DNA of 44,857 bases from Rhodocytophaga aerolata. Its GTDB lineage: Bacteria; Bacteroidota; Bacteroidia; Cytophagales; 172606-1. Below, piece after piece: positions 1-44,857 of the stretch (position 1 is the first letter of the stretch; every line of letters starts with the position of its first letter). The position numbers were made by a program, and so were the translations under genes. The stretch spans positions 1 to 44,857 of the forward strand of contig NZ_JAUKPO010000040.1 of NCBI RefSeq assembly GCF_030503435.1, written 5' to 3'. The notes below the pieces were generated by a model. The model was not told the DNA's origin, did not search any database, and was given only the letters and a program-made list of their open reading frames with translations.

Positions 1-180
1 CCTTACTTAACGATGAATCCTCCTACTTTTCACCTAATCTGACGCTGAACCAACAACATCTGCCGGAATGACATAATCCGTAGCTTTTTAGCTACTTACT
101 TGCCGGAATCCGGGGCTTCAAAAGGGGTCAGCATACTCCGGATTCTCCACCTTAGAGCGCATCGAATCAGGTATGCTAAT

Positions 181-279
181 ATGGTTGGAAAAATGACAGA
201 CAAAGAAGGTACACACATGTGGCATGATGTCTATGAAAAAGTAAATGGAAAAATTAGCAAAACCGCCTCCACTAGATAA
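181..279 (+). pseudogene. C-terminal remnant of a lipocalin-like secreted protein (copy A)
   Basis: An open frame of 32 codons ends at the TAA at 277-279. Its residues include KMTDKEGTHMWHDVYEKV and the tail ISKTASTR. The first matches the domain end of copy C (ITPDGKKAMFHEIYE) and the second matches the tail of copy B (AKTVSTK). This is therefore the 3' end of a third member of the same tandem family. Nothing upstream in 1-180 continues the family, so the 5' part has been lost or replaced. Function is unknown. The assignment to the family is by visible similarity only. Confidence 0.55.
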
Positions 280-499
280 CCCCTAAGTCGAAATGAAAAT
301 CAAATTACTTTTCTCTGTGCTATTACTGGTATTATACCTGCCATTACTGGCCCAACCCCATGCCTTAGTAGGCACTTGGATAAAGGGAAATCCCCAAAGG
401 GGCATCAAAGAAACCAAAATAATTTCTCCTACCCAAGTGGGGTGTATGGGCATGGATACGAAAAGAGATACCATGATTTATACAGGCTTTGGCACATCT

Positions 500-758
500 T
501 AAGTTTGTTGTAAAATAGATTGAATTTATAAAACCAAATATTATTTTGCCAATAAGCTGAAAAGGCAACGGACGGAGATAAAGACTTTCTCGGCTCATTG
601 CTCCTTAGAGACTGTAGAGTATGCTAGTCCCTCCATCTGCTTTTTACGACTTTGGACAGTTCAGTAGGCCGACGAGCCTGTTTGTAAGATTGCTAAAGCG
701 ATAAAAAGGTTTCCTAATCTAGTGCATTAAGTTTGTTTTACTTTTTTCTTTTAACCGC
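500..758 (+). ncRNA. Candidate bridge RNA (seekRNA) region of IS110 element 1
   Basis: About 260 non-coding bases separate the left end from the transposase start. In the IS110 group this interval is known to encode the bridge RNA that pairs with donor ends and target. Two short matches to the element's own ends lie here: ACAGTTCA at 656-663 repeats the right end at 1777-1784, and TTAAGTTTGTT at 727-737 repeats the left end at 499-509. Repeats of both ends are what donor guides would look like. The RNA boundaries and folding were not computed, so the exact span is not known. Confidence 0.35.
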
Positions 759-1718
759 ATGAATTACATTGGAATTGATTGTGCCAAAGCTAGTTTTGAA
801 GTAGCTCTACCAAGCCAGAAAGGGTATCAGGTCATTAAGCTTGACAATACAGAGGATGGATTCGCTAGCCTACTTACCCAATTACCCCACCGCAGTCATT
901 GCTTAATGGAAGCAAGCGGGCCATATTACTGCCGTCTGGCTACTTTCTTCTATCAAAAACAAATACCTGTATCGGTAGTTAACCCACTTGTCATCAAACG
1001 TTTCACACAGATGCGCCCTGTCAGGGCAAAAACTGATAAGGCAGATGCCATTTTGATTGCCCAATACGCTCAGTTAGAAAAGCCAGTTCTGTGGTAGCCC
1101 ACACCGGAATTACTCCTGGAAGCAGCTCAAGAAATGACTTTGGTCGAGCAACTTATTAAACAACGTACGGCCTTGTTAAATCAACAAGATGCTTTTGCAC
1201 AACTTCCTCACCAAAGTCAAAAGGCTCAAAATGCTTTACTCACCCTTTTAGAGGAACTTAGCTGGCAGATCGACCAACTACAAACAAGCACTTATGAGAA
1301 AATCAAAAATCATGATTCAACGTTAATATCTAACTTACGTTCCATTCCAGGGATAGGCCCTAAAACAGCTGCTGTCCTGATTATGGTGGGCAAAGGCTTC
1401 ACTACTTTCTCCAATCACCACCAGCTTACTTCTTATGTAGGCCTTGCCCCACGTATTTATCAATCGGGTACTTCTATTAAAGGGAAGGGGCATATTTGCA
1501 AAATGGGTACAGGCCGTATTCGTTCCTTACTTTATCTATGTGCCTTGAAAGCCAAAAGCTGTAATCTGGCTTGCAAAACCCTCTTTGATAGGCTTCGCGC
1601 GAAAGGCAAGCCAGTTAAATTAACTCTAATTGCTGTAGCCAATAAACTCCTCAAACAGGCTTTTGCGATTGCTAAAAGTGGAAAAGCATATCTAGCACCT
1701 AACCTAATTGCGGACTAA
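759..1718 (+). pseudogene. IS110-family transposase with an in-frame UAG
   Basis: This is a DEDD-type transposase/recombinase of the IS110 family, 319 codons plus stop from ATG 759. The N-terminal RuvC-like half shows GIDCAK, MEASGPYY and KTDKADA, which carry the acidic residues. The C-terminal Transposase_20 half shows IPGIGPKTAA, TSYVGLAPR and the YQSG motif with the expected catalytic serine. A TAG at 1095-1097 interrupts the frame after LW, and the same frame continues with PTPELLLEAAQEM. The second IS110 transposase in the window reads LWQP at this place, so the UAG most likely arose from CAG by one transition. A second product could start at ATG 1134. Readthrough cannot be excluded, but inactivation is the simplest reading. 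Confidence 0.8.
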
Positions 1719-2384
1719 AACCAAACTTTATTTGGGTGCCTAAAACTTTTTTTCCCTTTGATCCTTGTTTTTTAACACAGTTCATTCTCTATCGAAAATG
1801 GAAAATATGTAGAGTATATCGAAATTGAAACAGGCAATACCCTATTAGATAAAAATAAAAAAGCTGGCTTTTGATTATAAAGTAGCAAGAGATAAATTTT
1901 ATCAAACAGGTTCAGTCACTTTTACCCATGGAAGAGTTCAGCCATTAACTAATGTCTTTACCAAAGTAAATCTTTCTCCGCAAGGCACAGTAGAAATAGT
2001 AGGTACTTGGAAAGTGATTGATTCAAAAATGGCGGATGGAAAAGATTTTTCTTCTGATTCATCTCTACAAACCCTGCGCATCATTACCTCTACATAATGG
2101 TTCCAAATAAGAAAATCAGATGCGAAAGTTCTTCAATCAATGATTTTTCCCTACAAGAAAGAAGGAGAAAATATGTAAGTGGTGCGCCAGAATTTTCTTC
2201 TCACAAATTGCCATCTAATACAAAGTTAAACTTTGAACCAGTGGCCGATGGAAAAGTACAAGTAAATGTTGGCCAATTTAGCAACAATAAAGTTCATTAT
2301 CAGCGAGCAGATGTAATGGAAAGGTCAGATAATCAAACCGCTAAAACAGTTTCCACTAAATAAAACTCTTTAATTTATACTCTG

Positions 2385-2934
2385 ATAAAAATCAAAATTA
2401 TTCTTTGTTTTCTCTTCCATTTTCTCATGATGCAAGGGATATTAGCCCAAAGCCAAGCCAATCTCCATTCCCAAGTAGTAGGCACCTGGAAGCTCATCTC
2501 TCAAAAAGGAATATTTATAGATGGTGTAGCCTTTACAACAGATTTATCGAAAAACACCCAGTACAAGATTCTGACCCCTACCCACTGGATGTATATCAAT
2601 TACAACCAAGATTCTCTGAGAGGAGGGGGAGATGTAGGTACATATCAACTTAAAGGTAATAAGTATGTAGAAGCCTTAACGGATGGATATAAAACAGATT
2701 TTACCTTAAAAGTAGAAAGGGGCAAACTTCATCAAGATGGAGCTATTATTACACCTGATGGAAAAAAAGCCATGTTCCATGAAATATATGAGAGTAGCTG
2801 AAACTCCAAATCCTGCTACAGCCGATTTAGTAGGAGTTTGGGATATGACCAGCTTAGTTACAATTAAAGAAGGTCTGTTAAAAGCTACTTTTGGTAAAAC
2901 TCTAAAAACTAATTCGCCCTCATATCCTGAATAA
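2385..2934 (+). pseudogene. Lipocalin-like two-domain secreted protein (copy C), start lost and frameshifted
   Basis: The codons from 2385 read IKIKIILCFLFHFLMMQGILAQ, a signal peptide matching that of copy B, but the expected ATG is ATA at 2385-2387. The next ATG (2427) would leave a truncated signal. The first domain (VVGTWKLIS, PTHWMYINYNQD, GTYQLKGNKYVE, KAMFHEIYE) is open to 2801. A one-base frame change near 2790 then leads to ERVAETPNPATADLVGVWDM, the start of a second VGTW-type domain, which stops at 2934 and is much shorter than in copy B. A shortened exported product from 2427-2801 is possible, so part of it may still be made. Its ligand or role is unknown. Confidence 0.6.
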
Positions 2935-3005
2935 CTTATTTATTGGAAGCAAGCATTATTGTTTTACTATTTAACTAGCAGCCCCCTTATCAAGGTATAA
3001 TAAAC

Positions 3006-3031
3006 AAAAAAGCCTCACAGAAAGAGGCTTT
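3006..3031 (-). terminator. Rho-independent terminator of the BLUF gene
   Basis: A perfect 8-bp stem (AAAGCCTC at 3009-3016 with GAGGCTTT at 3024-3031, 7-nt loop) is followed on the minus strand by a run of T (the A run at 3006-3011). It lies 24 bases past the stop of the minus-strand BLUF gene. Confidence 0.75.
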
Positions 3032-3054
3032 ATGTAGAAGAAGCAGCATGTCTA

Positions 3055-3474
3055 TCAATTAAAAAATTGTTTAAGCAAGGACAATACTTTTGATCCTTCT
3101 TGCTGCTGACCTTTGAGCAGTTGATGAAAAATTTTTTTATCCTCAATCGAGATATGGGTTTTATATTCTACCTCTGATTTTGAAAGCTGCTTAGTTGCCA
3201 TATGCCAGGACGGAAAGGCTTTCTCTTTAATCGGGCCATAAGAAATCATTCTTACCTGCTCATGTCTTGAATCTTGTTTAATCTTATCAAACAAGCTAAG
3301 TAATTGTTTGGAATCTCCTTCTAAGTATTGAATAAACTTATCTTTAGAGTATAACAGTACCCCTGTGGCTTCCACATGGGGATTATTCTTCTGGCAAGCT
3401 GATAGAATTTTTTCTATTTCCTGATCGCTGCAAGTACTTTTTCTTGAGCTGACGTAAACTAATTGAGCAAGCAT
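3055..3474 (-). CDS. BLUF-domain blue-light sensor protein
   Basis: This 139-residue protein is a stand-alone BLUF (blue light using FAD) photoreceptor, likely cytoplasmic. The residues that surround the flavin in the AppA family are all in register: Tyr7 (LVYVS), Asn31, Gln49 (FIQYLEG), Trp90 and Met92 (FPSWHM). The spacings Tyr+24, Tyr+42, Tyr+83 and Tyr+85 equal those of AppA Y21, N45, Q63, W104 and M106. The BLUF fold fills about residues 1-95. The remaining 40 or so residues form a charged, probably helical cap and no output domain is fused, so signalling must go through a partner. The gene stands alone with its own terminator; no obvious partner is next to it. The photochemistry is known for the family, while the output here is unknown. 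Confidence 0.92.
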   Translation of the reverse strand: MLAQLVYVSSRKSTCSDQEIEKILSACQKNNPHVEATGVLLYSKDKFIQYLEGDSKQLLSLFDKIKQDSRHEQVRMISYGPIKEKAFPSWHMATKQLSKSEVEYKTHISIEDKKIFHQLLKGQQQEGSKVLSLLKQFFN

Positions 3475-4044
3475 GTGGTGTATAGTTTAATGAGTAAAAA
3501 TATAAGGTATTTATTGTTTTCTTACATATGTATCATTTACCCCTTACATAAGTAACCAGAGATACCTGTTGGTGGAAGGCTTCCTTTCAAATTCTGCTAT
3601 TGCTTGACTTACTCCAAATAAATCAGATATATTAAAAAATTTAGAAAGGGTGTTGGGCCAACTACCTCCTTTTATGAAACCTCACTACTGGAGTCAAAGA
3701 GAAATTAACATTTTTAATCTTTTGTTATAAATCTATAGCCAGAAAAGACCATTGCTTTCTCTAAAGGGACGAGGTTTGCTTATTATAGTAGCCGCCCGTT
3801 TTTGAAATGGCCGCTTGGCCTTGCTTTTCATCCTACTTGTCCATTTACAGACAGCAATCGTATCAAAACCGGACAGTAAGTATACTTAAATAGCAAGTTA
3901 ATTAATTGACTTTCAATATTTTAATAAGTGGCATTGCTTGTGTAGCCATTTTTAGAAAGCAGTAATCAGTATTTACTCTAATTACTGCGCATCCCTGAGT
4001 TTTAGTAGTCCATCTCATCGTCCAACCTTCAACTCTCTACGGCC
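3475..4044. other. Gene-free stretch between the BLUF gene and the ABC permease
   Basis: No credible gene is seen in these 570 bases on either strand; the short frames carry no recognisable motif. It must contain the divergent start regions of the BLUF gene and the permease. On the minus strand a weak TATATTTT box lies about 25 bases before the BLUF start. No perfect TAnnTTTG box was found for the permease. Confidence 0.5.
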
Positions 4045-6459
4045 ATGCTCAAAAACTACTTCCTTATTACCTGGCGCAATCTTTTAAAAAGCCGCTTTTA
4101 CTCCTTGCTAAATATTGCAGGTCTTGCTACAGGGATTTGTTTCGCCTTTTTGATCGCGGCTTATGTCTGGAGTGAATTTCAAGTTAATGCACACTTACGG
4201 GGAGTAGACCACCAATATATTATCCAAAGTAAGTGGCGCGATGCGACCATGGGTCATGAACTTACCTCAGTTGGCCCCTTAGCGAAAGCTTTAAAAGAGA
4301 ATTATCCACACCTGGTGGCTAATTACTTCCGATGGGATGGGGTAAAAACCATTGTTTCTACAGGCGAGAAGAGCTTCCGCGAAGCAGTTGCTATCTGTGA
4401 TAGTACCCTGCTAACTATGTATGGGCTCAAGCTCTTGCAAGGAGATGCTGCCAGCGCTTTAGATGCACCTTTCAAAGTGGTGATCACAGCCCAACTAGCC
4501 CATAAATACTTTGGCAAAACCGATGTAGTGGGACAAAGCCTTTCCCTGCAAAATTTCTCGGGCACAAAACATGACTTTCTTATAACTGGTGTACTGGCTA
4601 AGGAAGGGAGAAACTCGGTAACTAGTGTTGCTTCGATCAATGAGAGCCTCGATAATGAGGTGTTTATCTCTACAGCCAACCAGTTTTACTTTGGCAGAAA
4701 CATGGATTGGTCCAATCCATTTATCATCAGCTATATTGAGCTGCAGCCAGAGGTAAGCCCTAAAGAATTGGAGCAACCGATGCACTATTTGCTAACGCAG
4801 CACGCCCCCGCTCAAATAGCCACTAACCTGAAACCTTACTTGGTATCACTCAGCGAATACAGCCTACTGGCTAATAATGGCGTTGTAAAAAAAATGCTCC
4901 TCGCCTTATCAGCAATCTCCTGCTTTATTCTGTTGATGGCCCTGATTAATTTTATCAACCTGACTGTCAGCCGCTCTACCATCCGTATGCGGGAGATTGG
5001 CATCCGTAAAGTATTAGGAGGAGTAAAAAAGCAGATCATTGGCCAATTCTTAACAGAATCTATCCTGCTAGTAGCTATCTCCACCTTCCTATCCATCTTA
5101 GGATATGAGATCAGCCGAAACTTGTTTAGTGGCATGCTGGGCAAACCCTTACCTGAGCTAAGTGAGTTTCCCGCTTACTTTTTTATCTACCCTATCTTGT
5201 TAACCCTCCTGTTAGGTATTCTATCAGGTGTTTATCCGGCATTTATCTTATCCTCGCTCAAGGTAGTAGAGGTACTGAAAGGAAAAGTTACTTCCATCAA
5301 AGAAAATATACTGCTGCGTAAAGGCTTAGTTGCTTTTCAGTTTGGGACAGCTATGGTGGTGGGCTTCAGTGCCATCATCATAGCTAAACAGATCAACTTG
5401 TTTTTTAGCGAAACCCTGGGTTATCGTACAGACTATATTTTGTCAGCACAACTGCCCCGCAACTGGACACCCGAAGGCGTCAGAAATATGGAAAGTATAC
5501 GCAAGCAATTTGCCGCCATGCCGGAAGTAAGCCATGTAACCCTGTCGTATGAAGTACCGGATGGAAATCATAGCGGAAGTGTACCTATCTACCGGGTAGG
5601 AGCCGATTCTACAACGGCTATTTCCTGCCTTCTCTTAATGAGCGATGAATATTATGGGGCAACTTATGATATACCCATGGTAGCCGGTGAATTTTACGCT
5701 GCCCCAGGAGCTTTTATTGATTCCTCTAAAGTTGTCATCAATGAAATAGCAGCGAAAGCCTTAGGATGGCAAAATAGCTCGGAAGCAGTAGGCAAACAAA
5801 TCCGGTTTACCGATGGGGGGCCGCCAGGAGTAATAGCCGGAGTGACGAAAGATTTTCATTTTGGTTCGATGCAAAAAGCCATTGAGCCGATCATTTTCAT
5901 CCATGTGGGCGTAACCAATACGTTTCGCTATCTAACCTTTAAAATAAAGCCAGGCAATATAAGTCAAACGCTCGCTACTCTACAAAAACAATGGTCTAGT
6001 TCAATGCCAGCTAGCCCTTTCGAGTATACGTTTATGGATGATACCTTAGCCAAAGTCTATAGAACGGAACTGCAGTTGAAAAAAGCAGCTTATCTAGCCA
6101 CACTGCTAGCCTTCATAATTGTATTATTAGGCGTTTTAGGTCTGGTTTCGTTAAGTATTCAAAAACGCATAAAAGAAATAGGCATCAGAAAAGTGCTGGG
6201 AGCAGGCGTGGTGGACATTATAGCTTTATTTACCAAAGAGTTTATAGGAGTTACGCTAGTGGCGGCCTTGCTTGCCTGTCCAATGGCTTATCTGTTGATG
6301 CGGCAATGGCTCTCGGGTTATGTCTACCAAGTGGAACTTACCTTGATGCCTTTCTTAGCTACTCTTGTCCTGCTGAGTGTGGCGATCCTATTGGTGATAA
6401 GCTTACAATCCAGTAAGGCAGCACTAGCCAATCCGGTACAGAGTTTAAGAAGTGAATGA
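4045..6459 (+). CDS. FtsX/MacB-type ABC transporter permease
   Basis: This 804-residue inner-membrane protein is a duplicated FtsX-type permease of the MacB superfamily. It has a first membrane helix near 19-42, a MacB-like extracytoplasmic domain to about 280, three helices (about 284-306, 335-357, 378-402), a fifth helix near 428-446, a second extracytoplasmic domain, and a last helix triplet (about 682-705, 727-748, 770-792). The hallmark REIGIRKVLG follows helix 2, and its repeat KEIGIRKVLG follows helix 6. Such proteins work with a LolD/MacB-type ATPase in mechanotransmission of peptides, lipoproteins or drugs across the envelope. No ATPase gene lies beside it, so the partner is elsewhere. 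The gene is intact and stands between decayed genes. The substrate cannot be told from sequence. Confidence 0.9.
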   Translation: MLKNYFLITWRNLLKSRFYSLLNIAGLATGICFAFLIAAYVWSEFQVNAHLRGVDHQYIIQSKWRDATMGHELTSVGPLAKALKENYPHLVANYFRWDGVKTIVSTGEKSFREAVAICDSTLLTMYGLKLLQGDAASALDAPFKVVITAQLAHKYFGKTDVVGQSLSLQNFSGTKHDFLITGVLAKEGRNSVTSVASINESLDNEVFISTANQFYFGRNMDWSNPFIISYIELQPEVSPKELEQPMHYLLTQHAPAQIATNLKPYLVSLSEYSLLANNGVVKKMLLALSAISCFILLMALINFINLTVSRSTIRMREIGIRKVLGGVKKQIIGQFLTESILLVAISTFLSILGYEISRNLFSGMLGKPLPELSEFPAYFFIYPILLTLLLGILSGVYPAFILSSLKVVEVLKGKVTSIKENILLRKGLVAFQFGTAMVVGFSAIIIAKQINLFFSETLGYRTDYILSAQLPRNWTPEGVRNMESIRKQFAAMPEVSHVTLSYEVPDGNHSGSVPIYRVGADSTTAISCLLLMSDEYYGATYDIPMVAGEFYAAPGAFIDSSKVVINEIAAKALGWQNSSEAVGKQIRFTDGGPPGVIAGVTKDFHFGSMQKAIEPIIFIHVGVTNTFRYLTFKIKPGNISQTLATLQKQWSSSMPASPFEYTFMDDTLAKVYRTELQLKKAAYLATLLAFIIVLLGVLGLVSLSIQKRIKEIGIRKVLGAGVVDIIALFTKEFIGVTLVAALLACPMAYLLMRQWLSGYVYQVELTLMPFLATLVLLSVAILLVISLQSSKAALANPVQSLRSE

Positions 6460-6481
6460 GTGCAGGGTGGGTAAGATAAGC

Positions 6482-6542
6482 TTAAACTTCTCAACATAGG
6501 GAAAATTAAATCAATACAGCTGCCCTATGTTGTGAAGTTTAA
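6482..6542. repeat. Long inverted repeat after the ABC permease
   Basis: A 20-bp stem with one mismatch is formed by 6482-6501 and 6523-6542, with a 21-base loop. It begins 23 bases past the permease stop. No T run follows on either strand, so it is not a standard Rho-independent terminator, though it could protect or end the permease mRNA. It might also be the trace of a small mobile repeat. Confidence 0.7.
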
Positions 6543-6673
6543 AACGTATTACTAGCAGTTGTACGCTGCTTGCTTTCATAAAGAGCCATATTTTAACTAC
6601 TAACAGGTAAGATCACATTTCAATGTACTGATAAAAGAAGGGTAAGGACTACCATCGGTCTACAGTATAAGCT

Positions 6674-7085
6674 ATGAAAAAAGCATTTTGCCTGCTTTTG
6701 TTAGTGAGTAACATCTGCTTGTTGTTGCACAGCGAGGCTATAGCTACTATAAAGATGCCAGCCGGGTGAGTTCTGCTAATGCAAAAGCCTTTGAATATTT
6801 CAAAAAAGCTTATTACGACCATATCTGGACCAAAGAAGGCGCAGATACCGTCGAACATTACTTTAAACTGGCTCTACAATAAGCTTCTACCTATTGGGCT
6901 ACCTATGCTTTCCTTGTCCATGTGTATCAACTCAAGATCTAGATAGCAAGAGCCAGAACCAGAAATTTGCCTTTCAAAAGCACTATGCTCAAAAGGCTAT
7001 GAGCTCTCATCCTAAGACCGGAGATGCGTATTCCGTCATGTCAGATGTAAAATGGGAAGAGAAAGACACTGCCGCAGCTCTATAG
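6674..7085 (+). pseudogene. Broken TPR-like secreted protein gene
   Basis: An ATG at 6674 starts a signal-like peptide (KKAFCLLLLVSNICLLL) that soon stops. A neighbouring frame carries GYSYYKDASRVSSANAKAFE and FKKAYYDHIWTKEGADTVEH, and a later frame (from about 6936) carries FQKHYAQKAMSSHPKTGDAY and VMSDVKWEEKDTAAAL. The helical, Ala/Tyr-rich spacing and the phrase HPKTGDAYSVMSDVKWEEKD look like tetratricopeptide repeats. At least two frameshifts and several stops make this a pseudogene. The end is close to the left edge of the IS3 remnant, which may have cut it short. Function is unknown. Confidence 0.5.
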
Positions 7086-7151
7086 TGAACTTGCTTCCTT
7101 TGAGTGGAGGGAAAAGATAGGCAGATTTAATAATGTATTAAATTTGACCAC

Positions 7152-7480
7152 ATGAAAAGACAAGTATTCGATAATGCATTCAAGATGATGGCCATAGAAC
7201 TATCCAATACAAAAGGCTCCGTAAAAATAGCAGCATAAGAATTAGAAATAGATCCGGGTAGATTAAGTAAGTGGCGGCAAAACAAACTCTGGGAAAGACA
7301 ATATCAAAAGAAAAATCTCTACTTACTGCAGAGCAAATAGAAATCAGGTGCTTACAGAGGGAGCTCAAGGTGGCCCAGTTAGAACGTGATATATTGGAGC
7401 CGATGGCTCACAACGTAGGCAGGTCCAAAAAGACGGTCAGCATCTTTTTCGAGGGAGCCAGCAAATATTCAGATTTATAA
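7152..7480 (+). pseudogene. IS3-family OrfA (HTH_Tnp_1) remnant
   Basis: From ATG 7152 the frame reads KRQVFDNAFKMMAIELSN, then KGSVKIAA and a TAA at 7236-7238, and continues with ELEIDPGRLSKWRQN, the helix-turn-helix of IS3 OrfA. A frameshift then leads to the leucine-zipper part (TAEQIEIRCLQRELKVAQLE, then RDIL). One nonsense codon and at least one frameshift inactivate it. In living elements this protein binds the ends and joins OrfB by frameshifting. Confidence 0.7.
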
Positions 7481-8202
7481 AGGAGCAAAGGGAGATATTT
7501 TCTGTTGAAAAGATGTGTAAGCAGATAACGTAAGTGTAAGTGGGTATTAGCTCTACGAGCACAATGAACTGCGTTCGGTACGTTCGGCTATATCGCCTCC
7601 GTACCCTCTCGGCTCCATTGTGGCTGAAACAGCCTATTGGTTCCCGAACAATTAAACAAGAAAGGTTACTAGTCGATATAAATAGAGTATAAGCTAGACT
7701 GGACCTCCGATAGCTTAGGATGGGCTAGGTTCATGAAAAAAGCAAATATCAAGAGTATGTTCAGAAAGAAGTATCGGGTACAGATTACTGATTCTAAACA
7801 CTTGCGAGGTGTGAGCCTAAGCAAGCCAACGTAGTTGTATGCTGTAGCTGAAAATCACCTAAATAGGGATTTCTTAGCCAAAACATCTGACAGAAATGGG
7901 TGTAGGATCTCACATACATTCGAACTCAAGAAGGCTGGCTATATTTAACGGCTATTATTGATCTAGCTGACCAAAAGGTAGTGGGATGAGCGCTTAGTGA
8001 TACTATGAAAACTGCTGATACAAACATCGCTGCCTGGCCATTAAAAATAGACCTCTTTGCCAGAGCCTGCTATTTCACTCCGACAGAGTCATACAATCAA
8101 ACTCGATGTCGAGCCATCGTCAAGTTTGCATGCATGCAATGAATTTAGAGAGCTGTTCAAAAGGCTTCCTATACTGCAAAGTATGAGCAGAAAAGGGAAT
8201 GG

Positions 8203-8485
8203 ATTCCAATCAGGCTTGGTCTCATATCTTGGGAATAAATCAAGAAAATGCAATTTTACATGCAAGAGACCGAAAGCAGAAGGGGTAAATCCAGGTCTTG
8301 GTCAAGTACACCTTTTATAGGTGATACTGTATCTCAGGTATAACCTCTCTGCTTTCCTTTCCAGAATCAGAACAGTACCTATGGATAGTTTCTCAGCTAA
8401 ACTAATCCTTCATAAACTATGAGAAAAGATGTTAGAAAGGAAATCGGAATCTGATATTTTAAATCTTCACTTTAACCTTTTCTCC
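8203..8485 (+). ncRNA. Candidate bridge RNA (seekRNA) region of IS110 element 2
   Basis: This 283-base non-coding stretch between left end and transposase is where IS110-group elements encode their bridge RNA. The 9-mer ACAGTACCT at 8372-8380 repeats the right end of the element (9696-9704), and a GGAT follows three bases later just as GG-AT marks the end-to-end junction. This fits a donor guide. Folding and transcript ends were not computed. Confidence 0.35.
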
Positions 8486-9664
8486 ATGAGCAACCTTAAA
8501 CAATCAGTAGGCATTGACCTATCCAAGGACAAACTGGATGTCTGTTTTTCAGTTATTGATACTACTCAAAAAGTAACTATCAAGGCTACCCGTAAATTTG
8601 CCAATCAAATCAAAGGCTTTCAAGAACTTAATGAGTGGGTTATTAAACACGGCGATCCGTCCCTGCCTATTGTTTATGTGATGGAAGCTACTGGTGTTTA
8701 CTATGAACAGCTGGCCTGGTTTCTATATAGGCAAGAGCAAAAAATAAGTGTGATACTACCCAATAAGGGGCGGCAGTATGCTCAAAGCTTAGGACTTAAA
8801 AGCAAGAATGACAAAATTGATTCTATTGGCCTGGCTCATATGGGTGCTCAGCAAAGCCTCTCTTTATGGCAGCCTATGAGTAAAGTTTTCTGCCATCTGC
8901 GCACTTTAACTCGTGAGCATGAAAACTTACAGCAGTCTAAAAATGTACTTAACAATCAACTACATGCCTTAGCTCATGCTCAGTTTGAGAGTAAACCCAC
9001 TCAGAAAAGGCTTCAGGCAATGGTGAATCTAATAGACAAACAAATTGAAAGCATCAGGCAAGAAATTACATTAGTAGTCGAATCAGATGCAGCGCTGAAA
9101 AGAAAGTTGCATTATATCACTCAGATCAAGGGCATAGGTTTGTTGACTGCTGTCACTGTCATTTCTGAAACCAATGGGTTTGCCTTGTTTGAGAACCAAA
9201 AACAGCTGATCAGTTATGCCGGCTATGATGTGATAGAAAAGCAGTCCGGCAAACGAATAGGAAAAACTAAAATATCTAAGAAAGGGAATTACCGCATCAG
9301 GCGCATACTACATTTACCTTCATTTAATGTAGTTCGCTATGAAGGAGGCATGTTTAAAACTTTTTTTGATCGGTTAATTAATAATGGAAAAAAGAAAATG
9401 CAGACCTATGTAGCCATACAAAAGAAGCTGTTAGTATTAATGTACACCCTATGGAAGAAAGATATACCCTATAATGCTCACCACGAAATTAAAACTGCTT
9501 CCGGTAATAATGAGCCGAAGCCTCTCTTTCCGGTGGTTTTTGAAAAAAACCAAGTAGCCATGGTAGAGAAAAAAGAAGTAGCCCCGACAAGCAGGGCTAC
9601 ACAAGATGAACTTCCGTGCAATAAGTCGCCGCAAGCTCTCTTTCCGGTAGAACAAAGTTATTAA
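8486..9664 (+). CDS. IS110-family transposase (element 2)
   Basis: This 392-residue protein is a complete IS110-family DEDD recombinase. The start ATG at 8486 (SNLKQSVGIDLSKDKLDV) places the first catalytic Asp near residue 10; an upstream ATG at 8429 would add 19 residues that the family does not need. Further motifs are MEATGVYYE, KSKNDKIDSIGLA, LSLWQP, IKGIGLLTAVTVI, SYAGYDVIEKQSGKR with the catalytic serine, and KKGNYRIRRILH. The C-terminal 60 residues are a low-conservation tail in which LFPV occurs twice (PKPLFPV and PQALFPV). With its RNA the enzyme would catalyse donor-target strand exchange without target duplication. It is the only transposase of the first 10 kb that appears undamaged. 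Confidence 0.93.
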   Translation: MSNLKQSVGIDLSKDKLDVCFSVIDTTQKVTIKATRKFANQIKGFQELNEWVIKHGDPSLPIVYVMEATGVYYEQLAWFLYRQEQKISVILPNKGRQYAQSLGLKSKNDKIDSIGLAHMGAQQSLSLWQPMSKVFCHLRTLTREHENLQQSKNVLNNQLHALAHAQFESKPTQKRLQAMVNLIDKQIESIRQEITLVVESDAALKRKLHYITQIKGIGLLTAVTVISETNGFALFENQKQLISYAGYDVIEKQSGKRIGKTKISKKGNYRIRRILHLPSFNVVRYEGGMFKTFFDRLINNGKKKMQTYVAIQKKLLVLMYTLWKKDIPYNAHHEIKTASGNNEPKPLFPVVFEKNQVAMVEKKEVAPTSRATQDELPCNKSPQALFPVEQSY

Positions 9665-9973
9665 AATATTTCTACTTTATTACTTGCTTTTTAAGACAGT
9701 ACCTGAGATCGGCCGGGATAATGCAATAGCAGAAAGTTTTTTTAAAACCTTGAAAATAGAATTAATATAACATGCTTATTATGCTACAAAAGAACAAGCT
9801 AAACTGGCTATATTTGAATATATGAATTGATCATTTACGATCAATAGCTATGGTACAATAGAAAAAGAAAGCACTCTGCATTAGGCAATAGAAGTCCAGT
9901 GCAGTATCAATCGTATTTAGAAGAAATTAGAATGGATACCTGAAAAATCCTCCAGTAAACTGTTTCAATTCCA

Positions 9974-10466
9974 GTGAGCCCTTCAGCCGCCATCCTGGAT
10001 AGCCAAAGTGTAAAAACCACCTTTGTGGGTGGTCAGCGCGGCTTTGATGCGGCTAAGCGTATCAAAGGTCGAAAACGTCATATTCTGCTTGATACTTTAG
10101 GCTTACTTCTATCAGTGGTGGTACACCGGGTAGACATTGATGAGAGAAAAGGGGCGGGCTTTGTGCTGAATCGACTCTGTAAACTGAAGAAACTCTTTCC
10201 TGGTCTGTCTGTTATCTTTGCTGACGGGGGCTATAGTGGTGAATTTGAAGCTTTTGTTAGAAAGACTTTCCGATGGATGTTACAGTGTGCGTAAGCCTTT
10301 AGGTATGAAAACTTTTCAAGTGCTACCTAAATGTTGGATTGTAGAACGCACGGTCAGTTGATTAACGGCTCATCGACTATTGAGTGTAGATTATGAACAA
10401 AAAGTTAAATCCTCAGAAGCTATGATTCACATAGCCATGATTCGACTTATGCTTAAACAGTTTTAA
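9974..10466 (+). pseudogene. IS5-type transposase, C-terminal half, frameshifted
   Basis: The first part reads SPSAAILDSQSVKTTFVGGQ and RGFDAAKRIKGRKRHILLDT, the first catalytic Asp region of the DDE_Tnp_1/IS5 family, and FADGGYSGEFEAF around the second Asp. A frameshift near 10260 moves the rest to another frame: KPLGMKTFQVLPKCWIVERT, then a stop in place of Trp, LTAHRLLSVDYEQ and MIHIAMIRLMLKQF ending at 10466. The ERT motif with its catalytic Glu and the typical FSWL region are visible but broken. The 5' half is absent. Confidence 0.75.
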
Positions 10467-10487
10467 ATTACTTTTTTAGACAGCCTC
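9974..10487 (+). mobile_element. 5'-truncated IS5-type element
   Basis: The fragment starts inside the transposase gene directly at the end of the IS3 remnant and ends with TTTTTTAGACAGCCTC at 10472-10487, a terminal repeat of the type seen in Bacteroidota IS5-like elements. The matching left repeat and the 5' half of the gene are missing. The abrupt join suggests that the IS3 element inserted here, or that a deletion between the two took place. Confidence 0.65.
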
Positions 10488-10997
10488 TAACACTTTCATA
10501 ATTTTAGTCAAAAATTATCTACTAAACCAGATGATGTTGGCCGTATCTTCTTACTTTTTTGTCATTGCCACAGGGTAGGACAAACATGCGAATGTTTGAG
10601 CCAGCTTGTGTGCATGCACATTTTAAGCCAGCCTAGTGCCTTAAGTAACAAAAAAGTCTAGGTTTTCCAAGCATGCGAATGCGAAGGGAACCAACACAAC
10701 CGAGCATGTGAATGCGATGGTTGCCACCGAAGGTGTTGACAAAGCTTCTGCGCTACAGACTTACGCACACCCCCCTGTTTTTCCGGGCCAACACACTTGT
10801 ATTTTTACTTTTTCAAATTTTTCAATAAACTTTACTAAACTCAATTATTATTTTTCTTGTGAACGCATAAACTTCCGTATATTAATCAATGGCCTATCTA
10901 TCAACACATCTGAAAGCGGTTATTTTAATTTTCAACTTTAACATTTAACTTTAGCGCGTTAACATATAAATTAACTCAACATCTTAAACTCATTAAA
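10488..10997. other. Non-coding stretch upstream of fabI with short repeats
   Basis: No convincing gene is present in these 510 bases. The 10-mer CATGCGAATG occurs at 10585-10594 and 10672-10681, with a one-base variant at 10705-10714, and the 12-bp palindrome TGTGCATGCACA is at 10609-10620. The last 200 bases are AT-rich and must hold the fabI promoter; TAACTTTA around 10940-10960 resembles a -7 box but is imperfect. Confidence 0.5.
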
Positions 10998-11810
10998 ATG
11001 GCCTACAATCTATTAAAAGGGAAGAAAGGAATTATTTCTGGCGCACTGGACGAAAAATCTATTGCCTGGAAAATTGCTTTAAAGGCGAAAGAAGAAGGAG
11101 CCACCTTTACACTAACGAATGCACCTATTGCTATGCGGATGGGGCAGATTAATAAACTAGCTGAGCAATGTGGTGCCGAAATTATTCCGGCAGATGCTAC
11201 CTCCGTAGAAGATATTGAGAAACTATATACCCGGTCTATGGAAGTGCTGGGAGGTAAGGTAGATTTTGTGCTGCATTCTATTGGTATGAGTCCGAATGTA
11301 CGAAAAGGCCGTTCGTATGGTGATTTGAACTATGAATGGTTTTTAAAAAGCATAGATATCTCTGCGTTATCTTTTCACAAAATGTTGCAGGTCGCTGAGA
11401 AATTAGATGCTATTAATGAATGGGGGTCAGTAGTCGGGCTATCCTATATTGCTTCCCAACGTACGTTTCCCGATTATTCAGACATGGCGCAAGCAAAAGC
11501 AGTGTTAGAGTCAATTGCCCGCAGTTATGGATACCGCTATGGTAAGCTGAAAAAGGTACGGGTAAATACTGTTTCCCAGTCACCCACCAAAACAACGGCA
11601 GGTACTGGCGTAGGTGGATTTGATGCGTTTTTTGATTATGCCGATAAAATGTCTCCTTTAGGCAATGCTACAGCTGAGGAGTGTGCAGATTATGTCATTA
11701 CTCTTTTCTCAGATTTTACCCGCAAGGTGACCATGCAGAATCTGTATCACGATGGTGGGTTCTCCAGCTCTGGTATTTCCGAGGAGATTGTAGAAAAAAT
11801 GAAGCAGTAA
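10998..11810 (+). CDS. fabI: Enoyl-[acyl-carrier-protein] reductase (NADH)
   Basis: This 270-residue cytoplasmic enzyme catalyses the last step of each fatty-acid elongation cycle, reducing trans-2-enoyl-ACP with NAD(P)H. It is an atypical short-chain dehydrogenase: the cofactor loop is GIISGALDEKSIAW (residues 11-24), and the active-site set Tyr150, Tyr160 and Lys167 shows the Y-x6-K spacing that marks FabI rather than the Y-x3-K of ordinary SDRs. LHSIGMSP and the C-terminal HDGGFSS are also typical. Length agrees with the family. The start ATG at 10998 gives the normal N-terminus MAYNLLKGKKG. It is a single gene closed by a strong hairpin at 11828-11872. Being essential, it is probably strongly expressed. 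Confidence 0.96.
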   Translation: MAYNLLKGKKGIISGALDEKSIAWKIALKAKEEGATFTLTNAPIAMRMGQINKLAEQCGAEIIPADATSVEDIEKLYTRSMEVLGGKVDFVLHSIGMSPNVRKGRSYGDLNYEWFLKSIDISALSFHKMLQVAEKLDAINEWGSVVGLSYIASQRTFPDYSDMAQAKAVLESIARSYGYRYGKLKKVRVNTVSQSPTKTTAGTGVGGFDAFFDYADKMSPLGNATAEECADYVITLFSDFTRKVTMQNLYHDGGFSSSGISEEIVEKMKQ

Positions 11811-11827
11811 GAGTAGCCTTATATATA

Positions 11828-11880
11828 CAAAGGGTCAATAATAGGGGTATACCCAGAATTATTGGCCCTTTGCTTTGTTT
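11828..11880 (+). terminator. Terminator of fabI
   Basis: A 15-bp stem (11828-11842 with 11858-11872, one G-U pair) encloses a smaller GGGTATACCC palindrome, and the T-rich GCTTTGTTT follows. It begins 18 bases after the fabI stop. Confidence 0.75.
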
Positions 11881-11908
11881 AAATTTAAGCGAAACGAACA
11901 CAAAAACC

Positions 11909-11916
11909 TACTTTTG
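11909..11916 (+). promoter_or_regulatory. Promoter -7 box of the MOSC gene
   Basis: TACTTTTG matches the Bacteroidota TAnnTTTG -7 motif exactly and lies 13 bases before the ATG at 11930. The transcript would have a leader of only a few bases. A clear -33 TTG at the usual distance was not found. Confidence 0.55.
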
Positions 11917-11929
11917 TAGTTTATCATCT

Positions 11930-12439
11930 ATGAGCGAACCAACAGCCAAAGAGTCTATCATAGGTAAGTTACTGGATGCACCGGTAAAACCTGGAAAAGT
12001 AGTCTGGATTAGTGTGCGGCCAGAAAGGCGGTCGCCAGTAAAACCTCTGACCGAAGTGGACGCCATACAAAACCGGGGCCTGGCTGGCGATCATTACAAA
12101 GGTACTCCATCCAGTACCCGGCATGTTACCCTCATTCAGGCAGAGCATCTGGCAGCGGTTTCTTCTTTTATGAATATACCGGATTTGGACCCTGGCCTTG
12201 TTCGCCGCAATATCGTTGTGAAAGGTATCAATTTATTGGCACTGAAAGACAAGCAATTTTATGTAGGAGAAGCTTTGTTGGAGATGACCGGGCTTTGCCA
12301 TCCTTGTTCGCAGATGGAAGAAATCTTAGGCGAAGGTGGCTACAATGCAATGCGGGGCCATGGAGGTATTACGGCCAGGATTATTAAAGGTGGAAAAATC
12401 AGGGTAGGAGATGAGGTGTATGTAAAAGCAGGGAAGTAG
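11930..12439 (+). CDS. MOSC-domain protein
   Basis: The 169-residue protein is a stand-alone MOSC (molybdenum cofactor sulfurase C-terminal) domain. It shows NRGLAGDHY near residue 45, RRNIVVKGINLLAL in the middle, and GLCHPCSQMEEILGEGGYNA, with the conserved cysteine pair (CHPC) used to carry sulfur or bind the molybdenum cofactor. Family members such as YiiM reduce N-hydroxylated compounds with Moco; others handle sulfur for metal-sulfur clusters. Which reaction this one catalyses is unknown. The start ATG at 11930 is chosen because it follows an exact -7 box and the fabI terminator; the longer frame would overlap fabI. An IS4 element lies directly behind the stop codon but leaves the gene whole. 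Confidence 0.85.
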   Translation: MSEPTAKESIIGKLLDAPVKPGKVVWISVRPERRSPVKPLTEVDAIQNRGLAGDHYKGTPSSTRHVTLIQAEHLAAVSSFMNIPDLDPGLVRRNIVVKGINLLALKDKQFYVGEALLEMTGLCHPCSQMEEILGEGGYNAMRGHGGITARIIKGGKIRVGDEVYVKAGK

Positions 12440-12446
12440 TAATTTG
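12440..12446. repeat. Left target-site duplication of the IS4 element
   Basis: TAATTTG here is repeated exactly at 13786-13792 on the other side of the element. Confidence 0.85.
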
Positions 12447-13785
12447 TTGAAAACTTCGGAAAACATGTTTAGGTTTTATAGTACTTGAGCAAATTCTTGA
12501 CTTGATCTGTTGAGAGTTGTTTTTGGTCAATCAAAGATTGCATCTCTTCCCAGGCAGCCAGTTTAGCTAAGCCTCTCAGAAAATACAGTTTGGTGATTTT
12601 CCCTTTCCCATAGCCTAACTGACAGATTTGCTGCATAGCCGGGTTATGTGTCAGGGCTGATTCTATTTCATAAAAGTAGCCGCCAATGAAGTAAGCCAGT
12701 ACAATTACATTTTCTATACTTGTAAAATCCCTTACCTGGAAATCTTCCCATCCCAGATGCTCTTTTAAGAACTTGAACACACCCTCAATCTTGCTGCGCT
12801 TTAAATAGCGGTGAAAAACCCATAAAGCCATTTCTTCTGCTTTGATCCCATAGTTGCTTAACAAGAGCATCGGCTGTTTGAATATTTTTTCACCCTTACG
12901 TGTGGTTAACTCCACTTTCAGCAGACAATACTTGTTTGCCTTTAACACAATGGGTTCATAACTGAAATGAGCATTGACCTGATGATACACTTTTTCTCCC
13001 CAGGAAAACTTCTCATACACCCTTGTAAAGCTTTTTTGTAAAGTCTTTTGTCCCCATTTTAAGCGCCTAATTTCATCTTCCTCCTGCTGAAAATGTCCTT
13101 CTACATCCGAATTACGCCAGTTCTTGATGCGGATTACAAATCGGCTATCAGGCAGAGAATCTAATACCTGAAAATAGTCTACATCATCAAACCACCGGTC
13201 TAACACGTGGCAGAGTACCACATCAGCATTGGCTTCTTTGAGGCCTTTATGCAAACTAACAATTTGCTCTAATCCGGCATGGTTTAAGTCTGTGTCTAGT
13301 TTACCTACCTGACAAGCTAACAAGTGTAACTGCTTTTTATCTGCATCGATAGCAACAGAATCAAAACTGCGATAGCCATTGATCCACTTTCCCTCCAAAT
13401 TCCGCACCTTTCCTAGTTCTTGCATAGATTGGCTGTATGGCTTTCTCAGATCACAGATATCGTGTACTAGAACCATACTTTGCTTGCCTTCCACTACTGA
13501 CTTGGCCTGCTCTATAAGCACCTGATTGATAGCTTGAGCTTGAACCCCATTAAGTAAAGTGCCATCCAGCAGACCTTTAAAGCGGTCAAACTCAGCCTTG
13601 TTTTGGCTCAAGGTCCATATGTTAATATGCTGGTGCTGCACTATGCGCTCACAAAGAGAAATAAAGTTTTTTTACAACGCTTGTCTTCTATAGTGGCTAC
13701 ATATGCACTAATGTATTCTGCTAACTGCATACAATGAACTTTTTCTTATATTTAAATACCTGTATACGTTTTCCGAAGTTTTCAA
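12447..13785 (-). mobile_element. IS4-family insertion sequence, complete and recent
   Basis: The element is 1339 bp, bounded by perfect 18-bp inverted repeats (TTGAAAACTTCGGAAAAC at 12447-12464, its complement at 13768-13785) and a perfect 7-bp direct repeat TAATTTG. One undamaged transposase gene on the minus strand fills it. The intact ends and target duplication point to a recent jump. The insertion begins one base after the stop of the MOSC gene, so no gene is broken. Confidence 0.93.
12469..13641 (-). CDS. IS4-family transposase
   Basis: The 390-residue protein is a DDE transposase of the IS4 family. The first Asp lies in VHDICDLRKPYS, the second in CHVLDRWFDD, and the third acidic residue in the YREK signature Y-x2-R-x3-E-x6-K, seen as YLKRSKIEGVFKFLK. 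The gene ends within five bases of the left inverted repeat and leaves 126 bases between its start and the right repeat for its promoter. No stop or frameshift is seen, so the enzyme may be active. Confidence 0.92.
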   Translation of the reverse strand: MQHQHINIWTLSQNKAEFDRFKGLLDGTLLNGVQAQAINQVLIEQAKSVVEGKQSMVLVHDICDLRKPYSQSMQELGKVRNLEGKWINGYRSFDSVAIDADKKQLHLLACQVGKLDTDLNHAGLEQIVSLHKGLKEANADVVLCHVLDRWFDDVDYFQVLDSLPDSRFVIRIKNWRNSDVEGHFQQEEDEIRRLKWGQKTLQKSFTRVYEKFSWGEKVYHQVNAHFSYEPIVLKANKYCLLKVELTTRKGEKIFKQPMLLLSNYGIKAEEMALWVFHRYLKRSKIEGVFKFLKEHLGWEDFQVRDFTSIENVIVLAYFIGGYFYEIESALTHNPAMQQICQLGYGKGKITKLYFLRGLAKLAAWEEMQSLIDQKQLSTDQVKNLLKYYKT

Positions 13786-13792
13786 TAATTTG
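13786..13792. repeat. Right target-site duplication of the IS4 element
   Basis: Exact copy of TAATTTG at 12440-12446. Confidence 0.85.
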
Positions 13793-13909
13793 AAAATGTG
13801 GAAATGTGAAAATTTGTAAATTTAAAAATTGCATTTTTTTGTAAGAGTATTTGTAGGCCCGATACATCTTCTTTCTCTCGTATTAATTATCAGCTAATTA
13901 TGAAAGAAG

Positions 13910-13942
13910 AAACCTGTTAGGTTTTCAAAACCTAACAAGTTT
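13910..13942. repeat. Near-perfect palindrome AAACCTGTTAGGTTTT type
   Basis: Two 16-base arms (13910-13925 and 13927-13942) are inverted copies with one mismatch, separated by one base. This sequence type is, from memory, frequent between genes in several Bacteroidota genomes. It lies between the IS4 element and the end of the minus-strand gene group and could act as a terminator for either direction. Confidence 0.7.
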
Positions 13943-14030
13943 AGGTTTATTTTAAAGGCATCGCCTTCAGACTACTACGCTGCTACACTCAGGGCTCAGT
14001 TGGCTATAGGAGGAAACCAAATTTTAAAGT

Positions 14031-14061
14031 AAAAACCTAGTCAAAAAATACTAGTTCTAGG
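14031..14061 (-). terminator. Possible terminator of the methylmalonyl-CoA mutase gene group
   Basis: On the minus strand CCTAG (14057-14061) can pair with CTAGG (14036-14040), and a TTTTT run follows. The stem is short and the loop is 16 bases, so the case is weak. It lies just past the stop at 14068. Confidence 0.3.
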
Positions 14062-14067
14062 AGTAGT

Positions 14068-14652
14068 TTATTCCGAATGTATTAAATTGAATATCTTACC
14101 AAATCCCTCTGTTGCAGCAAATGATTTTACTGGTGATGCACCTAAAATATCCTTCCGTACAAAGTTCAGCATTTCTACAGTAGCTTCTGAGTAATTGTGT
14201 AGCTTCATCCATACCGAAAGGGCAATGGCTGTTTTCAAGGTACTGGCTTTTACGCGTATAGTATGGGGTGAATACCTTCCCGGATGAATGTGAATATGCC
14301 TGCCTTCCACTTCGCCTATTCTCAATATCCATACGGATGTATCCGAAAGAATCAAAGTTTGGTAGCCAATATTCTGTGTATGAATAAACTCTATATACGC
14401 TGCCTTTCTGAAAGCCTCTTTTTCATGTAATTGTTCAATGATTTGATGAGCAATCAACATTGGTGTGAGTTCTCCCAGATATAAGTCCATCTGAGATTCG
14501 CCAATCAAGCGTAGTTGAGGGGAAAGTGCTTTTATATTCTTATTGGCAACACTAGTAAGGATAAATTCATGAATAAAACCCAAGTGATGTTTAAGGCAGT
14601 TAAACATCACTGGCGAAGGAACTGCACAATTTTCAAGATAGAGCATTATCAA
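14068..14652 (-). CDS. Hypothetical protein next to methylmalonyl-CoA mutase
   Basis: I do not recognise a family for this 194-residue protein. It has no signal peptide and no membrane segment, so it is probably cytoplasmic. It contains few charged clusters, the phrases LYLGELTPMLIAHQIIEQLH and HIHIHPGRYSPHTIRVKAST, and a C-terminal helical stretch (LKTAIALSVWMKLHNYSEAT). The frame is intact and begins only 14 bases after the stop of the mutase large subunit on the same strand, so the two are probably co-transcribed. The HIHIHPGRYSPHT run, with several histidines, could bind a metal or phosphate. Two Met codons (1 and 3) could be the start. A role in propionate or methylmalonyl-CoA metabolism is only a guess from context. 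Confidence 0.7.
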   Translation of the reverse strand: MIMLYLENCAVPSPVMFNCLKHHLGFIHEFILTSVANKNIKALSPQLRLIGESQMDLYLGELTPMLIAHQIIEQLHEKEAFRKAAYIEFIHTQNIGYQTLILSDTSVWILRIGEVEGRHIHIHPGRYSPHTIRVKASTLKTAIALSVWMKLHNYSEATVEMLNFVRKDILGASPVKSFAATEGFGKIFNLIHSE

Positions 14653-14666
14653 ATTATATTAGATAA

Positions 14667-16811
14667 CTACTCTTCCATAAGCTTTTTCAAGATTTGCTGT
14701 GCAGCTACAGAAATTATGGTACCAGGGCCAAAAACCCCAGCAACGCCCGCTTTGTACAGAAAATCATAGTCCTGCGGGGGAATTACCCCTCCGGCAATTA
14801 CCATAATATCTTCCCGGCCAAGTTTCTTTAGTTCTTCTATCAACTGCGGTACCAGTGTTTTATGGCCGGCAGCCAGGCTGGAGGCTCCCACAATATGTAC
14901 ATCGTTTTCTGCCGCCTGACGGGCTACTTCTTCCGGCGTCTGGAATAGCGGGCCAATGTCTACATCAAAGCCCAGGTCGGCAAAGCTCGTAGCAATTACT
15001 TTGGCTCCGCGGTCGTGGCCATCCTGGCCCATTTTAGCCACCATAATCCGGGGTCTTCTGCCTTCCAGCTGGGCAAACTGATCGGCCATCTCCCGGGCAA
15101 TGCGGAAGTTTTCGTCATCGGACACTTCTCCGGCATATACACCAGATATAGCACGTATAGTAGCTTTATGTCTGCCAAATACCTGTTCCATAGCCATCGA
15201 TATTTCCCCTAAGGTAGCACGTTTTCTGGCTGCATCCACGGCTAATGCCAGCAAATTGTTAGCTGCGGAAGTAGAAGTTTGTGCAGCACCTTGGGTAATA
15301 GCTTCCAGAGCTTTTGCTACAGCTTCAGTATCCCGTCCGGATTTTAATTTCTCTAATCTGACTATCTGGGAGTTTCGTACAGCTGTATTATCTACTTCCA
15401 GTAATTCAATATCTGTTTTGTCTGACACTTTGTATTTGTTCACCCCTACAATTACATCTTTGGCAGAATCTATTCTGGCTTGTTTCCGGGCAGCCGCTTC
15501 TTCTATGCGCATCTTGGGTAAGCCAGTTTCAATAGCTTTGGCCATTCCTCCGAGTGTTTCTACTTCTTGTATCAACTGCCATGCTTTTTGTGCCAATTCA
15601 TGGGTAAGTGATTCTACATAATACGAACCGCCCCAGGGATCTACCACTTTAGGGATATTGGTTTCTTCTGCTATAATCAACTGGGTGTTACGGGCAATAC
15701 GGGCCGAAAAATCGGTGGGTAGGGCAATGGCTTCATCCAGAGAGTTGGTATGTAGCGACTGCGTGCCACCCAGTACAGCTGCCATGGCTTCAATACAGGT
15801 ACGGGTTACGTTGTTAAACGGGTCTTGTTCCGTCAGGCTCCAGCCGGAAGTCTGGCAGTGGGTACGTAAAGCCAGGGATTTAGGATTTTTAGGTTGAAAG
15901 CTGTTTACAATTTTTGACCATAACATCCGGGCAGCCCGCATTTTGGCAATTTCCATAAAATGATTCATACCAATAGCCCAAAAGAACGATAGGCGAGGGG
16001 CAAACTGATCTATTTCGATGCCAGCTGCAATACCAGTGCGGATATATTCCAGGCCATCTGCCAACGTATACGCCAGCTCCAGGTCGGCAGTAGCCCCGGC
16101 TTCCTGCATGTGATAGCCACTGATGCTGATGGAATTAAACTTGGGCATATGCCGGGAAGTATAGGCAAAAATGTCAGCAATGATACGCATAGAAGGCGCA
16201 GGAGGATAGATATACGTGTTGCGTACCATAAATTCTTTCAGAATATCATTCTGGATGGTACCACTGAGTTGTTCTGGTTTTACGCCTTGTTCTTCGGCAG
16301 CCACAATATAGAATGCCATAATGGGAATTACTGCCCCGTTCATCGTCATGGATACCGACATCTGATCCAGCGGAATACCATCAAACAGGATTTTCATGTC
16401 TTCTACGGAATCTATCGCTACTCCTGCTTTTCCTACATCACCTACTACTCTGGGGTGGTCTGAATCGTAGCCCCGGTGGGTAGCCAGGTCAAAAGCAATA
16501 GATAAGCCTTTTTGCCCAGCTGCCAGGTTGCGCCGGTAAAAGGCATTGGATTGTTTGGCGGTAGAAAAACCGGCATACTGGCGGATGGTCCAGGGCTGGG
16601 TTACATACATAGATGCGTAGGGCCCCCGCAGGTAGGGTGGAATACCGGCTGCAAAATGAATATGAGGCAGGTTTGATATATCTTTGGCTGAATACACCGG
16701 ATTTACGGCAATGCCTTCTGCTGTTTTCCAGGGTTTAGCTGTGGATGCTGCACTGGCTTGCGTTTTTAGCTGGCTTATATCAAATTGTATCGTTGAAAAG
16801 TCTGGTTTCAT
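14667..16811 (-). CDS. mutB: Methylmalonyl-CoA mutase large subunit (B12-binding)
   Basis: The 714-residue catalytic subunit interconverts (R)-methylmalonyl-CoA and succinyl-CoA with adenosylcobalamin, linking propionate and odd-chain or branched-chain breakdown to the TCA cycle. The N-terminal TIM barrel (about 40-560) shows [36 protein letters not shown] and the substrate channel typical of the family. The C-terminal cobalamin domain (about 580-714) carries D-x-H-x-x-G as DGHDRG (Asp597, His599, Gly602), which supplies the lower axial His to cobalt, and later [13 protein letters not shown]. Length matches the catalytic subunit. The small subunit gene lies 117 bases upstream on the same strand. 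The mutase chaperone GTPase (MeaB) and methylmalonyl-CoA epimerase are not in the window. Confidence 0.96.
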
Positions 16812-16928
16812 CGTCTGGCACCTGGGTTAACAGGATTTAGGAATTATGGGGGTTTATTAAGAGTTTTACCTACGAATAGTAGCTATAGGAATACGAATAT
16901 ACCTGATAGGTAAGCTGTTTACCTACAT

Positions 16929-18272
16929 TTAATCCGGCCGGTTTTTAAATACTGAAAAGCCTGGCTCAGAAACTTCCTTGGGCACATACTTGTTTACGCC
17001 TACCAACACTTGTTTTCCACTTTGCAGATCTGCCTCCTTGGCTTTGCGTACCTGCATTAGTTGTTCTTTGATAAAGCCGTCTTTTACAGCTTGCCTATAT
17101 CCCCCGCTGGCTTCTACGGTCTGAAATAGTTTCCAGGCTTCTGCCGCCAGACGTTGAGTCAGGCTCTCTAGATAATACGAGCCGCTGGCTACATCTAGCA
17201 CGTTGTCAAAATAGCTTTCTTCTTTCAGAATGAGCGAAACATTTTTGGCAATACGGGTTGCCAGGGCATCGTTTGGGTTATTATTATAAGGCATAACCGT
17301 CATACTGGCCACTCCCCCTAAGGCTGCTGCCATCGCTTCAATCGTAGCCCGGATCATGTTGTTATACGCATCTGAGGCGGGCTTATTCCACCGTGCGGTA
17401 TGGGCATGGATATATGCAGGATTTGACTCTACCTGATAGGCCTTTGATACTTGTTGCCACAACAGATGTAAGGCCCGGATTTTGGCAATTTCCATAAAGT
17501 AGTTGGTGCTAACCGATACAGAAAATTCAGTACTTGCAAAAATACCTTGGATGGCTATGCCGCGTTCACTGAGCTGATGCGCATATTCAACAAAAGAATT
17601 TAATAGAAAAGCCAGTTCCTGCACCGCTGAGGCTCCTGCTTCGTGGAAGTGATGGCTACTGACCGTAAGTGTTCTGAACTGAGGATGCTTACTAGTAAAT
17701 GGAATGGCTTGTGCCAGCAAATCAACAGCAGAATCCAGATCGCCTTCTTTGCCTGATCTATATGCTGCCAGTGGATCGTAATACACACTTCCTTTCCATA
17801 AGTAAGGAGCTATCTGTTGCAATTGAGTAAGTAAATCAATGGAGAAATGCTGTACCTGAAAACTTACCGGCGTTTGGGATAACTTCATATGTTGCAGCAG
17901 GTGTGAAAGATTTATCGGGCCAGTAGTTTTTGATAGATCCAGTAACAAGGCATCAGCTCCTCCACTAATAGCTTCCTGTGCTTGTGCATTGGCTTCTTTT
18001 TCTCCTCTTACCTCTATGTATTGCCGGTTTTGCCAGCCCTGTGCAGGTGCAGGAAAACGTATTTCAGGAATACTGGCTATATCTTGCTGCGTGTAGAAAG
18101 GTTCTATGGTGATTCCTTCATATGTTTTCCACCGCATTTTCTCTTCATACACCGCTTCTTTCTCCTCAGCGGTTGCCTTCCGGATGTCCTGCAGAATTTG
18201 TGCCCTCCAGGCTTGGCTATCGGAAGGAGAAAATTCAGGGAAGGAAAGATTTTTTTCGTCAGGTACGTTCAT
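16929..18272 (-). CDS. mutA: Methylmalonyl-CoA mutase small subunit (no B12 domain)
   Basis: This is the partner of the catalytic subunit in the heterodimeric mutase. With start ATG 18272 (MNVPDEKNLSFPEFSP) it has 447 residues; ATG 18284 would add four. It keeps the mutase barrel: MRWKTYEGITIEPFYTQQDI, HHFHEAGASAVQELAFLLNS, MEIAKIRALHLLWQ and SGSYYLESLTQRLAAEAWKL. It ends soon after VGVNKYVPKEV, so the whole C-terminal cobalamin-like domain is missing, while the classic Propionibacterium subunit is over 600 residues with a degenerate one. Short small subunits of this kind are usual in Bacteroidota. It is the first gene of the minus-strand group and faces the polysaccharide locus across a 290-base divergent region. 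Confidence 0.92.
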   Translation of the reverse strand: MNVPDEKNLSFPEFSPSDSQAWRAQILQDIRKATAEEKEAVYEEKMRWKTYEGITIEPFYTQQDIASIPEIRFPAPAQGWQNRQYIEVRGEKEANAQAQEAISGGADALLLDLSKTTGPINLSHLLQHMKLSQTPVSFQVQHFSIDLLTQLQQIAPYLWKGSVYYDPLAAYRSGKEGDLDSAVDLLAQAIPFTSKHPQFRTLTVSSHHFHEAGASAVQELAFLLNSFVEYAHQLSERGIAIQGIFASTEFSVSVSTNYFMEIAKIRALHLLWQQVSKAYQVESNPAYIHAHTARWNKPASDAYNNMIRATIEAMAAALGGVASMTVMPYNNNPNDALATRIAKNVSLILKEESYFDNVLDVASGSYYLESLTQRLAAEAWKLFQTVEASGGYRQAVKDGFIKEQLMQVRKAKEADLQSGKQVLVGVNKYVPKEVSEPGFSVFKNRPD

Positions 18273-18411
18273 AAAGACTTGCATTATAGCTGTAATGTAT
18301 AACAAAATTTACAGACGCATACAATAGCTGCATAGTTTAACGTTTTTTAGAATGTTCAAACCTTTCATCTGTAAAGATTTTTTCGAATACTTAATTATTA
18401 AAGTTTCCTGT

Positions 18412-18419
18412 TAACTTTG
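18412..18419 (+). promoter_or_regulatory. Promoter -7 box of the polysaccharide locus
   Basis: TAACTTTG matches the Bacteroidota TAnnTTTG box exactly. It lies in the divergent region between the mutase genes and the first gene of the surface glycan locus, 140 bases before its ATG at 18560. The leader would be about 130 bases long and includes a small palindrome (ATAAGC...GCTTAT near 18440-18462). No clear -33 box is seen. Confidence 0.5.
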
Positions 18420-18559
18420 CCACATCCCGGCTATGCGCATAAGCACTTAGTGAGCTTATAAAGCAACTATTTATCGGATATGGTAGCCACCTCACTAGAT
18501 GAGCATGGCTAGCCTGTAGATTTGTTAGGATTGGCCGGATTGTATTGTGCAATAAACCT

Positions 18560-19615
18560 ATGCCTAACCGTAAAATACCCCATATATTAGCCATTATTCC
18601 TGCCCGGCAGGGATCTAAATCCATCCCGCATAAAAACATACGGTCGGTAGGAGGGAAACCACTAATGGCTTATTCTATAGAGCATGCCTTATTGGCTAAG
18701 CGGATTACCCGTACCATTGTAAGTACAGATAGTGCCTATTATGCAGATATAGCAAGAAGTTACGGTGCAGAAGTGCCTTTTTTACGTCCGGAAGCTATAT
18801 CTCAAGATCATTCCACAGACCTGGAAGTATTTCAGCATGCCTTGCAATGGCTGCAGGAGAGTGAAAACTATGTGCCAGATATCTGTGTGCACCTGCGGCC
18901 TACTTCGCCGGTAAGAAAAGCAGCAGACATAGATAGCATGATAGAAATTCTGATGGAGAATCCCAGTCTGGATGCTGTACGGTCGGTAGCAGCAAACCTG
19001 GAAACCCCTTATAAAATGTGGTTCAGGGATGAAGAGGGATTATTGAAACCTATCGTGCAACGGGACTTGCAAGGTAAGCTGATTGAAGAAGCCTACAATA
19101 TGCCCAGGCAAAAACTACCGGTAACCTATCTGCAAAATGCTTCCGTAGATGTGGTTCGTACCAGTACGCTGCTGGAAAAAAACTCTATGACTGGCGATGC
19201 CATTTATGGCTATGTAATGGCAGAGAATTTTGATATTGATTATGAAAGCCAGCTGACCAGGGTAGCAACACAACTGGTTACAAACGGGCATGGAGAAAAC
19301 AAAAGTAAAATCTTCTGTTTTGATATAGATGGCGTAATTGCCTGCCTCACCCCAGATAACGACTATGCCAAAGCCGATTGCCATACCTCTACCATTGATA
19401 TCATTAATACCTTATACGAGCAGGGGCATTACATCATTCTTTTTACTGCCAGAGGTACCAAAACCGGCATTGACTGGAAGAATACCACAGAAGAGCAGTT
19501 GCACCGATGGGGCGTAAAATACCATGAGTTAAAATTCGGAAAACCTGCGGCTGATTTTTATATAGACGACCGCATGATCACCATAAACGATTTAGAAAAA
19601 ATTGTAAAGCTATAA
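18560..19615 (+). CDS. CMP-ulosonate cytidylyltransferase fused to a HAD-family domain
   Basis: The 351-residue protein joins two enzymes. Residues about 5-240 are a NeuA/KdsB-type cytidylyltransferase that would activate a ulosonic acid with CTP: the nucleotide loop IIPARQGSKSIPHKN, LRPTSPVRKAADID, and NMPRQKLPVTYLQNASVDVV are typical of acylneuraminate cytidylyltransferases. Residues about 248-351 are a HAD-superfamily domain with FCFDIDGVI (nucleophile Asp), LFTARGTKTGIDW and the C-terminal KPAADFYIDDR. Such a domain could remove the phosphate that a ulosonate-phosphate synthase leaves. ATG 18560 is chosen; an upstream TTG is less likely. The stop lies 4 bases before the next gene, so the two are surely coupled. 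It is the first gene after an exact -7 box. The sugar (sialic, legionaminic, Kdo-like or other) cannot be told. Confidence 0.85.
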   Translation: MPNRKIPHILAIIPARQGSKSIPHKNIRSVGGKPLMAYSIEHALLAKRITRTIVSTDSAYYADIARSYGAEVPFLRPEAISQDHSTDLEVFQHALQWLQESENYVPDICVHLRPTSPVRKAADIDSMIEILMENPSLDAVRSVAANLETPYKMWFRDEEGLLKPIVQRDLQGKLIEEAYNMPRQKLPVTYLQNASVDVVRTSTLLEKNSMTGDAIYGYVMAENFDIDYESQLTRVATQLVTNGHGENKSKIFCFDIDGVIACLTPDNDYAKADCHTSTIDIINTLYEQGHYIILFTARGTKTGIDWKNTTEEQLHRWGVKYHELKFGKPAADFYIDDRMITINDLEKIVKL

Positions 19616-19619
19616 AACA

Positions 19620-21116
19620 ATGAATCAGCTATTCAATGACCTGTTTATTTTTGAAATGGCCAATAACCACCAGGGCGATGTAAACCATGGACTGGCCATT
19701 ATCAAAGCAATGGGTGAGATAAAAAGAAAATATGCTATAAATGCTGGTGTAAAATTCCAGTACCGCCAGCTGGATACTTTTATTCATCCCGACTACAGGC
19801 ACGATACAAAAGCCAAGCACATCAGCCGTTTTCTGAGCACAGAACTAACCAAAGAGCAATTTCATACGTTGGTAAAAGCTACCAGAGAAGAAGGTCTGGT
19901 TACCATCTGTACTCCTTTTGATGAAGAGTCGGTAGACCTGATTGTAGAGCAGGGCATAGAAATAATCAAAGTAGCTAGCTGCAGTGCCGACGACTGGCCT
20001 TTGCTGAAAAAAATAGTAAAAGCCAACAAACCGGTAATTGCTTCTACTGGTGGCCTGGATCTGCCAAAAATTGATAATCTGGTAAGTTTTTTGTCTCATA
20101 AAGCTACCAATAACTTTGCTATTCTTCACTGTGTAGGCATTTATCCAAGTCCAAATGAGGTATTGCACCTGAACTATGTAGAACGGTTAATCAAGCGGTA
20201 TCCGGGGGTAACTATCGGCTATTCCGGCCACGAAGCTCCGGACAATTATGAAGTAGTACAGATAGCTGTGGCCAAAGGAGCCTGTATATTTGAACGGCAT
20301 GTTGGGTTGCCAACCGATACAATTAAATTGAATGCCTATTCCATGAACCCTGCGCAGGTAGATACCTGGATAGCCGCTGCACAACGGGCCCGAACAATTT
20401 GCGGAAGTCCGGATAAAGCCATTACACAAGAAGAAGTAGATTCGCTGCTCTCTTTAAAAAGAGGTGTTTTTGCCCGGCGTGAAATTAAAAAAGGACAGGA
20501 AATTACAGCAGAAGATGTGTTTTTTGCCATGCCATGTGCCAAAGGACAATTAACCTCCGGAGAGTTTGGGCAGTACCGGACAAAATGGGTAGCAAGCAGA
20601 AATTATAAACCTAAAGAAGGCATATTCGAACAATCACAGCCGGATTTATATAAAAATATACGGGCTATTATTCACCAGGCAAAAGGCATGCTTACCGAAG
20701 CACAGATCAATCTGGGCAATGAGTTTGAAGTAGAGCTCTCCCACCATTATGGCCTGGAGCAATTTCCACAGACCGGGTGCCTGATCGTAAATTTAATGAA
20801 CCGGGAATATTGCAAAAAGCTGATTGTGGTGCTACCCGGACAAACCCATCCGCTGCACAAGCATAAACGCAAAGAGGAAACCTTCCACCTGCTTTGCGGC
20901 GACCTGACCCTGAAACTGGATGAAAAAGTGTTTCAACTGAAACCAGGAGATATGCACCTGATAGAGCGGGAAACCTGGCATTCCTTCTTCTCAGAAAAAG
21001 GGGCTATCTTTGAAGAAGTATCCACTACCCATTACCGGAATGATTCCTATTACCAGGATGAACGCATATCGGTACTGGACCCCATTCAACGGAAAACCGT
21101 ACTGGATACGTTTTAA
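19620..21116 (+). CDS. NeuB-type ulosonate synthase with SAF and cupin domains
   Basis: This 498-residue protein would condense phosphoenolpyruvate with an aldose to give a ulosonic acid. Residues about 5-270 are the NeuB barrel: FEMANNHQGD, VKFQYRQLDT, STGGLDLPKI, HCVGIYPSP and GYSGHEAPDNY, where family members bind PEP and metal. Residues about 285-345 are a SAF (antifreeze-like) domain (RGVFARREIKKGQEITAEDV), which closes the active site of a partner chain. An extra C-terminal cupin fills about 385-480 with the metal set His413, His415 and Glu420 (HKHKRKEE) and PGDMHLI before W-H. Ordinary NeuB is about 345 residues, so the cupin is an addition; it may isomerise or bind a sugar. Tight coupling to the cytidylyltransferase upstream and the KpsF-type gene downstream suggests one pathway. 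Confidence 0.88.
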   Translation: MNQLFNDLFIFEMANNHQGDVNHGLAIIKAMGEIKRKYAINAGVKFQYRQLDTFIHPDYRHDTKAKHISRFLSTELTKEQFHTLVKATREEGLVTICTPFDEESVDLIVEQGIEIIKVASCSADDWPLLKKIVKANKPVIASTGGLDLPKIDNLVSFLSHKATNNFAILHCVGIYPSPNEVLHLNYVERLIKRYPGVTIGYSGHEAPDNYEVVQIAVAKGACIFERHVGLPTDTIKLNAYSMNPAQVDTWIAAAQRARTICGSPDKAITQEEVDSLLSLKRGVFARREIKKGQEITAEDVFFAMPCAKGQLTSGEFGQYRTKWVASRNYKPKEGIFEQSQPDLYKNIRAIIHQAKGMLTEAQINLGNEFEVELSHHYGLEQFPQTGCLIVNLMNREYCKKLIVVLPGQTHPLHKHKRKEETFHLLCGDLTLKLDEKVFQLKPGDMHLIERETWHSFFSEKGAIFEEVSTTHYRNDSYYQDERISVLDPIQRKTVLDTF

Positions 21117-21168
21117 TTTTTATGTTTAACCCTTTTCACAGGTTTTTAGAAGAGCCTGCTGAATATAC

Positions 21169-22161
21169 ATGCAAACCCAGGAAACGATTACCACTTACCA
21201 TCAGTACTTAACAGAAGTTATGCGCATAGAAGCTGAGGCCATTATGCGTGCCATGGCGCAACTTGACCGGCAAGAGGTAAGTAAGGCAGTTGAGTTACTG
21301 TTAACCTGTGAAGGGAAAGTTGTATTGCTTGGGGTAGGGAAGTCGGGAATAGTGGCCCACAAAATAGCTGCTACATTTGCAAGTATAGGTATTACAGCCA
21401 TTCATTTGCATGCCGCCGATGCTATGCATGGGGACCTGGGGATCATCCATAAAAACGATGTGCTGCTAACTATTAGCAACAGTGGGGAGACCGAGGAGAT
21501 TACAGCTTTATTGCCACACGTTTCATTACGGCAAGTACCCATTATAGCAATTGTAGGAAATATTCATTCTACTCTGGCTACTCATGCCTATGCCGTGTTG
21601 GATGCTTCTATTAGCCGTGAGGCTTGCCCATTAAATCTGGCTCCTACAACCAGTACTACAGTTGCTTTGGCTATTGGCGATGCCTTAGCTATGACTATTA
21701 TGCAGGTGAAAAAAGTGAGTGCAGAAGATTTTGCTATCAATCATCCGGCGGGTAAACTGGGTAAACGCCTGGCACTACGGGTGAAAAACCTGATGCACAG
21801 TGGAGAGAATAATCCGGTATTATATGCACAAGCAAGCTGGAAAGAAATAGTAGATGCCATCGATCAAGGTAAGTTAGGCGCCGTAAGCATTATTGACAGA
21901 GAAAGAAAGCTACTAGGGATTATCACCGACGGCGATTTGCGTAGAACCATGCAACGTACCCCATTGGATGAGTTGGAAAAACTCTCGGCCAGTGTAATCA
22001 TGACTAAGCAGCCAATAGTAGCCCAGCCGGAGATGCTAGCCTATACCGCCCTGCAGTTAATGGAAAAGAGAAGTTCACAAATTTCCGTATTACCAGTAGT
22101 AACGTCTACAGGCGAAGCCATAGGTATAATACGGATACATGATATTATTGGAAAGTTATAA
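21169..22161 (+). CDS. kpsF: Arabinose-5-phosphate isomerase, KpsF/GutQ/KdsD type
   Basis: The 330-residue cytoplasmic enzyme would interconvert ribulose-5-phosphate and D-arabinose-5-phosphate, the precursor of Kdo. A SIS domain (about 35-165) shows LGVGKSGIVAHKIAATFASI, ADAMHGDLG and ISNSGETEEI, followed by LAPTTSTTVALAIGDALA and FAINHPAGKLGKRL, all typical of the KdsD family. Two CBS domains follow (about 205-262 and 270-328; GIITDGDLRR is in the first). It lies 52 bases after the synthase and 1 base before the ABC permease, so it belongs to the locus. A copy in a capsule locus, as with KpsF, hints that Kdo or a Kdo-like sugar is part of the glycan or its lipid anchor. A second housekeeping copy may exist elsewhere. 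Confidence 0.92.
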   Translation: MQTQETITTYHQYLTEVMRIEAEAIMRAMAQLDRQEVSKAVELLLTCEGKVVLLGVGKSGIVAHKIAATFASIGITAIHLHAADAMHGDLGIIHKNDVLLTISNSGETEEITALLPHVSLRQVPIIAIVGNIHSTLATHAYAVLDASISREACPLNLAPTTSTTVALAIGDALAMTIMQVKKVSAEDFAINHPAGKLGKRLALRVKNLMHSGENNPVLYAQASWKEIVDAIDQGKLGAVSIIDRERKLLGIITDGDLRRTMQRTPLDELEKLSASVIMTKQPIVAQPEMLAYTALQLMEKRSSQISVLPVVTSTGEAIGIIRIHDIIGKL

Positions 22162-22162
22162 G

Positions 22163-23065
22163 ATGGAATATAGTGTAAAAGAAAATAAAGATATAGAAAG
22201 CAGCGTACCTCTTTCCAGTACAGAGCCGGAAGAATGGACGATGGAGATTAAATCCAATCCAGGGTTATTTGATTTAAACCTCAAAGAACTGTGGCGTTAC
22301 CGCGATTTAATATCCTTAATCGTAAAAAGGGATTTTGTATCTGCCTACAAGCAGACGGTACTCGGGCCAGTATGGCATTTTGCTGAACCTATGGTTACCA
22401 CATTAACCTATGCATTCATTTTCGGAGGTATTGCCAATATTTCTACCGATGGCTTGCCCCGTATTTTATTTTACTTATCCGGCATTATGCTTTGGACCTA
22501 TTTTTCTAATTGTCTGTTAAATACTTCCAGTACCTTTAATGCCAATGCACATATATTCGGAAAGGTATATTTTCCCAGGTTAGTAATGCCCATCACTACC
22601 ACAATATCCAGCATGATTGCCTTGGGAATGCAATTCATCCTGTTTATTTTACTGGTATTATTCTATTATGTACGAGGAGAAAATATAAATACGAACATAT
22701 ACGCTTTACTTACTCCATTATTGGTTATAATGATTGCAGGCACTGGTTTAGGTTTAGGCATGCTGCTTTCATCAGTTACGAATAAATACCGGGATATAGC
22801 TAAGTTAGTAGGGGTAAGTATGCGACTATTAATGTTTGCTACGCCAATCATTTATCCCTTGTCTAAAGTACCAGATAAATATAAACCTATTATTATGCTC
22901 AATCCTATGACCTCTATTGTAGAAACTTTCCGCTATGGCTGGTTAGGAACCGGAAGCTTTTCCTGGAATAATTTAGGGTATAGCCTGATTTTTATGCTGG
23001 TGTCGTTATTCTTTGGAATACTCGCTTTTAACAAAGTGCAAAAAACAGCCATAGATACCATTTGA
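22163..23065 (+). CDS. wzm: Polysaccharide ABC exporter permease, Wzm type
   Basis: This 300-residue inner-membrane protein is an ABC-2 permease of the Wzm/TagG/KpsM class that moves a lipid-linked glycan out of the cytoplasm. A polar N-terminus of about 60 residues precedes the family start LWRYRDLISLIVKRDFVSAY and KQTVLGPVWHFAEPM. Six membrane segments follow, including LTYAFIFGGI, ILFYLSGIMLWTYFSN, MQFILFILLVLFYYV and the last LIFMLVSLFFGILAF; RLLMFATPIIYPLSKVP and LNPMTSIVETFRYGW are hallmarks. ATG 22163 is chosen over an upstream frame overlapping the isomerase gene. The ATPase gene starts 3 bases after the stop. ABC-dependent export implies that the chain is finished in the cytoplasm, so the glycosyltransferases here likely act there. 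Confidence 0.93.
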   Translation: MEYSVKENKDIESSVPLSSTEPEEWTMEIKSNPGLFDLNLKELWRYRDLISLIVKRDFVSAYKQTVLGPVWHFAEPMVTTLTYAFIFGGIANISTDGLPRILFYLSGIMLWTYFSNCLLNTSSTFNANAHIFGKVYFPRLVMPITTTISSMIALGMQFILFILLVLFYYVRGENINTNIYALLTPLLVIMIAGTGLGLGMLLSSVTNKYRDIAKLVGVSMRLLMFATPIIYPLSKVPDKYKPIIMLNPMTSIVETFRYGWLGTGSFSWNNLGYSLIFMLVSLFFGILAFNKVQKTAIDTI

Positions 23066-23068
23066 TTT

Positions 23069-24343
23069 ATGACAGTAGTAGTAAGAGTAGAAAATGTATC
23101 CAAGAAATACCAGTTAGGAAACATTGGTACACAGAGCCTAAAAGGTGACTTTAACCGATGGTGGGCCAGAATGCGGGGCAAAGAAGACCCTTTTGCAAAG
23201 ATAGGTGATGAAAGCCAACATCAGAATGGAGAATTCTGGGCGCTAAAAGATATTAATTTTGAAGTGAAGCAAGGGGAAGCTGTAGGAATAATTGGAAAAA
23301 ATGGCGCAGGTAAAAGTACGTTGCTGAAGATCCTCTCCAGAATTACTAACCCTACTATCGGTAATGTAAAAATAAAAGGCCGCATTGCCAGCTTACTGGA
23401 AGTAGGCACCGGCTTTAACCCGGATTTAACCGGAAGAGATAATATCTTTCTGAATGGAGCTATCCTGGGCATGACCAAACGGGAAATAGCAGCTAAGTTT
23501 GATGAGATTGTTGATTTTTCCGGTATAGAAAAATTTATTGATACGCCGGTAAAAAGATATTCTTCTGGCATGTACGTGCGGCTAGCTTTTGCCGTAGCTG
23601 CTCACCTGGAATCAGAAATACTCATATTAGATGAAGTATTGGCTGTAGGTGATACTGAATTTCAAAAAAAGTGTTTAGGTAAAATGGATGATGTCGCCCA
23701 TAAACAGGGCAGAACGATTTTATTTGTAAGTCATAGTATGCAAGCGGTAACAACTCTTACCAATACTTGCATTTTTCTGAAAAACGGTCAATTAAAAAGC
23801 CAGGGATTTACACAAGAAGTGATTAAAGGATATTTACAGTCAGATCCATCTGCTTTAGAACAGTTAATATATATAGATAGTCCTTCAAACCTTGAGCCCA
23901 AAGTTACAAAAGTCGAAATAGAATCTTCAGAGTCTTCTAATTCTCAGGCATATGGCAAACCCATGACAATTCTATTTAATATATCAACTCCATCTCCTAT
24001 AAAAAGTGCAGCTTTATCTTTTCAGGTTATGAATTCAATGGATCAACCAGTAACCCACTTGCTTGTAATGGATTCTGAAATACCTATAGCTCGTAAGTCA
24101 GGTTTATTTGAATTACAATGTCATATACCTAAGGTTAGACTTTATCCAGGTAACTATACCCTAAAAGTACATTTTGCTGATAGGTTCTCAAAGCAAAAAT
24201 ATCAAACTATAGAACGGATTTGCCCCTTTGAAGTAGGAGTTTATGGTGAGATAAGGGATTATTATTGGGGAACTGGAAATGCGATGTATGTAGAGGATTG
24301 CGATTGGTCAGTAGTTTGTATGGATCAATACTCAAAAGTGTAA
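23069..24343 (+). CDS. wzt: Polysaccharide ABC exporter ATPase, Wzt type
   Basis: The 424-residue ATPase drives the Wzm permease. Residues about 1-265 are the nucleotide-binding domain: Walker A GIIGKNGAGKST (from 73), the signature YSSGMYVRLAFA (from 164), Walker B ILILDEVLAVGD (from 184) and the switch His in VSHSM (near 222). Residues about 275-424 form an extra beta-rich C-terminal domain of the Wzt type, which in O9a-like systems recognises the capped end of the finished chain and so sets specificity. That makes the methyltransferases downstream interesting as candidate cap makers. By eye the base composition falls in GC near the domain boundary (about 23.85 kb). The next gene starts 21 bases on. 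Confidence 0.93.
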   Translation: MTVVVRVENVSKKYQLGNIGTQSLKGDFNRWWARMRGKEDPFAKIGDESQHQNGEFWALKDINFEVKQGEAVGIIGKNGAGKSTLLKILSRITNPTIGNVKIKGRIASLLEVGTGFNPDLTGRDNIFLNGAILGMTKREIAAKFDEIVDFSGIEKFIDTPVKRYSSGMYVRLAFAVAAHLESEILILDEVLAVGDTEFQKKCLGKMDDVAHKQGRTILFVSHSMQAVTTLTNTCIFLKNGQLKSQGFTQEVIKGYLQSDPSALEQLIYIDSPSNLEPKVTKVEIESSESSNSQAYGKPMTILFNISTPSPIKSAALSFQVMNSMDQPVTHLLVMDSEIPIARKSGLFELQCHIPKVRLYPGNYTLKVHFADRFSKQKYQTIERICPFEVGVYGEIRDYYWGTGNAMYVEDCDWSVVCMDQYSKV

Positions 24344-24364
24344 TTAATATTAAGATATAAAATT

Positions 24365-25183
24365 ATGGATCCTTCTTTAGAGGAAGTGAAAAAGTATTAT
24401 GATGATCATACTATCAACAAATTAAAAGGTTTTGTTTATACTAATGAGCGTGTAGAAAGAGCCTGGTTAACAATTGTTGACTATGGAAAAAATCCGGTAC
24501 GAATTCTTGAAATCGGCTGCGGGATAGGAGATATAAGCTGGAGAATGAGTAGATGGTGGCCCGATGCTGAAATTGTAGGGTTAGATATTAGTAGTAGATC
24601 TATAGAAATGGCTACAAAATTATTTGCATCCTCAAAACTAAAATTTATTGAAGGTACTCTTGATAAAGGAAAGTTATCAGGTAAATTTGATCTTATACTT
24701 CTTATAGATGTATATGAACATATTGCCATTTCAGAACGTGCAACTTTACATAAAACAATCAAAGAATTAATCACCGAGGAGGGTAAAGTAATCCTTTCTT
24801 TTCCTACACCTAGACATCTGGCTTGGTTACGGATGCATGATATGTCTAATATTCAGCCAATTGATGAAGATATAGATGTCATAACTATCTCAAAATTTGC
24901 TCAAGAAATAAATAAGGAAGTAATATTGTATAAAGAGCTAAGTGTTTGGCATGCAGGAGACTATGCTCATGCAGTATTAGGTAGCCGAATAGGATGGAAG
25001 CCTGAAAGTGACAGAATTAGAGGAGGGCGCCTGCCTACACTTAGAGAACAATTGAAAAGTAAGTTAAAAGAGAAACTTAAAAAAAAATCAACTTCACCCA
25101 ACTTTCAAATTGAAGAAAGGCTTAAACTCATTAATGAGAAATTAGGTGAAAGCTGGCTTGATCAAGTTAAGAACAATAGATAA
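24365..25183 (+). CDS. SAM-dependent methyltransferase
   Basis: The 272-residue protein is a class I methyltransferase (Methyltransf_11/25 type). The SAM loop is ILEIGCGIGDISWRMS (about residues 42-57), the acidic end of strand 2 is VGLDISSRSI, and DLILLIDVYEHI is motif post-I. A Lys-rich C-terminal stretch (LREQLKSKLKEKLKKKS) is probably helical and could lie on the membrane or on the ATPase. Directly behind wzt it is well placed to be a chain-terminating methyltransferase as in WbdD-type systems, but no kinase domain is seen and this is inference. Confidence 0.8.
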   Translation: MDPSLEEVKKYYDDHTINKLKGFVYTNERVERAWLTIVDYGKNPVRILEIGCGIGDISWRMSRWWPDAEIVGLDISSRSIEMATKLFASSKLKFIEGTLDKGKLSGKFDLILLIDVYEHIAISERATLHKTIKELITEEGKVILSFPTPRHLAWLRMHDMSNIQPIDEDIDVITISKFAQEINKEVILYKELSVWHAGDYAHAVLGSRIGWKPESDRIRGGRLPTLREQLKSKLKEKLKKKSTSPNFQIEERLKLINEKLGESWLDQVKNNR

Positions 25184-25904
25184 TATTATTTCTAAATCAA
25201 ATTGTGTGTTAAATACTTTTATAAATATTCCTTTAAATTTTGAAACTCTTGATAGATATTATGTTCGAAGTTCTATCCTTCAAGCTCTTAAGGAAAACAT
25301 TCCTACCTTTAAAGGAACATTGTTGGATGTAGGTTGTGGCCAAATGCCTTATCGGTCTTTGATACTTGAGAGTAAACAGGTGGAAAAATATATAGGACTG
25401 GATTTAGAAGTGAGTAAAATTCATGATACATCCAAAGCGGATATATGGTGGGATGGTAAAATAATGCCACTTGCCGATGCAAGTGTAGATTGTGTTATTG
25501 CTACTGAAGTTTTTGAACATTGCCCTGATCTTTCAATCGTGCTGAATGAAATAAATCGAGTGCTCAAGCCAGGAGGAATGTTGTTTTTTACAGTTCCCTT
25601 TTTATGGCCTCTGCATGAGGTGCCTTACGATGAATTTAGGTATACACCCTTTGCCTTAGAAAGGCTTCTCAAAAATGCCCAATTCAAGGCTATAAAGTTA
25701 ACTGCTTTGGGTGGCTGGGATGCAAGTCTTGCACAAATGTTGGGTCTTTGGGTAAGAAGAAGAAAAATGTCTGATTTTAAAAGAAAAGTAGTATCAAGGA
25801 TAGCCAAACCATTAATTAAGTATCTTATCAATAAAGATGTTAAACCTGTAAAGTTTCAGGAAAGTACCATGATTACTGGTATTCAAGGAGTAGCAGTTAA
25901 ATGA
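25146..25904 (+). CDS. SAM-dependent methyltransferase
   Basis: A 252-residue class I methyltransferase with GTLLDVGCGQMPYRSLIL as SAM loop (about residues 58-75), YIGLDLEV, then DCVIATEVFEHCPD and LKPGGMLFFTVPF. The only in-frame start before the conserved part is GTG 25146, which overlaps the previous gene by 38 bases; no ATG is available, so this GTG or a TTG a few codons later is used. The overlap suggests translational coupling. The stop overlaps the ATG of the next glycosyltransferase gene (ATGA). It probably methylates a sugar, lipid or chain end of the glycan; substrate unknown. Confidence 0.78.
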   Translation: MKAGLIKLRTIDNIISKSNCVLNTFINIPLNFETLDRYYVRSSILQALKENIPTFKGTLLDVGCGQMPYRSLILESKQVEKYIGLDLEVSKIHDTSKADIWWDGKIMPLADASVDCVIATEVFEHCPDLSIVLNEINRVLKPGGMLFFTVPFLWPLHEVPYDEFRYTPFALERLLKNAQFKAIKLTALGGWDASLAQMLGLWVRRRKMSDFKRKVVSRIAKPLIKYLINKDVKPVKFQESTMITGIQGVAVK

Positions 25905-27082
25905 AAAATTTAGCTGTAATTGCACCAAACTTAGGTGCCCGGTCAGAAATATTTATTCAGCGCCATATGGAGGACCTACTTCCTGGCCGAACGGTGGTTA
26001 TTGCTTTATCCGACAAACCTCCATATTGCGGGTATTGGAAAGTAGATAGTCCAACGCTCATTATACAAGATATTGTTGCAAGAGATAAAGTTGTCTCGCA
26101 AACAAAAGTAAGTTTAAAGAAGCAAATCTATCAAGCTGCTTTATATAAAATAGGGTTTCGAAAACCTGTTAGGCAAGTTAAAAGAAATGCTGTAGACGAT
26201 GCAATTGAATATTTTTTAGTCAAGCATAACGTTGGCGCTATTTTAAGTGAGTATTTAGATCATAGTCTGGATTACATCCATATCGCACAAAAACTTAATA
26301 TTCCATTCTATGCCCATGCACATGGCTATGATGTATCACTTAGATTAAAAAATGAGGAATGGAGGAAAAAGTACCTGGCATTGAATGAAATTGATGGTAT
26401 TATTATGATGAATGAGTATAGTAGACAAGCTTTAATAAAAATAGGCATTAAAGAAGAAAAGTTACATACCATTCCATATGGTGTACTTGTTCCTAAAAAA
26501 AAAGAATATTTAAAAAAAGGTTCACAAGTAAAATGCCTGGCAGTTGGTAGAATGGTTGCCAAAAAAGCACCTATTCTTTTAATGGATTCGTTCAGGAGGG
26601 CAGTAGAAGTATATCCAGACATGCATTTAGATTATGTGGGTGCAGGCGATTTGTTGCCTGCAGTCAAGCAATATATACAAGCTTTTAATTTACATGATAA
26701 AGTCACTTTATATGGTGCTTTGGATAATGGGAATGTATTGCAATTTATGCAACAAGCAGATATATTTTTGCAACACTCTGTTACCTGCTTTGATACTGGT
26801 GACCAGGAGGGGTTTCCAGTAGCGATACTTGAAGCTATGGCACATGAATTACCAGTTATTTCAACGTTACATTCTGGTATACCTGAAGCTGTTATAGATG
26901 GTCAAACAGGATTATTAGTCCCTGAAGGTAATTCTGTTTTAATGGCTGAAAAAATTGTAAAGCTGGCAACTGATATAAAGCTAACTCAACACATGGGTAA
27001 AAAAGGAAGAATAAGATTAGAACAGTGTTTTAGCTGGGAAAAAGAACGAGATTCGTTATTGAGTTTGATAAATATAACATAA
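25901..27082 (+). CDS. Glycosyltransferase family 4
   Basis: The 393-residue protein has the GT-B fold. The N-terminal half shows APNLGARSEIFIQRHMEDLL, as in WbaZ/AmsK-like enzymes, and AHAHGYDVSLRL. The C-terminal nucleotide-sugar domain shows CLAVGRMVAKKAP, VGAGDLLPAVKQYIQ, and the E-x7-E motif in EGFPVAILEAMAHELPVIST. It overlaps the preceding gene by 4 bases and is followed 1 base later by the next one, so it is firmly in the operon. It would transfer a hexose-type sugar with retention; donor and acceptor are unknown. Confidence 0.88.
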   Translation: MKNLAVIAPNLGARSEIFIQRHMEDLLPGRTVVIALSDKPPYCGYWKVDSPTLIIQDIVARDKVVSQTKVSLKKQIYQAALYKIGFRKPVRQVKRNAVDDAIEYFLVKHNVGAILSEYLDHSLDYIHIAQKLNIPFYAHAHGYDVSLRLKNEEWRKKYLALNEIDGIIMMNEYSRQALIKIGIKEEKLHTIPYGVLVPKKKEYLKKGSQVKCLAVGRMVAKKAPILLMDSFRRAVEVYPDMHLDYVGAGDLLPAVKQYIQAFNLHDKVTLYGALDNGNVLQFMQQADIFLQHSVTCFDTGDQEGFPVAILEAMAHELPVISTLHSGIPEAVIDGQTGLLVPEGNSVLMAEKIVKLATDIKLTQHMGKKGRIRLEQCFSWEKERDSLLSLINIT

Positions 27083-27083
27083 G

Positions 27084-28049
27084 ATGCTAGCACCCATCGT
27101 ACTTTTTGTATATAACCGCCCCTGGCATGCTAAACAAACTCTAGAAGCTTTATCTAAGAATATATTAGCTGATAAATCCATCTTGTATATTTATGCTGAT
27201 GGTCCAAAAGTTAATCCATCCATAGAGGATTTGGAAAAAATAAAAGAAACTCGCCAAACAATCAGAGAAAAACAGTGGTGTAAAGAAGTACATATTATCG
27301 AATCTGATACTAATAAAGGGCTGGCAGATTCGATTGTTAATGGTGTTACTAATATAGTAAACAGGTATGAAAAAATAATAGTATTAGAAGATGATATAGT
27401 TACTTCTAAGGGCTTCTTAAAGTATATGAATGATGCATTGAAGTTGTATGTGGATGAGGAAAAGGTAATGCAAATATCCGGATTTATTTATCCTATAAAA
27501 ACAAAAGGCTTACCCGAAACTTTTTTCTATAATGTAAATTCCTGCTGGGGATGGGCAACTTGGCAAAGAGCATGGAAATATTATAATGGAAACACCAGAG
27601 AGTTGTTAAATAATTTATCTAAGCAAGCAGATTTTAATACACTAGATTTTAATGGAGGTCAGGGAAATGCATTTTATCAGCAACTAGTGGATAACCTGGA
27701 AGGTAAATTGTATACTTGGGCCATAAAATGGCATACAAGCATGTATTTGAAAAAAGGCTATTGCTTGCATCCACGCTATTCATTAGTCCGAAACATAGGG
27801 CATGACAATACAGGAGAAAACTGTGATGTAAATGAAAGGCTTACATACCAGCTTTTGGCCGCACAAATACAGGTGAGAAAAATACCCATAGTCAAATTAG
27901 ATTTAATTATTCAAAGGATGAAAGAGTATTATGAATCCGGCAGTAAAGAATTTCATAATAGCTTGGCAAATGGTAAGAATATAAATATGCTGAAGAAAAT
28001 AAAACGTAAATTGCAGCAAATTAAAACTTTGTTAAATGTTTATTTTTAA
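27084..28049 (+). CDS. GNT-I/HlpA-like glycosyltransferase (GT-A fold)
   Basis: This 321-residue protein belongs to the HlpA-like group, related to GNT-I-type glycosyltransferases. It starts with APIVLFVYNRPWHAKQTLEA, carries YIYADGPK, NKGLADSIVNGV, the metal-binding acidic motif IVLEDDIVTS, and NSCWGWATWQRAWKYY, the most typical signature of the group. The gene at 43337 encodes a relative with the same order of motifs. The start is ATG 27084. The substrate is not known. The C-terminus ends in a basic helix. Confidence 0.8.
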   Translation: MLAPIVLFVYNRPWHAKQTLEALSKNILADKSILYIYADGPKVNPSIEDLEKIKETRQTIREKQWCKEVHIIESDTNKGLADSIVNGVTNIVNRYEKIIVLEDDIVTSKGFLKYMNDALKLYVDEEKVMQISGFIYPIKTKGLPETFFYNVNSCWGWATWQRAWKYYNGNTRELLNNLSKQADFNTLDFNGGQGNAFYQQLVDNLEGKLYTWAIKWHTSMYLKKGYCLHPRYSLVRNIGHDNTGENCDVNERLTYQLLAAQIQVRKIPIVKLDLIIQRMKEYYESGSKEFHNSLANGKNINMLKKIKRKLQQIKTLLNVYF

Positions 28050-28089
28050 TGGAACAAATAAAAATAAACCTCTACTTCTATTAAAGGGA

Positions 28090-28938
28090 ATGGGTATACT
28101 TAATAGCATCAAAAGAGTACTTAAACCGTATAAACCTCAGCCAGTAATCGTTCCAGAACCGGTTACACAGAAAGACCCAGAACCGACTGCCGAAGAATTG
28201 CAGATTGCTGAACAAAATAGACTGCTGAAACTACCCAGATACACTCCAACGACCACGCCATTTCGGGATAGGGATTTACAGTTAGCAGATGCCTGTACCT
28301 TTCTGGGAGGCAACCATGAAATATGGGTGAAGGAAATTTATGATTTCCAGGCAGATAATGAGCAGCCCTACATTATTGATTGCGGAGCCAACATTGGCCT
28401 GAGTGTACTATACTTTAAATATAAATATCCTGATGCCAGAGTAATGGCCTTTGAGCCAGATGAACAGATTTGTAACACATTAAAAAAAAATGTACGCACT
28501 TATGAACTAAGCCATGTGGAAGTACACCAGGAGGCGATCTGGAAAGCGGATGGGGAGATAACTTTTCAGCAAGAAGGCGGCTTTTCAGGCCGGATACCTA
28601 TAAACGAAGAAGAGGGCAATATTGTCCGGGTAAAAGCCCGCCGCCTCAAAGATTTATTAAATAAGCCAGTAGATTTTCTCAAAATAGATATAGAAGGGGC
28701 TGAATATGAAGTACTAAAAGATTGTTCCGATACTTTGCAGAATGTAAAGAATATTTTTATTGAGTACCATTCACATATTACGCAAAAGCAAACGCTGAAT
28801 GAAATATTAACTATTCTTACCAATAATGGTTTTAGGTATCATATTCATGAAGCATATACGCAGCAAAAACCATTTGTACAGCGCGAATTAATGCTAGGGA
28901 TGGATTTACAGTTAGATATATTTGGCTACAGAATCTAA
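28090..28938 (+). CDS. FkbM-family methyltransferase
   Basis: The protein (282 residues from ATG 28090) is an FkbM-type SAM methyltransferase, a family that O-methylates sugar or polyketide hydroxyls. Motifs are YIIDCGANIGLSVLYFKYKY, VMAFEPDEQI and FLKIDIEGAEYEVLKD, the standard FkbM signature. The first 60 residues are Pro/Glu-rich and less conserved. An upstream ATG at 28036 would add 18 residues and overlap the previous gene by 14 bases; the inner start is preferred but this is not settled. By eye the gene is richer in GC than its neighbours. Its stop overlaps the next start (TAATG). Confidence 0.85.
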   Translation: MGILNSIKRVLKPYKPQPVIVPEPVTQKDPEPTAEELQIAEQNRLLKLPRYTPTTTPFRDRDLQLADACTFLGGNHEIWVKEIYDFQADNEQPYIIDCGANIGLSVLYFKYKYPDARVMAFEPDEQICNTLKKNVRTYELSHVEVHQEAIWKADGEITFQQEGGFSGRIPINEEEGNIVRVKARRLKDLLNKPVDFLKIDIEGAEYEVLKDCSDTLQNVKNIFIEYHSHITQKQTLNEILTILTNNGFRYHIHEAYTQQKPFVQRELMLGMDLQLDIFGYRI

Positions 28939-29783
28939 TGCTTCAACTGAATTTTAATACATTAAAAGCAATCGCTCAGTTAGTTGTATCTCCTCCCAGG
29001 CATTTGGTAACGGTGGTTATACCTATTTATAAACCGGAACCAACCCCTTTAGAACTTATTTCCCTAACGCAGTCAGTAACCGTATTGAAAAAGTATCCCA
29101 TTACTGTCATTATTCCTGATAGTCTTAATGTTAGCTGGTATCAAAATTTTTTTAATGAGAGAGCTCTACATGTACAGATAGAGAAATTTGCTGATTGGTA
29201 CTTTGCAAATATTAACGGATATAACCGTTTACTGCTATCCACCTTATTTTTTAAAAGATTTAAACAGTATAAGTATATGCTTATCTGCCAGTTAGATGCA
29301 TTTATTTTTAAGGATGAACTAACCTACTGGTGCAATCAACGCTATGATTATATTGGTGCAATCTGGATGGATAAGCATATTTTTAATCCTGCAGAGTTAG
29401 ATAACGAAATAAAGAAAGAAATAACACAAAGCGGCAATATATATGAGATTTGCTTACGTAAGTTGTACAGGTATCCATTAAAGCGGGTAGGCAATGGAGG
29501 CCTTTCTTTAAGAAATATCCAGACAGCTTTGGCCATACTATATTTGTGCAGGCAATATGTAAAGCAGTGGAAGTATTATGAGGATTTATTCTGGTCAATT
29601 GCTGTACCCAATTATTTTCCTTTTTATAAAGTTGCTGAAGAAAATAAAGCAATGGCTTTTTCCATAGAAACACAGCCACATGCTTGTTATAATCTTCTTA
29701 ATCATCAATTGCCTTTTGGATGTCATGCCTGGGAGAAGTACGAACCTGATTTCTGGCAACGAATAATTAAGTACAAGAGTTAA
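28938..29783 (+). CDS. DUF5672-family protein, probable glycosyltransferase
   Basis: This 281-residue protein matches the DUF5672 pattern: VTVVIPIYKPEPTPLELISL at the start, YKYMLICQLDAFIFKDELTY, WCNQRYDYIGAIWMD and VGNGGLSLRNIQ, then EDLFWSIAVPNYFPF and LPFGCHAWEKY. The DAF and GNGGLSLR motifs resemble those of GT-A enzymes that use a metal and UDP-sugars, so a glycosyltransferase role is likely though unproven. It overlaps the FkbM gene by one base. A gap of 135 bases follows. Confidence 0.75.
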   Translation: MLQLNFNTLKAIAQLVVSPPRHLVTVVIPIYKPEPTPLELISLTQSVTVLKKYPITVIIPDSLNVSWYQNFFNERALHVQIEKFADWYFANINGYNRLLLSTLFFKRFKQYKYMLICQLDAFIFKDELTYWCNQRYDYIGAIWMDKHIFNPAELDNEIKKEITQSGNIYEICLRKLYRYPLKRVGNGGLSLRNIQTALAILYLCRQYVKQWKYYEDLFWSIAVPNYFPFYKVAEENKAMAFSIETQPHACYNLLNHQLPFGCHAWEKYEPDFWQRIIKYKS

Positions 29784-29918
29784 AAGATGTTTACTGTATT
29801 AAGCATGGTTGCTTTAGAGAGTAAGCTACAACAAATTTAAAGTATGTTAAAAAGATAATTGCTAAACAGTAAGTGGTATACGAATAGAAAAATGCAATAT
29901 TCTTAAAAATTATCTGTA

Positions 29919-30788
29919 ATGATCAGTGTGATAACCCCTGTTTTTAATAACGAAAAATATATTGAATCTTGCATTTTAGATGTGATTAACCAGCGTTGCT
30001 CATTAGTTGAGCACATAATTGTAGACGGAGGATCTTCGGATAAAACATTGGATGTGATCAAACATTATGCAGTGCGCTATCCGCACATCAGATGGATTTC
30101 TGAAAAGGATAATGGGCAATCACATGCCATGAATAAAGGAATACAGATGGCCAAAGGCAGTATTATTGGTTTCCTCAATGTAGATGATTACTATGAGCCA
30201 ACTACATTGAATACAGTAATAGAAATTTTTAAAAACTTGCCAAAGAATAGTTTCTTGGTGGGTAATTGTAAGGTGTGGTCAGAAAAAAATGAAATATTAT
30301 TTGTTAATAAGCCTGTAAATATCAGTTTATACAACATATATAAAGATCTTACTAATTTTCCGCACAATCCCTCGGCTTATTTCTATCACGCCTCTTTGCA
30401 TAAACTTGTTGGAATGTACGATGAACAAGACCATTATGTAATGGATTTTGATTTCATTATGCGGGTAGTGCAACGGGCTTATCTTAAATACATCGATATA
30501 GACTTTGGAAATTATAGAGTTATTCCCGGAGCTAAATCTTTTGAAGATGCCAAAGCAGGAAATACAGTGGGAAGACAGCAAGCAATATTAGAAAAATACA
30601 GAAAAAACTTGTCCCTTACCGAAAGATTGCAATTGCAGTATTTTACCTTGACAAAAGGTGGATCCATATTCATGGCCAAGCCTGGAACAAGAAAAATTAT
30701 ATATTTTTTTAATACTTGTAAATACTATTTGCTTCATCCTAACAAGTTTTACAGGTATTTTAATGAACGTTTTTTTGATAGATTATAA
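29919..30788 (+). CDS. Glycosyltransferase family 2
   Basis: A 289-residue GT2 enzyme: SVITPVFNNEKYIESCILDV at the N-terminus, EHIIVDGGSSDKTLDVIKHY, SEKDNGQSHAMNKGIQMAKG and the metal motif LNVDDYYEP, then DFDFIMRVVQ. The DNGQSHAMNKG form is close to the WcaA/colanic type of GT2. It probably adds one sugar to the chain in the cytoplasm. The donor is unknown. Confidence 0.88.
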   Translation: MISVITPVFNNEKYIESCILDVINQRCSLVEHIIVDGGSSDKTLDVIKHYAVRYPHIRWISEKDNGQSHAMNKGIQMAKGSIIGFLNVDDYYEPTTLNTVIEIFKNLPKNSFLVGNCKVWSEKNEILFVNKPVNISLYNIYKDLTNFPHNPSAYFYHASLHKLVGMYDEQDHYVMDFDFIMRVVQRAYLKYIDIDFGNYRVIPGAKSFEDAKAGNTVGRQQAILEKYRKNLSLTERLQLQYFTLTKGGSIFMAKPGTRKIIYFFNTCKYYLLHPNKFYRYFNERFFDRL

Positions 30789-30872
30789 TAAGCGGGGCTT
30801 TTAGTATGCATACCTGTGTCTAATAAAATGCAATCTAAACCCAAATTCAGTAACAAATCTAGCTATTTACAT

Positions 30873-30895
30873 ATTGCCTTTCGGATAAAGGCAAT
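30873..30895 (+). repeat. Perfect 9-bp hairpin before the second GT4 gene
   Basis: ATTGCCTTT (30873-30881) and AAAGGCAAT (30887-30895) pair fully around a 5-base loop, 38 bases before the next start codon. No immediate T run follows, although TTTTACTTTTATTTT comes after a few bases. It could stop or slow transcription between the two glycosyltransferase genes. Confidence 0.55.
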
Positions 30896-30933
30896 TGACT
30901 AAGATTTTACTTTTATTTTACATTAATTATTGA

Positions 30934-32088
30934 ATGAGAATTTTATTCTGTACTCCTTTTGCTGAAAGAAATGGAGCTGAAAAGTTGCTGTTTTACCTGA
31001 TCAGTCATATTAATCCTGATAAGTTTACAGTTGCATTATACTGCCCACAAGAAGGCCCTTTACTTAGCGAATTACCAAGTCATATTCCATGCTACTATCC
31101 GAAAAAAAAGTCGGTGAGCCCTGAGGTGAGCCATAAATTAACTATAACTCGAAAAATAAAACGTAGATTAATTAACTATTTATTTAATAAAAGGGCTATA
31201 ACACAGCAAAAACCTAAAAGTTATCTGGAGCAAGTACATGAAGATTTTAAACCGGATATCTGGTATATCAACACTATCTATATGAGTTCTGCTGCCAGTA
31301 TGGCTGTAGAGTTGAATATTCCCTATGTAGTACATTTTCACGATATGCTGTACCTGTATCAGTTTATTAGTTATCAGGACCTCCGGGCAATAATCAATAC
31401 AGCTACCTTGTTAATTGGTTGTGCACAATGTGTGTGTGATAAGCTTACTATAATGGGAGGAAAAAATGTAGCTTTACAATACGAATGCACCAATACCAAC
31501 TTGCCTGGCAGAAATGTGGAAAAAATTAACATCCTTAAACAAACGCTCAATATTGATCCGGAGTCTTTTGTATGGATTATGCCCGGTGCCATAGATTATA
31601 GAAAGGGAATAGATAGAATTCCTGCTTTAGCCCGGTTGCTGGGTAATAAAGTTACAATAATCTGTCTGGGAACAGCTAATTCAGGGTATGGCTATTTTAT
31701 TGAACAAGAACTGCAGCATTATTCCTTAGGTAATGTAATTATAACGGGTTTCCGGCAAGAAGATTACTATGATTATTTAATGTTAGCAGATGGATTCGTA
31801 CTAACTTCCAGAGAAGATCCATTTCCTTTAGCCATGATAGAAGGGGCTTCTACAGGAAAACCAATTGTATCGTTTAATTCAGGAGGTGTAAAGGAATTTG
31901 TAAAAGAGGGGATGGGTATAGTCATAGATTCTGAAGATATTGAGTCATTGAGTAAAGCAATGTTAATGATAATGAATAGAGAGGTATTTTTAGATTCGTC
32001 CATATCAATTAACCGGGCTAAAGAATTTGATATACTCGTACAGGTAAAGAAATGGGAAGAGTTGATGAGCCATAAGCTTTTAGTATAA
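30934..32088 (+). CDS. Glycosyltransferase family 4
   Basis: The 384-residue protein is a GT-B glycosyltransferase. It begins MRILFCTPFAERNGAEKLLF, the glycine-rich start of the acceptor domain, has YVVHFHDMLYLYQF, and in the donor domain IMPGAIDYRKGIDRIPAL, VIITGFRQEDYYDYLMLAD and the E-x7-E-like DPFPLAMIEGASTGKPIVSF. It differs clearly from the other GT4 of the locus. Its own leader contains a hairpin. Donor and acceptor are unknown. Confidence 0.88.
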   Translation: MRILFCTPFAERNGAEKLLFYLISHINPDKFTVALYCPQEGPLLSELPSHIPCYYPKKKSVSPEVSHKLTITRKIKRRLINYLFNKRAITQQKPKSYLEQVHEDFKPDIWYINTIYMSSAASMAVELNIPYVVHFHDMLYLYQFISYQDLRAIINTATLLIGCAQCVCDKLTIMGGKNVALQYECTNTNLPGRNVEKINILKQTLNIDPESFVWIMPGAIDYRKGIDRIPALARLLGNKVTIICLGTANSGYGYFIEQELQHYSLGNVIITGFRQEDYYDYLMLADGFVLTSREDPFPLAMIEGASTGKPIVSFNSGGVKEFVKEGMGIVIDSEDIESLSKAMLMIMNREVFLDSSISINRAKEFDILVQVKKWEELMSHKLLV

Positions 32089-32151
32089 GGCAACCAGTGT
32101 GTTAATATGTATTGAAGATATAGCATTGCAGAATAATTAAATACATGAATT

Positions 32152-33120
32152 ATGATAAGTAGTATAAAGCAATACTTAAAGAAAAGCAAAATTATTGTAG
32201 GCCTGTACGTTAAGATAAAGGGCAAAAAGAAAAAAAATAATACTTCTACTAGTAAGCATGCATACTTGCTGGGGATGACTACAAACCAGGAGAGAGATTA
32301 TTTTGAATATTATGGAAAAAATATTTATGCAGGATATGGAGAAATAGTGGATTTGGGATGTTGGCTTGGTTCAACTACCATACCTCTTCTGGAAGGCTTG
32401 ATTCAAAATAAACGCTTCGTTAAATCAAGAAAAAAAATTCATGCCTATGATATTTTTATATGGGAATCATGGATGAATGTAGCCAATACGGATATTGACG
32501 GTAAGTATAAGCCAGGGGATAGCTTTGTTGATGAATTCATCAGGCGAACAGCAAACTATTCTGAGTACATATCTGTGAATGATGGCGATCTCTGTAAGCT
32601 CAGCTGGAGAGGAGATAATATTGAGTTTCTGCTAATTGATGCCATGAAATCGTGGGATTTGGCTAACTGCATAGTAAACGATTTCTTCCCTTGTCTAATA
32701 GAAAATAAAAGTTACATTTTACACCAAGATTTTGCACATTATTATACTCCCTGGATACATTTGATTCAATATAAGTTCCGGGAATATTTTACGTTGATAT
32801 ACGATGTGCCTAGTAGTGGGAGTACGGTTTTTAAATATACTAAGAGAATACCTGACCATCTAATAGCATATACTTACTCCTTTTCTGATTTTACTGAGAA
32901 GGACATTGATGATGCCTTTGATTACTCTTTAGGCTTAGTAACAGATGAGAATAAGGGTAATGTATATCTGGCAAAAGTAATGGCCTACATTCATCTAAAA
33001 GATTTCAAAAAAGCCTCAGATGCAATGTCAACGTTCAATTATAAATTATGGAATCCATCTGAACTTACCCATACACAACAACTTATAGCAGAAGGATTAA
33101 ATAAAGTAAAAATGCTTTAG
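32152..33120 (+). CDS. Class I methyltransferase-like protein (TylF/CmcI-like)
   Basis: This 322-residue protein carries GEIVDLGCWLGSTTIPLLEG (a SAM loop, about residues 63-82), KKIHAYDIFIWESWM, and EFLLIDAMKSWDLANCIVND and ILHQDFAHYYTPWI, where the acidic residue and H-Q-D resemble the metal site of TylF/CmcI-type O-methyltransferases. The N-terminal 40 residues are very basic. A C-terminal helical part (VYLAKVMAYIHLKDFKKASD) looks like a small repeat. A sugar O-methyltransferase is likely, but the order of motifs is only partly typical. Confidence 0.65.
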   Translation: MISSIKQYLKKSKIIVGLYVKIKGKKKKNNTSTSKHAYLLGMTTNQERDYFEYYGKNIYAGYGEIVDLGCWLGSTTIPLLEGLIQNKRFVKSRKKIHAYDIFIWESWMNVANTDIDGKYKPGDSFVDEFIRRTANYSEYISVNDGDLCKLSWRGDNIEFLLIDAMKSWDLANCIVNDFFPCLIENKSYILHQDFAHYYTPWIHLIQYKFREYFTLIYDVPSSGSTVFKYTKRIPDHLIAYTYSFSDFTEKDIDDAFDYSLGLVTDENKGNVYLAKVMAYIHLKDFKKASDAMSTFNYKLWNPSELTHTQQLIAEGLNKVKML

Positions 33121-33273
33121 TGTATTTGTAATACAAATTTTGGATACGCGCCGCTAATTAGGTCTAAATAAAAATATTAAGATATATCAATATAAAGTTA
33201 AAATGATATACTTATTCTAATAAATTGAGTTCTCTCTATTTCAATCGTACACTCGCAATAAAAAATACTTTAA

Positions 33274-34146
33274 ATGGTAAATATAGTAAAAGCTATACAA
33301 CAGAATACTTTTAGAAGTATTCTTAAAATTATCTATTACAAAATCTTTCCCAACAGAATTCCTGTAGCACAGCCCCCAAACATTCAAAATTTTAAAATTT
33401 ATCATAAACTTTTAGTAGGAAAAAAGGGCTTAGAAATAGGAGGGCCAAGCGATATATTTAGAAGAAAGAATGAATTACCTATTTATCCAATTATTAAACA
33501 GCTGGATGGATGTAATTTCAGCGCTAAAACTGTCTGGGAAGGCGAAATTAAACAAGGCCATACCTATCTTTACTATAACAAAAATAAGCCTGGCTACCAA
33601 TTTATTTGTGAGGCATCTGAATTAAGCACGATTCCTTCTGAAACCTATGACTTTGTATTATCCTCACATAGCATTGAACATATAGCCAATCCATTAAAAG
33701 CTATAACCAATTGGCTAAGGGCGTTAAAGGAAGGTGGAGCTTTACTTATGGTTGTTCCAAATAAAGAATATACTTTTGACCATAAGCGTCCAGTTACAAC
33801 TTTGCATCACTTAATTGAAGATTTTAATAATAATGTAGATGAACATGATCTTACGCATTTACCTGAAATACTTCAGTTACATGATCTAGCTAGAGATCCG
33901 CAGGCAGGAAGTTTCTCAAATTTTGAAAAACGGTCGTATCAAAATTTTGAAAACAGGTGTTTACATCATCATGTATTTGATGCAGGGTTAGTTATAGATT
34001 TATACTCTTATTGTAATATCCAAATAAAAGCAATGGATTTAGTAAAACCCTGTCACATTATTGTAATAGGCATAAAACAAAAAAATAAGGCAGATAATAG
34101 CCCATTTCTCGCAAAATATCAAACTTATAATCCAGTTAAAGAATAG
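33274..34146 (+). CDS. SAM-dependent methyltransferase, Methyltransf_11-like
   Basis: In this 290-residue protein the SAM loop is GKKGLEIGGPSDIFRRKN, an unusual form with GGPS instead of GCGxG. Later motifs are YDFVLSSHSIEHIANPLKAI and LKEGGALLMVVPNKEYTFDH, both normal for sugar or lipid methyltransferases. A His-rich phrase (ENRCLHHHVFDAG) lies in the C-terminal part. The spacing of 153 bases before the gene allows an own promoter. Substrate unknown. Confidence 0.75.
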   Translation: MVNIVKAIQQNTFRSILKIIYYKIFPNRIPVAQPPNIQNFKIYHKLLVGKKGLEIGGPSDIFRRKNELPIYPIIKQLDGCNFSAKTVWEGEIKQGHTYLYYNKNKPGYQFICEASELSTIPSETYDFVLSSHSIEHIANPLKAITNWLRALKEGGALLMVVPNKEYTFDHKRPVTTLHHLIEDFNNNVDEHDLTHLPEILQLHDLARDPQAGSFSNFEKRSYQNFENRCLHHHVFDAGLVIDLYSYCNIQIKAMDLVKPCHIIVIGIKQKNKADNSPFLAKYQTYNPVKE

Positions 34147-34309
34147 CTTTAAATTAGCAAGAAATAAGTTAAAAAAATTACTTTCTAACAGTTATGCGGC
34201 AAAAAGGAGTGAAATGATTTGTAATTGTAATGCACCCACTTAAGAAATTTTTATATCTTTTTGGGTAATATTATGTTTTCATGAATTATGGTACTGTTTG
34301 TAAATTGGT

Positions 34310-35212
34310 ATGTTATCGATAATTATTTGTTCAAGAAGTGAAAATCTTCTAAATGAAGTTTCAGCAAGTATAGCGTCAACTATAGGTATAACTTATGAAA
34401 TAATAGCCATAAATAATAACGAAGGCAAGTATGGAATATGTGAAGCCTATAATATAGGTGCTTCAAAAAGTCAGTATCCGTATTTATGTTTTATGCATGA
34501 AGATATATTGTTTCATACCCAAGAATGGGGAAGTAAAGTATGCAAATTTCTTGAAGATATGAATGTAGGTTTGATTGGTGTTGCCGGGGGAACAGTGAAA
34601 CCTAAAAACCCATCAAGTTGGTTTGTTTATGCGAGTGATTACAACCGGGTTAATATTTTACAACACACTTGGAATGGTAATAAAGTTCATGAATACAATA
34701 ACCCTAAAAATGAGGTACAAAGTGCTGTTATTACAGTAGATGGCGTATGGTTCTGCTGCCGTAAAGAAGTTTGGGAACAAAATAAATTTGATCAAGTCAC
34801 TTTTAATGAATTTCATTTCTATGATTTAGATTTTTCTATGCAAATTCACATGCAAGGATATAAAGTGCTAGTAGTATATAATATTTTTATAGAGCATTTA
34901 TCTACAGGAAGCATGAATAAATCCTGGATAAGAAATTGTATTAAGTTTTCAAAAAAATGGAGCCGTAACTTACCACAGTCGATAGAAAAATATCATACTA
35001 ATAAAAGAAGGAAATTTGAATATGAGGCTTGCAAACAATTTCTAACTATATTACTGAGTGAAAATATCAAAGGAAGAGTATTATTTATATACTTAGCAAA
35101 ATACTTCATCTACAATTCCAATGGATATACCTTTAGCAAATTGATAAAAGACTATATAAAAGGGGTTCTGCCAGTAAACATCCAAAAGAAATTATTGGGC
35201 AGAGAAGCATGA
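34310..35212 (+). CDS. Glycosyltransferase, GT2-like (Glyco_tranf_2_5 type)
   Basis: A 300-residue GT-A enzyme that starts MLSIIICSRSENLLNEV and carries IIAINNNEGKYGICEAYNIG, YLCFMHEDILFH (metal-binding acidic motif in the place of DxD), VDGVWFCCRKEVWEQ and FHFYDLDFSMQIHMQGYKV. This order marks the Glyco_tranf_2_5 subgroup of GT2. It stands between gaps of 163 and 176 bases. It would add one residue of the glycan; donor unknown. Confidence 0.82.
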   Translation: MLSIIICSRSENLLNEVSASIASTIGITYEIIAINNNEGKYGICEAYNIGASKSQYPYLCFMHEDILFHTQEWGSKVCKFLEDMNVGLIGVAGGTVKPKNPSSWFVYASDYNRVNILQHTWNGNKVHEYNNPKNEVQSAVITVDGVWFCCRKEVWEQNKFDQVTFNEFHFYDLDFSMQIHMQGYKVLVVYNIFIEHLSTGSMNKSWIRNCIKFSKKWSRNLPQSIEKYHTNKRRKFEYEACKQFLTILLSENIKGRVLFIYLAKYFIYNSNGYTFSKLIKDYIKGVLPVNIQKKLLGREA

Positions 35213-35388
35213 GATTTTGACAATTTTTTTTTAAAATTCAAAGTATACAAAAGCAGAAGATTTAACAGTTTCATTGTGATAAAGTGTTGCATAATTAGAA
35301 ATGTTGTCAAGCCAAAATGCGATCTATGTTTAAGTCTTAACTTTTAGCATTTCTAATAATCCACAATTATACAAAATGATAAAAAGTA

Positions 35389-36330
35389 ATGCATAAAGTT
35401 TCTGTTATCATACCTAATTACAATCATGCCAAGTTTCTACAAAAACGAATTGAGAGTGTTCTAAACCAAACTTTTACAGATTTTGAAGTTATCATAATGG
35501 ATGATTGTTCAACCGATGACAGCCGTGAGATAATAGAGACGTACGCGCAAAAAGATAAAAGAATCAAACTTATATTCAATCCTACTAACAGCGGTAGTAC
35601 CTTTAAGCAATGGAACAAAGGCGTAAGATTATCTAAAGGTAAGTATATCTGGTTGGCGGAAAGTGATGATTATGCTGATAGAAATTTTTTAGAAGTACTT
35701 GTAAAAAAGCTAGATGCACACCCTAAGGCTGCGTTAGTATTTAGTCAATCATATATGGTTGATGAATATTCTAACAATTTAGGTATTCTTACAGAAGTAA
35801 TGAATAATATAAGCCCTTATTTTCCATGGCAAAGAGATTTTACTTTAGAGTCAAAAAGCGTTATTGCAAGTTTGTTTATGGATTATAATTTTATTCCAAA
35901 TGCCAGTGCTGTGCTGTTTAAAAAAAGTGTTTTTGAACAAATAGGTAGGGCGGATGAAAGCTATATACAGGCAGGAGACTGGCTTATGTGGCTAAAGTTT
36001 GGCTTACATAGCCCTATCTGCTTTTCCTATCCACCTTTAAATTTTTTTAGATTTCATAATAATAATGTACGCTCCAAAACAAAGAAGATTCAATATTATG
36101 AATACTTTAAAATAATGTACTTTGTTTACAAGCAAAAGCATTTGGATTCAACAGTGAGAACGAAAGCAAAACACAAAATGCTTTTATACAGAAAAAAATG
36201 TTTAGAAAATGAAAAGCAAATTGGTCTTTATAAAATATATAAAATTTCATTCATTGTTTATATAATAGGGTATACAGATAGATTAAAATCTTGTTTAAAA
36301 AATATACGCATGAACAAGAGTTTATTATAA
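35389..36330 (+). CDS. Glycosyltransferase family 2 (paralogue of the gene at 38764)
   Basis: The 313-residue GT2 protein has VSVIIPNYNHAKFLQKRIES, EVIIMDDCSTDDSREII, NSGSTFKQWNKGVRLSKGKY and IWLAESDDYAD with the metal-binding acids, and GDWLMWLKFGLHS as acceptor-side motif. It is strikingly similar to the protein encoded at 38764-39714, down to NSGSTF-x-QW and ESDDYAD, so the two come from one duplication or from a shared donor locus. No membrane anchor is obvious. Confidence 0.88.
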   Translation: MHKVSVIIPNYNHAKFLQKRIESVLNQTFTDFEVIIMDDCSTDDSREIIETYAQKDKRIKLIFNPTNSGSTFKQWNKGVRLSKGKYIWLAESDDYADRNFLEVLVKKLDAHPKAALVFSQSYMVDEYSNNLGILTEVMNNISPYFPWQRDFTLESKSVIASLFMDYNFIPNASAVLFKKSVFEQIGRADESYIQAGDWLMWLKFGLHSPICFSYPPLNFFRFHNNNVRSKTKKIQYYEYFKIMYFVYKQKHLDSTVRTKAKHKMLLYRKKCLENEKQIGLYKIYKISFIVYIIGYTDRLKSCLKNIRMNKSLL

Positions 36331-36644
36331 GTATAGTATATTACTTTTACTTCTTTTACATAATTGTGCATAGATAATTAGATAAACATATAAAGGAGAA
36401 TTCTAATCAATAAAAATTCCCTGCCAAATTATATGACAACAGCTATTCTAATGGATATTATGGATAATTGACCTTTTGAGAAACAACTTAATATTATATA
36501 TTTTTTCACTAGAAATGTTTGTCATATAATTAAGCAATACTATCTCAGTGAATCGAATAAGAAAAAGAGTATGAATAAGAGCAGTGAAAGGTCATTTTTT
36601 AAAATCAATTATTATATTAAGTATATACTTTGACCATTTATTGA
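36331..36644. repeat. Gene-free stretch with a 13-bp inverted repeat
   Basis: No gene is seen in these 314 AT-rich bases. AATTATATGACAA (36427-36439) has an exact inverted copy at 36519-36531, 79 bases on, and TGACCTTT (36469-36476) has one at 36587-36594. TATACTTTGACC just before the next gene is near the TAnnTTTG box. The repeats may be the ends of a small decayed insertion or part of a regulatory leader. Confidence 0.45.
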
Positions 36645-37691
36645 ATGGAGACAAGCCCTCTAAAAGTTAGCGTGGTGATGCCAGTGTATAATGGAGAAAG
36701 CTATATTAAAGAAGCCATCACTAGTATTTTATATCAAACTTTTATTGATTTTGAATTCATTATCATCAATGATGGCTCAACTGATGCTAGCGTTCGTATT
36801 ATTGAATCATTTAAAGATAAAAGAATACGGCTTATACATAATGATCAAAATATTGGTTTAACAGCAACACTTAATAAGGGAATTGATCTAGCTAAAGGTG
36901 AATACATTGCCCGGATGGACGCAGATGATGTAAGCTTAGAGGAACGGCTGGCAAAGCAAGTAACATTTCTGGATCAGAATCCTGATATAGGAGTTTGTGG
37001 AACTTGGTTTAAGATAATTAATACTAATCAAATAATTGAGCGCCCGAACTCTTTTGAGGATATTAAGCTGCACTTGTTATGCAATAATGCATTTGGGCAT
37101 TCTACGGTAATGATGCGAAAATCCTTTCTCAAAAATTTTGGACTACTTTACAATATAGATTATCGTTATGCACAGGATTATGAATTATGGGTTAGATGCT
37201 ATGCTTTTTTCCGGTTGGCTAACATAAGTGAAGTGCTGGTGCTCTACCGCTTACACAATAATCAAATGACGGAAACGTATGGAGATGTAGTGGATAATGA
37301 AAAATATACGATACAGCTTTTACAGCTACAATATTTAAACATCGTACCTGCTGTTGAAGAGGAAGCAATCCACAAAGTATTAATTAATAATTACCTTAAT
37401 GCGGATAAGGTGGTCATTCAAGGCATACCTAGCTGGATAAAGAGATTAAAAGTTGCAAATAAAAAAAATAGGATATTCGCAGAACCACATTTTTCATTGA
37501 TGCTTGATACATGCAAACAAGAAGTATACAGCATATACCGCAAAAAAAAATTTAGAAATCAGAAAATTTATAATCTGTTCTTATTACATGAATTTTATAC
37601 ATCGGCTACACAGCCATATAGGTGGTTTGAGGTAGGCTATCAAATTAAATTTGTTCTGAAATGTTTGATAGGATGGAAAGCAAGAGTATAA
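36645..37691 (+). CDS. Glycosyltransferase family 2
   Basis: A 348-residue GT2 enzyme. Motifs are VSVVMPVYNGESYIKEAITS, FIIINDGSTDASVRII, NIGLTATLNKGIDLAKGEYI and ARMDADDVSLEERLAKQ, followed by FGHSTVMMRKSFL and YAQDYELWVRC. The MDADD-x6-R-x2-K-Q pattern is that of WaaE-like and SpsA-like sugar transferases of capsule loci. Its end overlaps the start of the next gene. Donor and acceptor unknown. Confidence 0.88.
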   Translation: METSPLKVSVVMPVYNGESYIKEAITSILYQTFIDFEFIIINDGSTDASVRIIESFKDKRIRLIHNDQNIGLTATLNKGIDLAKGEYIARMDADDVSLEERLAKQVTFLDQNPDIGVCGTWFKIINTNQIIERPNSFEDIKLHLLCNNAFGHSTVMMRKSFLKNFGLLYNIDYRYAQDYELWVRCYAFFRLANISEVLVLYRLHNNQMTETYGDVVDNEKYTIQLLQLQYLNIVPAVEEEAIHKVLINNYLNADKVVIQGIPSWIKRLKVANKKNRIFAEPHFSLMLDTCKQEVYSIYRKKKFRNQKIYNLFLLHEFYTSATQPYRWFEVGYQIKFVLKCLIGWKARV

Positions 37692-38710
37692 ATAATAGTA
37701 ACCTTCCCTTGATCTCAGTGATCATTCCTTGTTTTAACTATGCCCATTTTCTGCCACTAACGTTAAATAGTTTACTTAATCAGTCTTATCAAAATTGGGA
37801 GGGAATAATAGTAGATGATGGATCAACCGATAATACCAGACAAATAGCAGAGCAGTATATACAAAAAGACATACGGTTTAAGTATTTTTATCAAACTAAT
37901 CAAGGCTTGTCTGCTGCCAGGAATACAGGTGTATCTTGTAGTATTGGAGAATATATACAGTTCTTGGATGCCGATGATTTGTTAGAAACCAATAAGCTGA
38001 AATTTCAGATTGAATTTCTTCAATTGAATTCAGACATTGATGTTGTTTATGGCAGGGTAAGATATTTTGATCTAATTTATCCGGATAAAATTCTCATCAA
38101 AGAAGAATACAAAGTTTCAGGTTTTTCAGGTGGTGGCAAAAGTTTAGTTAAAGAACTAGTATGTAGTAATATAACAGCTGTGCATGCTCCCATACTTAGA
38201 AAAAAAATATTCTTAAAAGTAAAGACGTTTGATGTAAACTTTAAATCTCTCGAAGATTGGGATTTCTGGTGGAGATGTTCTTTTCAAGGAATAAATTTTC
38301 AGTATTTACCTGCAGAACAAACGGACGCTTTATACAGAGTTCATACCAGTAGCATGAGTAAAGATAAATGGAAAATGCATTACGCAGAACTTCAGCTTAG
38401 GGAGAAAATGGGTAAGCATCTGCATGACCCAGAACTTTTGAAGCTTAATCTTTCTATTCTGAAAAGAATTAAGAAATCATTGAGTAGATATGCCTGGAAC
38501 GATAGCATTCAGGGAAAGTCGATTCAAGGATCTGATAAGTTTAAAACTTTATTCAGGCATTATAATCAAATTCAATTTCTAATTAACAGTGAATTAGTAA
38601 AACACATGCCTAAAAGGCTGGTCATACTGTTTTATTATTTAACTCATTCACATGCTTTGGTTAAACTTATTACTAACAAATTAAAAGGAGATACTTTAGC
38701 AATTAAATGA
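37673..38710 (+). CDS. Glycosyltransferase family 2
   Basis: A GT2 enzyme of 345 residues from ATG 37673; an ATG four codons upstream (37661) is also possible. Either start overlaps the preceding gene, so the pair is translationally coupled. Motifs are LISVIIPCFNYAHFLPLTLN, GIIVDDGSTDNTRQIAEQYI, NQGLSAARNTGVSCSIGEYI and FLDADDLLE with the metal site, then LEDWDFWWRCS. The SAARNTG and LDADD forms are typical of capsule and O-antigen GT2 enzymes. Confidence 0.87.
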   Translation: MESKSINNSNLPLISVIIPCFNYAHFLPLTLNSLLNQSYQNWEGIIVDDGSTDNTRQIAEQYIQKDIRFKYFYQTNQGLSAARNTGVSCSIGEYIQFLDADDLLETNKLKFQIEFLQLNSDIDVVYGRVRYFDLIYPDKILIKEEYKVSGFSGGGKSLVKELVCSNITAVHAPILRKKIFLKVKTFDVNFKSLEDWDFWWRCSFQGINFQYLPAEQTDALYRVHTSSMSKDKWKMHYAELQLREKMGKHLHDPELLKLNLSILKRIKKSLSRYAWNDSIQGKSIQGSDKFKTLFRHYNQIQFLINSELVKHMPKRLVILFYYLTHSHALVKLITNKLKGDTLAIK

Positions 38711-38763
38711 GAAAGATATACTAAGATGTGGTAATCTTACAAACTTTTCTATAAAGTGTATGC

Positions 38764-39714
38764 ATGAGTAAAGTAACTATAATCCTACCAAATTATAATC
38801 ACGCAGCTTATTTAAATAAACGCATTGAAAGTATATTACATCAAACTTACCAAGATTTTGAAATCATTTTAATGGATGACTTTTCTACTGACAAGAGCAG
38901 AGAAGTATTAAACCAATATTTACATCATCCAAAAGTATGTAAGGTTTTGTTTAATACTATTAATAGTGGTAGTACTTTTCTGCAATGGCAAAAGGGGATA
39001 GATGTAGCTGAAGGAGAATATATATGGATTGCAGAAAGCGATGATTATGCAGATGAATTATTTTTAGAAACTCTTGTAGCTCGATTAGAACAATATCCTC
39101 AGGTAGGAATTGCTTACTGTCAATCTTTTCGTGTAGATGAACATAACACAGTAATATGCTCATGCAAAGATTTGTATCCTAGCATAGCTTGTGGAAAAGT
39201 ATTCAATGGAAGAGACGTTGTATTGAATTATATGGTAGGTGCCAATTTAATACCAAATGCTAGTGCGGTACTATTCAGAAAAGAAATAGCCAAACAGATA
39301 GATAGCACTTATACTCAATTCAAATTTTCTGGAGACTGGTGGTTTTGGTGTGAATTGCTGTTAAAGTCAGATATAATTCATATATGTGAAGAAATGAATT
39401 ACTTTCGCTTACATAGAAATAAAGTAACCGTATCTGCCATTAAGAATGGATTAGGTATCATAGAGGGTTTACATATTCTTAAATTACTCAGACAAAAAGC
39501 CAACCTTCCGAAAGAAATATATACAAATAAAACAAAAAACTATGCGAATACGTTTATCTGTTCGCAGTCAGATCAGACTGAAGAAGCCCCCCTGCCAGCT
39601 AAAGTCGCAGCAAAAATTCTTTGGCAAGGATTTAAAGCAAATAAACTGTTTATAAAAAGAGTGATTTATTTATTTCTCCGGAAGAAACTATTTAAAGTCG
39701 GAATGATCCCTTAA
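38764..39714 (+). CDS. Glycosyltransferase family 2 (paralogue of the gene at 35389)
   Basis: This 316-residue GT2 protein shows VTIILPNYNHAAYLNKRIES, EIILMDDFSTDKSREVL, NSGSTFLQWQKGIDVAEGEY and IWIAESDDYADELFLETLV, then NASAVLFRKEIAKQ and GDWWFWCELLLKS. Its N-terminal half is closely related to that of the protein at 35389-36330, while the C-terminal 100 residues differ, as expected if the pair took on different acceptors. The gene follows its neighbour by 53 bases. Confidence 0.88.
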   Translation: MSKVTIILPNYNHAAYLNKRIESILHQTYQDFEIILMDDFSTDKSREVLNQYLHHPKVCKVLFNTINSGSTFLQWQKGIDVAEGEYIWIAESDDYADELFLETLVARLEQYPQVGIAYCQSFRVDEHNTVICSCKDLYPSIACGKVFNGRDVVLNYMVGANLIPNASAVLFRKEIAKQIDSTYTQFKFSGDWWFWCELLLKSDIIHICEEMNYFRLHRNKVTVSAIKNGLGIIEGLHILKLLRQKANLPKEIYTNKTKNYANTFICSQSDQTEEAPLPAKVAAKILWQGFKANKLFIKRVIYLFLRKKLFKVGMIP

Positions 39715-39740
39715 TTTAGCTGACTATTTTCTTCTACATA

Positions 39741-40688
39741 ATGTTTTCAGATCAAAAGCATCCAATTTCCTTTATTATACCAGCTTATAATTGCCAGCAA
39801 ACCTTAGCAGAAACGGTAAATTCAATATGCGATGGAAATTTTATGGAAGGAGACGAAGTAATCATAGTGAATGATGCTTCTTCAGATAATACTCTTGAAA
39901 TTGCTAAAGAGTTGCAAAGTAAGTTCCCTGCCATAAAAATCCTTAAGCACAAGATTAATAAAGGAACAGCGGCAGCGGCTCGAAACACAGGTATAGAAAA
40001 TGCACAGAATGATTTGATTTTTTGTCTCGATTCAGATAATGTATTAGTATCTGGTAGCATAAATTTATTAAAACAGTATATGCTAAGTACTAATGCTGAT
40101 GCAGCAGCATTCGGAGAAATTCATTTTTTTACAACTGTCTCAGAACAAATAAAGGAAATTGTATATAAGACCGTCTTCAAAAGTGGTGAGTTCACACTTG
40201 CTGATGCTCTAAGTACATATTATAGTATTGGACACAGCGGTAACTATTTATTCACAAAAAAAAGTTGGCTAAAAGCAGGAAGATACTTCGAGCCATTTTT
40301 GATTAATCAGACTTTAGATTCCTGGACTTTTACAATTTATCAATTAGGTACAGGCACTAAGTTAGTGAAATTGAAAGAAACATATTATTTGCATAGACGT
40401 GTTGCGAATTCACATTGGGAAAGAGAAATTAAAAAAGGAAATGTTTCTATAGCTGGGTTGTATGCTATTATTCCTTTTCTTGACTTGATTGAAGACGATG
40501 ATGTAGAGTATATTTTAAGTAAAGAAGGGCGATATCATTGGGTAGATGAGTTGCAAAAAAGACCAATACGTTTGAAAAGTGGAATGAAAGGTACCCCTAG
40601 TGTAGAATTTATTCAGATAAAGAAAAAGGCAAATAAGAAAAGCTTAAAAGGTTTAATAAAGAGATTATTGCAAAGGTTTACATTATAA
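39741..40688 (+). CDS. Glycosyltransferase family 2
   Basis: A 315-residue GT2 enzyme with PISFIIPAYNCQQTLAETVN, EVIIVNDASSDNTLEIA, KGTAAAARNTGIENAQNDLI and FCLDSDNVLVSGSINLL. The metal motif is LDSDN rather than DxDD. The later part (SIGHSGNYLFTKKSWLKAGR, DSWTFTIYQLGTGTKLV) resembles glycosyltransferases of the SpsA group. It begins 26 bases after its neighbour and is followed 12 bases later by a methyltransferase gene. Confidence 0.86.
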   Translation: MFSDQKHPISFIIPAYNCQQTLAETVNSICDGNFMEGDEVIIVNDASSDNTLEIAKELQSKFPAIKILKHKINKGTAAAARNTGIENAQNDLIFCLDSDNVLVSGSINLLKQYMLSTNADAAAFGEIHFFTTVSEQIKEIVYKTVFKSGEFTLADALSTYYSIGHSGNYLFTKKSWLKAGRYFEPFLINQTLDSWTFTIYQLGTGTKLVKLKETYYLHRRVANSHWEREIKKGNVSIAGLYAIIPFLDLIEDDDVEYILSKEGRYHWVDELQKRPIRLKSGMKGTPSVEFIQIKKKANKKSLKGLIKRLLQRFTL

Positions 40689-40700
40689 TCTCTTGATACT

Positions 40701-41453
40701 ATGATTATGAATTTATTTAAAAAAGTTATTTTAAAATTCATTTTAACAAATCAAGCTTCTTCAGTAGGCAGGAACAATGAAGAAAATAGACACAAATGGA
40801 TTGAAAAAGTATTGCAAAATATACCTGATGGAAATAGAATATTGGATGCAGGAGCAGGAGAACAACCTTTTAAAAAATTTTGCACACATTTAAGCTATGT
40901 TTCACAAGACTTTTCACAATATAATCCTAATAATTCGGGCGTTGGTATACAAAAAGAAACTTGGACTTATGGTAATATAGATATTGTTTCCGATATAATA
41001 AACATACCAGAGCCAGATAGTTCGTTTGATGCTGTTTTATGTACAGAAGTGATAGAGCATGTACCTGATCCTGTCAAAGCCATATGTGAACTTAGTAGGT
41101 TGCTTAAAAGAAAAGGTTTACTCATTATAACTGCACCTTTTTGCAGTATAACACATTTTGCTCCATATCATTATAGCACTGGGTTTAATAGATTTTTTTA
41201 TGAAAAACATTTGTCTGATTTAGATTTTGATATTATTGAAATAGAAAGTAATGGTAATTTTTTTGAATACCTTGCTCAAGAATTAAAATTTTTACCAGGT
41301 GTGGCTTCCAAGTATGCCAAGGTTAAATTAAACTATGAAGAGAAAATATATATCAACTCTCTAATGCTAATGCTGGATAAGCTAAGTAAAGCCGACACTA
41401 ATTCTAGTGAATTATTGTGTTATGGATATCATGTATTAGCAAGAAAGAGATGA
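40701..41453 (+). CDS. SAM-dependent methyltransferase
   Basis: The 250-residue class I methyltransferase has NRILDAGAGEQPFKKFCTHL as SAM loop (about residues 46-65), then SFDAVLCTEVIEHVPDPVKA and LKRKGLLIITAPFCSITHFA. EHVPDP and APF are typical of the Methyltransf_11 group found in O-antigen loci. The stop overlaps the ATG of the fucosyltransferase gene (ATGA), so both are translated together, which makes methylation of the fucose or its neighbour a fair guess. Confidence 0.82.
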   Translation: MIMNLFKKVILKFILTNQASSVGRNNEENRHKWIEKVLQNIPDGNRILDAGAGEQPFKKFCTHLSYVSQDFSQYNPNNSGVGIQKETWTYGNIDIVSDIINIPEPDSSFDAVLCTEVIEHVPDPVKAICELSRLLKRKGLLIITAPFCSITHFAPYHYSTGFNRFFYEKHLSDLDFDIIEIESNGNFFEYLAQELKFLPGVASKYAKVKLNYEEKIYINSLMLMLDKLSKADTNSSELLCYGYHVLARKR

Positions 41454-42325
41454 TAATTGTAAGATTAAATGGGGGGTTAGGAAACCAACTATTCCAATAT
41501 GCTTTAGGAAAGCACCTGGCTCATCTACACAAAACGCAGCTTAAATTAGATATACGTTGGTTCGAAAAAGGTATCAGAAATTATGAATTGAAGTATTTTA
41601 ATATAAATGAAACTATTGCAACAGAGGAGGAGATAAGCTTTACCTCTAACATGACTACCTCTCTAATAAATAGATTTCAGCGGAGTATAGTTGAACCTCT
41701 TTTGCCTTACTACAAAAGAAGTATTGTAGAAGAAAAAACTAACTCATTTGATAGAAATATATTTAAATCTAAAAGTGATATTTACGTAAAAGGGTACTGG
41801 CAAAGTGAAAAGTATTTTGTGAATATAGAAGAACAAATCCGAAGAGATTTTACTTTTAGATACGAACTTGACCATAAAAACAAAGGCTTGAGTGATAAAA
41901 TAAAAGTCTGTAATGCGGTAAGTGTACACATTCGGCGAGGAGATTATGTATCTGATCCAGAGTATGCAAAAAAATATGGTGCTTGTAGTGTGGATTATTA
42001 TCATAGAGCATATACTTTATTTGAGAAAAAATTTGAAGAACCTTATTATTTTATTTTTTCAGATGATATACAATGGGTACAAGAGCGTATTAAATTTTTT
42101 CAACCATGTGTTTATATCAATCACAATACTGGTAATAATAGCTATAAAGATATGCAGTTAATGAGTTTATGTAAACATAATATAATAGCCAATAGTACTT
42201 TTAGTTGGTGGGGAGCCTGGTTAAACTCTAATTCTGAAAAAATTGTAGTTGCACCCATAAACTGGTATCACGATACAACTATAGAAACAAAAGACCTTCT
42301 CCCGGAAGGCTGGTGCAAATTGTAA
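41450..42325 (+). CDS. Alpha-1,2-fucosyltransferase-like, family GT11
   Basis: The 291-residue protein belongs to GT11. It starts MIIVRLNGGLGNQLFQYALG, the conserved entrance of the family, has the GDP-fucose binding motif VHIRRGDYV near residue 160, YYFIFSDDIQWVQERI, and NSTFSWWGAWL near residue 249. ATG 41450 is the proper start because it places IIVRLNGGLGNQ at the N-terminus; an upstream TTG would only add residues overlapping the methyltransferase gene. The enzyme would transfer fucose from GDP-fucose to a galactose-type residue in alpha-1,2 linkage. Genes for GDP-fucose synthesis (gmd, fcl) are not in the window. Confidence 0.92.
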   Translation: MIIVRLNGGLGNQLFQYALGKHLAHLHKTQLKLDIRWFEKGIRNYELKYFNINETIATEEEISFTSNMTTSLINRFQRSIVEPLLPYYKRSIVEEKTNSFDRNIFKSKSDIYVKGYWQSEKYFVNIEEQIRRDFTFRYELDHKNKGLSDKIKVCNAVSVHIRRGDYVSDPEYAKKYGACSVDYYHRAYTLFEKKFEEPYYFIFSDDIQWVQERIKFFQPCVYINHNTGNNSYKDMQLMSLCKHNIIANSTFSWWGAWLNSNSEKIVVAPINWYHDTTIETKDLLPEGWCKL

Positions 42326-42384
42326 TCTGTTAACTATCATGCATTATGATTAACTCCTTAAACTCTTCAAAGAAGCAATAATTT

Positions 42385-43320
42385 ATGAGTATAACTCTTT
42401 CTGTGGTTATTCCAACATATAACAGAGTTTTTTATTTAACTAAAGTACTTAAGGGATTAGAGCAGCAGTCGTTAGATAAATCTTGCTTTGAAATTATTAT
42501 AGTGGATAATAAGTCTACCGACAATACGAAAGAAGTAGTATTAGGCTATAGTACATCTATAGAAAATCTGATTTATATCTATGAGCCTAAACAAGGCTTA
42601 AATTATGCCCGAAATACTGGCCTTTGTCAAGCACGAGGAGAATATATTGCATATTTAGACGATGATGCAGTTCCATACGAGCACTGGGCTAAAAAAATTA
42701 TTGAAGTATTTGCCAGTGTGAAACCACAACCAGGAGTAGTCGGAGGACCTACTGTTCCAGTTTGGGTAGGAGAGAAACCTACTTGGCTTATCCCTAAATT
42801 TGAGCCAGCTATTTCAATGATTAATTATGGTGGAGAAAGTAGATTTTTACAAGGACGGGAGTTTCTTGTAGGAGCCAATATGGCTTTTTTGAAAACTGCT
42901 TTAGTAAGTATAGGAGGCTTTATTGATGGGTTGGATAGAATTGGTGATAAGTTATTGTCGGGTGGAGATACAGCCGCTATTGAAAGTGTAAAAAAACTAA
43001 ATTTGGGTGTTTATTACCATCCGGATATTGCTGTAGATCACTATGTTTCAGCAAATAGACTTACCCATAAATGGTTTATTAAAAGGTATTATTGGGGTGG
43101 ATATTCAGAAGCGCTCATGTGGTATAAACTGAGTAAGCCTAATTATAGGTTACGCCTAAAAAAAATTGGCTTTTATTTGTATGGGTTTATTCGCAATCCC
43201 GCTCATCTGGCATATCCATTCTATACGCCAGCCAACCCCCAAAAGTTTTGGTTCAAATGCATCGTGCATGCTAGAATAGGCTATCTTTATTCATTATTTA
43301 ATCATATTGCTAAAAATTAA
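42385..43320 (+). CDS. Glycosyltransferase family 2
   Basis: A 311-residue GT2 enzyme: LSVVIPTYNRVFYLTKVLKG, FEIIIVDNKSTDNTKEVV, QGLNYARNTGLCQARGEYIA and YLDDDAVPYEHWA, a LDDDA-type metal motif. Further on GANMAFLKTALVSIGGF and SGGDTAAIESVKKLNLGVYY follow; the GGDTA is typical of GT2 enzymes close to hyaluronan-like and rhamnosyl transferases. The C-terminal part holds basic and aromatic residues (LRLKKIGFYLYGFIRNPAHL) that may touch the membrane. Confidence 0.87.
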   Translation: MSITLSVVIPTYNRVFYLTKVLKGLEQQSLDKSCFEIIIVDNKSTDNTKEVVLGYSTSIENLIYIYEPKQGLNYARNTGLCQARGEYIAYLDDDAVPYEHWAKKIIEVFASVKPQPGVVGGPTVPVWVGEKPTWLIPKFEPAISMINYGGESRFLQGREFLVGANMAFLKTALVSIGGFIDGLDRIGDKLLSGGDTAAIESVKKLNLGVYYHPDIAVDHYVSANRLTHKWFIKRYYWGGYSEALMWYKLSKPNYRLRLKKIGFYLYGFIRNPAHLAYPFYTPANPQKFWFKCIVHARIGYLYSLFNHIAKN

Positions 43321-43336
43321 TAGTCAATTTTTGAAT

Positions 43337-44281
43337 ATGTTTTATACACCTATTCTATTTATGATTTTTAATAGGCCTGATACTACAGCTAAAGTATTTG
43401 AAGAGATACGTAAAGTAAAACCAAAATACTTATTCATAGCTGCTGATGGTCCTAGAGCAGACCGACAGGGAGAAATAGAGAGATGTGAACAAACGCGAAG
43501 GGTAGCTACACAAATTGATTGGCCTTGCCAAGTAAAAACTTTGTTTCGAGATAAAAATATGGGCTGTGGTCTTGCTCCTGCAGAAAATATTACATGGTTT
43601 TTTACGCATGTAGAAGAAGGTATAATATTAGAAGATGATTGTGTGCCCCATCCAAGCTTTTTTGGATTTTGCGAGAATTTGCTTTCGCATTACAGAGATA
43701 ATTTAAAAGTTTTCCAAATATCCGGAGATAATTTTCAGCACGGGCAAACAAGAGGAAAAGCTTCATATTATTTTTCTAAATACACACATATTTGTGGGTG
43801 GGCTACATGGCGTAGCAGGTGGCAGTATTATGACTTCTATCTATCCAAAGCAGAAGAGTATAAGAGAACAATGCTTATTGAAAAAAAGTGTAGACACAAA
43901 TCAGAAGTTGCTTTCTGGCATCGTAAGTTAGAAATGCTTAGTGGGGGAAAGCGTAAAGATATGTGGGATTACCAGTGGATGTTTGCTTGCTGGAATATGA
44001 ATGGATTATCAGCTGTATCTAATGTTAATTTGATTTCCAATATTGGTTTTGGTAGTGAAGCAACACACACTGTGAATATAGATCTTAAAGTAGCCAATCT
44101 GACTGTTTATGAAATAGGTACTATTGTGCATGCTCAAAAAGTGGAAGCTAATGAACAAGCAGACTTTTATACTTTCTTTAAATCAGGGGCATTTTTTTTA
44201 CCTTCATTAATTGATAAAATCAGATGGAAGATAAAAAGTGTACTTCCAGAGAATATAAGGTTATTAATTTCGAAAATTTAA
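43337..44281 (+). CDS. GNT-I/HlpA-like glycosyltransferase (GT-A fold)
   Basis: The 314-residue protein (ATG 43337; an upstream TTG at 43307 would overlap the previous gene) is a relative of the one at 27084. It shows TPILFMIFNRPDTTAKVFEE, LFIAADGPRADRQGE, GCGLAPAENITWFF, the acidic motif IILEDDCVPHPSFF, and HICGWATWRSRWQYYDFY. The last is the group signature CGWATW-x-RAW. It is the last gene of the run of glycosyltransferases, 285 AT-rich bases before an unrelated secreted protein. The substrate is unknown. Confidence 0.8.
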   Translation: MFYTPILFMIFNRPDTTAKVFEEIRKVKPKYLFIAADGPRADRQGEIERCEQTRRVATQIDWPCQVKTLFRDKNMGCGLAPAENITWFFTHVEEGIILEDDCVPHPSFFGFCENLLSHYRDNLKVFQISGDNFQHGQTRGKASYYFSKYTHICGWATWRSRWQYYDFYLSKAEEYKRTMLIEKKCRHKSEVAFWHRKLEMLSGGKRKDMWDYQWMFACWNMNGLSAVSNVNLISNIGFGSEATHTVNIDLKVANLTVYEIGTIVHAQKVEANEQADFYTFFKSGAFFLPSLIDKIRWKIKSVLPENIRLLISKI

Positions 44282-44566
44282 ATATTGTTTAGTATATTTA
44301 GATGTAGAAACACTACATACAATGCTATTGTTTTCATTAAGTAAGAAATCTAAAAAAAATCTACAGATATAGAGAATCTCTTTACTTAAAATCCATTAAA
44401 GTGTTGTTATACAAGATAGATAAGTGATAAAATTTATATTTAGTAACGGAGATATACAATCCATTTATTTTAATCTAATTTTTTGTTTATTATAATAATT
44501 ACTTTTATAATACATTAGTCAATTAATGTCAATGAATTTAGAAAATATTACTTAATAACTTTTTAG

Positions 44567-44857
44567 ATGAATAAAGTTTTACAAATTTTTTGCTTACTAT
44601 GGTTTCAAACCTTGTTTGCACAAGCGCAAGCTCCGCAGATTACTTCGCCTGGTAGCGGAGCTACAGTGCCATCAACATTCAATGTTTCCGTAGCAGCTTA
44701 TCCTACTGCAACTTCTATGTGGCTGGAATACCGGGTAGCCAATTCAGGTAGTGTCTTCACTGTGTTGCAGCAGTCCGGTACCGGCCCTTATACTTTCACG
44801 CCTAGTGGTCTTTTGGGAGGTACCCAATATGAAATACAAGCCAGAGCGTTTAATGCC
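44567..44857 (+). CDS. Secreted protein with Ig/FnIII-like start (cut by the window end)
   Basis: The first 97 codons are visible. A signal peptide (NKVLQIFCLLWFQTLFAQAQ) is followed by APQITSPGSGATVPSTFNVS, the opening strand of an Ig-like or fibronectin III-like domain, and by a second phrase LGGTQYEIQARAFNA that matches the G strand of FnIII domains. Proteins of this build in Bacteroidota are often large and end in a type IX sorting domain, but the end lies outside the window. Whether it belongs to the glycan locus is unknown. Confidence 0.75.
   Translation, partial: MNKVLQIFCLLWFQTLFAQAQAPQITSPGSGATVPSTFNVSVAAYPTATSMWLEYRVANSGSVFTVLQQSGTGPYTFTPSGLLGGTQYEIQARAFNA

Follow-up and report, generated by a model that had tools for sequence, protein, structure and literature searches.

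A conserved pair of a cytidylyltransferase-HAD protein and a NeuB-cupin synthase in Rhodocytophaga aerolata, possibly a two-chain pathway to a CMP-ulosonate of the KDN kind

Three genes in a 44,857-nucleotide stretch of the Rhodocytophaga aerolata genome (NZ_JAUKPO010000040.1, positions 1 to 44,857; the whole stretch is called the window here) are separated by gaps of 4 and 52 bases and precede genes for a Wzm/Wzt-type ABC exporter (Table 1). A sequence-only reading had placed the three genes and their domains at these positions, in agreement with the list of open reading frames and the Pfam and NCBIfam matches, and had described a compact ulosonate module whose synthase is of the NeuB and not the KdsA class. 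That description holds: ORF 2 matches PF03102, and the KdsA of this genome is encoded on another contig. The reading had also found no NeuC, Leg or Pse set in the window, and none was seen among the window proteins scanned, a subset of its ORFs.

Table 1. Genes and domains of the locus, in window coordinates.
Feature	Position	Strand	Basis or remark
ORF 1 (cytidylyltransferase-HAD)	18545-19615	+	start TTG 18545 or ATG 18560
CMP-ulosonate cytidylyltransferase domain	18545..19291	+	PF02348 (CTP_transf_3) E 4.5e-21; best PDB match NeuA 9ftb, E 9.8e-26
HAD phosphatase domain fused to cytidylyltransferase	19292..19615 (boundary approximate)	+	EcbF-BcbF below cut-off; 9iqw E 6.1e-11; catalytic motifs
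ORF 2 (NeuB-SAF-cupin)	19620-21116	+	
NeuB synthase domain	19641..20411	+	PF03102 E 6.8e-45; model vs 3g8r TM 0.95 by target length
SAF (antifreeze-like) domain	20454..20624 (bounds approximate)	+	alignments; Met304 = 20529-20531
D-lyxose isomerase-like cupin domain	20646..21113	+	2y0o E 5.6e-15; Foldseek; model pLDDT 92.3
Cupin motif H413xH415xxKxE420	20856-20879	+	
ORF 3, KpsF/GutQ-type arabinose-5-phosphate isomerase	21169..22161	+	TIGR00393; judged outside module
Wzm-type ABC-2 membrane protein	22139..23065 (ATG 22163 also possible)	+	PF01061 E 8.1e-19; synteny
Wzt-type ATPase with C-terminal domain	23069..24343	+	PF00005 E 4.9e-23; Wzt_C 29.9 bits, slightly under cut-off 30.4

Relatives spanning NeuB to cupin are encoded at 80 loci, so the fusion is not a chance event. 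Conservation was counted over 76 rows, the window protein and 75 loci, with five loci (L078, L082, L095, L106 and L109) kept apart. The NeuB domain passes the gathering score of its superfamily (PF03102, 153.8 versus 22.1 bits) and misses by far the equivalog cut-offs for N-acetylneuraminate synthase (TIGR03569, 155.7 versus 399.65 bits) and pseudaminic acid synthase (TIGR03586, 130.9 versus 340.25 bits). The NeuB-SAF structure 3g8r of Chromobacterium violaceum, annotated SpsE, is 47% identical to the window synthase, but its 350-residue crystal chain has no cupin. Neisseria meningitidis NeuB (1xuu) shares the NeuB-SAF architecture at 23% identity; this enzyme uses ManNAc, and its Arg314 places the N-acetyl group of the substrate. 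In alignments the SAF arginine is absent from the window synthase, where Met304 takes its place, and the same position is occupied by Met in 75 of the 76 NeuB-cupins and by Ile in one, with Met in four of the five further loci and Phe in L106. Searched against plasmids, the NeuB part matched 16 records at ~25-30% identity, the annotated ones being NeuB, PseI or NeuB-family proteins. As a separate observation, an arginine lies four residues past Lys45 in the NeuB-cupins, in the synthases of the related genomes G004 (same genus) and G001, and in the cupin-less L028, the position being Tyr in L023 and His in L108; the arginine might contact phosphate, a suggestion from few sequences and no coordinates that we do not use as evidence.

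The C-terminal part of the synthase resembles a sugar isomerase. Pfam matches to ORF 2 comprise NeuB, Cupin_2 and a partial Lyx_isomer; for the last of these, the D-lyxose isomerase family PF07385, the whole protein scores 26.9 bits against a cut-off of 20.8, with no single stretch passing alone. Structure comparison of the predicted cupin gave the D-lyxose isomerase 2y0o as the nearest fold (Foldseek TM 0.71 over 163 columns, full length), the same protein that heads the profile matches, and the cupin phosphomannose isomerases 7zvm and 7zvy rank behind it. The cupin shares its fold, its metal site and the majority of its sugar contacts with the D-lyxose/D-mannose isomerases (2y0o, 7nzo-q, 3kmh) and the phosphomannose isomerases, whereas those enzymes are stand-alone proteins with ~17-26% identity to it. 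Seven of the eight published sugar and metal contacts of the Thermofilum lyxose isomerase are kept (K62, H75, H77, K86, E88, H143 and E156, corresponding to K400, H413, H415, K418, E420, H454 and E466), and six of these are invariant in the sets examined. The exception is H413, present in 67 of 76 rows and replaced by Gln in 9; H415 and E420 are kept in 76/76, and the HxH-xx-KEE motif is found in all five loci counted apart. Among the residues H75, H77, K86, E88, H143, E156 and D163 (Thermofilum numbering), six of seven have counterparts in the window protein; Asp163, whose mutation kills activity, is unmatched in the HMMER alignment and falls at the variable column 473, and Asp475 is invariant. 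The metal set His413, His415 and Glu420 proposed earlier is thus complete in the window protein, and of the two roles suggested with it, isomerase or lid, isomerase is now the likely predicted activity, to judge from profile and fold matches and conserved contacts. In the literature the described substrates of D-lyxose isomerases are free sugars, and the Thermofilum enzyme is reported to have <2% activity on mannose; both points count against the phosphate-based pathway proposed below.

The HAD part of ORF 1 has a weak profile match (EcbF-BcbF, 22.6 bits versus a cut-off of 162), and D260, D262, T301 and K333 are kept in 42, and D341 and D342 in all, of 43 aligned proteins; L034, which has the two parts in different frames, was left out of this alignment. 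Cytidylyltransferase and HAD parts occur together at 43 of the 80 NeuB-cupin loci. Among 23 genomes with neither part at the locus, 11 carry a whole cytidylyltransferase-HAD protein elsewhere. The conserved unit is the cytidylyltransferase-HAD protein together with the NeuB-SAF-cupin synthase.

KpsF stands apart from this unit. The protein has an SIS and two CBS domains, passes the KpsF/GutQ cut-off (273.6 versus 203.7 bits), and is the only copy found in a genome that also encodes KdsA and KdsC. No KpsF lies next to the NeuB-cupin at any of the 80 loci, as far as contigs reach, and of 78 other genomes with a NeuB-cupin, 58 gave no KpsF match at E <= 1e-30 (the genome of L034 was left out of these searches; L034 and L035 are probably the same records as the G002 and G006 family contigs). 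NeuB-cupin and KpsF occur together in one of eight family genomes, and in G004 and G001, both without NeuB-cupin, KpsF adjoins a Wzm/Wzt exporter. On this distribution and synteny we reject KpsF as a module member; it probably has a routine part in lipopolysaccharide synthesis and merely lies next to the pair. The sequence-only reading had counted it as a third chain, had asked whether it always lies beside the fusions, and had named fusions lacking that neighbour in most genomes as evidence against itself; the neighbour comparison found just this. The four functions it proposed would then be carried by two chains, the cupin taking the place of KpsF. The idea that KpsF-free genomes are Kdo-free was set aside because G005 and G006 carry KdsA over cut-off.

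Synthase, phosphatase and CMP-transferase, the enzymes of a KDN pathway, are encoded together in the window module. At the same position G004 encodes a NeuB, a cytidylyltransferase and a HAD protein closest to 3e81/3e8m, which we take to be the B. thetaiotaomicron KDN-9-phosphate phosphatase; unlike the window module, the G004 and G001 synthases have neither SAF nor cupin, and the G004 HAD protein is KdsC-like. The G004 genes look like the Bacteroides thetaiotaomicron CMP-KDN cluster, which, in the excerpted account (PMC6200933), comprises a KDN-9-P synthase, a phosphatase and a CMP-KDN synthetase with functions like those predicted here, encoded, unlike the window pair, by separate genes and supplied with mannose 6-phosphate from elsewhere. 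Conversion of Man-6-P to KDN-9-P is described for B. theta and Prymnesium. Extracts of a report on Serratia marcescens KL1/KL2 (PMC9000132) describe a neuA-neuB pair whose NeuB also has an extra sugar isomerase-type domain, there COG1082 and here a cupin, with no HAD fusion mentioned in those extracts. They give a KDN:Neu5Ac ratio of ~20:1 in the polysaccharide, undetectable KDN in a capsule-region deletion and a 4-fold lower sialic acid signal in neuB mutants; some Neu5Ac in the capsules counts against the analogy with KDN.

By a narrow measure, we favour the reading that the first two genes encode two polypeptides that together form a self-contained route to a CMP-ulosonate of the KDN kind, with KpsF serving as the Kdo-pathway isomerase of the genome, placed with the Wzm/Wzt exporter and dispensable for the two-gene pathway. 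The cupin would convert a ketose phosphate to an aldose phosphate, with fructose 6-phosphate and mannose 6-phosphate as the likeliest pair. From this aldose phosphate and PEP the NeuB domain would form an ulosonate phosphate, in all likelihood KDN 9-phosphate; the HAD domain would remove the phosphate; and the cytidylyltransferase would form the CMP sugar. The two genes look sufficient for a simple sialic-acid-like sugar because the synthase carries its own sugar isomerase. Against the two-chain reading, we know of no activity for any NeuB-cupin family member, and 12 of the 80 loci have the cytidylyltransferase without HAD. The Asp163 and H413 differences described above also weigh against it, as do neighbour clusters, in which a second NeuB is present at 4 loci and an aminotransferase that looks DegT-like by eye at 3.

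The same two chains could use another substrate, the cupin converting xylulose 5-phosphate to D-lyxose 5-phosphate or another pentose phosphate like it, which would lead to an eight-carbon ulosonate other than Kdo. The closest structures to the cupin are D-lyxose isomerases, and one of these acts with high specificity on D-lyxose according to PMC8378251; we nevertheless consider this route unlikely, given that G004 has a KDN-like cluster in this position and that an isomerase fusion accompanies KDN in Serratia. An N-acyl nonulosonate such as Neu5Ac, Leg or Pse, whose precursors would come from enzymes encoded elsewhere while the cupin served as a structural lid, would fit the NeuB homology, a second NeuB of this genome in what appears by eye to be a Pse cluster, and the aminotransferase-like neighbour at 3 loci. 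Such a product seems improbable in view of Met at the Arg314 position, the missed equivalog cut-offs and the conserved isomerase site, and no NeuC, Leg or Pse family was recognised by eye among the 30 largest neighbour clusters of 75 loci. The cupin might instead work on the condensation product, whether the ulosonate itself or the phosphorylated form, or be a catalytically dead scaffold; the catalytic Asp not conserved by alignment and the Gln at position 413 speak for this, but with most contacts kept, and nearly all of those invariant, we give it little chance. That KpsF feeds arabinose 5-phosphate to the NeuB-type synthase to give Kdo or a relative, with the cupin as lid or modifier, can hardly be right, tight as the gene order is here, given the KpsF distribution and the genome's own KdsA and KdsC.

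Literature searches restricted to open-licence PMC papers gave no description of a NeuB-cupin fusion, judged by title among the 20 of 41 papers listed in the broadest search. Such fusions occur in several phyla, though with few genomes per sample, and a flagellin or Maf-like gene lies near 35 of the 80 loci. Many of these 35 come from Lachnospiraceae, and at such loci the sugar is likely to serve in flagellin glycosylation. Distant relatives sit in clusters that resemble, by eye, those for CDP-dideoxyhexose synthesis, and the wider family is therefore not all devoted to KDN. As a long shot, the pair could be an undescribed two-protein machine of several phyla, using PEP and a ketose phosphate to make a CMP-ulosonate so far not known from bacteria, such as an octulosonate from D-lyxose 5-phosphate, and decorating flagellin via Maf in many Gram-positive gut bacteria.

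If the CMP-KDN reading is correct, we would know of no more compact way to a CMP-activated sialic-acid-like sugar than this pair. It would also be a handy two-enzyme source of CMP-KDN, and in many Lachnospiraceae it would be a concrete candidate source of the flagellar sugar. Alongside the Serratia example, it would point to fusion of NeuB with unrelated sugar isomerases on at least two occasions, and the extra domain may therefore predict deaminated, KDN-type products.

Comparison of 80 further loci encoding relatives of the NeuB-SAF-cupin protein (NeuB-cupin) indicates that the real unit comprises two genes, one for a cytidylyltransferase-HAD fusion and one for NeuB-cupin. The sequence-only reading had described the three window ORFs, their gaps (4 and 52 bases) and their domains accurately, as ORF coordinates, Pfam and NCBIfam confirm. 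In NCBIfam the HAD part gives a weak match (EcbF-BcbF, 22.6 bits versus a cut-off of 162); it matches 9iqw, a solved capsule biosynthesis protein (E 6.1e-11), and 42 or 43 of the 43 proteins aligned (the window's and those of 42 loci) retain its catalytic residues.

Features of the window and of two loci of the related genome G005
Feature	Location	Assignment
Methylmalonyl-CoA mutase small subunit-like ORF	16929-18305	458 residues, short against a 620-position model
Cytidylyltransferase-HAD ORF	18545 (TTG; ATG at 18560)-19615	cytidylyltransferase by Pfam/NCBIfam
NeuB-cupin ORF	19620-21116	NeuB plus cupin by Pfam/NCBIfam
KpsF ORF	21169-22161	SIS-CBS-CBS by Pfam/NCBIfam
Glycosyltransferase family 11	41417-42325	fucosyltransferase-like, in the downstream polysaccharide cluster
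KdsA and transaldolase-like genes	L131:5288-8926	adjoining (by eye); a HAD gene lies alongside the pair
KdsA and transaldolase-like genes	L132:364-2361	adjoining (by eye)

Both parts of the cytidylyltransferase-HAD protein occur together in 43 of the 80 loci, upstream of NeuB-cupin in 42 and 8.4 kb downstream in one; in L034 they lie in different frames. A cytidylyltransferase without HAD is found in 12 loci, a HAD match only in two, and neither, by a 45%-identity rule, in 23. Twenty of the genomes behind these 23 have a cytidylyltransferase match (E ≤ 1e-20) and 11 have the whole fusion, in one piece in 10 and as two adjacent pieces in G441. Two Runella loci (L038, L039) have no cytidylyltransferase within 10 kb of NeuB-cupin and a whole fusion elsewhere in the same genomes, and in Salinisphaera (L112) and a second genome from the same class search (L136) the gene after NeuB-cupin encodes another kind of HAD protein that, by eye, resembles phosphoglycolate phosphatase. 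From this distribution, a phosphatase is often, not always, at hand. The NeuB-cupin family is scattered and not common, with matches in 5 of 395 Bacteroidota genomes (E ≤ 1e-60; two of the five span the NeuB part only) and matches to the NeuB part in 6 of 369 genomes of G444's class (E ≤ 1e-35).

KpsF, previously grouped with these fusions as the third gene of a tight run, is probably not part of the module. No KpsF gene adjoins NeuB-cupin in the 80 loci, within reach of their contigs; SIS or CBS matches occur in four, two of them >40% identical and 7 and 9 kb away. Across the 78 genomes that are the source of 79 loci, 20 (13/49 and 7/29) have a KpsF match at E ≤ 1e-30, 18 above cut-off, and 58 have none at this threshold, many of these being metagenome assemblies that may be incomplete. 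Among eight family genomes, NeuB-cupin is present in five (the window's genome G000, G002, G005, G006 and G007, the last matching in part, at the end of a contig; E ≤ 1e-60) and KpsF in four (G000, G001, G003, G004; E ≤ 1e-30), and only G000 has both; G002 and G007 are 72-75% complete. Wzm and Wzt follow KpsF as in the window, without NeuB-cupin, in G001 and in G004, of the same genus, and more distant homologues lie ~3 kb from KpsF in G003. In the window's genome (9.07 Mb, 202 contigs), a KpsF search returned the window copy and otherwise only one 22-bit partial match; since KdsA and KdsC lie above cut-off on contigs C202 and C125, the window KpsF is the obvious choice of isomerase for ordinary Kdo synthesis. 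The KdsA-transaldolase pair of G005, where no KpsF match was found at E ≤ 1e-30, also occurs in G001, and its transaldolase-like member might be a source of arabinose 5-phosphate.

The cupin, for which isomerase and lid roles had been suggested, is isomerase-like in profile and predicted structure. A profile of 45 cupin domains first found D-lyxose isomerases (2y0o, E 5.6e-15; Thermofilum 7nzo, 3.5e-14), then quercetin dioxygenases over the metal-site part only (1.1e-13). With an AlphaFold2 model (pLDDT 92.3), the first ten Foldseek matches were 2y0o (E 1.1e-10, TM 0.71, 163 columns), 7nzo-q and 3kmh/3mpb, followed by phosphomannose isomerase 7zvm and L-ribose isomerases. Excerpts of the Thermofilum enzyme study list sugar contacts K62, H75, H77, K86, E88, H143, E156 and D163 (PMC8378251); using an inferred numbering offset of 24, HMMER aligns the first seven to K400, H413, H415, K418, E420, H454 and E466. 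H415, K418, E420, H454 and E466 are invariant (76/76), K400 likewise (45/45), and position 413 has His in 67 of 76 proteins and Gln in the other 9. D163 falls in variable column 473, two residues before an invariant Asp475.

The NeuB substrate is likely an unacylated sugar, judging from one aligned position. In meningococcal NeuB, the N-acetyl group is positioned by SAF-domain Arg314, and an R314A variant has no activity (PMC6795526). When aligned to the structures of R314A and R314K, the window protein has Met304 at this site, with Met in 75 of 76 proteins and Ile in one; Arg is kept in the second NeuB of the window's genome (L023, contig C111, within an apparent pseudaminic acid cluster), and another NeuB (L108) has Lys.

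In G004 the same mutase gene pair lies upstream, and the module's place is taken by NeuB without SAF, cytidylyltransferase, hexapeptide transferase and HAD genes, then KpsF-Wzm-Wzt. This HAD is nearest 3e81/3e84/3e8m/4hgo (E 3.5e-44), with KdsC enzymes ranking behind; the search labels these entries acylneuraminate cytidylyltransferase, and we take them to be the B. thetaiotaomicron KDN-9-phosphate phosphatase. KDN is made from Man-6-P via KDN-9-P (PMC6200933). The closest experimental parallel is Serratia marcescens KL1/KL2, whose NeuB is joined to an unrelated (COG1082) isomerase domain and whose capsule holds mostly KDN (KDN:Neu5Ac ~20:1); strains lacking the capsule region have no detectable KDN, and neuB mutation lowers sialic acid 4-fold (PMC9000132).

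We propose that the cupin would convert a ketose phosphate, likely F6P, to an aldose phosphate, likely Man-6-P, which the NeuB domain would condense with PEP to KDN-9-P; the HAD would release KDN and the cytidylyltransferase form CMP-KDN. The main doubts concern one catalytic residue (D163) and the NeuB-cupin loci without HAD. A further doubt comes from more distant NeuB relatives at 37-46% identity (L030-L033, L137, L139), some of them cupin-less, which may put the synthase family to another use. These adjoin a thiamine-diphosphate-type enzyme, several in CDP-3,6-dideoxyhexose-synthesis-like clusters (both by eye).

This type of pathway is already known; what is new is the NeuB-cupin fusion, of which we found no description in the open-licence PMC papers searched, and the packing into two chains. 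Flagellin and/or a Maf-like protein (presumably PF01973) is encoded in 35 of the 80 loci, one representative of each being Pfam-checked. Clostridium botulinum and Geobacillus Maf enzymes can use both CMP-Neu5Ac and CMP-Kdo instead of their native donor (PMC11339370), and by analogy CMP-KDN is a plausible Maf donor for flagellin. No dedicated ulosonate transferase was identified; in R. aerolata the product would probably enter the polysaccharide that the window's downstream glycosyltransferases build, for export by Wzm/Wzt.
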